64,000 bases of DNA from Trametes villosa. Taxonomy: Eukaryota; Basidiomycota; Agaricomycetes; Polyporales; Polyporaceae. Below are positions 1 to 64,000 of this stretch, in pieces; the first letter of the stretch is position 1, and each line of letters begins with the position of its first letter. The notes beneath the pieces were generated by a model, which made no database searches, was not told the DNA's origin, and saw only the letters and a list, made by a program, of their open reading frames with translations. Both the position numbers and the translations under genes were made by a program. Location of the stretch: assembly GCA_002964805.2 (NCBI GenBank), contig PUDQ02000001.1:9448001-9512000 (forward strand). The letters run 5' to 3'.

Positions 1-1400
1 AGGTATTGGTCAGAGTTTCTTGCTCACCGGCACCAGGTATCCGCGATCGTGAAATTGAAGTGTACTGTGCCAAAAGGAAGACGCAAAATTGGCTCGCGTG
101 TCGCGTTCGCGGGATTTTCCTACGCGTCGTTGATGAGACTTTCCGAGGCTGTAGCAGTTCAAATCTAGGAGTTTATCAAGTAAAAATGAGACCATTCCGA
201 GGCGTTGCGTAGTCCAGTATGGTGGCTGGGTAGGAGGTGGTAAGACGTGAATTCGAACGGGCAGGAGTCCGAGGCGCCTGGGCCCTGCGCACTAAAGCGT
301 CGGGCGCTTTCGGCCAGCTTTCGGCGTTAAAAACGGTCTGTATGACGCAACTCGCTGCGGGCGCCTGTGGCGACAACTTGCACCGCGACGGCCATGTTCT
401 CGACAGGTACGTAGTCCCACCAGGTAAGCGTATGTCCAGAGGACGCTGCGTGTACACGAAAACTGATATGTAAAAACAGTTGGCTCGCATATATCGCTCG
501 CGCTCACCTTGCAGCGCGCGCGAGGCCTCTAAACCACCGGAGGCGGCCTGGCTAGCAGTTTTCTTGCTGACGACGGTGCGGAATTTGCGCTATGAAGGCT
601 CTTCTGGCTGTCGTGCACTAAATACCTGGTATTCCTGGCCCTCTCTAGTCCTCCCTGGCTTCTTTCCGGCAACGCCGTATGGCTGTAGTTTCTCGGACAG
701 CACCCTATCCGCTAGATGTCGCTCTCGGTCTCTTTGGCGAATAGATAGACTTTGGATCCGAGTCTCTACCTCTACTGCTGCAGGACTACACGCGCTCGCA
801 ACGGAATACATGTTGAAAAAGCAAGAAAACGCTGGTACGTCCCTCTATTTGCGCACCTGCCTCCTGTGGCGACATGCGCCATCTAAGACGGTCTTCCCAT
901 CCCAGCAAGTTGCCAAATGGTCTTTGGCCCTGTGTTCTCGGTACGCACGTTCTTTGTTATGTGTGAGCAGTATCGTTATAGGCCCGTGTGGTACCTATCT
1001 GCTGTGGGCTGACTCTATCTTGCACTATAGGAGCGTCGTCGTCGTTTACGCTGCTCGGCGATGTCCATAGGAGGATGCTTCGCGGTGTCAGGCGGGTGTG
1101 ATACAGGTGTTTCAGCATTGCGGCTCGTGCACGTCATACACGCTAGCGGGGGCTACAAGAGCGTTAGGACCAATATCCGTTCTACGGTTCACAGTACGTC
1201 CCCCTCTGTGTTCGCACGCCGATTCCCCCGCCTTGGGTTATTCCCATCTTGAACAACCAAAAGCGAGTCAGCGGATGCTGAAGACCGAATCACGTCGCCC
1301 GAGGAGTACGGCAGCCCCGCCCATGACAACCTCTGCGCCATTGAAGTCGCTGACGCGGCAGGGCTTATCGCGCAAGTCCGAGCTCGGGCACAAGCTCACC
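1..1400. repeat. Diverged dispersed repeat, copy A (runs off the left edge)
   Basis: This stretch aligns by eye, in inverted orientation, with about 51150-52545. The first 450 bases match best, roughly 85 percent. Similarity falls to about 70 percent around 1000-1250 and is patchy to about 1400. Both strands carry short open frames whose translations resemble each other between copies, but I recognise no transposase, reverse transcriptase or other domain. No terminal repeats or target duplications are visible, because the left end lies outside the window. It is probably an old transposable-element relic of unknown class. No other gene was found in this stretch. Confidence 0.7.
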
Positions 1401-4187
1401 CGCATTAATAGCTCCTCTATCACGCGCATCTGGCCGCAAGTGGCTCCGAATATCCCTCACTCTCGTTTACGTGGGCGTAGCAGTCACGCAGGCGGTTGAG
1501 GATGTAGCCCACGACCCAGCCGTACGGTGCAGGGATGTGTCGCGCGCTGGCCGGGGGGCAGGCTCGCGACAGGATAGAGAGTGAGTCGCGCACGTTCCCT
1601 CATGCGCATGACGCAATGTATAATTGACACAGATCCGACATAGTTTCGAGCACGTCCTCTAGCAGCACACTTATACTAAAAGCGCGACGTGTTGGCTTCA
1701 ACCGCCCATGTGCCAGCCCGGCGTGCGAGGGACTCTTGCGCGTACCGTCTTTCGATGGTACCGGATGGATCACCGAAGGATTGGCCCCACGTACGCCCGC
1801 GGGGCGTCGCCAGAACTCGGGGCTAGCAGCGGGGAAGCGGTTTGGATCCCCCGCCGACGCCCGACAAGGCCTGCCTGTCGCCCGGATTCTCAATCGTGGC
1901 ATCGAGATAACTCTCCATCTCCCATGCGCTCGCGCCCTCGTAGATACTCCCAACCATATCTTCCCTTGCCTTGGCGGAAACGCTTCGATCGCACTCGCAC
2001 CCTGTGCGACCGCCCTTGCCGCACCCAGCACCACTCCGGTTTCGCTGGCGTCCGATTCCCTCCGATCGTGACGACTATCGGGCATCGACGACGCGAGCAC
2101 TTTGAGGTCGGGCGACGTGCAGCACGCGTCGGCTGCGTTTGACAGAATGAAGCGAGGACACGCAGGTCGTACAGGGTGAGCCTGCCATTTTTGCATCGGG
2201 GAAGTTGTATGTATACTTCATTTTCAGATGTTGAGCTTCACGATTTAGCGAACGTGAGTAGACATGCTGATGTCTGCAGGCTTCTACAGTACGATCTGCT
2301 ACCGTGCGTGTAGGGGCTAAGGACGATTGAATTCGAATCGAAGGAGGTGGTAGCCACGGTCCGGCCCCGGCCGATCGCCGGGGATCTGTTTGTGCCAGCT
2401 CCGGAGCGCCCATGGCAAGCATCTTCTCTCCGTCTCGCTTTCCACCCCTGAGACCTGCCTGCCCTGTGCGAGCTCCAGGCGTGCCTCTGTGTATGCTGAG
2501 TGGTCTTACAATGGCAACGCTTCTCTTGATGCATCGGGTTTGCGCACATGGTTGCGCAAGCGCTGCGCACGAGTCGACTTGCGAATGAACCTCGCGCTTT
2601 CTCATTCTCAAGCACACTACTTGCCACTCAACTCCAGGAATCGCAGCATCAGGTTAGTCAGACAAATAGCTCAAAATGATCATGCATATCCACTCGGAAA
2701 TCGCGCTTATCCTTGAAATTCCAGGCGATCCGCGGGCGACGTACGTACGCCCCGTCCCACGGTGGAACAAGGTGGCCTCCGATGGACGTCGGAGGTTCGT
2801 CCTTGCGCCCTCGCGACCCCGGTTCCACGCCCTGGGTCCCATGTTCCATGCTTCACGCCCGGGATCTGCGTCTGCCGCGGTGAGTCTTTCGCAACACGCC
2901 GTCGCAGCCGTACCTGCCACTCTAGCTAGCGTTCTGTCCGCGTAGCTCGTGCGGAAGAAGAGCTCGATCGTCGAGCCTACGGCGGAGGCGAGCGCAGGGA
3001 CTGTCGTCATCGCGTTACCGATCGCGGTTTGTGCGCGCAGTCGGTGCTGCGTAGTGAGGACATGTGGACGCGCGTGGTACTTCGATCTATCGGCTCGATC
3101 AGTCCCGCGGCGTACTAGGTAGCAGCCCCTGTACATGCGCGCGTCCGCCCAGCGAAGCTTCAGGTGTGTGTATTGCGTTACGCTGGAACACTCGGGCGTG
3201 CTCCCGTTGGTCTGACCAGAATACCTCACAGCGCCCACTGCAGCTTCTCCGGGCAGGATCAATCGCCGTTGCATGGTCGACGCTGTTTCCCGAGATGCTT
3301 TCCACCGACCTCCCCTCTAGGTGGTATTGTTACAGTCGATAACCAGTGCCACACGGGCCCTCGTGCCTTGCGTGCGTCGATCACATCCAAGACCGCCGAT
3401 CCACTGCTACACCGTACGTGCCCGCCTACAGTACCTGGAAGGCTGGAACAGCACCCCGCGTTCCTCATCGGGTCTCTGGAATAGATCATGACAATTGGAG
3501 CCGCGGCCGTCGCAGTCGGAGGCAGCTTGGCACTTGTGCGCCCTACGATCGCGTTACCGGCGAACGAAGAGACACCGTAGAATGCTGAGCGGCGCGCGGC
3601 GCGCGGGGGCCTCGGGCGGTGTGCCCTTGTAGGACCTTCAGGAACGCGCGATCGACGCGCATGCAAACGCCAATCACCCGACGCCGTGGTGAGCTGGAGG
3701 TCGACCGACAGGATTCGTCTTATGCGTGGCTCAGATATTGGCGTTCAACTCGGCCGGTGCGTGCAAGCAAAATGGAAATCCCAGCGGTCAAATTCACAGA
3801 TTCACACACAGGCGTTGGTGCGGGGTGGAAATAACTTGGCAGGTGATTGGCAATGCAGGTGGGTATATGTCATGTATGGTAGAGCAACCGGGGATAGCAC
3901 GCGACAACAGGAGGGAAGCAATACAAGCGACAAGACGGTCCGAGACAAACAGCGCAGGAGAGCGGCGGGTAATCCAGGAAACAGACACAGGTTCGTAGAT
4001 ACGCGATGGACTAGACATGATGCACGACCCCGACACGAAGACGACACAGACACGGAGACAGAGACAGACAGGCAGGACCGAACACCGAGGTCCGATCGGA
4101 GGAGACCAGCTACAGCAGCACGGAAGCACGCGCAGCGATCCATGCCCCGACCACGAGGCACTTGCACGCCGAGCCACCATGGGCCGC
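1401..4187. other. No gene recognised; 3' side of the first C2H2 gene
   Basis: Open frames here are short, overlap on both strands and show no known motif. The part next to the stop at 4188 contains a CT/GT-rich low-complexity run at about 4020-4090 (read on the minus strand) and probably holds the 3' untranslated region of the zinc-finger gene. I see no RNA gene or terminal repeat here. Confidence 0.4.
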
Positions 4188-6366
4188 TCACCGATCCTCC
4201 GACGCGCCCTCCAGCACCGTCCAGCCCGAGACAGACGGGTGGTGCGCGCGCACGTCCTGGAACGCAGGCCGCAGGCGCGGCGTGCCCTTCCCGCCCGCCG
4301 CGCACTCGCACCCGGGCACCGTGCATGCCTCCGCGTCCTCCTCGTCCCCCTCCGAGTCGCTCTCCTCGAGCGTCTCCACGGGCAGTCCTCGCGGCGGGCG
4401 GTCGTGCGGGTCGGGGTACGGGCGCGCGCGGCGCATCTCGGGCGAGGACTCTGCGCGGGGGCGGGGCAGCGTGCGGGGACGGTCCCAGAGGGCAGACGAG
4501 TGTCGCTCGCTCAAGACGCGCTGCGGCGCGGGGCGGTCTCCGCGGACGTATGACTCGGCCTGCGCCGCGGGCCCGTCGAGCTCGTCGGCCTCGTACTCGG
4601 ACGTGGTCCACGGTGGCGACGCCGCGCGCATTACCTGGTCCCCGTCCCGTTCTGAAGTGGCGGGCCCCGTGAGCGTGCGCACGGAGGACTGCTTGGCGAG
4701 CGGCATCGGGTACGCCGCGGGTGGCTGCGAGTAGCTCTGGTGGTGCTGGTAGTACGGCTGCAGCGGGTGCTGCGAGGCGTAGCGCGCCGGCGAGTCCATG
4801 CGGAAGGATGTGCTCGGCAGGCTGCGCGGCGTGGGCGGGAACGGGGACGTCACCGCAGACACGGGTGAGGGCAGTGGCGAGGGAGAGCGCGAGGAGCCGG
4901 GCGAGGGCGAGTACTCCGAGGACGAGCGCGAGATGGACGGCGAGCCGGAGCCGGCGATCGACGCGCTCTGCATGTCCGGGGAGAGGGACATGTGTGGGTG
5001 CAGCGCCGAGCCCGGCGCTCCATGTGGGACCGACGACGGCAGCGGCTGCACCATCCGCGCGACGACGTCCCGCCGGCGCGCGGTGAGGTGGTTCCGGTAG
5101 TGGCGGCGCATGTTCGAGTTCACGTTGAACTTCCTGTTGCACCCCGGGAATGCGCACGTAAACGCTAAAATAGCACGCCAATACGTCAGTCTCGTCCATC
5201 CCTGTGCCCGGACGGAGAAGCCACGTACGCTTCGCACCCGTGTGCGTGTTCACGTGGATCGCGAGGCTGCTCGGGCGGTTGAACCGCTTGTTGCAGTGCG
5301 GGCAGCAGTGCCGCCGCTCGCTGTCGTCCGCCGTGGTCGCCTTCCCCCGCGCCGCGCCCGCGCCCGCGACGCCGCCCGCAAGGCCCACGCCGCTGTCGGG
5401 GTAGCGTGCCTTCCCAGGGGCGATCGCCGCGTTCGCAGCCCCACCCGCACCCGCACCCGCTCGACCAGTGGGCCCATGGGGATAATACGGGGCGTGGGTC
5501 GCGGTGGGAGCGGGCGCCGTGCTCAGCCCGGCGCCGTACGGCATGTGTTGTCGCGCGGGCTCGCGGCGGGCAGGCCCCCGGGTGCCCGTGCGCGTGAGGG
5601 CTGAGACGAGCTCGTCCACCGGGCTCTGGATCGAGCGCGGGATGTGGCTCGGGCTCGCTGATGCGGGACCGGACGCGGGCGGCATGGTGTACAGGAGCGC
5701 CGAGGACGGGCCTGCGGGCGGGTTTACGCGAGGGGAGCCCAAGCCGAGGGGCTCGCGGTGGGAGGTGTGCGCGTAGCGCGAGGGCTGGCCGAGGTCGACC
5801 GGGCGTTCGGGTTCGCGATCGGCCCCAGACGGGGGGCGCCAGCTGCGGACGTGCTGCTGCACCGGGGGCTCTGGCGGTGGATACGGTGCGTTGTATTCTG
5901 CAGGCGGCGGGGTCGGGCTGGTGGCTGGCCCGCGGAGCGCCTGCGGGCTCGGGAGAGCATGCGAGTGAGACCTGGCGGCGATCGTTGCGGGCGATCTGCG
6001 CCCGCTCCGGGCAGCCGGATGCGCATCGCTCGGGGAGCGTGGGCGCGGCTGCGAGAGGATCGGCGTGAGCGACGGTGGGGCAATCCCGGAGAAAGCTCGT
6101 GCGCGTACGTACCGCGGGGAGGTGTGACTGGCTGTCCGCGCGGGCGACGGCGAGCGGCGTAAACGACGTGGAGGGCGCGCTGGGCGGCGCGGCGAAGGAC
6201 CCGCGGAAGAGGTCCTCTGTGCGCGGGCGGCTAGGGTGAGATACCCGGGACGGGTGCAATAGATGTTCGACTTACCGGGAAAGAGCTCGTTGAGGCTGGG
6301 GAGGCCCTTCTCGACGGACCGCTCGCGGGAGGCGGCGCGCTTGGAGGCAGAGCGCGTCGGGGGCAT
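4188..6366 (-). CDS. C2H2 zinc-finger transcription factor, paralogue 1 (663 aa)
   Basis: Probable nuclear DNA-binding regulator. Exons on the minus strand are 6366-6276, 6216-6113, 6048-5229 and 5164-4188, with intron phases 1, 0 and 1, giving 663 residues. Two adjacent C2H2 fingers are joined by a TGAKP-type linker. Finger 1 uses C314, C317, H330 and H334; finger 2 uses C342, C347, H360 and H364. The last intron falls exactly in the linker between the fingers. An N-terminal LPSLNELFP motif ends exon 1, and a long Pro/Ser/Ala-rich, probably disordered region precedes the fingers. The C-terminal part is acidic and ends in a small Cys motif (CTVPGCECA) that is also found in paralogue 2. A TATA-like box lies about 62 bp upstream of the ATG. 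The target genes cannot be told from the sequence. A 1005-codon open frame runs through the introns and is not the real protein. Confidence 0.88.
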
Positions 6367-6427
6367 GTTGTGTGTTTGCCTGAGGAAGGGCGTCAAGGGA
6401 CGGGGGAGGGGGAGGCGGGGCGGGGGG

Positions 6428-6435
6428 ATTATATA
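6428..6435 (-). promoter_or_regulatory. TATA-like box of C2H2 paralogue 1
   Basis: The minus strand reads TATATAAT about 62 bp upstream of the start codon at 6366. The position and sequence fit a core promoter element of the zinc-finger gene. No transcription start was mapped. Confidence 0.5.
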
Positions 6436-9400
6436 TGTGTGTGGCCTTGGCGGTGGCAGGAAGTGGAGGAGCTGATAGATATACGAGTCCGGACGCGGAC
6501 AGACGCCGCCACGGCCGCAGGGGAATGACGCCGGGCGAGGTTGGAAATAGACAGCGATTTGCCCGTTCGAGATCTTCGCGTTCCATGGACGTCGCCTCCT
6601 CCGCTTCCCTTTCCTGCGCCCATCCTCTCTTCGCCCTCTTCCTTTTCCCCCGCCGCGCCCGCGCGAGCGACCACCAGCCAGCTCGCCGCCCGATCCTCCG
6701 CGAGCGCCCCGGCTTCCTGCGCATCGCACGCACGCCGCGCCAGAAACGGCAGCGAGTTCTAAACCGCATTTCCCCTCGCGTGCACGCCGGTGATCCCACT
6801 TAATTGATTTAGCTCGCATTCACTTGTCGCGCCCGGCCCTACGGCCTCCGCAGGCCCAGGGACGCGCGGGAGACGTCTCGGGCTTCACAGCGCTGAGCAG
6901 CGCCCGCAAACGCAGACCTCGCACGGGCGCAGATGCGGGGCAGCCCTCGCCCGATCCCAGACGCGCCCGCGCGGGTGCTCGTCCGAGCGGGCTGCTGCCG
7001 ACGCTCAGCGGTGGTGGTTTGATAGTCGACTGCCGCTCCCCCTGGTCGCCGCGCGGCGCGCACATCATCGCCCCCACCCAGGAAGGGGCTGATCTGCGCA
7101 CCCGCGCGCACATCCCGCCGGGAGAGCCCTCATCTGACCGCGCGAGCGGCGGCGGGGCTCATGCCGGCGTTATGGATCGGATCCGCTATGAATATCCGAG
7201 CCCGCTGGGGGTGTGTGCCGCGTTCGGACGACGCGTGCTCGTCGCTGACGAAAACGCTCCTCTGCGCCGGCGAGGGCGCGGGCTCGCGCTGATCGCTTTC
7301 AAACCCGCGCTCGGCTCGCGCGCGCACCCACACTCGCCTCCCTCCTCGCACCGCTCGATATTTTTGCTGCGCAAACTGAAGGCTGCTGGCTCGTCGGTGA
7401 GATGCTCAGCTCCGCAATCCACCGCTCTCCGAGATTAACAGACGGATTATCGACGCGAATCACGCTGTGGATGCACGGTTACTAGACCGCGCTGCGCACA
7501 GCGTCCTTCTCCAGGGCGGGCTCGCGTCGGCGGCGGCGGTCGGGATGTGCAAATCGGGAACAAGGCTGGGACGCCACAGCAGAGTACGCTCGGAAGCCGC
7601 CATTCTGGCTCGAGAACGTGCGCGCGCGCGCGGGCGATGGGCGGGCCTCCCGGTCGGAGCAGAGCAAGGCTCGCGAGGAAGGGATCGAAGAGGCGCAAGC
7701 GTGGAGACCAGACGGCGCGTCGCGAGCGGGAGGCGAACAGTCGTGACGGGCCTACGCGCGCCGCCGCTCCCAGCGTGCGCCAGGCTCCGACGGCAGTCGG
7801 GCGTCGGCTATGTGCCTGGAAGCCCGCGCGCGTGCGCCGTGCTCCCAGCAGAATGCCGCGCCCCAGCAACGGCGACAGCAGGAGTGGCAGGTCTTCCGCA
7901 TGCGGACGCGAGCTGTCGCTGCAGGGGACGCACGCCCGATGCGGCACGGACGCGTGGGCGAGCGCGCACCCGTTCGGGCAGCGGCGGGGCGCGATCGCGC
8001 GCGCGGTGCCTCGGCGCGCTGCGTATGGCTGCCCCACGCACCAACCTGCGTCCGGTGACTCGCCGCACGGGTCGCGGGGCGCAGGGCGGCCCGCGGGCTG
8101 GCGGGAGGGGCGACGGGGCTACCCACGACGCCGCAGTGGCCGTACGTATTACGGGCACTGGGCACGCGCAGGGGCCGCTAGGCACCGCAGCGCGTCCGAC
8201 GCGAGCAGAATCTGCCGCCGAGGAGGGCATCCCGGGAAGCGGCCGTGTGCGCAGAGCGGAGGCGGTTTGCGCGAGGGCGTCCATGCGCCCGGGCGAGCAC
8301 GCCGGCTGCCTGGACGGTCTGCGTGGCTGGCTCGAGAGGGGGCTGGCGTCCCGCACCGAGAAGCGGGCGGGGCTGGGGCGCGCAGAGGGTGGGAAGGCGT
8401 GAGGAGGACCTGCGCACGGTGGGGAAGCAGCGTGGGCGCGGGCGCCGCGCGTCCGAGAGCGGGAGTGCACCCTCCGAAACGGGAGCACACGTCCGGCCGG
8501 GCTAGGCCGGATGCGGCAGGTGCTGGGCAGGATTGTCGCAGCGATCGGCGACGGTCGTCTGAGCGGGCGAGGATCCTCGGCTTCTCCACGTCACGCCGCG
8601 CGTGCCGCCCCCTCCGCCTGCAAGGTCTGAGGCCTGCACCCCCATAGAACGAGATAATAATAAGCTAGAATGCGCGACGAAGAGCTCATGACGCCCACTT
8701 ACACGCTTACGCCTGCGCAGACGTGATACAGTAGCATCCTGGGGTGTTCGTGTTTCTAAAGTCTGTTTCTGGCGCGTCCCGCTGCGCGACTCGGTTCGGG
8801 GCTCACACCCCCACTTCGCCGCCGCGTCCCCAATCAGCACTCCGTGATACGCCCGGGGCCTTTGGGCGGGTGTACGGTATGCAGCGCAGGCACTTCCAAC
8901 GTCGAATCCGTCGCGCCATCGCAACGGCGCAGGCGCGAGCCCGTCAGACAGCGTTTTGCGCGGCCCCCCGCGGACGTCTCCACCTCTGTCATGCAGGCAG
9001 CATGTGTAGCTCCCATTCAATATACGATATATGATATTCGATATGGACTCGCACGCACTGTCATCGCCGATTTGAGTGATGGGCTCGTGCAATTGCATCT
9101 TTTGAGTTGCAGGCTGCAATTGCGAGCATCAAGGCCCGCGCCGGCTCGGAGAGGGACGTAAGCACATACTGTACATACTTAGCACGACCTGGCAGCGCCG
9201 GTAGCGCTGATTGCCAATCCCATTCATCCGGCGTGTGGCGGGCGCGTGGACGTGCGTCATGCCGGGCATCATGCCTCTCAGACTCCCTCAGCCTGCAGCA
9301 GCGATTTGACCCCGCGCGCGGGACAGAACACTGCTGGACAGGCCGCAGGATTCGCCGAGCACGCGCACGGATACGCCGGCCGGGAAGGCAGAGGATAGGG

Positions 9401-12400
9401 GGGCGGCGCATGCATGGGGAAAGTCTGAATGCGCACTCAGTCGCGCTGCAGTCACGGTACGCCAGCAGCGCGCCGGGCGGGCCCCAGCCCCAGCGCAGGC
9501 GGACGATCCGTGTCCGGCCGCGGGGGCAGGGAAGACGCAGGATCCAGGATCGCGCAAGCCGTAGCGTGCCACCTGCCACCACCCCATCATAGCCTTGCCA
9601 CTTGCATATCCAGACCAAGGCCCCGGCCCGCGTGCTCGTGCTCGCGCGCTGAAATAGTGTGGTCCCATACAGCACCCGCGCGCGCGAACTGACGTGCAGA
9701 TCGGCGAACAGCACCCCCGGAGAAGGTTGTGCCCTGCCGATGCTGTCGATGCGCACGGGCGGGCATCGACATCGACATCGACCACACAGGCGCAGACGTA
9801 GACACCGACACAGATGCAGCCCGCCCCCGCGCGCCCGGGGTGGCCCCGCGGACCACAGCGCGACAGCGCGCCCTTGTTCCCGTGTGGGCGTGGGCAACGA
9901 TCAGTCGCGCGCGGCGAGTGCGGCGGGCGCGCTGGGAGCGAAGGGGCGTACCGGGCGATGTGTCCTACCAAGTTCGCTGCGGGGACACCGGCGGCGCGAG
10001 GAGACGAGGAGAAGCCCACGCGCCTGCGTGCGCGGGGCACCAGTGGAATGTTCGGTACGGCCCGGGGTGTTGGGGTGTCCTGGTTGCTGCAATACCAGTG
10101 CGGCGGGGGCTGAGCGGGCCTTCTCCCGTCGACATCGGCACGGCAGAATCCCGAGGCGAGGATCCTCGCGCGCGGATGCAGTTGCGCGACCGCGCGCGTC
10201 ACGCGTCATTATATGTGGCTCAGGCGACGCCATACGCAGGCCTGCAGCAAGGTTCTGCCCCAGGAGCAGGGGGACAGCGGTCGAGGACGTGCAGACCAGG
10301 CCGTGCCCGACGCCAGGAGAGGATACTCGGGCGGGCCACGCCTGGACCGGCACGCGCTTCGTCTTCGGGAGACTATCCGCGCGAACGCGACCGCGCGAGC
10401 TTCCTCGACGTCGCGTCCCCAGCTTGGAAACCGGCGCAGGCGCACAGCGCCCCTCGTCTCCGACGGCCGGGGCATGCACGGCGGCATGCAGCGGGCCGCG
10501 ATGGGCGAGTGCCGCGCGCATCGGGCGCGCGCGCGAGCATCAGGCGGCGGGGCGCGTTCCCAGAGATCGCCCCGCCCTGGATTAGACTATGTGGCAGGTT
10601 GGCAGCGCGAGCCTGAGAGCGACGGGACGAACAGCGCGGCACGACAGGCATGGCAGGGGCGCGCTGCGCCCGCACTGGGCCCGCGCACGACAGGCCGAGC
10701 ACATGCTCGCGGAGTGTTGTACGGCACAGGAATGGACGCGTTCGATGCGGGGGTGCAGTCTCCCTGCCGCGGGCGACGGGCTGCCTTGCGGGGGCGGGCG
10801 CGCGATGGGCGTGGCGGTCGCTGACGTCGCTGGGGCCTGGTGGCGGCGGCGATCAGCCTGCCAGGGCGGTCAGAGGACCGTCCAGGGCAGTCGCGCTGCC
10901 GTTGTGGACAGGACGCGGTGTCGTTGGTCGCCGAGCTCGCCGAGTTGCGTGCATGCGTTCGCTGCCTCCATCCTGATCGGGCCCTCGAGCTCCGAGCTTT
11001 ACAGCGCGCTGCATGCAAGAGAGGCGAGTCCGCGAGCGAGCGGAGCGGCGCTGTAGGTCGAGTCACAGGGGAGGCTGGGGGGAGGAGGAGGCTCGGATCT
11101 CGTGTGTGCTGTGTCGCAGTGAGTTGCCGGCCGTGCAGCGGGCTGCGTGCCATCGCCGGCCACTGATGCATGGGGGGATCCACAGGAGTTCCCCCGGATG
11201 CGCCACCGCTGTGGTCAAGTGCGCTATCGGTGGTGGGCGTCGTGAACGGAGAGCACGAATGCGTACAGGTGCCTACCTCGAGGCGCTGCCGACGTGTCTT
11301 CTGACTCTTCTGGACGCATGATCGCAGGCGCAATTGCAGCCACCGCGCGGGCAGGCGGGCGATAGCATGGTCCTCTTGCGTAACGGCCGGTGGCACACGT
11401 CATGGGCTTGCAGGGGCGGCGCGTGTGGGAGCGGGCGCAGGAGGGCTGGCAGGCGGCGAGGACGAGCGGCGAGCGCGACAGAACGAGAGAAGAGCCCGCC
11501 GAGGGATCCGCGCTCGGCACGGCCTCCAATGTAAATCCCGGGCGTCCCCTGATCTCGATCCTCCGTGGGAGCCGGCCCCCGATGTCAGTGGCATTCCCGA
11601 TATGGGCGCCGGCCCACGTGGAGGGCGCCACGCCGTCCGGAGACGCGCCCGGATATGGACGCGATCAGGCTCGAAGCAGCTGCGGTAGGTTCAGCGGTCG
11701 CCTGCCCGGCCACTCGTCTGTTCGCGAGAGGGGGCTCCCCAGGGGCACAACGCTCCTCTCTCCGCCGCCGCCGCCACCGCAGGCAGCCCAGTGCCCATCT
11801 TGGTCGTCTTACGTCCTCGCCAGTCCGCACAGAACGCTCGATTTGTCACGCCGCGTCTGAGCTGTCGGCCCACACTCCCGGTGGTGTCGTCTTTCGCCAT
11901 ACCGGCCTCCATCGATGCGCGGCAGCCGACGCGCGGGGTTCCGCCATGTCCACCATGAGGTGGTTTGGGTCAGAGAGAGTGGTGCGTTTGCTGTAAGAGC
12001 CTTTTCTCCGTGCGCCGTACGACTCATGATCGACGCAGCATCCTCGCAGACGCCATTGATTCATTAACTTCGCAGGCGAGGAGATGCGCTCTCCCTCCGT
12101 CGCGCCGCCGCACATTCTCCCCCCTTTGACGTCTCGCCGCTCGCGTAGGCGTCGACGTCGACGTCGACCGCCTGTCGATCGAACGCAAATCCGAGTGCGG
12201 TTACGATCAGCCACGATGCGCCCGAACGCCGTCGCTACGAGCGTCATTCTCCTCGCGTCCGCAAGAAAGCGTTCACCTCCGCTCAGCAGACTGTCACACC
12301 GATCTGAAGGTAGTAAGCTGGATCAGTTTCATCTACGCTCGAGCTGACATGGCTTGTCAGGGATTCCGGCTTGTTTTCTCGGTGCAATGTGGGCCCGTGG

Positions 12401-15400
12401 TGGGATCCTCTGGCCCGATTCCAGCTCGCGTAGCTCGTTCCATGCAGATGTCGTCAGTCTGTGACGTCGTCTCCCCGGATGGAGCATCTTACGCCTCTCC
12501 ATCACTCAAGGACGACAGTAAGCGACCTCGTCCAGTGGGGCTCAAATGAATAAACTAAAAGTACTTTGGCTGAGCTGCCTAGACACCGTAAACGCGGTAC
12601 GCATTGCATTTGTTCATATATCACCTCGCTTACTGACTTCAAGCAGTACTCAGCAGCAGGCAAGGGGCATTATGCCGCTTCTCTCGGAACCCGAGACGTG
12701 CCTCACCCTCCGCGGCTACTACCCCGTTGACATTCCTTGCGTTTGAGGTCTAGCACGAGGTACTACCGTCCCTCAGACCCTCACCTGCGCGCCGCTGAGT
12801 GCCAACTGTCCATCGTAGATCCCCGCCACAAAACCCTCCCATGGTCCCCGCAGCGGCTGCGTACCCGACGCCAGTCGGATATTTCCCACATACACGACTT
12901 TGCCCTCAGCGAACAGAACGCCGTCCCGGTGGAGATCACACTGAGCAGATGACGCAAGGGCGGATATCCAGCGTGTTCAATGGGACAATCACCTGTCGCC
13001 GCACCGTCGTGACAGATCCAGGCGAGCTCCAGCCGCGGACCTGCCAAGCTCCGAGCCCGTCACTCGTCGACCCCCACCATCCCCCCATCCTCCCACCATC
13101 GCGCCCTGCGCCCCCAAACCCCGCGCCCCCGTGCTCCCGTGCCTTCCGCCTTCAGCCTTCCCAGCAATCATCGTCCCCTTTCCCCTTTCTCCCTTCCTCC
13201 TCACCATTTCCCCTTGCGGCGCTTTAGCCCTTCATACCACCGCGCGCTCCGACGGGACTGGGACGCCCGCACTGCGCCCATCCTCGAGTCTAGAGTCTCA
13301 ACTCCCAAGTCTCAAGTGTCCAGACGCGGACGCCGTTACATACATGCGCGCCCGCGGGCGGGCGGGCCTCGCCGCGCACCCGCGCGCCCCAGCGGCCCTG
13401 CACGCTTCTGACGATCGCATGGATCTGCCCCGCGCGACATCAATTTCGCCAGCCCAGCCCGGCGGCTGCGCGCGCCCCGCGCGCCCCGCCCGAGGTCGCT
13501 GGATGATGACCTGCGGGCTCGATATGTGGTTTCAGCGTGGCAGGCGTGTACGACGGTTTTGGACGGGCGCTGCGCGCTGGATCATCCAGGGTCGATGGCG
13601 CGAACGAGGAGAGGTAGTACCAGAGGGGTGAATGTTGGCATATTCCCCTAGAAACAATCATCTATGTGTGCTGTCTAGGAGTAAGTGTTCTGCTGCGTGC
13701 CAGTGTTTGTGTACTTGTTGCTGACGGGGACTTACAGCGGCCGGAGTCCTACGTCACGACGTAGGTCATGTTTCACCAGGACGGGTGCAAGGGCGAACGA
13801 CGTGAGTGTCAGAATCACGCATACATATTTACCTTTTGGCTCACATTGATTACAGGACATCGAACTGCGCGAGCCGCTTGCGCAGAGACTCGCACGTGCG
13901 GCGAGTTGGAGTGCTCAATCCGCGGTGTAAGTAGTATGTTTCGACTGGACACCGCAGCTGGACATCGCCTGCGGTATTCCCTGGACAACGGTCACCAGAA
14001 AAATCGTTGAACAATAAAGGAGGCGCTATCCCGCTGTCAACTCCCGTCTCTGCTCCGGGACCTGCCCTGGTATGCCTGCCTGCAAAACGCCCGTCTGCGA
14101 GGTGCGCGCCTAATTAACCGAACCCAAGTACAGGCGCCCTCGGGACGCCGCGCCGGCATCTCCGCCACAAGCACGCACTCCCGCACCCTTCCAGTCCTGC
14201 GATGGCAGCGCACACAGCGCAGCGCTCAAGCCACCGCATGACCACGGCATTCGGCAGACGCGACTACACGGTGAGGCCACGTCGGAAATAGCCTAGCGTG
14301 CGTGGCGAATCTCGGGCCCGCCTCGTCAGTACAGCACTAGGTGCTCGGCACTCGGCATCAATGCAATCGTGGCAGGAGCATGCTCCTGCAAGCACCAGAT
14401 CGCGCTGGGGGCTCGTACGGACCCGAGTGTCCCGACCTCGGAGAATATTAGTGAACGCCTCCGTGGAGTGCGGGGGTTAGCCTCCTCCTGCCTCAGGGCC
14501 GTGGACGCGGTACGTGCGGTGTGAACGGCGTGGAATGTGCCCTGACTGCGTGGTGAACCACAAAATGGAGACGCCAGTGTCGAGGCGGGAACCTCGCGTG
14601 ACGCCTGGGTGCATGCGCGTGCAACCTAGGTCCTTGTTTTCATCTCCAGTCGTAACCGTAGACGCGATGTACTCACGGAGAGATGCAGAGCCGCCTGTTC
14701 ATCAGTGGCCTCCGCCAACGGCACCAAGCCACGAGATGCGATCTGGGAGAACACCGAGATACATTGTATGGTGCGTGTCACCGATCGTGTCGTCAAGCTC
14801 CGCTAATTTGTTTTCAGCCAGCAACTAAGACCACGCCATCTTGCGGCGCGCGGAACCCCCCACCCGAGCCCCGGAACACCCTCGATGGGCGGCGGACGCA
14901 CGTTCCATCTATCTCCGATATGTGTGGTCGTACTCAATACAACGATCTGTCAAGGACCACGGCAACAAAATCTCCCCGGGATCCAAGAGCTTCGTGTTCG
15001 CACTGCGCCCTCCCTGAAACGTTCAGCCGACATCTGGACAGTGCGCACTGGCGTGCGGGAGTGCCTGCACGCGCTGTGGCTTTCCCACCCGGTGTTAATG
15101 GTGGTCTTCCCTCCGAGGACTGGGTGGGCAACGGCGTACTCTATTGAACGGATAAGGGCTGACACGACACTGCGGTCTGTAGGCCTTCAGGGCCGCCAGC
15201 ATAAACAAGGCGCCGCCGTTTATCACGGCACTCATGGACGGCCTTACATTCTCGTCCAGCGGTGCATGCGTGCACCGGACGCCGCAGGCGGTGAGTCAAC
15301 ATTTTGGCGTGCCCGGTGTCCCCATGAGCGGTCGATGCGCCTGACGTCTTGATATTGCTATCGGACTCGCAGAGTTCCGCCCCGGTCTCCAGGGCCGGTG

Positions 15401-18400
15401 AGTACAACGCTGTCCTCCTCGGGTGCGTTCAAGGTCCCATCGGACTCTGATCGTCCCCAGGGTGCGCCCCGTTCGGCCTTGTCAACGTAGCCCTACTCGT
15501 TTTCCAGTTCCGACTCGCCATTTAGTTTTTGTCCGGTACCGGGGCGTCCAAGCCCGAGGCAAGGCTCTGTGCCCCCCACCGGCGCGAATTAGAGCGGAAT
15601 TAATGCTCGGTTCTATTGCCTCCTTGAACAATGCGCTCCGCAGCAGCCGAAAACGCTCTCCAAACGCGTCGCCTAATGAGGCGCCCACGAGAAGGCAGGC
15701 TGAGCGACGAGCGGTGGAGCGCCTTGCTATCCGGGAGCCCTCTGGAAACCCTATCTCCCTTCCTGGCGCTGCGCTGTTTGTATTGCTATAGCCGCAGAGG
15801 CCCCGGCGAGAGACGTGCACCTCGTCGTATTGGGGGCCTCGACCCTCGAATGCACAGACAGGATGTCAGTCGTGACGCCGGATCCTGCCTTGCGCAGTCC
15901 TCTGGTGCGCCGAGATACTAGGATCTGTCCGTTGGGCGACTACTGCAGCGCATCTTACGGTCCGTTTTCCCTCTCGAGGCTGCACTCGACGTCCGAGGTT
16001 ACTCCTGCAGGAAATGGCATAGCTCGCGCCGCAACTCCACGCGGGAGCGGTACTTCCGCTTTCGGGGGCGCAGCGTACGCCGTCGATTCCTGCCCTCGCC
16101 GCGGAACGAAGGTCACACTTTGCTGGGGAACCTACTGGTATAAGCCGGGGTTAAGGTGAAACGTGCGCACTGCCCGCTGCTTGTGAGCAGATCGTAGGTG
16201 TCGGGGTCACCTACGTACCGATCTATGGTCACTTATCGCCGGTTCACGTACAGGCGGATATATCCGATGCTTGACGAATTTCTGCAGCAGCGCAATGTTG
16301 ATAGCATCTGCTATCTGGGGGATTTTGTTCAGCTGCATGGTGTTGGGGATGGGAACTCTGTGCTCGTGAGCTCCGCGCAGCGCCGTGACGCAGACAAACG
16401 CGGCTGACGTCCTTCTGCCTCTTAGGCTGCTAATGCCGAAGGCGCGGAGGCATCCATACTGTACGCCGCTCCGCCTTGAGTGGAGGTTGTGTCATGCGGG
16501 ATGTTGGCCTCGTCCTCGCAGCGGCTTCCCCGCACGAAGGACGGGCACGTCTGCGTCTGTCCCATCACGCCGGCCTGACCCTCGATTACTATCACGCCGA
16601 AGCGCGACGAGAGAGCCGGCCGCATTAGAAGGGCCCCGTGACAGTCCAGACGGGGACGTGGCCTGGTGAGAAGCCCTCTGGTCTCGTGAGCCCGAGGCGC
16701 GATAAACTCCGCTGGTTCTTGAAACTGAGTTGCTCTCACAGCTTGAGCCCCTAGCGTCCGAGCACTCTCACGTCGGGCGTGATAGCATGGGCATCAGGAA
16801 GCACAGCCGTGGAAGATGCTCCCGCCGGCCTTGAGGCGGCATCGGGCGATGGAGAAGGGGGCCTTCGCGCCTTGGGTGGCGTTGCGTATGATACATCGCC
16901 GCCGCGGTACTGGTCCTCACCCCCGCATGTCAGCGCATTCCCTTGTTCAATCTTAGGGTATGTGTTCGCATCCAGAGTTGCGGCGGCGAGCGATCCCCGG
17001 CGGGCGTGGCCGTCGATAACCTGCGAACAGCCAGTGCATTTCCGGAATGTACGTCGAGCGCAGTGGGACCGTGTGGGCCGTAGCCGCACACGCACCGAGC
17101 GGTCCGAGGAGGCAGATGTAGGGTTCGAACTTGTACAGCCTCGTGTGCGAGCGGACGATTTGATGCCGCATCGCTGTTTTGCGTGCCAGTGGGCAGTGAC
17201 ACTTTCTTCTGTAGAAGTAATTGCGGTGTACGTACAGGCCTTCCTATCAATGCAGTGCGACAGTGCGTGCATCTCGGCTAGGCCCTACAGCCCAGCTATG
17301 CATTGTCGACGACGGCCTTCAATCAGTACGCAGTAGTAGAGACCTTGGGATCGTAGATGACGTTAACAACTTTGAAGGACAAAGTATTCATGTAAAACTT
17401 ACCTGCCTAGTAGCGGCGCAAAGGCCGTAAGTTCTACATTGATGTTGGCTCTGGATGCAATAGGACAGTGCGATAGATGATGGATTCAACGTTGTTGAAC
17501 CTAACGAAGCGCGGTAATTGAATAGGTTTAGCACCGCCACATGGCGACATTGACCTCCGCCGAGATGGGCGCTCGTCCTTGTTTTCTTGTCGAGTTCCCA
17601 TCCTTTCCGCAGGCCCAACACCGATTGCAAGCGTTGTTTCGTAAGTCACCCCGCGAGCCGCACCCGTATGTCGGTCTTTCCGACGCTCCGTCGTTCTTTG
17701 GCACAACCTTAAGGTCCTCAACGTCACTGGCGCTTCGAGCGTCTGAGTCCCATGCCGAATCCTGGCCAGCCGAACTCGGTCGAATCGTTGCCACTGCACA
17801 TGGCTGGTACGTTCACCTCTCCATTTTGTTGTTTAATGTCGTTCACGATCAGCGGCTTGTCGCAGGACTAATCACATGTGTCCCGCTAGTCTGTCTGACT
17901 GATTGTGGCCGTCAATGTGGCTGTCAGCTATGCCGTATCAACAGCTGTCAGGCGACGCCTCGTCGTTCATATCGTCAAGCAGTAATCCATTCCCCGCCCC
18001 ATATGGACAATTTGTCCCTCGCATGCGGCGCCCTGTAATCGGCAATACCGTACGCGGTCGTCGAGGTGCCGTACGTCTTCACTATGCGATAATTGCTCGA
18101 CTGAACGCTTCTCTTCGCTCCCGGCGGGACTGCAGAGAATAGCTGACCATACACGGTCGACGACCGCGTGCTATTGATACCTCTGCGCTCACACGATCCT
18201 TTGCGCTCGGCGCAAGTCCCTCTTTGAGTTCGCGAAACTGACCTCTTCATCTCGCCATCCAGTGACAGATTTTGGGAGTACGCAGCAGCGCGGCTGGGAC
18301 CGACGCTCTCTTAGGACCTCGTAATGAGTGATCTCACTGTGGCTTACGCCGTGGGCACGCCTGTCAAGGGGAGAATATACCCACTTGGCATGGGTCTCCT

Positions 18401-20567
18401 GAACCTTAGCGCTGTCACGATTCACATGCGCCGGGACCCGCGCCGCAACGTGTTTGCGGCTCCTTGCGGAAAGTTCTATTTTCCTTGGACAAGTCGCGCC
18501 CGACTGATTCCCCCCGCCATCGGTCATCTGGCTCCTCGTTTCGCTCCCCCACATCGCAGCCATCGCCTCGACGGCTCAGGATCACGAAGCTGTTCCACGC
18601 TCTTCAGCTCGCTCTGGAATCTAACTCTACTCCTCGCCGACATCTTCTAGAACCCTTGGGGGTCGCTGGAGTTGCGTCTGCGTACTCGGGAAATCTTCTG
18701 GACGTGCGATTGGGCGTCCTAGGGTAGTCCAAATACGACCCAGCGCCTTTGCTGCGCGAGGGACCCCCGCAAGTAAGTTTGTTGATATCTTCTGGCAGCC
18801 CTACGGGCTATTCTGAACGCTGACTACGTATACGCGTAGACACGGCAGCCTCAGGGCTGTATAGCCTCCCCGAAGTCCGACACAACCACAACCGTGGTGG
18901 GCGCAGGGATGTCATCCGCGTAGATTGACCTGTGGGTGCAGAACGATGCGTCGATTGCACGTATGTCCCGCCCTGCTCGCAAACTTTCCAGCAATCGTAC
19001 TGTCCCCGAAATGAGCCAGTATGCTATCGACCTCAGCTCCCGCCCCAGACGTCTTCCGCCAACGCAGACGTCCGGCTTCGCTCGGACATTCCCTCGTCGG
19101 CGTACAGATTGGACGCCTACGATCCATGCCGTACCCCACGGGCAGGCACCCGCATGCGAGTGAGCCGTCGGGGCTCCACCATACCCGCGTATGCCGTCGG
19201 ATTCGCAACATAGCTGTGGACTTCGGCTCTGGTGAGGCGGCTGCGCCCGCAGATTGCGTTTGGGGAGAGCAGCGGCAGGGCGGCCTCGCCTCTGCTACGC
19301 CGTTCCTCTTTCCTGTGGCGTAGGACGCCCGGCTTCCCTTCGGGGCCGGCGGACGAAGAGCCTGGGTTTGAGGCGGCGGCGGCGGCGTGCCTGCTCAAGG
19401 TCGTGTTTAGAGACTCCCATACGACCCTCGGGTGCTATCTACACTGCGGTCCTGTTCCCCGCCAGTCCGTCCCAGCGCCCAGTCAACGCCAGTAAGCCAC
19501 ATCGCGGGCACGTTTGGCAGGTCAGGGGGCTTTGTTTTCGTGAGCTAGCACCCAGTCATCATGTACGCGCTCGCCCCTGTGATATCATACTCATCCGCCT
19601 CGCAACACCCCTGACGGCCAGTGGCAGGTCTACTACAGCCGGGGCGGACGGCATATCGTATATTCCTAGCGCGAGAGCGCACTGACGTCTCCCCATATAC
19701 CCGTGGGGCCGTTCATTATTCCGCGGCCGCCCTGGCTCGCCACTGTCCAACAAGCTCGCCAAGGGGGCGATCTCCGCCCTCATTCCGGTGCCCTCTCCTC
19801 GCGAGCTCGCGCCCAACGTCCATAACTCGCGCAGCGACGCAATCCGCCGTACGTGGGACACCGCACGCGTTCTCTTCGGGTGCGCCGTGACCACGGCGGG
19901 CAGTATCTTTTACACGCTGTCGTGGTGGGTGGATAGAACTTATCAGTGATGATGAAGAACCCCCGGGCGCGCGCGACGTCGTGCGGCATTCCCCACCGCC
20001 GGCGCGGACGAGGATGTCTCGGTGCGGACTACAAGGACACCCGGGTGCGGAAAAGGGCATCGGGGCGCGCCGAGGAGATCGTGTGGATTGTAGGCTTCGA
20101 ATGCGCCCAAGAAGATGAACATGATTGATTGATCGGTCGGGGCCTCCCCGCGCGGGCGGGGGAACAGATGGGCGTGCTACACAGGGTCGGAGCGAGGGAA
20201 GCGTCAGGGGTGGGGGTGGGGGTGAGGCCAGCGCGGGCCTGACAGGTACTAGTATACACAACGGTGCGCGACGTTTGCGATTTCGATGGTGCAAAGACGG
20301 AAAGGGACATCGGGGCGTGTAGACAACAACTGGGGCGAGTGAAGCGATAGGAATAACTTAGGAGAGCATACTGTTGCTATCATAGAGCAGAGCGTGCGAT
20401 AGCGTCCGAGCGAGAGGAGAGCATACGACAAACAAACCCAAGTACAGCGATCTGGGCGTGTGCGGAATAGGGGGGCAGAGTAGGGGTGGAGATGCAGGGA
20501 TGCCGTTTTGGTTCAGGCCCCGAGCGCAGCGGGGGCCCGCGGAGCGCAAGTTGAAGCTCCGCGCCGT
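6436..20567. other. Long stretch without a supportable gene
   Basis: About 14 kb. From 6.8 to 11.5 kb the sequence is very GC-rich, and long open frames overlap on both strands and in several frames (for example 7467-8402, 7547-8647 and 9659-10585). Their translations are Arg/Ala/Pro-rich with no recognisable domain, as expected from GC-rich noncoding DNA. Short simple-sequence runs occur at about 9765-9800 (GACATC-type) and 12148-12170 (GTCGAC-type), and a C/T-rich tract at about 13065-13215. From 12 to 20 kb only short frames are present. It could hold the long 5' region of the first C2H2 gene, decayed repeats or lineage-specific genes that I cannot recognise. Confidence 0.4.
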
Positions 20568-21812
20568 TCAGCGGGATCGGGGCGAGGGCCGTGTCGACGA
20601 ACCTTGCTGGAACGCGGGGCGAAGCGTAACCGGCGCCTCGTCGCAGTTGCAGCCTGGGACAGTGCACGAGCGTGTGCGCGTCGCCGGGCGGTCCTGCGCG
20701 GGCGGGAACACCTCTGATACCGAGCGCAGACGACCCTGCGTCAGCGGCGGCGGCCTGGCGTCGCGCGAGGCGATGACAGGGGTTTCTGCGCGGTCGTCGC
20801 CGCCGTCGCTGAACGACGAGAGCGAATAGGAGCCCGGGGAGGAGTGCATGCGCTGGAGCATGTGTGGCTCGTCGTGGTAGTAGAGCGGGGCGTAGGGGGT
20901 CGCGGGTGAGAGCGTGTGCCTCTCGGTGTGGTTCCTGTAGTGCCGGCGCATGTTGGAGTTGACACTGAAGCGGCGGCTGCAGCCCGGGAAAGGGCACTCG
21001 AACGCTGCGGGGCTGCGTCAGCGGGCGCAGGACTAAGGTCTGAGCGAAACACGTACGTTGGTCGCCAGTGTGAGAGTTCATGTGAATCCGCAGGCTGCTG
21101 GGGCGGTTGAACCGCCGGTGGCAGATACCGCACCCGTGCCGCCTGTCGTCGTCGGGAGGACACTCGTCCGCCGAGAGCACGTACGTCGGCAGGCCGAGCT
21201 TGGCTAGGATTTCGAGAGCCGATGTCGATCGCGTCGGCATGTGAGAGGGGGCAGGCGGATACGAGGAGTTGATGTGGCGCGAAGATGATTGGTGGTTGTA
21301 AGCATGCCCCATGGCTGAGGGATGCTGAACGGGCATCGTCGGTCCCAACCTAGTCGGGGACGAGTACGAGGGACCGTAACACGGACCCATAGATGGTGCG
21401 CCACCGTTGCTACCAGAGGTGGAGCGCTGCGACAGGGACGGTGCCTCCGATCCAGGCGGGGGCATCGGCCGGGTCTGGAACGTTTGGTGTTGCGGAGGAC
21501 CCTCAGAGCTGTCAACCTGTCGTGTACGGGGGTGTCAGGAAGTGTACACTAAGCGCAGCTCGATGCATGAGATTGTACTTACCCTGAACGGAAGCGATGT
21601 GGCGTAACTGGTGGTGGCGGCAGTTCGGGCGTTCTGGGAGGGCTGGTGTTGCAGCTTGTGGAACTGGTCATCTGGGAATGTCGCGCAATATGAGAACAAG
21701 CGGGAGGAGAGGCGGACGCGGGAACGGGGAGGAGGAAGCACATACCGGAGAGTAGGTCCTGGATGCTCGGCAAGGTGGGCCGGGGGTCCGTAGATGAGCT
21801 CATGGACGACAT
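20568..21812 (-). CDS. C2H2 zinc-finger transcription factor, paralogue 2 (350 aa)
   Basis: Probable nuclear DNA-binding regulator of the same family as the gene at 4188-6366. Exons on the minus strand are 21812-21746, 21671-21583, 21516-21057 and 21004-20568, giving 350 residues. Intron phases are again 1, 0 and 1. Exon 1 ends in TLPSIQDLLS, the counterpart of LPSLNELFP. Finger 1 uses C181, C184, H197 and H201; finger 2 uses C209, C214, H227 and H231, with the final intron in the linker. The core NRPSSL of finger 1 and NSNMRRHYRNH of finger 2 are shared with paralogue 1. Near the C-terminus the motif CTVPGCNCDE followed by LRPAFQ is also shared. The start was chosen because it gives the same short first exon as its paralogues. 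A TATATAAC sequence lies about 98 bp upstream. Confidence 0.88.
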
Positions 21813-21908
21813 CGTGGAAGGGATGACGGCGGGGGATGAGGAGGGAAGGATGGGGTGGGGGGAGTTGGGAGGCTCGAAGCAAGGACTACCACATACGAGG
21901 AGAGAGCG

Positions 21909-21916
21909 GTTATATA
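21909..21916 (-). promoter_or_regulatory. TATA-like box of C2H2 paralogue 2
   Basis: The minus strand reads TATATAAC about 98 bp upstream of the start codon at 21812, consistent with a core promoter. Confidence 0.5.
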
Positions 21917-24900
21917 CGGACTGCAGTCGCAGTGCCACAACCCCTCAAAGACAAACGCTGGAGATCACCAATCACGAATTCGATGAGATGGTATGCATGA
22001 AAGGACTTTTCGGGCAATGCTTCTGACAGCGCCGGGGGGCACAATTATCGGACCGTGTGAGCGCGGAAGCGTGCAGAGTCTACCGAGTCCTGGGCGACGA
22101 CGACTGCGTCGCAATGGTGCTCTGCGTCGCCGAGTTGTCGTAAAGTCGCTTCCCCAGCTTACGCAACATTGTCGCAGGGCAATGAGGATAGTGCAGAGCG
22201 GTGCACAGCGTCCACGACTTCTCCGTTCTAGGATTCGCGATATTCCAGATGCGGGATTCACAGCGCGCGCCCGCCTGAGAGCGTGGCTGAAGCGGCCTCG
22301 TGGGCGCGCCCAAACCGGCAGTGCAGCAATTGAGTTCCGTCGAGCGCCTCGATGCGGCCCCAATCGTGCGCGGGCGGCGATTCCGTGCGGGGGACTTGCA
22401 TTAACCACTGATGCCCTCGATTAGCACGATCTCGCGACAATCGAGCTAACGTGAACTGGGCAGCCTCACTTATCGGGTGTCTGCTGACTGCCGTTGCCTC
22501 CGTTTCCCTGGAATCTGCGCGGAGCCGTAGCAGGCGCCGCAGCTGGCTCCGCACTTGGGCAGTCCCCGTATGTGGTTTCCGGTATCGAGCTTCCAGCGGG
22601 GAAGCCGTCCTCCTGATCGGTTGAGAGCGAGAGTGGGGAATCGAAAGCGGCCGTGAAAGCCGCGGGGCCATCGGTCGCTCAACAGCTCCGTGTTGCCCAC
22701 TGGTGCACGCAGTGGCTCGAGCTCCCGGGGGTCCGGTTCGCGCAGCGATCTCTGACATGGGTGGCATTGCCAGAAACCTAAGTGGCGATAGGTGATGTTA
22801 GCGCAGCGAGGAAGATGGTGATAGGTAGCTACCTCGCCGTTCCTGGGACGCCCCAAGCCGTTGAATGTGGAGGGTCGGCATCAGGCGATGCGTAGCCCAC
22901 CGCGTCCGTGCGACGCCGCCCGCGAAGAGGCCAGCGCTGGGCGCGAAGCGGCCGCTATTCTGGAGCGACGGAGGGCGTGCCGGGAGGCTGCGGCTGGGGC
23001 AATGCGCGCGTGACAGATGGGCGATGGACGCGGCTACCAGAGAATTCGCCGGAGCGTCGAGGCGCGCCCTCAATGGAGCACGTTCCCCCTCGCAGGGCGT
23101 CCCGCGTCTGCCGACAGGGATTCGCCCGACATCGGAGGTGCGCATCGGCGGAGGTTCCTGTCCTAATAGCAGCGGGGGAAGGGGGGTGCCTCTCCAGCCG
23201 TGCGGTGAGGTGCGGCCGTTCGTTCAGATGACATCAAGGATCCTGGGGCTCCCGCGAGCGGACGCCCCGGTCAGTTCCGCGGCTCTCCACGAGTTTGGAC
23301 GTGCGTGAGAGGGCCGTAGCGGCGTCGAGGGGCTCGCAGGCCGGTAATACCCTCACCCACAGCTCAGAGATGATCCTCAGATGGCGGAAACAGGCTGGGG
23401 ACACAGGTGAATCACACCGCATCCGCTGTTGATACCCCCTTTCAGAATACAACGGCCACCCCATCGAGAACATTACCATACCGGCCATATACCATGTGCT
23501 GCACGAGATGGGGGAGACAGCGATTCCCATACCTGACGGGAAGCACAGATGGATAGTGTCAATGAGGGCGACGGCCGATGCACAACCGACGGGTCCGGGA
23601 TGGGAACAGCGGCGAGCGGCCTCTTCTTTAGTGTGGCGCACGTAGGGGTAATCAGCCTCTAAATGTTGGTGCGAGAGTGTACAAGACCTACTGTGACACA
23701 CGCCCGCTTCTTGGAGCAACCGGTCCGCAGGCAATCGCACATCGGCGTCGCCCGCGCATCCGCCCGTTGCGACAGACTCTAAACGTCTTGTTCTGGAAAA
23801 GCTCGGGAGGCGTTAGAGACGCCGTGGGCGGTGAAGCCGCCGCGGTCCGGGTCGCTGCGCGCCTCTCCCTCTTCGGAGGTCAATCCGCTGGGCAGAAGCA
23901 CCCGAGATTCGATATTGGCTCCGCTCGATCCCGCATTGCACTACGCCTTTGCATACCGCCGGCGCGCTTTCAAGTCCGATGTCTACATCTTGGCGCCGCA
24001 AGCATCTCCTGGCGTCATACGTGTAGCCTGACGGAAGAGCTCTGCTTCGCTTCAGCTTGATTACGAGGGACATTCGAACGGACTGAAAAACGTACCCATC
24101 AAGCTCCAGCGTTCAAGTGTCGTAAGGCACTGTGTAAATCCGCTCGTGTCGCCGGATGTAACATCTCCTTGGGAAGGGAGATGAAGCCGTCATCCACGAT
24201 GGGATGCCGGCGCATTGCATTCTAGGAATCAATGCGAGAAGCCACAATGATACTGAAGAGCTGTGTGAGCCTCTTTTCTATCTGGTGTTAGCAGCCGTAG
24301 AGCGAGGATATCAAACTCTTCTGCTCACCTCGTGGCCGGCTTCAATCAAGAAAAATGCGCCCAAGAATAAATACTAGACGCCAAACATGCATTGTCACAT
24401 CACCGACCTCTCTTCACCAGTACTGCCATGAGCGTCGTGTAAGAGATGCCGCACAAACACTACCCCAGTGACCAGCGCAGAGTCGCGAGCGGGTTGCCCC
24501 CTCGTGTGATTGACTTTCCGGCCAGTTGGCCACGTCACACTGACTGAGTTTGCGCCCCGAGAGATTCTGTATCATTCTAGATCCCGACCTGACACACAGT
24601 GTTATATTTGATTCGTCTCCGTCAGAAGTCGAGGCGGTGAGTTGACGAGCAGCAGACCGCGTAAGGTCTCGTAAGGTTCGAGGTGGTAAAAAGCAGAAAA
24701 TGAAGAGCGTCGATTGATGATCGCCCCGATAAGCGCCAGCTGCGCCCGGTAGCCCAACAACTCCCCGGATTCACACGCTCGATCAGTGCACGACGATCCT
24801 CGAGCCGCCCACGACATACAGAGCCCGGGCCTCCAAGGCCAAGAAACAATGCATCCCGCGCACATCCGCCGCCGGCGCGCGCACGGCCACATCACATCGC

Positions 24901-27900
24901 GACAATTCATCGCGCGCGATACGCGAGTCCTTCTGCGAAGCGCACGCGCTAGCCCGCGTCGGCTAGCCCGTATGTGCGCCCGGCGGCGAATGTGGTCGCA
25001 GGAAGCCCACGCGCACACAGCCAGCGCGTTCTCTCCGGTCGGAAGCTGATGATGTAACTCACGCCTCGCACGCCGGCGCGGGCGCTCGCAGGGCATCTGG
25101 GCGCGCGCGGTGGCTTCGTATATCCACCGAGCGAGGGAGCGAGGCCTTGCCGCATGCTCGCCATCCAGCGCGGGCCCGGCAGCAGGGGAGTTCCGAATGC
25201 TGATTGGGACGGAGCGTCCCATGGGACGCCTCGTGCAGCTTCGAGGCTCCTGTGACGCTCTGTGCGGCAGAACGACGGAAGCATGGTGAGGGCTTCGCTG
25301 AGCGGTTAGCTGCGGCAGAATCCCGGGAAGCCTGGGCGTTCGCGCGGACCGCAGGCATAAGCTCGCCCCAGAGGCGATAGATGACGGTCTCGCGGGAACG
25401 GGCGGAGGCAGAAGACGAAGCATTTCCGGCGATATTGTGCGCGGCCCTGGAGCCTTGGGATGACCGGCGGTCGAGTCCCAACGGCGCCATGACGGGATTT
25501 CGCTCCAAGAGAGAACCGCAGGGCGGCGAAGGAGTACGACCAACTTATGGAAACAATGTAGGAGCCTTAGAGTAATGAGAGGCGCTGGAGTCCTCACCTG
25601 CGACTGCGAGCACATGAAACACACACTGTGGGCCAGAAGAATAGCAAAGGCGGTGTGCCTTTCAGGAGGCGTACGCACGAGTGGGGCCCAGACGGTGATA
25701 GAAGCTTCAGGCGTGCGCGCCCCGTCGTCTATTGATAATCGCCTAATCTTCACTCAAGCTGCCTGGAGGGCAGTAAAAAGTGCAAGCTGTGCTTTGGCGG
25801 GTCAGGTTACTGGGCAAGAAGTTCCACAAATGCTGTTGCGTACGTTATGGTGTCAACTCGAACCAATCCTTGATACACGCATGTGTGGGCGGCGCCGCCC
25901 ACGTCGACATGGATTAGAAGCATGGGTCTTACTCGAACGGCCGCGGGCGGCCTGACAACCGAGGTCTTCTTTCAACGTCGTGTAGAAGACATTGACATGA
26001 GGACCTAAGTGGAGGACTGTGAGATGCGCCCGAGGGCGAGCGGGATTCGAAAACACTCACGAGGCGCAAGCGATCTTCGATAGGGGCATGTTGGAGGAGC
26101 GCCTTGTAAAGATACTGAACGCACGAAGGCGCGTTCCATCTTCACGTGTGGAGGCTTCCTGTTGAGCCCAGACATCGCACTAATGATCATCGCCGCAGAA
26201 GCGTACTTTGTGCTATGTTTTTCAGGCAAGCGTGGTCGTCCTGGAGATAGGAGTATCAGTGCGAAGCACACGCGATTCAGAAGCGGCGGCTGAACTTGGA
26301 TCTGAGATGGCTGTAGGCCGGACTCGTGCATTGTTTTCGCAGTCAAGCGTGGGCATCCCGCGGATGGGGGTAGCAGTGAGTAGCGCACGCAATTCAAACG
26401 CGGCGGTCGAACTCGAACCTAAGATCGTTGTAGGGGCGGGGCTGTATCTGGTGGAACTATTGTCCACGATGCCTCGCGGGGTTGAGAAGCTGTGCGCGTA
26501 AATTCGATACGAGGCCAACCAGAGACTCACACCTTACCATGCAAGCTCAAGCTGTTACAGGCTAAATGCGCATGGCGCCATTGCACGACTGTGATAAGCT
26601 CCACCGGCTACGAATGCGAGCGGTGGGATGACAGGGTGCCCAACCGCCGCCCTACGAGATCTCCGATGAGGGTTAACGTTGTCTGGAGCACCTGTCCGAT
26701 CACGCTGCGGAGGATAGAAGCCTTGGGGTCCAGCAACATCTCCGAAGCATCGGCAGGATCGTTGTGGAGAGCGAGGGCTGCGCGGTGCGCAGCATCGAAC
26801 CGCGGCCGAGCTCCCTATGTACACATTTCAGCGGTTGCGGAAGCGTGCCGAGGGGCTACTCACGGATGCTGTTCCTTGCTCCCTACGGCGGTTGTGCACG
26901 CTTGTCGAACGGGTGCATCGCATTGAATCACCTGAGGGCTCGGACGTGGGGCATCACTGCTGGAGGGACGGAGGCGTTAGCCTCCTGTTTCCGCACAGTC
27001 GCCGCGCAGAAGCTGGCTGGCGTCGCACGAGTCGGCTCGGAACCCGCATTGACAGGTCGAATTGAACGGGAACGGAGCTTTGAACGTCTGGAGGCGCTCT
27101 CGTCAAAACGCTTCGCTGCGATGTCCAGCTGAAGGTGTGTATAGAATCTACCATGATTGTTTAGCGAACCTGAGATACGGCCCGGGTGTACTCTCACCCT
27201 CTCACCTGCAGTGGTGTCAATGTACTGACGAAAGGTTGCGGGAATTTGCAGTCCGCACAGCATATCGGAGAGGAGCCACAGGCAAGATGTATCATGCCAA
27301 TTGTGTAACTGCGCACTCGCAAGCCGTTCTGAATCTTGTTGAAGGATCCTGATAGATAGCGGCGTCGCCGAGTCCCGACATGCTACGTGCCGCTTCGAGC
27401 TTCGGGTGGCAACTGCACAGTCAAGATCTTTAGCGTCCAGCACAGGGGCAGGGATATATCAACGCGATACCGTGTGATTGTAGTTGTGGAGGAGTTCCTC
27501 GAGGTGAAGGAAAGAAATTCAGACCAACTGAGCTCGAACTCTCCGCCGTGTCACTCTGTGGGCGCTTCGAGCAGGTGTGACCTCCTGGAATTGTCACAAC
27601 TTCGTAACCGCCAATGACGAGCGCCTACGGGAGTCCGACCTCTTCTTCTTCTGTTGTCGGATTCCGTCTTTGCCGCACGTTTCGCTCAGCGGTACGCCCG
27701 GTTCTCCTCGCGCATGTTTTTGAAACAAGTTCCAATCTATCCCCTTGTGCTCTTCGGGACTAATCATCCCGTTACCATTAAGCATTTCGCTCTACCACAG
27801 ATACAGCTACTGGCAGTGACCCGTGCTTGCCGCACTCGCAGCAGCAGCGCCGGTTTGATCGACATCCATCGGCGCTTCCAGTCTGCGGACAGATTAGAGG

Positions 27901-28534
27901 CGGTGGAGGTGGCGGGAAGAGTGCTGCCGCTTAGCCATGAGACGCGGCATCCGCACATACTCCGTATTGCTAATTTCAGACATCTGAGCATAGGGCGGAT
28001 CCAACACCCACATGAGGTTCCATGGGTGTAACGTACGCGCCGTGAACATCAAATAAACTTACTAATCTCTTCAGGGGCGGGGTGCATTCTCACCCACGGA
28101 CGCCCAGTGGACAAATTGGACGGCGGGTGCGAGCGTCGATTTCATCTCAGTACATCCCCCGAGCGCCCGTCGCATCGGGACGAGTACGTCTGTGCGCTGC
28201 AGCCAGGCCAGCGGAGGGGGTGCGCACGGCGCCTGTCCGGATGCTTCCCCGTTGCGCTGGGCGGTCTGGCAACCTAAATGCGTCCGCCGAGCTCCGAGTG
28301 CGCCTTGCTGGGGGAGGCGTGCGCTGGAGGGCCTGTTCTGGGAAACGTGCACCGCAATTGATGTGGGTGGCCCTCCGGAACGACACCACGCATCTGCGCC
28401 GAAGGAAGGGGTGCACGGAGAGGACCGAATTGAAATGGACATTGAGCGGTGTGTGGTTAATATGAGGGCGACGCCCGCAGCCGCCTTCTATCTACCCGCT
28501 TCTTTCTCTCCCTCCTCCCTGTAGTATCGTCACC
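21917..28534. other. Stretch without a supportable gene between C2H2 paralogues 2 and 3
   Basis: About 6.6 kb. Open frames are short and overlap on both strands, and I recognise no domain, tRNA or terminal repeat. The one ordered structure is an in-frame 117-bp tandem duplication at 26223-26456, listed separately. The last 100 bases before 28535 are C/T-rich and probably serve as the promoter and 5' untranslated region of the third zinc-finger gene. Confidence 0.4.
26223..26456 (+). repeat. Two diverged 117-bp tandem repeats
   Basis: Unit 1 (26223-26339) and unit 2 (26340-26456) have the same spacing. In one plus-strand frame (beginning at 26208) both code for a similar 39-residue block containing V.R/S-type and AA.EL motifs, with mostly conservative replacements. 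Each unit is preceded by a pyrimidine-rich run ending in CAG, like a splice acceptor. This may be a duplicated exon of a lost or unrecognised gene. I cannot name a family. Confidence 0.5.
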
Positions 28535-29682
28535 ATGCGCAGAGGTGTTGGTACCACGTCTACCACTCACCGCGACGTTGTCACTCTTCCAAGCATACGC
28601 TCTCTATTTCCCGGTGAGTACCCTCGTAGGCATCCCCGACGTCTACTCATATGACCTCCGCAGACCTGTTGACCGTTCCACCCAGATGTCGTCCGCCCAC
28701 CCATGCATCAGGGAAGCTGCGGAGCTCCCACTTCGGCTCAGGAATGACAGGCGAATCCCGCAGTCATCCCTTGCCATCTGTGAGCTTGTTTGACTGTGCA
28801 TTGCCGGACGCCCTCTGACCACTGTGCTCGCAGAAGCGGCCGCTATCTGATGCTCCTCGTGACGAATCGATGCCACGACTTTGGTCTCAGCAATGTAGCC
28901 GCTCCCCGATGCCCCAGGTCACTACGGAGTCATTACCCACCCCCGCCCCATCGGTGATCAGTATCCCTCTCGCACTGAAGGCAGCGACAGTCCACCAAAA
29001 CTCGCCCGCGAGCTACTCTCTAGGCATTATGCGCCTCCATCCACTCACCGCCGACCTCGAGAACGTCGCCTCCAGTTCGAGCGTCTCCTCGCCCCCCCGC
29101 GCGCCCTTCCGCTCCGGCTTGATGCCATACGACCAAGAGGACGCTGCCGACGCCGACGCCGGCGATGTTCTGACCGCCTGCGCCCAGCCGGCATTCCGCG
29201 TCATGGTGCATGCCTCGATAGACCGCACCGCGCTCGACGCCTCTCAGGGCGAGCTGGACCCCACACGGCGACACCGCTGCCCGCAGTGCGGCAAGGGCTT
29301 CAACCGCCCCAGCAGCCTTGTGACGCACGTCAACATGCACACGGGCGCAAAGCGTACGTCATGCCCGCTCTCCACCTGTCTGTCCCCCAAGCGGAGTACT
29401 AATCGTATGTTCATTCTCGGCGATGCAGCGTACCCGTGCTTGTTCGAAGGTTGCCCGCGCCACTTCAACGTGAAGTCGAACATGCGGCGGCACTACCAGC
29501 GGCACCTTCGACCGCGCCCTCCGTCCCGCGTGCGGGCACCCAGCTCCACATCGTCCGCCCTAGCATCCCCAGCATCAGGCTCACGTTCGCCGTCCCCGCC
29601 TCCACTCCCGCGCAGGACACACCCCGAGATCAGCCCTGTCCACGCAGTGCGACTGCCGGATAGTTCCCCCTATCACCCATGA
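28535..29682 (+). CDS. C2H2 zinc-finger transcription factor, paralogue 3 (322 aa)
   Basis: Third member of the local C2H2 family, on the opposite strand from the other two. Exons are 28535-28613, 28664-28779, 28834-29353 and 29429-29682, giving 322 residues with intron phases 1, 0 and 1, as in both paralogues. Exon 1 ends in TLPSIRSLFP. Exons 1 and 2 together are 195 nt, exactly as in paralogue 1. Finger 1 uses C214, C217, H230 and H234; finger 2 uses C242, C247, H260 and H264, with the last intron (75 nt, no stop, divisible by three) in the linker. That intron is easily mistaken for coding sequence. Upstream of the fingers is a Ser/Pro-rich region with an acidic patch (YDQEDAADADA). The tail is short, Pro/Ser-rich, and lacks the CTVPGC motif of the other two. 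Confidence 0.85.
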
Positions 29683-31306
29683 CGATATATTTTTGCGCAG
29701 GGCTCAGACTCCAGCCGAGCCGTCCGCCCTAAACCCCATCCCACCCCGAGCTCCTCTCCACCCGCCACTCCTGCGGGCAAACCCACGAGATACGCGGCGG
29801 CGGCCGGATGCGGGTCGAGCTGGTGACGCGCTACGACGCCCCGTCGTTCCACGGCGACGATAAAGTGTCGGAGGCAGGCTCGCTCGCCCGCACGGGGGCC
29901 GTGCCGTGGGAGTGGCGCAGACAATGTGGGCGCGCCCGCGCGTACGCGAATTTGTCCTCGCCCCGGGGGTACATGATCTGCGGGCGGTGCTGCGTGTGGG
30001 TCGCGAGCGCGCGCGGGGGGCGGTGATGCGCCCTGAGGGAACACGATGCGAAGCGGCGGGGCTGGTGCGCGGAGTGGGTTATATTGCGAATGTACGCTTC
30101 GACTCGAGTCTGACGCAGGTTTGGACGGTGCGCTCGGTCTCATCTGTAGCTGCGGTTATATTTATCTTCTAATGACCGGTGCGTGATCACGAAGGACGCA
30201 GATGAACTCCTATCCGAGCTAAGGCCTGAACTCTCCAAGGACGCATGATAGTTCCCACAAATGCCTGTGCCAAACCCACGGAGTACTCGGACTCCAGACC
30301 TGGACGGCCTTGGGCGTCATTCATTGGGGTTGGATCACGAGAGCCGTCGAGCCTCTTGCTCGGCGCCATTCCCCTCAGTCGTCGTCAGACTCTCTGGCGA
30401 CATTCTTCGGCGACATGCAATGCGTGGATATTTGGAGGTGTGGTCTGAACTCTCCACTCGTTTGACCTCATTATTACCGGTCGTCTTCGCTCGAAGTATG
30501 AAACGAGCGGACGGCTTCAGTGACACGATGTCGAGGCCATGCGAGTATTCGAGCTATGAATGAATGCCGGGTGCGAATATACTCGACGCATGGCGATCGT
30601 CGACGAAACGAGTCCGTGCGCAGATAGGAAAAGCAGGAGCGAGGATCTACACCGTGTGCCCGCCCCGAAACATCGCAACGTTCTCATGCCAGAACTTGCA
30701 CCGTTGTACGCGCCGTTCCCGGTGCTAAATGGGTATCTAGTCAGATTCGGGCGGGTATATAACGGTTCGATCGCACGAACGCGGTGGCTGTAGCACTAGA
30801 GGTGTACACTGACAGAGTTTGCGGTGCAGCTGTGGGCAATGTCCCCGAGACATGGGCACATATGGACCACGCGCGGGCGCTCGGCGTGCTCGGGCAGCGG
30901 GCGATGGCCTGCGATGGCCGACATGACCGAGGGGCGCGTGGAAGTCGCGACGCGCGTCAACGCGTCGCTCGCCGTGATCAGCATCTCCTTCCATGTACGA
31001 CACCGTCGCTAGGAGCGTAACACACCGAACCTACCGCCGCGACGAACACCTGCACCCGCAAAAGTCAGGCAGAGCCCTGTGATGCACGCCCATGCAATTA
31101 GGCATGCGTGTACAGCGGAAGTGCGATGAAAATCCGACCGAGGCAGGCAAATCATCCAAGTCGACGGCGGACCGCGACTGAGAGTCGCGCGGCCTGCGGC
31201 GTTCCCTGACGACCGCCGCTCACGCTCATCTGGGTTCTATACAGAACGTCTCAGTTACCGTTTACGTGCCCGAGTGCGCAGGGGGAATGCTCGGCGAGCT
31301 CGCACA
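29683..31306. other. Intergenic, no gene recognised
   Basis: This holds the probable 3' untranslated region of C2H2 paralogue 3 and the upstream region of the membrane-protein gene. A TATATAA sequence occurs at about 30757-30763 on the plus strand, but no coding region that I can support follows it. Confidence 0.4.
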
Positions 31307-31313
31307 TATATTA
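31307..31313 (+). promoter_or_regulatory. TATA-like box of the four-helix membrane protein gene
   Basis: The sequence TATATTA lies about 108 bp upstream of the start codon at 31421, consistent with a core promoter element. Confidence 0.4.
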
Positions 31314-31420
31314 TCGCCTCGCGCGCGCCGTCGCCGTCGCCTCCGTTCTCCCCTGCCCCCGCCTTCACCTCCCCGCCGTGTGCGATTCTTTGTGCGCCCT
31401 TACCGGCGTAGACCGCCGCG

Positions 31421-32260
31421 ATGGGCCACTTCACCACCATCCTTCGTCTTCCGTTGTACATCACTTTGGTGCGTCGTCGCCACCCACCTCGCGACCGCGC
31501 AGTGCAGAGCAACGCTAACTTCGAGCCGACAGTGGGTTTTTGCAGCGCTCCTGTTCATCCTCACGGCTGTGAGATTGAACTACACTCTCCACCTACCGAA
31601 AGGCGATCCCCTCAATGGCGGTGCCGACTTCTTTGGTAAGTTACGTTCCATGCTTTCGCCCCGTTGATGAGCGCCCCAATAACCGTTCCACCCGTTCTAG
31701 ACCCTATTGTGGCGCATCTGCTTGTTTGCTCACTGCTCGCCCTGGGGTCAATACCGTTTGTGTGAGCATTGCATCACACCTCTGTTGACGGTGTACCTGA
31801 CGTGAGTCGATGGTGTGATAGGATGCACTGGGTGCCCCCACTCATCACCTCGGCGGCCTCCGCCAACCTGTTCGAGCTCGCTGCGCTCTCTATCATCTGG
31901 CTCCTCTGGCTCGTCGGCTGTGTCGTATCCACAGTAAGCGTCTTTCTCCCAGCCGCTGTTACGCCAGTACTCACCGGGAACGTCGCCTCACAGAGCATCT
32001 GGCCGAACCTATCGTTCTGCTACCAATTCGCGCCCTGTCGCATCCTCTCCGCGATGATGGCGTTCGCCTGGCTCGGCTGGATCGCGCTCGTCGTGCTCAT
32101 CGTGCTCGCCGTGCTCTCCGCCGTCCGAAAAGCGCGCCCGGCGCGCTCGCCCATGATGGTCGAGTGGGCGGCCGCAAACACCTTCGCGCGGCCCCAGTTC
32201 GGCGGAGGCGGCAGCGACGACGGGTACGGGGGGAGCATGAGGCAGGTGCACGTTGTTTGA
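31421..32260 (+). CDS. Four-helix integral membrane protein, MARVEL-like (196 aa)
   Basis: Exons 31421-31468, 31533-31635, 31701-31761, 31822-31933 and 31994-32260 join in phase to give 196 residues. Four hydrophobic segments are visible, at roughly residues 8-31, 53-71, 87-106 and 125-150, separated by short polar loops. The first loop has a possible N-glycosylation site, NYT. A polar Gly/Ser-rich cytosolic tail follows. Four closely spaced helices in about 160 residues, with both ends predicted inside, is the usual layout of fungal MARVEL-domain proteins, which act in membrane organisation and vesicle trafficking. The family call rests on topology and size, not on a diagnostic motif, so other small tetraspan families remain possible. 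The gene is self-contained, with no linked partner. Confidence 0.78.
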
Positions 32261-34239
32261 GGAGGGTTTTGCCGCTCGGACGGTGTGTGTTTCTACTGTC
32301 GTGTTATTGCGTTGTTGTGTTGTTCGTGCGCCTCGGGTTTGGGATTCCCGGGAGGTTCGATACCCCGCTGTGGACGTGTATAGCAGTATTCGTGTATTTT
32401 ATTCCTGATACGATCCATGTTGTGAGACTGGAGATTGACCACCTGGAAGGACGCAAGCTTGACGTTTTCTTTTTAGCAGCCCCTTTGCGAGTAACAGTGC
32501 CGTTTCCTCGCGGAACCCCCTTTAGTGCGTGCGCGTGAACAGCCCCCTGAGCGCCACGCGTGTCAACTGATATAATCTGCTTGAAGGGAAGGATCATCCG
32601 TCGGTGACGCTGGGTAGGGCACATGCATGTCCAGGATGGATTCCGGTGCAGACCCACTCGAAGCCCTCCTTGCGCAGATATGGCGGCGAGAGCGCGCACA
32701 TACGATGTCACATCTGGCGTCGGAAGGTGTTGTGGAAGGCCATGACTTTGCACAATGCATCGTCAACCCAGCGCACAGGCGCGTAAAACGGCTTACGAAC
32801 CGACTCGCACAATCTGCACATGGTGTTATTCCCCTCCAAAGTATCCTGCGTCACCCAGTAATATGTCAGATTCAGCAGCCCGGGTTCAGCCGCTCGAGAC
32901 ACCTTGGAGACCGCAAGGTAGAAGCGCCCCCCAGTCGCGATCACGCGCGTTCGCGCAACGCGCCAGAGAATTGCAATTTCGCCACAACTGACGCAGCGTG
33001 AATGTGCTACTGTCCATCTTGCTTCCCCTGAACTCGAGCAGCCTCTCAGTCTCGATCTCTCAGTCCTCCTCCCTACCCGTATACAGCAGACTGGGAGACT
33101 TAGACTTGGATATAACCAATAGTTCGCGGAGAGCTCCAACTTAGCGGTACTAGACTGCAGACATCGGCAACGCGTTCTTCTACGAGAGGGCCCAGACCAT
33201 GGGTATCGTCGTGGACCCGCCGCGCGCCCTGCTCTTATAGGCGAGGCTCCGTCGTCGACTAGGAATGGAGCCTAACTACTCTCCCACACCCGTTGAGTCA
33301 CAGTCGTGTTCACGGTCCATCTCTCTAGTGTCTTCGCAGGTTTTCAATAATCCCTGCTAGGCTTTGTACCATCATTCGTATCAAGTTCTAGCAACGGACT
33401 AGGCCTCTCGACACGTCTCACTGCTTTCCCGCCGAATGACTGCGCTCCTCCGCAGTTGTCCAATGTGTGAGTAGCGTTATGTGAACGCCAAGTCCCTTTC
33501 AGGAGTGGCTTCATACTGAAAGTGAATAGGGAGAAGGTAGCCTGTGTTAGGGACGCGGTCCAACTGAAAGCCAGTGGTGAACGAGTGAAGCGCCCGCAAA
33601 CCACCCGGCTAGGCACGGCAATTCGGCATTAAATCCGGCCGGAGCGGGGGCCATCCAGTAGGCGCTGGTCTTCCCTTTCTGGATTGAAAGCATGCGTCGG
33701 TCGTCGAGCACAACGTCCTCGAGCACGCCCGCCGCGATGTCGACGATGGTTTGGAAGACGGCGCGGGTGCGTTCCTGTTCTGTTTAGCATTCACTTCTAT
33801 CCCGCGATAGCTCGCCCGGACCCCGCGGCTACTTACCAAACCTTCCCAGCCCACGGCCGACGCGCACCCTCCGAAGCATACCGCTACCCATCCATTCTAG
33901 GCGTGTTCACAAGCACTCTATCGTCAGCATCCCCTGGCGCAGGCTGGAGCCCTCGCATGTCCATGCCGTCCCTATCCGCAGTCCCCGCCCGCCTCCGTCT
34001 CTCCGCCTGTCCTCGACAATCTCTGGACGGCCCCCGCGCGCAGCGTCACATGTGCAGTCAGTCGACCCATCCGCCTTCCATCGACACACCGCGCGCGGGG
34101 CCCACGAAGCCCCTCCGCCGCCCGCAAACGCCAAATGTTCAGATGTTCTCAGCAGGCCGCCGCCCGGCCTGATCGTGCTCTAATCGCGATACCAATCCTC
34201 CCGCGGCTAATCCGTATTCCCCCAAGCCTGCCAGGGGCC
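32261..34239. other. Intergenic, no complete gene recognised
   Basis: About 2 kb. On the minus strand at about 32708-32930 a short open frame reads like genuine protein (aliphatic runs plus a CRLC motif), but I could not extend it into a gene. It may be an exon fragment or a pseudogene. The last few hundred bases are the promoter region of the methyltransferase gene. Confidence 0.35.
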
Positions 34240-34246
34240 TATATAG
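34240..34246 (+). promoter_or_regulatory. TATA box of the MetE-like gene
   Basis: The sequence TATATAG in a GC-rich setting lies about 124 bp upstream of the start codon at 34370, with a C/T-rich run between the two. This is a typical arrangement for a well-expressed fungal gene. Confidence 0.6.
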
Positions 34247-34369
34247 CGGCGCCCGCCTGAGAATTTGCGCGCACCCGCTCTTCCGCTCTCCCTCCTGCCA
34301 GTTTTACACCCGCTGCGTCTGTCTTCCCGCCGCGCTTGTTTGCTGTGATCCACCCTGCCGCCGCCTACG

Positions 34370-35890
34370 ATGTCTGCGCCCACGCTCAAGCTCAACCCCC
34401 CATTCCGTGCCGAGCAGATCGGCTCCCTGAAGCGGCCGCAGAAGCTGCTCGAGAAGCGCAAGGAGTTCGAGGCGGGGAAGTGCACGCGGGAGGAGTTGCG
34501 CACGGTCGAGGATGAGTCGATCAAGCAGGTCATCGAGGTGCAGCGCGAGACGGGCATCAAGGGCATCACCGACGGCGAGTTCAGGAGGTGCGTTCGCCTT
34601 TACCTCTGTGTGGTGCACATGTAACAGGGCGCATAGGCACATGTTCTACGACGGCGTGTTCGACAACCTGGACGGCATGAAGCACGTCAAGCCGGTGCCC
34701 ATGCACATGCTCATGGACTACGTCCCGGACGTCGCCGCGTTCAAGGAGCACGACTTCAAGGGTGCGGACACCTACGTCTGCGTCGTACGTGCACGGTTGG
34801 CTTCTCTTCTCCCGGCGGAAGCTAACTGGCTGCGCAGAGTAAGCTCAAGCGGACGAAGCAGTTCTACGTGCCTCAGTTCGAGGCGCTCAAGGCTCTCACC
34901 GCGCCAGAGGTGCGCCACCTGATCCCATCTGCCGTCCCATCTTCTCATACACCGCGCAGGAACACAAGAATCTGAAGATCACGATGGCCGCGCCCGAGTG
35001 GTTCCACCTCCGGCACGGGGAGTACGCGTACCCGAAGGATGTCTACAAGAACGACGGTGCACGCCATTTTTCGCCCTCTCTCGCTGTATTCTGACATGAT
35101 ATGGTTGCACGGTAGACGAGTACTTCGCCGACATCGCCGTAGCGTACCAGGCGGAGCTCCAGGACCTGTACGCCGCCGGCTGCAGGAACATCCAGATTGA
35201 CGACCCACTGCTCGCGTACTTCTGCGCGGAGTCGATGATCAAGGGCATGGAGGAGCGCGGGATCGACCACGAGGCGCTGCTCGACACGTACATCAAGGCA
35301 TACAACGATTGCCTGAAGAACCGCCCCGCGGACATGAACGTCGGCCTGCACCTCTGCCGCGGCAACTTCCGCGTACTTTCCCCTTCCACTGTGTTCCTCA
35401 TGAAATATATCTAACGCGGTGCAGAGCGGGATGCACTTCAGCGAGGGCGGGTACGACCGCATCGCGATCAAGCTGTTCCAGGAGATCAACGTGGACTGCT
35501 ACTACCTCGAGTACGACACCCCGCGCGCGGGCACGTTCGAGCCGCTCAAGTTCCTCCCGCCGCACAAGGCGGTCGTGCTCGGGCTGATCTCGACAAAGTT
35601 CCCGCGCCTGGAGGACGTCGACGACCTCGTGCAGCGCGTGCGCAACGCCGCGACGGTCATCGCGGACGGCCAGGAGAAGCGCTCGGTGGAGGCCGCGCTC
35701 AACCAGTACGCCTTTCCTCCGACATTGATCGTATGCGTCAGGCTGACCATATCCGTCATTCAGGATCTGCATCAGCCCCCAGTGCGGCTTCGCGTCGCAC
35801 TCGGAAGGCAACCTCGTCGACGACCACGCGATGCGCGAGAAGCTCGCGCTCGTCACGCGCACCGCGCGTGCGATCTGGGGCGAGAACTAA
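34370..35890 (+). CDS. Cobalamin-independent methionine synthase-like methyltransferase (399 aa)
   Basis: Exons 34370-34587, 34637-34784, 34838-34909, 34960-35056, 35116-35372, 35425-35705 and 35764-35890 give 399 residues with no leftover bases. The protein belongs to the UROD/MetE-like barrel superfamily. The N-terminus has the FRAEQIGSLKRP signature of single-domain MetE-like proteins, followed by TDGEFRR. Zinc and thiol-binding residues of the MetE C-terminal domain appear as H257-L-C259 and a late cysteine in the CISPQCGF stretch (C360 or C365). Acidic residues follow in VDCYYLEYD. Full methionine synthase has two barrels and about 760 residues; this protein has only one, so it may transfer methyl or related groups to a thiol without the folate-binding N-terminal half. 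It is probably cytosolic. The exact substrate is not visible. Confidence 0.9.
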
Positions 35891-37141
35891 ACACGAAAAT
35901 CCGCGCTCTCACCGCGCGCGTCGCACTCTGGATGATCGCGACGACGGAGGAAGGTGGTGGTGGCGGGCTCAACGCCCGCCCGGCGCGCCCGCGGGTGCGG
36001 GCGCGCACGAGGGTATACGTGCGGACGTTTCTGCAGTGGGCACCACGGCCGGCGGGGCCCGCGCCGGTGCCGCCCACGGTGGCCTGATTCAACTCGATCC
36101 TGGGGGCATGCAGCGAAGTGTAACGTGTACGAATACTTGTACCAGTACTATACGGAGATGCCGATGACAAACCACATCCTTCCCATTGCTATAACCAGGA
36201 AAACCCTGGCTCTCGTCTCCCGGCTTTCGTTGCTCTCCGCCACTCGTCACTCTCGCTGCCGTCGGTCTCCCATCCACCTCTGTATCATGCTCCTTGCGCC
36301 CTTCTCTGGCTCTCACCATGATCCTACTCTTGCTTGCTGCTAACTTATCGCTCTCACTCGCCACTTGCCTCGGACCTTCAAAAACCACGTACTACAATGT
36401 TGCCAGCCCAGCACCTTAGTCGCCTGTAAGGCCTCGCGCTGCGGAGCCTCGCGCGCGATGTTACATCGCGTTACTACAAGCTCGCGCGCCACCTCCGGCT
36501 TCAGACATCCACAGAGAGCGGAATCGGCGGTCCGACAACCGGTGCCACGTGCGCGACGCGACGCGTTGTGCGCGTCGCGAGACGCGCTCGCCTCCTTCCT
36601 CCTCCCACCATAACTCTGTAGCGCCGCTGAGCGGCATCGCCCGCTACCTCGTCTTGGTACACAGTACAGGAAGAATCTATGCTACTGTATCCGCGGAAGC
36701 TACGTTCGCCTCCGGTAGGGCGAACCCGATAAGCCCCGCAGCCTTTCCGTAGATCGAGAGCGAACGGCGCGCTTCCAAGCCTGAGAGCTATTTGGAGCGG
36801 ACATCCCTTGACCCCCTTTACCCGTCGTTAAGGTCTTGATATGGCGCTTCACAGTGCGCCACATAAGCCTAGGGCTATCGGTAACAGTGTATTTCAAGTT
36901 GTGGGCACAGAGCAGCCGCCTCAGATCCGCGGACGAGAGGCGATCCACTACGGTTTCCTATATACGAATCTGGGATTCACCCGCGGTCAGTCGCGAATCT
37001 GGACGGGAGGGACCTTCGAGTGACGTATGGAAACGTTCACACGCAGGGCCGCACGCGTCCAGACTCCGACTGGGATCTACGAAGGCAGAGACAGGAAGTT
37101 CATCATAGGAAGCGCAGATCGTCAACGGCATGGTTGTAGAG
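35891..37141. other. Intergenic up to the Plavaka insertion point
   Basis: No gene recognised. It contains the probable 3' untranslated region of the methyltransferase gene, then short frames without known motifs. The last bases, just before 37147, are the left flank of the large transposon insertion. Confidence 0.4.
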
Positions 37142-37146
37142 GTGAA
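37142..37146 (+). repeat. Putative target duplication GTGAA, left copy
   Basis: GTGAA directly abuts the left terminal inverted repeat and recurs at 49333-49337 directly outside the right one. Five bases is short enough that chance cannot be excluded, and the exact end of the element could shift by a base. The paired position nevertheless supports an insertion boundary here. Confidence 0.6.
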
Positions 37147-37180
37147 CCCCAGCGAGAACGGCGCATTTCCGTGTATATCC
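37147..37180 (+). repeat. Left terminal inverted repeat of the Plavaka element
   Basis: These 34 bp match the reverse complement of 49299-49332 at 31 positions, including the uninterrupted last 15 bases, TTTCCGTGTATATCC. The outermost bases are CCCCAGCGAGAA on both sides. Confidence 0.8.
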
Positions 37181-37621
37181 ACACATATCTGGATCGTCTC
37201 CCCCTAAATAGATAGACACGGATATACGCGGATATTCAAACGGTCGTTTAGATATATGCTGTAGAGTTCTGCGTCGATCCACGTATATCTGCAGTGTTCT
37301 GCGCATTTTCGAGCAAAGGGGATATATACGGATATATACGGATACATCCTGGGCCCATGCTACTACTGGTATAAACCGGAAACCCCCGCGCGCGATCCCG
37401 GTCGTCCCCGCAGACCCGGGGGACGTCCGCGTAAGAGGTGCGAAGTCGTGACCGTGCGTCCGAGGCCCTGTGCGAGGCGCGCACGGCCGCGCGAGACTTG
37501 GGATGTTGCGGGCGCGTCGCAGGAGGTTGGACTAGGCTGAACAGAGATAGACGACGCCAGCCAGAGGAGGGAGACGAGTCGAGGGAGACGAGACAGGACG
37601 GGTAGAGACAGGACAGCCGTA
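37181..37621. repeat. Left subterminal region of Plavaka with repeated ATATA/CGGATA motifs
   Basis: AT-rich in contrast to its surroundings. Several short copies of CGGATATA and its complement occur (around 37215, 37230, 37262 and 37318-37350), including a near-tandem run of ATACGGATAT units. Such subterminal motifs are typical binding sites for CACTA-like transposases. No coding sequence is seen. Confidence 0.55.
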
Positions 37622-39572
37622 TCACGGGCAGCGGAGATCGAGACAGCGCAGACTGAGATCAAGTAAAGACAGTAGAAAGCCGGCGTCGAGCAGGCAGAGC
37701 GGCGAGAGGAACCAGACGACGGCCTGAGATGCTAGCCAGTGCCTAGCGGGCCGTAAACGAACACGCTTAAGGCGGAGGGGAGTCGCCCCGCGCGCCGTCC
37801 GTGGCCGCGTACATCTAAGCATCGCATCAGTGTGTGACCGTGGGCTCGTCTGGCGAAAGGAGCAACGATGCTTACCTGGCGGCGGTAGGGATTTTTGGTC
37901 TTGTACCAAGCGTCGAACTCGGCGCGCTTCCCTTCGGGGTTCTTGCGCGCCCAGATCCTGGCGCAAATATCCCTAGAGGGAGAGTGGTCAGTAAACACGA
38001 TGTGGATGCCAGGTGTGACGCACTTGGGCTTGCGGTGGTCCTCGTCGTCCACGGGAGGCCAGGGAGTACTCGGACCTACCGGACGCGGCTTCGGCTTGGC
38101 CCTCTTGGGTTTCTCAGTCACCACAGGAGCAGTAGCAGACGGCGGTGCGGTGGTTGCGGGCACTGTGGAGGCGGCGGCAGACGAGGTGGTGGGCTGGGGA
38201 ATGGAGGCAGGCTCGGGCTGTGGGGAGCCAGTCGACGTGGGCGCGGTGGCGTTGGCCGCGGGACGGCACGACGGGGGCGGTGCTGGCGGCGCGGTCTTCC
38301 AAGAGAGGTTCGCGCTGGATAACATGGTGTCAGCCTGGGAGATATCATGTAGACTTGTCACTCACAGAGGGTTCCGGAACGTTACCTGCCATTCACAGAG
38401 GTCAGTATGGACGTCTACAACGAGCATTTATGCACATACGATGGCGGGTGTGGGAGGCTCCTCGTGTCCGTCTTGCGGCTCCTCTTGTGATGCAGCGGGT
38501 GGGCCAGTAACTGCGGGGGAGGGCGGACTAGTAGCAGCGGGTGGCCCGGTCGACACAGGAGAATTGTCGCGGTAGGAGAGAGACGTCGAGGTGGGGCTGA
38601 TGGGGGTCGTGGGTTGAGTCAGAGAAGGGGCGGGCGAGAGGGAGCCTGTGCGCGCCCGCTTATTGGGCAGCTCCTCGGTGTCGGAGTCAGCGAGCTCACG
38701 ATGGCCGGGTAAGCCCGGACCGTCGCCGTCTGCAACTTCGTCCTCCGGAGAGGGCGACATCCGGAAAGGTGCGTCGGCGAGTGCCTTACCGACGTTAGCG
38801 GCACCTGCGAGATCTTGCTCCTGATCGATATCGTCCTTGTTCTTCACATAGACTACAAAGAGTTCAGTATATGCGCATACACCGGGTCAGGCTACGTATA
38901 AGCGCACCAACGGCCTTCCCTTTGTTCTTCTTGGCGAGCTTCTTGTAGGCCTTGGCCTTCGCCGCAAGCCGTGCCAGGCGGGCCTCGTACTTTTTCTTCC
39001 ACTGGGAGTAGTTGGCTTTGATAGCCACCTTGTCGGCCTTCCAGTTGTCTTCACAGAGCTGGAGTTCGAAGCACTGAGACCGCATCCAGTGGTGGTACTC
39101 GAGGGCGATCTGAGCATCGATGCCCTGTTGCCAAGTCGCCGGTGCACGCTTGTTCCGGTGAAGGTAGACACAGAACTCCCGGAAGCGACGGCAGATCGTG
39201 CCCGCGCGGTGCCCGCCGACGACGTTGCCCTCGGCATCAGTGATGAATGTGAATACGACGTTCTCATCGTTAGCCATGCGCGTGGGCCCTTTTTGACCCT
39301 TTTCGTCTCCGGGCGCGGTGCTCTCCGCTGTGTTCGGCTTCCATTCGCATCGGCGCCAGTGGGGGACCTAGCACAATGAGTACGTCGGTGCCCTGTCACA
39401 AGTGAGGATGCATACGCACTTTGGGGAAGTGCTCGCGTGAGCGCGGCTTGTCGATGTACCACCCGTTCGCGTCAACCTCCGGCACATAACGATCCGAGGG
39501 CTCGGCCGCGCTGCCGCTGCCAAGCCGTCGCGCTCAATCACCAAAAATGGCCGAACGGGCGCATACACTCAC

Positions 39573-39584
39573 CGTGTCAAGTTC
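39573..39584 (-). other. 12-nt microexon in the Plavaka-borne gene
   Basis: The minus strand reads CAG, then GAACTTGACACG, then GTGAGT, flanked by introns of about 57 and 62 nt. Including it is what makes the phases of the neighbouring exons fit (phase 2 in, phase 2 out). Skipping it would also keep the frame, so it could be alternatively used. Confidence 0.55.
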
Positions 39585-39695
39585 CTGTCGGACGCCGGTG
39601 AGCCGAAACCTTGGTGCACGATCCGAGATGGCTAGACTCACCTGAGATAGGTCATCTGCAGCTGGAGGGCCTGCATTTGTTGCTCCGCCCATATG

Positions 39696-39703
39696 TCTGG
39701 GAC
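39696..39703 (+). repeat. hAT target-site duplication, left copy (TCTGGGAC)
   Basis: TCTGGGAC directly precedes the left hAT end and recurs exactly at 43568-43575, directly after the right end. Eight bases is the target duplication length of the hAT superfamily. Confidence 0.95.
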
Positions 39704-39721
39704 TAGTGCACACCAGGGGTA
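39704..39721 (+). repeat. hAT left terminal inverted repeat
   Basis: 18 bp, identical to the reverse complement of 43550-43567. Confidence 0.95.
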
Positions 39722-39815
39722 GGGGTACCCCCAGGGGTTTTGCCAGGGGTATGTAAGGGGTGGGGGTAAGGGTACAGGCACACATACCCTCCAAGACCCT
39801 CAATACCCTTAGCCA
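39715..39815 (+). repeat. hAT left subterminal AGGGGTA/ATACCCT repeats
   Basis: Many direct and inverted copies of AGGGGTA, AGGGTA and their complements occur over about 100 bp, mirrored by the block at 43410-43550. They are probable transposase binding sites. The resemblance to telomere repeats is superficial. Confidence 0.6.
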
Positions 39816-40028
39816 AATTCATTGAAAAGCGATAATTTATTAGTTAAAGCACCCGGGCAGCCCTCTGGCACTCTCTAAGGCCACATCAGCCATCAGAAAG
39901 GTGTAACTGTACAGTTTATACCATAAGAGGTATGTTGTAGCTTACATGATCACCACAACATAGCGCTGAAGCGCCCAAGAACGCCGACACACAGTCCATA
40001 GACCCGGGAGCACACTCTACATCATCAC

Positions 40029-43000
40029 ATGGCCGGACTACAGAAGATTGCAGACACTCTCAAGCGCCAGGCATCCCGCCTATCGAACAAGAGCAAAAAG
40101 GGCAAGCGGATCCGAGTGGACAGCCCTTCCGGGGATTCCGAAGACTCGGATCCCTCCCCATCCCTATCTGGCAGCCGAAGTCCATCAGTCGAAGAGGTAC
40201 CTGATGAGGACGAGGTCGAGATCGTCCAGAAGAAGACACAAGACGAGGAGGATCAGGACCTAATCAGTGAGTGAATGATTGGCAAGTACTCACCGGAGGG
40301 AGGGCCGGCACTAAGCGGACACGTGTAGCCCGACTGCGCGAGTCCTGGAACTCGCCGGTGTACGCGTTCTACGCGCCGGACGTCTATATCGAGCGCAGGA
40401 AGGGGCGGACGGCGATTGTCTTCACGTGCGCGGGGCCAAAGTGCGGCACGCTCGTGCGCCGGTACCTTGACACGAAGGACTCGACGTCCACAAGTAACCT
40501 GCGAACACACGTCAAAATTTGTAAGCGCTGGGGTGAGGGTGTGCTTACCGAGGCATGTAAGTACAAGACAGCCGACGAGGCGCGCCCCGTCACCGAGGCC
40601 TACCAGCGGACGGGGACGATCACGTCCATCTTCAAGCGGTTGGGCAAGGGGCGGCTAAAGTTCTCGACACGTCAGTTCACGCCGCACGAAACACGGTGAG
40701 TCACTCACCTATTCATGGGCGGGGGTGCCTGCTAACGTACACGCGCCAGCGCGGAGATCGTTCGTTGGGTCTGCGAGAACAAACGCCCGTTCGCGATCGT
40801 ACGCGATCGCGGGTTCTTGACGTTGATGAAGACGGGGCGACCGGAGTACCCGATCCCCTCGCCGTCGACTGTTGCGCGCGACGTGAAGCGCGTCTTCGCG
40901 CGCGTCCGGTGCCGTCTCGCGGCCATGCTACAGGTAGCGTCAATCAGTACCTCGACAGTTGGAGCCGCACTGATGCACTCACTAGAGCTACGACGGTGAT
41001 CTGAGTTTCACCGTCGATGCTTGGACATCGCCCAATCATAAGGCTCTGGTGGCCTTCGGCGTCCATCTTCAACAGAGCGGGACGCCCCTGTGCTTCCTGC
41101 TGGATGTCGTCGAGGTTGCGCAATCGCATACCGGTCGCGCGCTTGCGGAGGCGTTCGTGGACGTCCTGCGCGAGTTCGGAATTGAGAACAAGGTCAGTAA
41201 CGGTACGAGGCGCATGAGAGGTTACTTACCAGTCGAACAGCTGCTTGCCGTGACGGCCGACAACGCTGCCCCGAACGACACCATGCTCGAGGTGATGGGC
41301 GAGCTCCTTGATGACTTCGCAGGCGAGGCGAGTCGTGGGCGCTGCTTTGACCACGTAGTCAACTTGTGCGCGAAGTCCGTTCTGCGGCCGTTCGACGTCG
41401 CCCCGAAGAAGGTCGAGGCGACCATGGAAGAGGCTGAGCGAGCGCTGCACGAGCTTGCTGAGGGGCTCGAGCTCGATGGGGATGGCGAGGTAGCGGGTGA
41501 GGAGGAGGAGGGGGGAGGAATAGACGATCTTGATGGGTATGTGGATGAGTACGCAGCGCTGGACGCGATCGAGCGGGAGGAGCTCGATCGCAACATCTAC
41601 CCTGTGAAGAAAGTGCTACTGAAGGTGAGTGGGCTCGCGCAAGCAGCAGGCAGTGAACTCACCGGCTATGGGGCGTGCAGCTCCGAAAACTCGCGCATTC
41701 CGTCATGAACTCCTCGACCATCCTCCTGCCTGCGTGGTACACCCTCCTCGACGACCTTGTCCTACCGCGCAAGGCGATTCCGCGCGACGTTCGAACGCGA
41801 TGGAATTCCACTTATCGGATGCTTGCGTTTGCTCTTGAATACCGAGAGGCCGTCGACCAGATGACGTCCGACAGGAAGATCGGGTTGAGGAAGCTCGAGC
41901 TGGATGAGGAGGAGTGGGACATTTGCCAGCAGTTGCACGATGTGCTCAAGGTGCGTCCGCGAACTGTGACTGTGATGTTAGGTAAGCGGTTGCGCGTGCC
42001 GTTGCAGCAGACTGGCGCTGCGGTAGGTCACAGTGACGGACACGGTCACTCGATGTCACCACCTCGAGCTCGCTCCTCGTCGCCACCGCCTCGCGCTCGT
42101 CGCCACCGCCTCGCGCTCGTCGCCACCGCCTCGCGCTCGTCGCCACCGCCTCGCGCTCGCTCCTCGTCGCCACCTCCTTGCGTGCGCTCCTCGTCGCCAC
42201 CTCCTCGCGCGCGCCGCTCAGCGGCGGCGCCACCTCGCGCTCGCTTCTTGTCGCCGCCGCTCTCGCGCTCGCTTCTCGTCACTGCCGCTCGCGCGCTCGT
42301 TCGTCTTCGTGCCTCTGGCTTACAGCTACCCCTACCCCGCCTAGATCTTCTATGACGCTACTCAGTTCTTCTCGCGCCAAGGGCACCCGAACCTGAGTAG
42401 CGTCATCCCAGCGATGGACCGGATCGATGAGGCCCTAGCCAGCGACGGTGTGAACCTCCAGTACCGCCCGTCGGTGCGCGTCGCGGCGGCCCTCGGCAAG
42501 AAGACGTTGAATAAGTATTACAAGTCGACCGATGATAGTGAGCTGTACCGCATCGCCATGAGTAGGTCTGCATTGCATCAGGTCGCCCGCAATATACTGA
42601 TTCATTTATTCCCTCTCTAGTTCTGCATCCTTCCCACAAGCTCGAGTACTTCCGGGACCACAACTGGTCCGCCGCGTGGATCGACACCGCCGAGGGGATC
42701 GTTCGCGACGAGTTCGACCGCAAGTACGCTGCGCGCAAGCGGGCAACACCGCGCGACTCCGACGCGAACGCGAACGCGAACGCGGATTCTCAGGTGCGCG
42801 TCTCCAATCTTTCTCCCCCGCGTCTTGTACTGACTTCACACGCGTTCAGCCATCAAAAAACCTCTTCGACAACCTCCCACGGCGCAGCGGGAAGAAGAAA
42901 GCTCCCGGGCCCGTCAAGACCGAGCTTGACCTGTACCTCGAAGCGGACACCGAAGAGGTCGACGACGTCATCGCCTGGTGGTGGCAACGTCGCGATGTGT

Positions 43001-43337
43001 ATCCGAACTTATCACGCATGGCTTTAGATTACCTTTCCATTCCTGGTGAGTCCTGCGCCGCGCTGTACACGCCCGCTTTATGCTGACCCTGGGCCTCCAC
43101 TTAGGTACCTCCGTGGACATCGAACGCGCGTTCAGCCGCGGCCGGATCATCCTCCCGCATCTCCGCAACGGGCTCTCCGCCAATTCAATTCGGGCGATCT
43201 TATGCCTCGGTGAGTGGAGCCTCCTCAACCTGGTGAAGGATGAGGACATCACGGCAGAGGTCAAGATGCCTGGGGTTGATGGAGAGGAGGATGTAGAGCT
43301 TGAAGATGGCTGGGACAGCATTGTATTGCCTGTGTAG
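40029..43337 (+). CDS. hAT transposase (BED finger, DDE domain, C-terminal dimerisation domain; 822 aa)
   Basis: Catalyses cut-and-paste movement of the hAT element in the nucleus. Ten exons, 40029-40266, 40329-40695, 40750-40933, 40986-41192, 41241-41624, 41681-41950, 42345-42561, 42621-42793, 42850-43045 and 43105-43337, total exactly 823 codons with the stop. The N-terminus has basic and acidic serine-rich segments. A BED-type zinc finger uses C113, C118, H140 and C144. The RNase-H-like catalytic acids fit D274 (FTVDAW), D339 (TADNAAPND) and E752 (VDIERAFS). The IPRDVRTRWNSTY block and LHPSHKLEYF are hallmark hAT motifs. The hAT dimerisation domain covers roughly residues 700-795 and includes WWWQRRDVYPNLSRMALDYL. 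No stop or frameshift is seen, so the enzyme may be active. Confidence 0.94.
42060..42180 (+). repeat. 20-bp minisatellite in hAT intron 6
   Basis: Several head-to-tail copies of a unit close to CGCGCTCGTCGCCACCGCCT lie in the 394-nt intron 41951-42344, and related, more variable units continue to about 42290. This intron is six to eight times longer than the others in the gene, so the array probably caused its growth. The open frames seen across it on both strands are repeat artefacts. Confidence 0.7.
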
Positions 43338-43409
43338 TACCTGTACCTATGACAATCATTTGCTCTCAACACTGCTTCTGCCTTTAGGAGCGCTTTTTTG
43401 ACTAGTTCT

Positions 43410-43549
43410 GTGCCAGGGGTATCAAGGGTACCTAAATACCCTTCACCCCTTGATATACCCTCAATACCCTGCTGACCCTACACCCTTGAGCGGAGGGTGG
43501 GGGTTCTGAAGGGTAAGGGTAAGGGTGTCAGCTCCGGAGTATGAGGGTA
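43410..43549 (+). repeat. hAT right subterminal AAGGGTA/ATACCCT repeats
   Basis: Dense copies of GGGTA-type motifs in both orientations, including a tandem AAGGGTAAGGGTAAGGGT run, lie between the transposase stop and the right terminal repeat. Confidence 0.6.
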
Positions 43550-43567
43550 TACCCCTGGTGTGCACTA
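43550..43567 (-). repeat. hAT right terminal inverted repeat
   Basis: 18 bp, the exact reverse complement of 39704-39721, followed at once by the second TCTGGGAC. Confidence 0.95.
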
Positions 43568-43575
43568 TCTGGGAC
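43568..43575 (+). repeat. hAT target-site duplication, right copy (TCTGGGAC)
   Basis: Exact repeat of 39696-39703. Both copies lie in the reading frame of the interrupted Plavaka-borne gene. Confidence 0.95.
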
Positions 43576-44136
43576 TATCCCTGGAGGGAAGCCTGGTGTA
43601 GGTGGGCGTGCATTGATCCCACCCGGGGCCTGCAGGTAAAATGATATCAATGTAAGTATCCCACAATGTAGACCTCAAGTGAATGGGCAGACCGGCATCG
43701 TAGTCGGGCCCCCGAAGCCGAGCAGAGGCCCGCCAGCGCTGAGAAAACCTGGCATGGCTAGGCCCAGATGGCCGCCTTGCGAAGACGAAGTCCAAGGCTG
43801 CGGGCGTCCGGGAATCTGGCTCGAGGCGCCAGGCACAGTGCCCGGAACCCAATTTTCTTGGCCGTCGTTGGCGACTGTTCCCCCGAGATCTGCGGGTAAC
43901 ATCGGCGATGCTGAGCCAGACCCACCTGAGGTGGGCGAGAAGATTTGCATGCCGAGATGGGGTTGCATATTGTGAGGACGTGAGTGTATGCGACGGTCAG
44001 AGAGGGATGGTAGTGGCTCGAGACAAAAGAGGAATTTTTCTGGAGGGGCGACGTATACCTTCGCGGGAAATGCCGTGCCGTTTTAGGTCGCATACAGGCT
44101 GCTCTCCGTCCTGGACCATCTCCAGCCATCCTCGCC

Positions 44137-45066
44137 ATGTCTACCTACCACCAGGCACTACTCTCGGCATGTATGCTGTCTACCAAGAAGTTCTCCATGA
44201 TGAAAACACCCCACGGCACTCTCGCCATCCGTCTACTTGACTTGGCGGCACTCTCTTGCACTCTGGCTTGCGATCACGCCGAGATTGCCTCGCCCGACCC
44301 CCAGCAACTTCGCGAGGATCAGGCACGCCTCGTGGCTGCCCTGACGGCTGTCATTGACGCCATGCAGGCACCGGCCTCCTCACACCAGGGGGCGTGGGAT
44401 GTCTCAACTGAACTCATCAAGACACCTGCACATCTCAGCGCAGCAGCAATGGGCACTCTCGTAGAGGCCCTTGTCCCACGCCTACACCAGCCCGTTCAAG
44501 ACGCCATTGTCTCGACTATCATCCCTGCTCTGGCCGAACCTCTGACAGACGAGCTGCGCGACTGGATGCTAGATGATCTCGAGGGCCAACTGCTTCAGCG
44601 ACTGCGAGGCCCACTCCTGGAGCGTCTCCTGCCCGAGCTTCGCATGGATATAGCAAGACTAGCGGAGTCCACCGTGGACGCGCAGGCGCGCCCGTCATCT
44701 CCGGAGATCTCGCCTGGCCAGGATACCTCCGCGGCCGCCTGGGCGGCTCTCGGACCATCCCCTCCCGCCGACTATGAGTCATCCCCAAGTTCCCCGGCAC
44801 CCTACTTGGCCTCCGACCCGCCTGTGGCCCCCACGACTGAGCTATCTGCGGCGCGCGTGGCGCTCTCCCCTGCTGCTTGTGATGCTACCTCTCCTCCTTG
44901 CAAGAGGTCGCCGTCGCCCGCGCTCGAGTACCTTCCCCTCTCGGTTCCCCCGGCTGCGCGCTCCGCTCCAAGCCGCGCTGCTCAAGCGCGTTCGTTCAGG
45001 CCGCCCGTCCCAAAGAGACGTCGCACGCGCACCATCGTTGAGTCGGACGCAGAGGATTCGGGGTAG
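44137..45066 (+). CDS. Uncharacterised Plavaka-borne protein (309 aa)
   Basis: A single open frame without introns, transcribed divergently from the interrupted 642-residue gene (168 bp between the starts) and converging on the transposase gene (131 bp between the stops). The N-terminal half is Leu/Ala-rich and helical, with heptad-like leucines (residues about 110-185). The C-terminal half is Pro/Ser-rich, and the end carries a basic cluster, KRRRTRT (a likely nuclear signal), followed by an acidic tail. I do not recognise a family. Its location between the element's other genes suggests an accessory factor in transposition. A host gene captured by the element is the alternative. An upstream intron or a different start cannot be excluded. 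Confidence 0.6.
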   Translation: MSTYHQALLSACMLSTKKFSMMKTPHGTLAIRLLDLAALSCTLACDHAEIASPDPQQLREDQARLVAALTAVIDAMQAPASSHQGAWDVSTELIKTPAHLSAAAMGTLVEALVPRLHQPVQDAIVSTIIPALAEPLTDELRDWMLDDLEGQLLQRLRGPLLERLLPELRMDIARLAESTVDAQARPSSPEISPGQDTSAAAWAALGPSPPADYESSPSSPAPYLASDPPVAPTTELSAARVALSPAACDATSPPCKRSPSPALEYLPLSVPPAARSAPSRAAQARSFRPPVPKRRRTRTIVESDAEDSG

Positions 45067-45197
45067 AGAGTACTCGGTGTCTCGCGAGACATAGCAGGCG
45101 TGGCGGCTGAGGCAGACGGAAGGCATTCGGATTCGATTGGAGCTTAGACATACTTGTACAATGTATCCGAACTCTGTGTAATGCTATTCTGATTCAC

Positions 45198-48100
45198 CTA
45201 CTCGTCGTCGAGATCGTCCTCGCGCCCTTGGATCGGCTCCGGCTCGCGACCTCCAAGCAGTGCGACATCGAGGCCCGGTTTCTCCACAACAAAGAAGCGA
45301 CGCCCGTAGAGCTCGGCGGCCTGTGGCTGGGCGGCCTCGGCTGCCGTCGTGGGCAGAGGAACCATGGCGACGACAGCGGAGATGTCAGCGATGTCGACGG
45401 CTTCGCGGGCATCCTCGCCAAGGTACTTGCACGCGAGGACCGTGTTCTCCGACTCTTCCAGGATGCCGGCATCGGGCGGGGAGAAGGGGGAGATCATAGC
45501 GAGAGGGCGTTCGTCCCCCGCCACACGGAGGAGGAAGTAATACTGTACTTCTGCGAAGCGGCTGGGCTCGCCGGCGAGCTGCATCACATGTGAGTAAATC
45601 GGTGCTGTGACAATGGTATATTGTGCACCTTCACCATGCGCGCCCGTCGCGGTGTGCGCCCACGCATCTCGAGGGCACACTCCTTCCAGGCAGTGCGCGC
45701 GATTTGCCCGTTCGGCAGGCGGAGACGAGCCCATCGCCGCACGAGTGGAGTCCAGTCGGGGGCCGGTGCACCCGCGCGCGCCAGGTAGGCATGGATGGCC
45801 GCGCCTTCTGCGGCAGTGACAGTGCGCGAGGTTGAGTCAAACGCGCGGAGGAGGACATAGCCTCCGTCTAACTCCCGGGCCCCGTGCGGAAGGCCTGGCT
45901 CCTCCGCGAATGCCGGAATCATGGCCTTCAGCGCATTCACCTGCGTGCGGCGGAGTGCGCGTTCCGACACGTTCGCGTACGGAGTGCTGTGCTGTTTGAT
46001 CTCCCGCGTGATGTTTCCGATGTAGTTTTCAAGGGTCCATTGGGTGTAGAGAGTTCCGGGGCCACGGCGGTAGACCTCGTCGACGATGTGGATGGTTGCG
46101 TGGAGACTGTGACGGCAGATGTGAAGGCGTTCGCGGCGGCGGTCGACATAGAGAGTCTCGACCGCTTCAGCGTGTTCGACGAAGTTGGTGTGTGCCTCGA
46201 CGAGCTGGGCAGCGGGCAGGCGGCGCTGGAGGATAATGCGCACTCCGCGAACAAGCTTGCAGAAAGGCTGGTAGTAGACTGGGCGCTGGATGCCGCGAAG
46301 GAGGCCGGGTAGGAGGCCGTAAACGTACAGTAGGTATTCCCAGGCCTTGTAGCCACTGTTGATCTTCTCGGCGGGGTTCCTGGGAGGGCGATCGAAAGAA
46401 CCGGGGAGGCAATGCGTCGCCCCCGCAACGAGCTGGCCGTGCGCTTCCCAGAGGTCCTTGTCCATGAGCACAGCCCAGTCCCAAGTCTCTTTGCTGTCGG
46501 GCGGGTCGCACGTGAGGGAACCGCGGAGTAGGCCCAGTACGAGGTCGGTGAGGTTGAGGGAGATGAGGTGCATCAGATCTGCGCCGAAGACGTCGGGAAC
46601 CCCCAAGATCCGTGGGATGCCGCTGAAAATACTCGGCTTGGCGATGCCCGTGCGAAGCCGGTTGCGGGCGTAGACGGCGTTGTTCGCTGACGATTCGACC
46701 GCACGCAGGTTCTCCTCATAGCGCGCACGGGTCTGCGCGGCGGTCTCGGTGTTCTGAGCGCGGAGGGAGACGTCGGGGTGATCGGAGTCGAGGGGCGGTT
46801 GCGGCTGTAGCGCTGCAGGATAATACATGGGCCCTCCGATTTTGTTTCGCCCCCGGAGAGGGCAGTATAATCGGCAGCCGTGCGCACCTTGGTGACCGAC
46901 GAGGCCGTTGAGATAGGCCATGGCCGGCCCATCTGCTGTGGCCAGCAAGAGGTAAACGTGCGACTTGAACAGACGGTCTTCAGCAGCGTCCCACACTTCG
47001 AGTCCGTCGCGTTGGAGGGCGGCGAGGTGATAGAGGCCCGGGTAGATGAAGGAGTCGATGTTCTTGGGTTTCTTCGGACCGCCGATAACCGCACCCGGGA
47101 GGACGAAGCGCTTCTTGTAGCGCGAATCCGGGGGCAGGTCGAAGAGGACCCAGACAGTGAACCAGCAGTCAGATGTCTTGGACTCGTAAAGCTGAGCACC
47201 GTCAATAGAAAACATAAGTACCATATCCTCGTCCTTGATAGCCTTCTGCCTCTCCTTCTCCTGGACGGCCGCGAGGTACGCCTCCCCGTAGTAAACATCG
47301 TCATAGTCGGGAGTGGTATTCGGAGCACGCGCGGCGGCGTCCAAGATGCGGCGAGTCTCCCGAGCGCGATGCTTCATCAGCGTGGCAGTGGCAGGCGAGG
47401 ACCACAGGGCCTGGAGCTGGGGCCCAAGCGGGTAAGTCTGGAAGGTCCGTCGGGCGACTTGCTTGCCTTGGGCGAGCCTCCAGATGTCGTACCGGGACTC
47501 CCCACAAAACGGACACTGCTCGTAGACGGCGAAAGGGCCGACGTACGCGAGGCAGGTGTTGATGCACATGTCTGTGTGGATCGAGTCGATCCCGGTGACG
47601 TTGCTCGCGAGCCGCTTGACCTGGTCGTACGTCGGGATTTCGTCCTTAGCGAGCTCGACGAACGCCTTGCGATTGTCCGCGTAGTTCTCCTCGGACGCGT
47701 CGCCGCGCGCACAGAACATGCGCAATCCGGCGCGTTCCTGTGGGGTCAGGCTGGCAGCGGGGGCGCGCGGCGGATTGGTCATGCGAGCGAGGGTCTCCGT
47801 GCTCAGGCCAGAGCCCTTGAGAGTCGCGGTCTGCAGACCGCGTATGAATGCGTGGGTCTCGCGGACTTCCTTGCGACGGCTCTCGACAGGAGCGCCGACG
47901 TCCTCTGTATAGCCGTATTCGGGGTCGGGTGGGGGAGTGTCGGGGCGTGGGTCATCTCCCTCGTCATCGGCGTTGGGCGGGTGGAACACAATGTCCGCGT
48001 CGAGACCTGGCGGAGGAGAAACAGAGCCTCTCGGAGATGCAAGCGGGAGGTCGGGGTGCGCAGGCAGCTCCTCGACGCCGTTGTCCTCGTCCGACGTGTC

Positions 48101-48504
48101 CTCGTCATCCGACGTGTCCTCGTCCGACGTGTCCTCATCCGACGTGTCCATGTCAACGTCGTCCTAGATGTGACACCATCAGGTCCGGCCATAGTGCATG
48201 ACCATCTGAATGAACTCACTTCGATAGCTCCGTGCTGGGCGACATTCGCTTGGTGGACGAGCCCCGGAAGGCCGGCGGCGCGAGGGAGAATGGGCTGCAG
48301 CCCCTGGAGGACGTCCTCGGGACGAACTCGGTAGGGCGCGTGAGCGTCGTACCGACGCTTGCTAACCCTGCGCAGGATGCCCTTGCAACGCTGCATGCAA
48401 TTGCATTTCCAAGGCGGCCCAGCGGGTGCGGGATTGAGGTGAATGGGGAGCGCAGGGAGAGAGTGTTCGCGGCGAGGGAGAACAGGCGGGTTGGCTCCCT
48501 GCAT
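45198..48504 (-). CDS. Plavaka transposase (1066 aa)
   Basis: Minus-strand exons are 48504-48220, 48163-45629 and 45578-45198, all joining in phase 0, for 1067 codons with the stop. The N-terminus carries the small Cys/His cluster of this family (C34, C36, C40, H55) followed by RVRPEDVLQGL. An acidic linker of DTSDED repeats follows. A second zinc-binding site appears as CINTC and CPFC (C295, C299, C312, C315). The catalytic core includes FSIDGAQLY (D416) and GVPDVFGADLMHLISLNL. The C-terminus has NGQIARTAWKE and FAEVQYYFL, both typical of Plavaka proteins. The 50-nt second intron removes an apparent frame change near 45600. No stop interrupts the gene, so this copy may be functional. Codes for cut-and-paste transposition in the nucleus. 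Confidence 0.9.
48032..48163 (-). repeat. 15-bp tandem repeats coding for the DTSDED acidic linker
   Basis: Five to six copies of a GACACGTCGGATGAG-like unit at the start of transposase exon 2 code for repeated Asp-Thr-Ser-Asp-Glu. Repeat number is likely to vary between copies of the element. Confidence 0.6.
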
Positions 48505-49298
48505 GATGAAGTAGGGAGGGCGAGCGAGGCAGTTGGGTGAGGAATAGGCTGCATTGCGCGGTGACCTTATATACATGTGTATCTACAGGAGAAAGACGCG
48601 CGAGACTGTACCTGTGATGTTGCGGCTCCATCCTAATGTATGGGCCCTTGGTGTGGGCGGAGAGGCTTGTGTTCTTGAGGGCGCCCCAGAGCGCATCCGT
48701 GTCGTGCCGTGAGGCACCCGAGAACGGCACAAGCTGCGGGGTGTGTCCCATGTCAGCTTCAAGACGAGTGCATGAGCCTGGTGTGACGTTCTGACCTGGC
48801 TCGGGCGGAGAGGCTCGCGTTCTCGTAGTATCTCGACTGCGATTGCGCAGTGCCGCCGAGCAGCGTGATATCGGCTCCGGGTGCACTGCAACAAAGATGT
48901 CAGCTTCAGGCTGCGAAGGGTATTCGCAGCTGGCGCGTACCTGCACAGAAGGCCTGTGCCATACAGTACTAGAGCATCCGTGCGTTCAGCTGAGGAGCGC
49001 GATACCGGCAGGGTGCCTTGCTGGCAGGCCGCTTGCCAGATGTGCGGCCGTGGCGGGAGTCGGCAGGGAGCGCGTGCGGGTGCGCGGCGGCGCTGCCAGT
49101 GGCGGTGGACAGCAGATCGTCGAGTATCGTCAGCAATAGCAAGCTCGTTAGAAAGGGCGAGGACGTCGACAGAATTGTCGAAGAGCAAGTCGGTTGACAT
49201 CGATTTGCTGTCAGCAAACTGTCGACCTCCAGTAAAAAGGCGCCCAAGATCGCGGGGAAGCTGTGCCTAGATCACTCCGGATAGATTTGGAAAGCTAC
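48505..49298. other. Right subterminal region of Plavaka, transposase promoter side
   Basis: It includes a TATA-like box (48566-48573) and a minus-strand open frame starting at 49200 (MSTDLLFDNSV...) that reads plausibly for about 40 codons before becoming low-complexity. It could be an upstream exon of the transposase transcript or a small unrelated frame. I do not call it as a gene. Confidence 0.4.
48566..48573 (-). promoter_or_regulatory. TATA-like box of the Plavaka transposase gene
   Basis: The minus strand reads TATATAAG about 62 bp upstream of the start at 48504. The spacing is the same as for C2H2 paralogue 1. Confidence 0.5.
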
Positions 49299-49332
49299 GG
49301 ATATACACGGAAAGGCGCGATTCTCGCTGGGG
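49299..49332 (-). repeat. Right terminal inverted repeat of the Plavaka element
   Basis: On the minus strand it reads CCCCAGCGAGAA and onward, matching 37147-37180 at 31 of 34 positions. Confidence 0.8.
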
Positions 49333-49337
49333 GTGAA
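49333..49337 (+). repeat. Putative target duplication GTGAA, right copy
   Basis: Direct repeat of 37142-37146, immediately outside the right terminal repeat. Confidence 0.6.
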
Positions 49338-49579
49338 CGAGAACGCGACACAGAGAGCGCGAAAAGGAGAGTGCGCTGGTATTACTCGGAGTCGTAGACA
49401 AGACGCCGATGCAGCACGTGACCTTGACAAATTCCCACGGGGGGAGTCGATCGTTCACAAAGACCCACTACCTCTCGGTAGCGGGAATCACTGCCAGGCT
49501 AGTTTCTGCGATCAGCCTTGTGAACATCTCGCGACTCTGCTTGCTTACCTGTGTCCCCCTGCAGCTCGTTTCTCTTGCC

Positions 49580-50113
49580 ATGCTCGTCCCCATCAACGTG
49601 AACATCCCAGGACCGTCTTCGCCGCCTCAGCGCAAGCTCCCCCCGCAGCTCGTCCAGTTTGGGTCGGACGAGCTTGTGCTCGTCGAGATGCAAGGCGCGC
49701 TTGACGTGGATGGCAACAAGGATAGCCAACTGGTGGGCAAGCTGCGCGTCGACCCCGCGACGGTGCGTCTCCCGTCTCTCTCTATCTCTCTATTGCCGAC
49801 GTGCGCTGACGGGATGCGCACGGACGAGTAGAAGAAGCCGACGCTTCTGATCGGGCACCATCTACTAGAGGGGAAGCTCGTGAACCTCGCGAAGCCGCTG
49901 GCCGTGCTGCATCGAGCCGACCCCAATGGAAGCATCGTGGACATAGGCGAGGAGTCCGCGGTAGAGCCGGGCGGAAGCGGCGCGGTGAAGAGCTGGGACA
50001 TGGTCGCGATCGTGAAGCGGAAGATGGTGTTCTCGAAGCGGCCGATGCCTATGGTTGGGAAGCCCTCGGGCGCAGTACCGCTCTCGCGAATAGGAAGTAC
50101 TAGTAAGGTCTAA
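49580..50113 (+). CDS. CTF8: Chromosome transmission fidelity protein 8 (Ctf8; 154 aa)
   Basis: Ctf8 joins Ctf18 and Dcc1 to form the alternative RFC clamp loader that acts at replication forks in the nucleus and supports sister-chromatid cohesion. Exons 49580-49762 and 49832-50113 join in phase 0 after removal of a 69-nt intron, giving 154 residues, near the usual family size. Family hallmarks are the LVLVEMQGALDV strand, a GKLRVDPAT segment, LLIGHHLLEGKLV, KPLAVLHR, and a C-terminal VAIVKRKMVFSKRPMP. The downstream ATG was chosen because the upstream in-frame extension (from 49409) does not resemble the family. The right end of the Plavaka element lies about 247 bp upstream, so part of the promoter may have been displaced. 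Confidence 0.93.
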
Positions 50114-51149
50114 TGGAGGCCCGTCGCATTCTTGTCTGGTGGGCGCGCATGCTCATGCCGCTAGGATAGCTGCTGAAGGATTTTGTAGATGTCCTTTGTA
50201 TACCGTCTATATACTGGCCCCCCACGTCTAGGACGGACGGCACTCAAATGACAAGGCGAATCCGAGACGCCTAAACGCAGACAATCGGTAGATACACCAT
50301 GAGCCGAGACGCCTAAACGCAGACAATCGGGAGATACACCATGAGCTCAGATTGTGGAGTAGGGATGAGTGCAGCTAGCTGCTACAGTGTTCAGGGAGAT
50401 CCTACGTCATTCGGAGGCAGTACGACGAGCACAGAAAAGGCTCCCTCGGCTATAACGCCCGAGAAGCCGTAGGACATGGTGGTACTTGTGGCGGTAAACG
50501 CGGCCGCCCAGGATGCAGGTGCGATGCAGGCTTTTCCCCGCCAAGGGTAGGAGAGATGCGGCTAGGATCGTCTACGTGGGGAACTTGTGCGATAGAGAGA
50601 ACGAGGAGCCCCGTTACCGCAGTCGAGGGCTAGACGTGTACAGGGGTTGTCCGGTCTCAGCGGGGTACCCCAACCCAACCAGTCCTGTCAGTCCTGAGCA
50701 CTGAGTTCCAAGCGGCGGGGTGCCGGCGTACGTGGGGTCGGCCATGTGCCGCCGGGGTCTTTTCGGTACCACCAGACGGTGCTCCGTGTAGCCACGCTTC
50801 GACGCCGCCCGTTGCGCGGCAAGTTCACCCATGTTTGGTTGGAGTCCGCACGTCGCATACTTCGTGTGAGGGTATGACTGTGGTACGTGCCAGTAATTGT
50901 ATCAGAAGTCTCGCGATGCGCGATCGGCATCGCGCACGAGGGAACGCGCACGACTCACATTCTGGCCTCTCGCGAGCGTCCCGTTCGCCTATCGCGCGAG
51001 ACGTTCCCGCTGGATACGACCCCAAACTCGCGCACTCCGGACCCTACCCGGAGTGCAACTGTTGCACGCTTGTTCGCGGTGGTAATGAACAGTCGAGGCC
51101 GACCGAGCGCCTGAATTGCGTGGGCGGACACCGCAGGCGGTGAGCGTGT
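50114..51149. other. Downstream of CTF8; no further gene recognised
   Basis: Probable CTF8 3' untranslated region, then short frames without known motifs. It contains the 42-bp tandem duplication listed next. Confidence 0.4.
50262..50345 (+). repeat. Tandem duplication, 2 x 42 bp
   Basis: Units 50262-50303 and 50304-50345 differ at one position only (T versus G after CAATCGG). The high identity indicates a recent local duplication. It lies about 150 bp after the CTF8 stop. Confidence 0.9.
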
Positions 51150-52545
51150 ACGCCAGAGGAGGCACTGAACGCGGAACGCCACCTGCGCCAGCAATGTCGA
51201 TGGTACAGAGATTGCCATGGGCGGATGTGGGGTTGTTCTCCAGAGAGATGAGTCAGTCTCCTCTAGTATGCCCTAGCGTGAATCGGCGCATCATGCGCTG
51301 GGCGCACGCTGTCGCGCGTGTTCGTGCGCAGCAAGAATAGCCTGAGGTAGGTGCGTTAGTATGCAGACAGGGAGGGTGACGCACCGTGCACTGGGGAGCG
51401 AGCACCGATCCTAGCGCTTTCGCAGACGTCGCCGGCGTGTATGAGGTGTGTCGGTCGCGGTGCTAGATGACATATACCACCACTTCCCTGACACAGCGAG
51501 GCGACCGCCTTTGGAGGGCCCTGGGTAGCGCTACCGAGGACGCTCCTGAAGTGCAGGAGAGTTAGCCCACAGCGGGTATGTGCCGCACAGGTAAAACGTA
51601 GCGCTGCTCACATGGGGGGAAGAAAATGTGCGTACTAGGAGCACGGGCCGACGACGATTGGTCCACTGAGATGGAATGAGCGCCTTAGATGATGCACGTC
51701 GGCATAAAAGGCATGTGAGTGAAGAGGGGTGCATACCAGCATTCGCCTTTTATCCTGCGCCTGCTCCGCAGCACGAGCTTATATGTAGTCATGCCGTAGT
51801 AGGATACGAGAATCGGAGCCCGTTCATCCGCCGAGGAGGCCAGCCGTAATGCCTCTAGCGCATGCAGTGAAGTCCAAGACGAACCATGCTGTGTTGCCAG
51901 AAAGCGCACAGAAATAGATCCAGGGATGGACATAGAGACCAGGCGGGTAGTGCGCGACAGCCAGCAAAGTTTTCATAGCGTGCAGTCGCCAGCAAAAGAC
52001 CTGCCCGGGGCCACCTCCGGGATCTGCGAGGCATCGTGCCCGTTGCTTTATGAGCGCGAGCGGGATGCCAGGGCCTACCGGTATGACAAGTGAGCATTGA
52101 GTTTTTCGCAGTGCCCTCTGAGCGTGATGTTACCTTAAGAAAGGACTCACCTGTCGAGGATGGACGTCGCGGTGCAAGTTGCCGCCACGAGCGCTTGCGT
52201 GGAGAGGTGTTATACGGACCGAAACGCCGAAAGCTCGCCGAAAGCGCCCGATGCTACAATGCGCGCGGCGCGGGCGCCTCGGGCTCCCGCTAGTTTGCGT
52301 CTTACCATCCGCACCTCTGCCACCATACTGGACCACGCAACGCCTCGGGATGGTCTCATTTTTAATCGATGGTCTCCCAGGTTTGAACTGCTACAGCCTC
52401 GGAAAGTCTCATCAACGACGCTCAGGAGTATCCCGCGAACGCGACGCGCGAGTCAATTTCGCGTCTTCCTTTTGGCACGGTACACTTCAATTGCAGGATC
52501 GTGGACACCTGGTGCTGGTGAGCTAGAAACTCTGATCAATGCCTA
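51150..52545. repeat. Diverged dispersed repeat, copy B (inverted relative to copy A)
   Basis: The reverse complement aligns with 1-1400. The best-conserved part is 52100-52545 (matches about 1-450). Shorter conserved blocks at 51541-51600 and about 51180-51240 match about 980-1040 and 1320-1360. The inner boundary is approximate. No coding domain is recognised. Confidence 0.7.
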
Positions 52546-54023
52546 TGCATGGCTTTCTGCTTGTATGCGGTGTAAACCAGGGGGCTCACGCTTTCCCAGT
52601 GTCACTGGACGGTCGACGGCTCTATGCTTCTCCAGCGACACCGCTGCGGAGAAAGCGCATCCAGCCTACATGCAATGCAACGAAGCACCAAAAGCCAGCC
52701 CGGGAACTGCTTCCGCGCGCAGTTAACTGACGCAATTAAGCGACACGGCCTAGTACAGATTCTCTCTCCGACCATGTAGAAGTCTTCGCATATACGCTCA
52801 ATTGCACGACGTACGTTGAGAATACTGTGGACATCCGGTGAGCCTGAACAATCTTCGCAGGCTACAGCGGTGGAGGCCATCGTTGTGGAATCACCCTTGT
52901 AGCATCTAAAACCCTTGACAGTGCCGGGTTCGAATGAACCTGCTCTGCCACCACTGTGACGAAGGCGACTTCAAACAGCATGCCGGAGGATAACGAGCCC
53001 CCGCGACGCTTGGGCCCCGCTCAGGTGGTCGTCTACTCTGTAAGCACCCGAACCTTCCCTTCACCACTCGCATCGCATGTACACATTGCGCTCGCTTGAG
53101 CTTGTATAACATATCTCTTCTAGCTAGTATGGCATAATCGCAAGATGCCTATGGGTAGCGCGCTCTCCAAATGCCTTCGCGCCGGCAAATGCAGCCTATG
53201 GTCAGCCTTGTAGCCTCGTAGATCCCCGCACCCGCGGCGACGCCTACGGATTCGCGGCCGGCCGCGCCTCAGTAGGCGCATCACCACTCTGGTACGCTCG
53301 CACTTTTGGTCAGTGTCGTGTGGGACGAGTCGCTTCCTGACGTTCGTGCTTAGGCGTCCGATCGCGCTCCGAAGGACAGCTTCGCGGACGAACATGCACT
53401 TCTGCTTGTACCCCTCTGGCAGTAAGCTCCCGCGTACGTCTTAGCACCTGTTGCATTTCGCATTCGCTCGCTAACTTAGTATGGTCGTCTAGGCACAGAG
53501 AGACGTCCGCTACGGTGAGGCGGACATGTCCGGATCGCACATGAGTGGTACTCCTGGGAGTACGCGCATCGAAATCTGGGCTCGCACCGCATGGCCAGGG
53601 CCGCCCTCGATGCGTGATCGTTGCAACCGAGCTCGACGGGGATCCCCACTTTCAGGGAGGTTAGCCCACCGTCGTAGATGTCTTCATTGTAGCTTGGCGG
53701 ATTTATGTGGCGCGCGCGCGCAGTATATGAGAGACTGATACTCGAGCGAAGTTGTACATATTCAAGATGAGCAGAAAGACACGAGATACGGGATTGCTCA
53801 GTATGTATGCAGAAAGTTGTCGGAGGTTCGCAGATATAGACGTGAAAAAGAGGCAAGATAGCCGCGAGAGTGAGAGCGTCGAGAATACAGCGATTCGTTG
53901 CGTGGGTGAAACCGAGCCCGTGAGACCTGTAGCGTGATGAAACCAGCGTACACCCGCGACGTACGCCCTCCACCACCGGTCATCTCCTTTGAAATACGGT
54001 CTACAGCATCATGCCCGTCAGCG
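52546..54023. other. Intergenic, no gene recognised
   Basis: Short frames only, on both strands. The end next to 54024 probably contains the 3' untranslated region of the ZZ-domain gene. Confidence 0.4.
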
Positions 54024-57000
54024 TCATTGCGGATCAGACTGGTAGAGGCTAGGCAGAGTACGTGCCTTACAAAGCTTGGACAAGTACTTCACCGGCTGTG
54101 GCCTAGACGGTCTGGGACGGGATGCCTCCACCGTGAGGACCTCGTTCTGAAGCTTGATGATGCTCGATTGTTGGGCCAGTATCGCCTCTTCCAGAACTTC
54201 GAAACGTTTTGAGAGGTCCTTGTAGGCCGCGGCGTAATCCTCGGGCTCGAGCACCGCGTTGGGATGAGGTTCTTCCAGGCGGGGCACCTCCGATGGCGAT
54301 TCGTCGACATGTGGTAGCTCAAGCGGCGGGTTTTCGGGACGCCGCTCGTCGGAAGGCGGTTCACCGGAGGGCAGTTCGTCGGTTGAACGAGGCTCGTTGG
54401 GAGGCAGTCCGTCGAGATGCGGTGAATCCTCTGGATTCGGCTCTTCCAAGGGTGAGTCTGCGAGATGGGTACCGTCCGGATGACGCCCTTCGAGTTGCGG
54501 CTCCTCGGGCTGCGGTCCTTCGGGCTGCGGTGCCTCGGGTTGTTGTCCTTCGCGAGACTCGTCAACGCGCACGCCCTGCGTCTCATCAGCCTGAAGGGAG
54601 TCGTCTCTAGGGATCACGGCAAGGATATGCATAGGGCTGTGTCCACCTCGCGCTGTCCGAGGCGTCGCATGTGCGCAATCAGTGCAGAGTAGGTAGCCTG
54701 CAACGAAGTATGAGGGTTATCCACTCGAGTACCGGCTCGACGCCAGGCAGCACACTAAAAACACGTACCTGAGCTGGGGCTCTCCGTGGATACGCATGTG
54801 AGGCATCTGTACATGCGTTCTCCCTTCGCTATCTGGCGCTTGCATGGTCCGTGACAGCGAGGCGAGGCCGATACCTCTGGGCCGTCGGTATCTATGGTAC
54901 GGTGCTCAGCAGCGGTCCGCGAGAAACCTAATACGCCAACAGCTTCCGACATACCATCGACAGTCTCGAGTAGGCTGTCCGCTTCCGCTCGGTCTTCTTG
55001 GGATGACGAGACTTCGTGGGTTGGGTTTTCCTCGACCTTCAAGGGGTTGGATTCGGCTGTCTTTGCGAAGTTCTTGTATGAGACTATGGCGCGCCGGAGT
55101 ACAAAGTCCGCGACCGGGTATGGGACCAAGAAGAAGCGGTGTGCTCCATCACGATGCTTCTTCTGACGAGCGTCGAAACACTGAGCGCAGAAATTCCAGT
55201 CTGACGGTAATTGTCAGCACAGTCCCGGAATGGCGCGGCCTGACGTACAATTCAATCCGCAGTCTATGCACGTGTGCCGGCCGCCGGGTATCGTGCCGTC
55301 CCATTGGTCGCCACATCCATCACATCGCTTGTAATCGCTGTTGGATTATTTGCATCAACAACGTCTGAGAGGGGAGGTGGAGACGCACTGTCCTGGATAA
55401 ATCCAGCCCCGCCCATGGAAAAAATATGGAGTCCGAGACTTGAGAAAATCGGCCGCTTGAGGGAGAAACGCGAGGTCGCCAAGAATGGCGTCGAGGGCCT
55501 TCTGAGTCGAGTCTGCTACATGATCTCTTTCTCCTTCACCGTATCGGCAGAGATGGCGATATGTGACGAGAGCCTGCACAACCTGCTCGACGACGTTGTC
55601 GGGCTGCGACAGGCAATGAAAAATCAGAGGGTCGAGCTGCGAGAGTTCGCCGCATGTGCCCAAAGCAAGGGGCGCTGCTCTGAGGCTCCGGAGTATGGTG
55701 TCGCGATCTTGAGGCGGGATTGGGTGCTGGGTGCTCAGGAAGCTGTGGTTGGGCGTGTGATGCTCGGCTAGAACGTCGGAGTGCACGAGTGGCTGAAGAG
55801 ATGCGCAATGACACCTCGAGCAGTAGTCGAAATCTAAGCGGAACAAAGTTACGTGAGAGACATACACCACACCTACGGGTTGAGGCTACCTACTGGCGCA
55901 ATCGATGCATTTGAAGCGGATACCAACGATGGGATAGGTCTTGCATCCATCGCACCCGATGCCGGAGCTAAGTAGTGTCAGTCATAGCGGCTCATGAGTT
56001 GGGTGAAGACACGTACTGCCATGGGAGTGCTACAGCCTTAGTATCGCTCGAAACATAATCCTGCGGTGTATATGTTTCGACAGCCCCCTCGCTAGCGGGG
56101 TTCACGGCTAGTCTGATTCCGTAGCGCTTCCGGAAGGAGGCCACGAGCTCGTATCCTTCGTCCGGCTCATCAAAGATGAGCGTGACAGCTCGCAATAGTT
56201 TCTGTCCAGAAGAATGTGAGATAGAGGACACAGGAGGCTTCAAGTCGAGATCAAAGTGGCGATCGTATCTTCGAAGTGCTAATGCCACCTCTTGCTCCGA
56301 TTGCCACGGCATGCACCATGACACTTCCAATTGTTGTCTCTCTGCAGCGGAGACAGCCTTCTGGAAGTGGTGCTTGTTCGCTAACTGGACGAAAGGAAGT
56401 CAGAACATGGGATGTACAAAGCCGCTCGGATGATAGGATATGTACCATGCCGTTTGCGACGTGTTGGAACTCTCTGTCAACGTCGTAATGCAACTGGGAG
56501 AGGCGACCTATGGTGAAGTAGCTGATTGGTCGCCAGATTCTTGTAGGCATCCATACCACAGAGAAAGAGCGTACCGCGAAGCGTCTCCATGCGGCTATCC
56601 AACAATTCTCCGAGGACTTCGACACTGGACGCTGCTCCGTCCAGCGCATCCTCTTCCAATACATACTCTGTCGCTAGAGATAGCGCGCCGTAGCAGTGCT
56701 GCATCACGAGGAAGCAGACACCGAGCACGCGCTGGACAGAACATGTGAGTTATCCGGTATCTAGGAAGAGTAGGTGCTCTGCGCTCACGTCTTCGAAAAT
56801 TCCGATTCGTTTGCTATCCTTGCTGAGGCTGGTACACATCGCGTAGGCGTCCTTTTCCCTCAGATTGTAGTTCACCTTTTCAAGCGCCGCCTTCGCGATC
56901 TGCTCCTGCTTGATCATGACAGAGTGCGTCAATTCGAGCATGCGCTGGTCGCTGAAGTCGCTCGGCTCGTTGAGGGAGCGGAGGAAGGACGTGATCAAGG

Positions 57001-60000
57001 GCATGGTGTCGAGGAATACATCTACTTTTCTGATATTTACCGACGCGTATTCCAGGGCGACCATGTGTTCGAGCATCCACTCCATCCGAAGGCGATAGAT
57101 GTGAGTGGATACGTGCCATCCTGATTCATTGCTCGTGAGAGGTTCACCCACCCAGCAGGGTGTCAAACTCACCGTATGCGCTGTAAGCAATCCACTGCAT
57201 GAACGTGATCTCTTCCGGCTTTGCGCAGGTGAATCTGTTTACACCCTGAATGTCAACGAGGCCGGTCATGCCTCCATCCAATGCTAGCGCAGCATCAATA
57301 AGCGCAATTCCACTATCGTCGGAGCACATTATACTTACCTTCCATGAACGTCGAGAGCGTGTGATGATTGAAGTAGTTGAGACACCATGCATCTTGCGCA
57401 GCGGCAGCGAGAGTAGTGCAGCCCTCGAGCACCTCGTGGCTTGCCATCGTGCCTGTGTCATGCTGGACCGGCGGGCCTGCCTGAGAATGGTTGGCTTTGA
57501 CGGTGGGAGAAGGGAAATTCACCGGTCGGCATAGTGGTGTGACGCGCCAGGACTCAAGATGAACAAAGTAGCTACAGGCGGCGCATTAGCATGAATCTAG
57601 TCGGGGAAATAACGCATACCTGTAGACACAGAGAGCGAAAGTATGGCAATCGACGGAGCGACCCCAACCCTGTGTTGTTTGAGATTCCCAATCAGATTGG
57701 GCAGGGGTACGGGGGACTTACCATCGCCTTCCAGATACACCGCATGTCCTGCGGTCAGTGCATGAGTGCAGGTCTGAGGCAGAACCGAGACAAGCACTTA
57801 CAGGATCCGTGATCTTCTCAAACAGACTGGCATCGGTACGGCCGGTATCGCGCTCTGGCCCCACCAAAACCGATCGAGTCTGACGCTTCCTAGCACTGTA
57901 CGCCTGGGCATGGTATACCCTGAACTCGAAAGCGGTCTGGTTTCTCTCCACTACTTGATCTAGCACGGCTTGTTGTGCAACGCTGAGGTCTGCATTACGG
58001 CGGTCGGTCCCGACCTTCGCAACATTGCTCGTCATCAAGGCAGCCGTGCCGAGGTGGGTGAGGCTGCCTGTGGTGGGGGTGCCCGGTGTTCCCGCCGTGT
58101 CGATCTCGGGCTGTGGAAGACAATTGCACGCTGTCGTCACAAAGTAGTCGAAGTATATGTTGTCTTCTTCTATCCTGGGGGCATCATATAGATCATTGAG
58201 TTCAGCCCGATCTTCGAGCGTCTGGCGAAGTTCTGTTAACTGATCATCCAAGCTCTGCAGCATACCCTAGTTGACATAGCATCAGCCGTGAGATGGATCG
58301 TGAGGTAGCCGTTGTTGGAATGCACTGAGCAATGGACAAGCGCCGTAGATAAGATACCTACTATATCAGGACTTGTTAGATAATCCGAGCACAGCCACCA
58401 GCCAGCGCATACCGCGCTGGCCTCCTCTCTTTCCTTTCCTCAGTCGTTCCTCTTACAGACGGCTGAGGTATGTCATTCATTTGTCTACTGTACCTTTCAG
58501 ATAGCTCACACATGTATGTAGCGCGTCTCCCTTACAGGTACAGATAATAGATCTAGTCGTTCCTCTTACAGACGGCTGAGCGCGTCTCCCTTACAGATTC
58601 CGACAGGTTATGAGCCCTGCGCTCTAGATCCAGAGAGCCCCGAATCTATCAAGACGCCCAGCCTTCCTGCAAGACCAGGAAGACGTCCACTCCTTCCCAA
58701 TCCACACCTGCTGGGGTTATCTCCTCAGTAGGCGCTCCCCCCTTCCCATTCCTTTCCATCCCACACCCTATCCGCTTTGGTCTATACCACTGCGAAGACC
58801 TCCGCTGACGCTCGTGATATAATCACTGAGCGCGCGGTTCCCCTCCTTTGCCCACTCCTCAGTGGCCACCGGTGTGCTTCCGCATTGGGACGAGTGCAAC
58901 GCGTTGCACTTCCTAATTAGGAACCACACACTAGCGCCTGCCCAGCGCCACAGCCACCAGCGCCTGCCCTGCGCCACAGCCACCGGCGTCTGCCCAGCGC
59001 CTGTCCAGTGCCTAGGCCACAGCCATGGGTGACGACACCACCCTGGTGCTCACTGGCGCCGACAACTACCAGATGTGGAAAATCCGCGTCTTGGCTAAGT
59101 TGCGCGCTGTGGGGGCAGGCCGTATCGTTGCTGGGGAGGAGGTCCGCCCTCCTCAGACTACTACAGTCTATCCCCCGACGTACGGCCCCAACACCACGGA
59201 CTCCTGGGACATCCGGGCTGAGAAGGCGCACGGCATCCTCGTCGAGCACATCTCGGACGCCATCGCCCTCAAGTTCGCCGACTGCGCGACCGCGCGCGAC
59301 CTCTTCCAGGCCATCACGAAGGAGTACGAGCAGACCAACACCACGGTCCTCTCCTTCTACACCTGGATGAACCTGGTCAACGCGCGCTGGGACGGGACAA
59401 GCAGCATCGACGACCACATTGGTCGTCTACTCTCTGACCACCGCAAGCTCGCCGGCTTGAAGAAGCCGATGGACGACGAGTTCCTCGCCTACGCGCTCCT
59501 CAACTCGCTCCCCTCGGACACGCGATGGGACACCTTCCGCACCACCATCCTCAGCGCCATCCCGCTTGGCCAGTCACTGTCCTTCAGTGATGTCGACGCC
59601 CGCATCCACGCAGAGGTCGCCCGCACCACCTCCTCCGCGCCCGAGTCTGCCCTCAAGGCCTCTGGTTCCACACCGAAGCCGAGCGGCAAAAAGCACTGCT
59701 CGCACCACGGCTTCAACGACTCGCACGCCACAGACGAGTGCCGCGTGCTGAAGTCCAAGCAGGGCAATGCAGACGGGAAGCGCAAGAAGAAGAAGAAGCG
59801 GGCGGATGCACATAAGGTGGTGGAGGACTCGGACTCGGACTCGGCCAGCGTAGACTCAGATACCAGCGCTCAGGCGCATCATGTACATATCTCGAAGTCT
59901 CTCCGCAAGCGCATTCAGGCCTACCTCGCGTCCGACACCAACCGCAAGTCCATCCCCATCCTCGTCGACTCTGGCGCCTCCGCACACATGGTGCCTGAAC

Positions 60001-63000
60001 GCAGTTGGTTCGTCCCTGGCAGCTATGAGCCGTTCGCCACACCTCGTCGGGTCAGCTTTGGCGACAACTCGAACGTGCACGCGGTTGGAAAGGGGTCCAT
60101 CACGCTCCTCAGCAAGGTGGACGGCAAGGAGTACGAAACCATCCTCTCGAACGTCCTCCTCATCCCCTCGTTCGCGGTTGCCCTCGTCTCGGTCCAGCGA
60201 CTCTGCGCTCGCGGACTCAACGTACTCTTCGTGGAGCACGGCGGCCGTGTACGTCTCAGCAATGGCACGCGCATCATGCACGCAACCCCCAAGCGTGGGC
60301 TTTACCACCTCGAGGTCGATCCGCTCCCTCGCAAGGACCAAGCCATGCTCGCTGTGGACATCAACGTCCTCCATCGCCGCTTCGCGCACATCTCCATGGA
60401 CCGCCTCAAACATATGGTCTCCAAGCGGCAGCTCAAGGGCATCGACACCCTCACGGGCGAGCCCCAGTTCTGCGAGCCGTGCGCCATGGGGAAGATGCAC
60501 AAGCTTCCGTTCAAGCCCCGCACCGGAAACCGCGCGACCCGGCCACTCCAGTACATACACTCGGATGTCGGCGGCATGGTCGATGCCTCGCGCCAAGGCT
60601 TCCGCTACTGGATCACCTTCCTCGACGAGTACAACCGGTTCCTGTGGGTCCTCTTCATGAAGCACAAGAGTGAAGCTCAGGACACCTACAACCGGTGGAA
60701 AGCGGACGTCCAGGCAGCCCTCCGGGAAGAAGTGGGAGACATCGCTCTCTCTCCCAACTTTGTCCAGTTCCTTCGAACGGACAACGGCGGCGAGTACACG
60801 AGCAAGGCATTCGAGGCGCAACTGCGCAAGGAGGGTGTCCTTCACGAGACCACGGCGGCCGACACTCCAGAGCAGAACGGTATGGCAGAGCGCGTCAACC
60901 AGACCCTCGTCAATCTCACCGTCGCCATGCTCATTGAGTCCCGCCTGCCCAAGTCCTTCTGGGCTGACGCGATGCAAACTGCCGCGTACGTCATCTGCCG
61001 CAGCCCCGCCAAGGGTCTCAAGGGCAGAACCCCATACCAGGCCCTCCTCGGCGAGCAGCGCAAGATCGACCCCACGTTCTTCCATCCATTCGGCTGCCCG
61101 GCCTACGCGCTCATCCCCAAAGACAAGCGGAAGGGCAAATTCGCGCCGAAGGGGAGGAAGTGCATCTTCCTTGGGTACGAGTACGGGAAGCAAGCGTACA
61201 AGCTCATGGACGTCACCACACGTCAGGTGTTCTCCAGCCGACATGTCCAGTTCAACGAGAACGGCGGCCCCCCTGCTGAATTCCTCAATGAACTCGGCCC
61301 TGAGCCAGCTGGAAACAACAAGTACGACGACATCCTCCGTCCTCGCCGGCCTGCTCCGGTACGCTACGATGAACCAGTCTTCGTCGGGCCAGTGGGAGCT
61401 CCAGTGCCTCCCCCAGACGCTGCAGAGCCAGTGGGAGCACCTCCCCCACCCGCTGCGGGGCCAGTGGGAGCTCCACCTCTCCCTCCTCGTGATGGCACAC
61501 CGTCGCGCATCCCGCGCCGTGTCTCGCAAGTCGTGCAGCCTCCTCAGGCACCGGCTCAACCTCCTCCTGCTCAACCCTCTCCGGTTAGGACACCGCAGCC
61601 CGCATGGCTCCAGCAGCGGCGTGTCTCTGCACCTCCTCAGGCACCTGCCCCAGTCCGGCGATCCGGGAGAGAGCGGCACGTAGCAAACAGAAACCGCGAG
61701 TACGAGCGCACCCTCCAGGAGGAAGAGCAGCGACGTCAACAACGACGTGCGCAGGTCCCTCCAGCGCAGGCACCAGCAGCAGCACCTCCTCCTCCAGCAC
61801 CGCCTAGCCCTGATCTCCAGCCGCTACCGCAGAACGCACCTCCGGAACACATCCCGGACATCGAGCTCCCAGATCTCCCAGAGATGGATGCCGATGAGGT
61901 CTTCTTCGCCGGTATCTCGAGCACGGGCCCCAGGAACCACGAACTCCCCTCCACGCTGAGGGAAGCGTTCAGCACTCCTGAAGGCGAACACTGGCGGGCT
62001 GCTCTTGAGGAGGAGCTCCAGAACCTGCGGGACAACTGCGTCTACGAGACAGTGCCCATTCCATCGGGTGTACGGCCCATCACGTCCAAACCCGTCCTCC
62101 GCGTTAAGTTCGACAAGAACGGCGGGATCGAGCGGTTCAAGATCCGTATTGTGGCTCGAGGATTCACTCAGAAGGCCGGCATCGACTACCAGGACGTCTT
62201 TGCCCCTGTCGCCAACCTTGAGTCCGTGCGCATCATCCTTGCCCTCGCCGCGCGGTACGACCTCGAACTGGACCAGATGGATGTCTCAGCCGCCTACCTC
62301 AACGGCGAGCTTGACGAGGAGTTGTACCTCATGCCCCAAGAGGGTGTGGCCATTGAACCCGGTCACTGCTGGCATCTCAAGCGGTCCCTCTACGGTCTCA
62401 AGCAGGCTGGCCGCACGTGGAACAAGACCTTGGACCGGAAGCTCACCGGACTTGGTTTCACCCGCCTCGACTCTGAGACGTGCCTCTACGTCTTCCACAA
62501 CAACCAGGGCCAGCTCTGCTTCCTCGTTGTCTACGTCGACGACCTGCTGCTCGCTGCCACCTCTCGTGCCTTTATGGATGAGGTGAAGCGCAAGCTCACT
62601 GCGCAGTTCAAGATGCGAGACCTCGGAGCGGCCTCCTACATCCTTGGCATTGCCATCCGACGCGACCGTCCAGCGCGCGCCGTCTACCTCTCCCAGCGGC
62701 AGTACATCGACACCGTCCTTGATCGGTACGGGATGAAGGACTGCAAGCCTCAGTACACACCCATGGCTACCAGTGTCAAGCCTTCCGCCGACGACCCCGA
62801 GGACAACACCACTCGCCATTCCATCGAGATCGAAGGTCGCTCAGTGTCCTACGCTAGCGTCATTGGGTCTATGATGTACGCAATGATGGGCACTCGGCCT
62901 GACATTGCGTATCTGGTTGGAGTCCTCGGTCGGTACTCTGCCAACCCCAAGCGGTGCCACTGGGAGATGGCAAAGCGTGGCCTGCGGTACCTCAAGGCGA

Positions 63001-64000
63001 CCCGTGACATGGAGTTGCGCTTTGACGGCTCTGATGTTGCCGGAGACATGGACTTCCACGGCTACTCGGACGCTGACTGGTCTGGCGATCGCGACACCTC
63101 CCGGTCCACCTCCGGTTTTGTCTTCATCAGCAACCGGGGTGCCATCGGGTGGTCAAGCAAGCGTCAGTCTTTGGTCGCCCTCTCCTCCACGGAGTCTGAG
63201 TACATCGGCCTCAGCAACGCTGGCCAACACCTCGCTTGGTTGCGCACATTCTTCGCCGAGATTGGCCACCCACCGGGTGAATCCTCCATTCTCGCGTGCG
63301 ACAACATGGCAGCCATCATCCTGAGCAAGGACCCGCAGTACCGCGCTCGCACCATGCACATTCAGCGCAAGTACCATTTTGTGCGCGATGACTTGGTCGC
63401 AAAGGGTCAGGCAGAGGTTCGCTGGGTTCGGACGGATGACATGGTGGCGGACATTCTTACCAAGGCTCTCCCGCATGAGAAGCACTGGAAGTTCGTCCGC
63501 GCTATGGGTCTTAGGCTGCGCTCGAGTGGGAGTGTTGGAATGCACTGAGCAATGGACAAGCGCCGTAGATAAGATACCTACTATATCAGGACTTGTTAGA
63601 TAATCCGAGCACAGCCACCAGCCAGCGCATACCGCGCTGGCCTCCTCTCTTTCCTTTCCTCAGTCGTTCCTCTTACAGACGGCTGAGGTATGTCATTCAT
63701 TTGTCTACTGTACCTTTCAGATAGCTCACACATGTATGTAGCGCGTCTCCCTTACAGGTACAGATAATAGATCTAGTCGTTCCTCTTACAGACGGCTGAG
63801 CGCGTCTCCCTTACAGATTCCGACAGCCGTGTATCCACCTTCCACTCTTCTCTTCTTGCAGAGAAGCCTTGTTCCAATCGTTTATCAGCAATGAATTGCC
63901 AGTGCATGTCCACGCTACATACCTTGCCAATTCTCGGCGGTGCAAATCTCTATCAGGCTGCCGAGCGGCACAACCTTGTCCGCAACTTCGCGAAGTAGTT
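54024..64000 (-). CDS. Large protein with three ZZ-type zinc fingers (partial; at least 1172 aa)
   Basis: The 5' part lies beyond the window. Minus-strand exons are 64000-63923 (partial), 58232-57802, 57748-57722, 57669-57620, 57571-57523, 57480-57339, 57283-57173, 57120-56789, 56731-56575, 56507-56446, 56384-56017, 55967-55894, 55833-55389, 55337-55249, 55200-54769 and 54697-54024, all joining in phase. ZZ1 (about 55967-55760) reads CDGC, CIDC, FDYCSRCH then paired His. ZZ2 (about 55337-55130) has CDGCGDQW, CIDCGLN and FCAQC. ZZ3 (about 54890-54640) is a looser version, CHGPC, CLTC and CTDC. The N-terminal half is helical with no recognised domain. The C-terminus has Pro/Glu-rich PQPEGPQPEE repeats, then a short coiled coil. 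ZZ domains bind histone tails, ubiquitin-type or other peptide termini, so a scaffold role is likely, with the partner unknown. The copia element occupies the first visible intron. Confidence 0.82.
58308..58312 (+). repeat. Copia target-site duplication, left copy (GCCGT)
   Basis: GCCGT directly precedes the 5' LTR and recurs exactly at 63826-63830 after the 3' LTR. Five bases is usual for Ty1/copia elements. Confidence 0.95.
58313..58605 (+). repeat. Copia 5' LTR
   Basis: 293 bp, TGTTGGAA to CCGACA. It holds two direct copies of a 25-bp segment around CAGACGGCTGAG (about 58443-58467 and 58556-58580) and two copies of GCGCGTCTCCCTTACAG, so about a third of the LTR is internally repeated. It presumably carries the promoter and polyadenylation signal. 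Confidence 0.97.
58606..58623 (+). other. Primer binding site matching the anticodon arm of initiator tRNA-Met
   Basis: GGTTATGAGCCCTGCGCT follows the 5' LTR directly. Its complement corresponds to the D-stem end, anticodon stem and CAU anticodon loop of eukaryotic initiator tRNA-Met, not to a tRNA 3' end. This is the arrangement known from Drosophila copia, where a 5' half-tRNA cut in the anticodon loop primes reverse transcription. The tRNA match is from my knowledge of the conserved tRNA, not from this genome. Confidence 0.8.
58925..59020 (+). repeat. Tandem repeats in the copia leader
   Basis: About three imperfect copies of a 27-bp unit close to AGCGCCTGCCCAGCGCCACA lie just upstream of the polyprotein start. 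They code for nothing in frame and may influence packaging or translation. Confidence 0.6.
59025..63548 (+). CDS. Copia Gag-Pol polyprotein (1507 aa)
   Basis: One open frame. Residues 1-210 are a Gag domain of the UBN2/gag-polypeptide type. A CCHC-like knuckle with an unusual His in the second position starts at C225 (CSHHG, then H and C). Protease has the LVDSGASAH motif with D315. Integrase has an HHCC zinc site (H450, H454, C483, C486), catalytic D514, D586 and E622 with D-35-E spacing, and the copia GKG-like tail. A Pro-rich linker of repeated PVGAP units follows. Reverse transcriptase has D1086 and YVDD with D1172 and D1173. RNase H has D1349, E1392 and D1426. The stop codon lies 16 nt inside the 3' LTR. 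No frameshift separates Gag from Pol, so processing relies on the protease and on some other control of the Gag:Pol ratio. Confidence 0.98.
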   Translation: MGDDTTLVLTGADNYQMWKIRVLAKLRAVGAGRIVAGEEVRPPQTTTVYPPTYGPNTTDSWDIRAEKAHGILVEHISDAIALKFADCATARDLFQAITKEYEQTNTTVLSFYTWMNLVNARWDGTSSIDDHIGRLLSDHRKLAGLKKPMDDEFLAYALLNSLPSDTRWDTFRTTILSAIPLGQSLSFSDVDARIHAEVARTTSSAPESALKASGSTPKPSGKKHCSHHGFNDSHATDECRVLKSKQGNADGKRKKKKKRADAHKVVEDSDSDSASVDSDTSAQAHHVHISKSLRKRIQAYLASDTNRKSIPILVDSGASAHMVPERSWFVPGSYEPFATPRRVSFGDNSNVHAVGKGSITLLSKVDGKEYETILSNVLLIPSFAVALVSVQRLCARGLNVLFVEHGGRVRLSNGTRIMHATPKRGLYHLEVDPLPRKDQAMLAVDINVLHRRFAHISMDRLKHMVSKRQLKGIDTLTGEPQFCEPCAMGKMHKLPFKPRTGNRATRPLQYIHSDVGGMVDASRQGFRYWITFLDEYNRFLWVLFMKHKSEAQDTYNRWKADVQAALREEVGDIALSPNFVQFLRTDNGGEYTSKAFEAQLRKEGVLHETTAADTPEQNGMAERVNQTLVNLTVAMLIESRLPKSFWADAMQTAAYVICRSPAKGLKGRTPYQALLGEQRKIDPTFFHPFGCPAYALIPKDKRKGKFAPKGRKCIFLGYEYGKQAYKLMDVTTRQVFSSRHVQFNENGGPPAEFLNELGPEPAGNNKYDDILRPRRPAPVRYDEPVFVGPVGAPVPPPDAAEPVGAPPPPAAGPVGAPPLPPRDGTPSRIPRRVSQVVQPPQAPAQPPPAQPSPVRTPQPAWLQQRRVSAPPQAPAPVRRSGRERHVANRNREYERTLQEEEQRRQQRRAQVPPAQAPAAAPPPPAPPSPDLQPLPQNAPPEHIPDIELPDLPEMDADEVFFAGISSTGPRNHELPSTLREAFSTPEGEHWRAALEEELQNLRDNCVYETVPIPSGVRPITSKPVLRVKFDKNGGIERFKIRIVARGFTQKAGIDYQDVFAPVANLESVRIILALAARYDLELDQMDVSAAYLNGELDEELYLMPQEGVAIEPGHCWHLKRSLYGLKQAGRTWNKTLDRKLTGLGFTRLDSETCLYVFHNNQGQLCFLVVYVDDLLLAATSRAFMDEVKRKLTAQFKMRDLGAASYILGIAIRRDRPARAVYLSQRQYIDTVLDRYGMKDCKPQYTPMATSVKPSADDPEDNTTRHSIEIEGRSVSYASVIGSMMYAMMGTRPDIAYLVGVLGRYSANPKRCHWEMAKRGLRYLKATRDMELRFDGSDVAGDMDFHGYSDADWSGDRDTSRSTSGFVFISNRGAIGWSSKRQSLVALSSTESEYIGLSNAGQHLAWLRTFFAEIGHPPGESSILACDNMAAIILSKDPQYRARTMHIQRKYHFVRDDLVAKGQAEVRWVRTDDMVADILTKALPHEKHWKFVRAMGLRLRSSGSVGMH
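63524..63532 (+). other. Copia polypurine tract
   Basis: GAGTGGGAG ends directly before the 3' LTR. It is short and interrupted by one T. It lies inside the polyprotein coding sequence, because the frame continues into the LTR. Confidence 0.65.
63533..63825 (+). repeat. Copia 3' LTR
   Basis: Identical over 293 bp to the 5' LTR. Its first 16 bases also supply the last codons and the stop of the polyprotein. Confidence 0.97.
63826..63830 (+). repeat. Copia target-site duplication, right copy (GCCGT)
   Basis: Exact repeat of 58308-58312. Confidence 0.95.

What the first reader, a model, noticed from the sequence alone, without database searches (positions are those of the whole stretch)
39696..43575. 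Intact hAT element caught inside a coding exon of another transposon
An 18-bp perfect inverted repeat, a perfect 8-bp duplication (TCTGGGAC) and a ten-exon transposase with all catalytic residues sit in exon 2 of a gene carried by the Plavaka element. Removing the hAT and one duplication restores the reading frame exactly, so the event order is certain: Plavaka first, hAT later. The element looks complete and recent.
Basis: seen in the sequence. Interest (0 to 1): 0.75.

Follow-up and report, generated by a model that had tools for sequence, protein, structure and literature searches.

The report
Jumping gene nested inside another
In the genome of a bracket fungus close to Trametes versicolor, an intact hAT transposon has jumped fairly recently into a gene carried by a larger transposon, which had itself jumped into a repeat; untouched copies of both target sites elsewhere in the genome fix the order of events, and the larger transposon is not the kind first named and leaves an unusual seven-base footprint.

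Summary
The hAT at 39704-43567 has 18/18 inverted repeats, an 8/8 duplication (TCTGGGAC) and a ten-exon model of an 822-aa transposase. The order of events is shown by a second copy of the host element (contig C16), which has a single TCTGGGAC and no hAT. None of the 3 other complete host copies found carries the hAT (C16 read in full, two judged by length), so it is not a fixed composite. One interpretation fails: the host element is not Plavaka. Pfam's Plavaka model finds 144 matches in this genome, none here. The host transposase is Transposase_21 (Tnp2) with a RAG1-like predicted fold, its ends are CCCAGCGAGAA..., and it makes 7-bp duplications (4 of 4 complete copies). The host has its own empty site too: a second copy of the ~690-bp repeat it entered has one GGTGAAC and is 1.0% diverged, so the host insertion, and the later hAT insertion, are fairly young. 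The hAT is an ordinary new member of a known kind. The host element is the more interesting part: a 2025 survey (passages read) puts its group's duplications at 2-5 bp.

The parts
36608..37147 (.). left part of outer repeat X (about 690 bp) into which the host element inserted; ends with the 7-bp duplication
   Evidence: 98.7% identical to C1:486268-486807
37141..37147 (.). 7-bp target duplication GGTGAAC, left copy
37148..49331 (-). host element: Transposase_21 (Tnp2) DNA transposon, 8312 bp without the hAT and one TCTGGGAC, termini CCCAGCGAGAA...TTCTCGCTGGG
   Evidence: ends shared with C16:57453-65707 and two further complete copies
39642..39703 (-). 3' half of exon 2 of the host element's accessory gene (interrupted; exon model)
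   Evidence: frame continues across the joined flanks; same exon intact in C16
39696..39703 (.). 8-bp target duplication TCTGGGAC, left copy
   Evidence: single copy at C16:59988-59995
39704..43567 (+). complete hAT element, 3864 bp
39704..39721 (+). left TIR TAGTGCACACCAGGGGTA
39704..39953 (.). left subterminal zone rich in GGGTA/TACCC (8 in 250 bp)
40029..43337 (+). hAT transposase, 822 aa, exon model 40029-40266, 40329-40695, 40750-40933, 40986-41192, 41241-41624, 41681-41950, 42345-42561, 42621-42793, 42850-43045, 43105-43337
43318..43567 (.). right subterminal zone rich in GGGTA/TACCC (9 in 250 bp)
43550..43567 (-). right TIR
43568..43575 (.). 8-bp target duplication TCTGGGAC, right copy
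43576..43629 (-). 5' half of exon 2 of the accessory gene (exon model)
43693..43968 (-). exon 1 of the accessory gene (model; start codon not tested)
44140..45066 (+). second accessory ORF of the host element, conserved in C16
   Evidence: dN/dS 0.16 between the two copies
45584..48163 (-). main ORF of the host Transposase_21 transposase (859 aa), open
   Evidence: PF02992 E 3.3e-13; C16 copy frameshifted; predicted fold resembles RAG1
49332..49338 (.). 7-bp target duplication GGTGAAC, right copy
49332..49488 (.). right part of outer repeat X
   Evidence: 100% identical to C1:486801-486957

Best explanation
This is a three-level nest made by two cut-and-paste insertions. First (shown), a Transposase_21 (Tnp2) transposon with CCCAGCGAGAA ends entered a roughly 690-bp repeat, duplicating 7 bp (GGTGAAC). 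Later (shown), a complete, autonomous-looking hAT entered exon 2 of a minus-strand accessory gene of that transposon, duplicating 8 bp (TCTGGGAC). Inferred by analogy with Hermes: the hAT protein cuts at its TIRs, probably guided by the GGGTA-rich subterminal zones, and joins the ends to target DNA with an 8-bp stagger. Inferred: the insertion disables the accessory gene while the main host transposase ORF stays open.
For: hAT empty site: the left flank matches C16:58007-59995 and the right flank C16:59988-61984, overlapping by exactly the 8 bp, read directly. C16 is a separate insertion, not an allele: similarity stops at the host element's ends and its own duplication is TCTAAAG. Host empty site: C1:486801-486807 has one GGTGAAC between the two flanks of repeat X. 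hAT identity: PF05699 E 8.9e-17; Hermes by sequence E 9.6e-13; a model of the 80%-identical T. versicolor homologue has 12 PDB matches with E <= 0.001, all Hermes. D274, D339, C367/H370, W501 and E752 are located; of these one search aligns D274 (in a weak stretch), W501 and E752 with Hermes, and the roles of D339 and C367/H370 are assigned from recall. GGGTA/TACCC: 17 in the outer 500 bp against a mean of 0.9 (maximum 6) in 5000 base shuffles, and 5 in the inner 3364 bp.
Against: No second copy of this hAT was found, so its own mobility is not shown; only a related family has two copies with different duplications. No transcript data support the splice models. No Pfam BED finger was called. 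The second D (D337 in the homologue's numbering) is not among the columns conserved in 90% or more of 18 aligned relatives, some of which are partial. The window's own hAT protein was not folded, only its homologue.
Confidence: 0.95

Rival explanations
1. The hAT is a fixed part of a composite element that moves as one unit.
For: It lies wholly inside the host element's ends.
Against: 0 of 3 other complete host copies carry it: C16 is read in full; C1:3991687-4000140 and C10:688634-697157 are 8454 and 8524 bp, too short to hold an 8.3-kb element plus 3.9 kb (site itself not read).
Confidence: 0.01
2. C16 is the allele or haplotig of the window copy, so the empty site is a polymorphism at one locus.
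For: Blocks of 99% identity at both ends.
Against: Outside the element ends the flanks do not match and the 7-bp duplications differ (GGTGAAC against TCTAAAG); overall identity is 93.2%.
Confidence: 0.01
3. C16 once carried the hAT and lost it by exact excision.
For: hAT elements excise (recalled).
Against: hAT excision usually leaves a footprint (recalled); C16 has the clean single 8-mer.
Confidence: 0.03
4. The host element is a Plavaka that happens to escape the Pfam model.
For: Plavaka and EnSpm transposases show recognizable similarity (PMC12730594, passages).
Against: No PF18759 match listed at E <= 10 while the same model gives 144 matches elsewhere. An element with PF18759 matches on C76 has CATCAG..CTGATG ends and a TA duplication; the window element has CCCAGCG ends and 7 bp.
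Confidence: 0.03
5. The host element's duplication is really 2-3 bp (the TNA core) and the rest of the 7 bp is target preference.
For: The 7-mers share T at position 3 (7 of 8) and A at position 5 (8 of 8).
Against: All 7 bases are duplicated in 4 of 4 complete copies with four different sequences, and the empty site holds exactly one 7-mer.
Confidence: 0.02

Closest known systems
Hermes and other hAT superfamily elements
   Same: 8-bp duplication, short TIRs, C-terminal Dimer_Tnp_hAT domain, Hermes-like predicted fold (of the homologue)
   Different: 16-18% identity to Hermes in the structure alignments; fungal lineage with a ten-exon gene model
hypothetical protein VTO73DRAFT_13915 of Trametes versicolor (P0001)
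   Same: 80% identical over the full length
   Different: a neighbouring host gene is 95% identical to T. versicolor, so the hAT is more diverged than that one gene; no sign of recent transfer
Plavaka
   Same: both belong to the wider EnSpm/RAG1-related group by the literature (PMC12730594) and the fold match
   Different: Pfam model absent; PlavakaA TGT..ACA, 2 bp; PlavakaB CATCA..TGATG, 2-3 bp (PMC12730594, passages read)
TRC / CACTA elements with Transposase_21 (SmTRC1, PMC1636069, passages read)
   Same: Transposase_21 domain; TIRs beginning CCC, as in the three animal TRC elements described there
   Different: those have 2-bp direct repeats (7 of 14 SmTRC1 copies); this one 7 bp. That paper could not define the ends of TRC elements outside three animals
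Kyakuja (KDZ)
   Same: 7-bp duplications are reported (PMC12730594, passages read)
   Different: Kyakuja has CA..TG termini and no TIRs; no KDZ-type family was listed for the host protein at E <= 10
CNIRT6 and CNEST, CMC elements of Cryptococcus (PMC12810828, passages read)
   Same: fungal CMC-type transposases
   Different: 3-bp and 2-bp (TA) duplications, ends CACTG and CACGG

Membership tests
hAT superfamily (inner element) | 8-bp target duplication | tested here: met
   TCTGGGAC both sides, single at the C16 empty site
hAT superfamily (inner element) | short terminal inverted repeats | tested here: met
   18/18
hAT superfamily (inner element) | C-terminal Dimer_Tnp_hAT domain | tested here: met
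   PF05699 E 8.9e-17, 61.1 bits against cut-off 21.4
hAT superfamily (inner element) | Hermes-like fold with D-D-E and CxxH | tested here: met
   12 of 12 PDB matches with E <= 0.001 are Hermes (model of the 80%-identical homologue); residues located, roles partly recalled
hAT superfamily (inner element) | N-terminal BED zinc finger | tested here: inconclusive
   no Pfam BED match at E <= 1; Cys/His residues visible in the translation
hAT superfamily (inner element) | transposition activity | not testable with these tools
   single copy only
Plavaka (host element) | Plavaka transposase domain PF18759 | tested here: not met
   not listed at E <= 10; 144 matches elsewhere in the genome, none at this locus
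Plavaka (host element) | termini TGT..ACA or CATCA..TGATG | tested here: not met
   CCCAGCG..CGCTGGG
Plavaka (host element) | 2-3 bp target duplication | tested here: not met
   7 bp in 4 of 4 complete copies and at the empty site
EnSpm/CACTA and wider CMC(T) group (host element) | Transposase_21 / RAG1-like catalytic domain | tested here: met
   PF02992 E 3.3e-13; 35 of 35 PDB matches with E <= 0.001 are RAG1 chains, Transib next at E 0.009
EnSpm/CACTA and wider CMC(T) group (host element) | C(2)C and H(3-4)H between second D and last E | tested here: inconclusive
   D411, C430, H688, H692, E712 invariant and C434 at 90% or more in 32 sequences: H(3)H met, cysteines spaced C(3)C. Which residues are catalytic is my reading, not tested
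EnSpm/CACTA and wider CMC(T) group (host element) | 5'-CA..TG-3' termini (in most cases) | tested here: not met
   CCC..GGG
EnSpm/CACTA and wider CMC(T) group (host element) | 2-5 bp target duplication | tested here: not met
   7 bp
Kyakuja/KDZ (host element) | KDZ transposase domain; no TIRs | tested here: not met
   no such family listed at E <= 10 (that Pfam holds a KDZ model is recalled); inverted ends of 33 bp at 91% (C16 left end against window right end)

The most novel reading that the evidence does not exclude
The host element belongs to a fungal lineage of Transposase_21 transposons with a RAG1-like fold that makes staggered cuts 7 bp apart, prefers nnTnAnn targets and ends in CCCAGCG, outside the 2-5 bp range reported for this whole group; the hAT insertion has knocked out its accessory gene in one copy while the transposase ORF stays open.
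Probability: 0.7. Interest if true: 0.5.

Novelty: new variant of a known kind. Interest (0 to 1): 0.4.

Why it matters
The hAT alone is a routine nested insertion (a new member of a known kind), though unusually well documented: both insertion events have their unoccupied target in the same genome, which gives a relative clock without a second species. The host element matters more and is the reason for 'new variant'. Duplication length reflects how the transposase spaces its two strand transfers, and the RAG1-related group is described as making 2-5 bp duplications (PMC12730594, passages); a Transposase_21 protein that makes 7 bp would show that the spacing is freer than thought, and the four copies here make that directly testable.

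Tried and rejected
Plavaka identity of the host: rejected (and the C76 control). Kyakuja identity: rejected (inverted ends present). Fixed composite, allele/haplotig and 2-3 bp duplication readings: rejected. Horizontal transfer of the hAT between this fungus and T. versicolor: not supported, since the hAT is 80% identical and a neighbouring MetE-like gene 95%. This rests on one host gene.

Other copies or short deletion derivatives of this hAT: the TIR pattern with up to 3 mismatches gave 29 places against 9 for the reversed pattern; the only exact ones are the two ends of this element. The DNA search gave 9 matches: itself and 8 pieces of 80-177 bp at 69-76%. The protein search (114 matches, 55 of 168 candidates scored, so a lower bound) gave no other locus above 70% identity in the rows listed.

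Dating from perfect TIRs and duplication alone was dropped as too weak; the outer repeat gives the better bound. It assumes no gene conversion between the two copies of repeat X.

Literature: nine searches were made; seven of them bear on a 7-bp duplication in a Transposase_21/CACTA/CMC element and their listings showed none. The library holds open-licence papers only, listings show titles and abstracts, and Repbase entries were not searchable, so this is weak evidence of absence. Of PMC12730594, PMC9674265, PMC1636069, PMC12810828 and PMC4455052 I read found passages, not whole texts; the others were seen as listings only.

Left undone: no transposase tree was built; the ends of other Transposase_21 elements in the genome (41 PF02992 matches) were not examined for duplication length.

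Full report
What is there. The window is C1:9448001-9512000 of a 46.7-Mb assembly in 140 contigs. A MetE-like host gene at about 34370-35890 is 95% identical to one of Trametes versicolor, so the organism is probably a close relative (inference from one gene). At 39704-43567 lies a 3864-bp element with 18/18 inverted repeats, flanked by TCTGGGAC on both sides. Ten exons give an 822-aa protein without stops. Pfam finds Dimer_Tnp_hAT (E 8.9e-17), and the sequence matches Hermes chains (best E 9.6e-13). An AlphaFold model of the 80%-identical T. versicolor protein (mean pLDDT 74.7) gives 12 PDB matches with E <= 0.001, all Hermes. The outer 250 bp at each end hold 17 GGGTA/TACCC words together, against a mean of 0.9 in base shuffles and 5 in the 3364-bp interior, like the subterminal binding sites of other hATs (analogy, recalled).

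The insertion site. The flanks belong to a minus-strand gene. With the element and one duplication left out in a script, exon 2 reads through in frame. A second copy of the host element on C16 shows this naturally: the left flank matches up to C16:59995 and the right flank from C16:59988, and the sequence has one TCTGGGAC and no hAT. Exons 1 and 2 are open in both copies, with 9 synonymous and 7 non-synonymous differences over 101.3 and 288.7 sites, so the gene looks constrained (dN/dS about 0.26, my arithmetic on two copies). Exon numbering is a model without RNA support.

The host element is not Plavaka. Its 859-aa ORF (45584-48163, minus) matches PF02992 Transposase_21 at E 3.3e-13; besides that only DUF1258 (below its cut-off) is listed at E <= 10, neither PF18759 nor a KDZ family. 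The Plavaka model gives 144 matches in the same genome (123 of 138 candidates scored), none at this locus, whereas PF02992 finds this locus over its cut-off among 41 matches. A protein search gave 240 homologues; of the 120 listed, every one with a precomputed Pfam domain has PF02992. The model of the ORF (mean pLDDT 77.3) matches RAG1 in 35 of 35 PDB hits with E <= 0.001, with Transib next at E 0.009.

Ends and duplications of the host. A pattern of its end (up to 3 mismatches) gave 13 places, with 0 for the reversed control. Eight pair into four complete copies and five are single ends. The four copies are flanked by GGTGAAC (window), TCTAAAG (C16), CTTGACG (C1:3991687-4000140) and GCTGAGC (C10:688634-697157), each 7 bp. 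Over eight 7-mers, four of them from single ends where duplication is not shown, and with the C124 end dropped because it repeats C23's 7-mer, T is at position 3 in 7 and A at position 5 in 8. The host's own empty site exists: the outer flanks match C1:486268-486807 and C1:486801-486957, overlapping by one GGTGAAC.

Order and age. Repeat X, then the host element, then the hAT. The two copies of repeat X differ at 7 of about 690 sites, so the host insertion happened after the two copies of X parted, at most about 1.0% divergence ago, and the hAT came later still. This assumes no gene conversion. The window and C16 host copies are 93.2% identical overall, from 76% to 99.7% by 300-column block, so their lineages parted long before the window insertion and they look mosaic.

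An in-genome control. A related hAT family has two copies 99.2-99.7% identical in the stretches compared, with different 8-bp duplications (AACCCTTG on C107, CGAACGGG on C76). The C76 copy is split by an element with CATCAG..CTGATG ends and a TA duplication (read with those ends; the alignment overlap is 3 bases) and with PF18759 matches inside it. This agrees with the PlavakaB description in PMC12730594 (passages). So an element with the Plavaka domain in this genome looks quite different from the window's host element.

Results against. No second copy of the window's hAT was found, so a donor and present mobility are unshown. The C1 and C10 host copies were judged free of the hAT by length only. 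The second catalytic D is not among the columns conserved in 90% or more of 18 relatives. No BED finger was called. The cysteine pair of the host transposase is spaced C(3)C, not the C(2)C described for the group (PMC12730594). The claim that 7 bp is new for this group rests on one survey's stated range (PMC12730594: 2 to 5 bp), reports of 2 and 3 bp for Cryptococcus CMC elements (PMC12810828) and seven literature searches in an incomplete library. 7-bp duplications as such are known in fungal Kyakuja and hAT7 elements (PMC12730594).

Verdict. The finding is real and its event order is shown by empty sites; the hAT is an ordinary new member of its superfamily. The host element was misnamed, and its 7-bp duplication is the point a specialist would want to follow.

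Noticed in passing
   Followed up: yes
window 45584-48163 and C16:57453-65707: Different defects in two host copies: the window copy has an open transposase ORF and a hAT in the accessory gene; the C16 copy has accessory exons 1-2 open and a frameshift in the transposase.
   Followed up: partly
window 44905-45798: Sharp valley of 76-84% identity between the window and C16 host copies, against 89-99.7% in the other blocks; dS 1.15 over 45198-45584. Suggests recombination between element variants.
   Followed up: no
window 36608-37147 and 49332-49488; C1:486268-486957: A roughly 690-bp repeat of unknown class, 1.0% diverged between two copies, is the target of the host element.
   Followed up: partly
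window 41951-42344: The sixth hAT intron in the model is 394 bp and holds a 20-bp tandem repeat (4.2 perfect copies at 42076-42159), while the other eight are 48-62 bp.
   Followed up: no
C3:2179067-2182765 and C23:9098-12796: A related hAT region is 100% identical over 2879 bp on two contigs, the match ending at one side inside the loci.
   Followed up: no
C124:11696-11760 and C23:36120-36190: On C124 what looks like a host-type right end (one base different) is followed by TATAAGG and then a left end; the same 7-mer follows the C23 end.
   Followed up: no
C44:47386, 59667, 71635: TIR-like sequence repeated about every 12 kb; two of the three places compared are 97.6% identical over 3 kb. Probably an unrelated tandem array.
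   Followed up: no
C77:82203-92200: A pair of TIR-like ends with 393-bp inverted arms at 96% and no matching 8-bp duplication.
   Followed up: no
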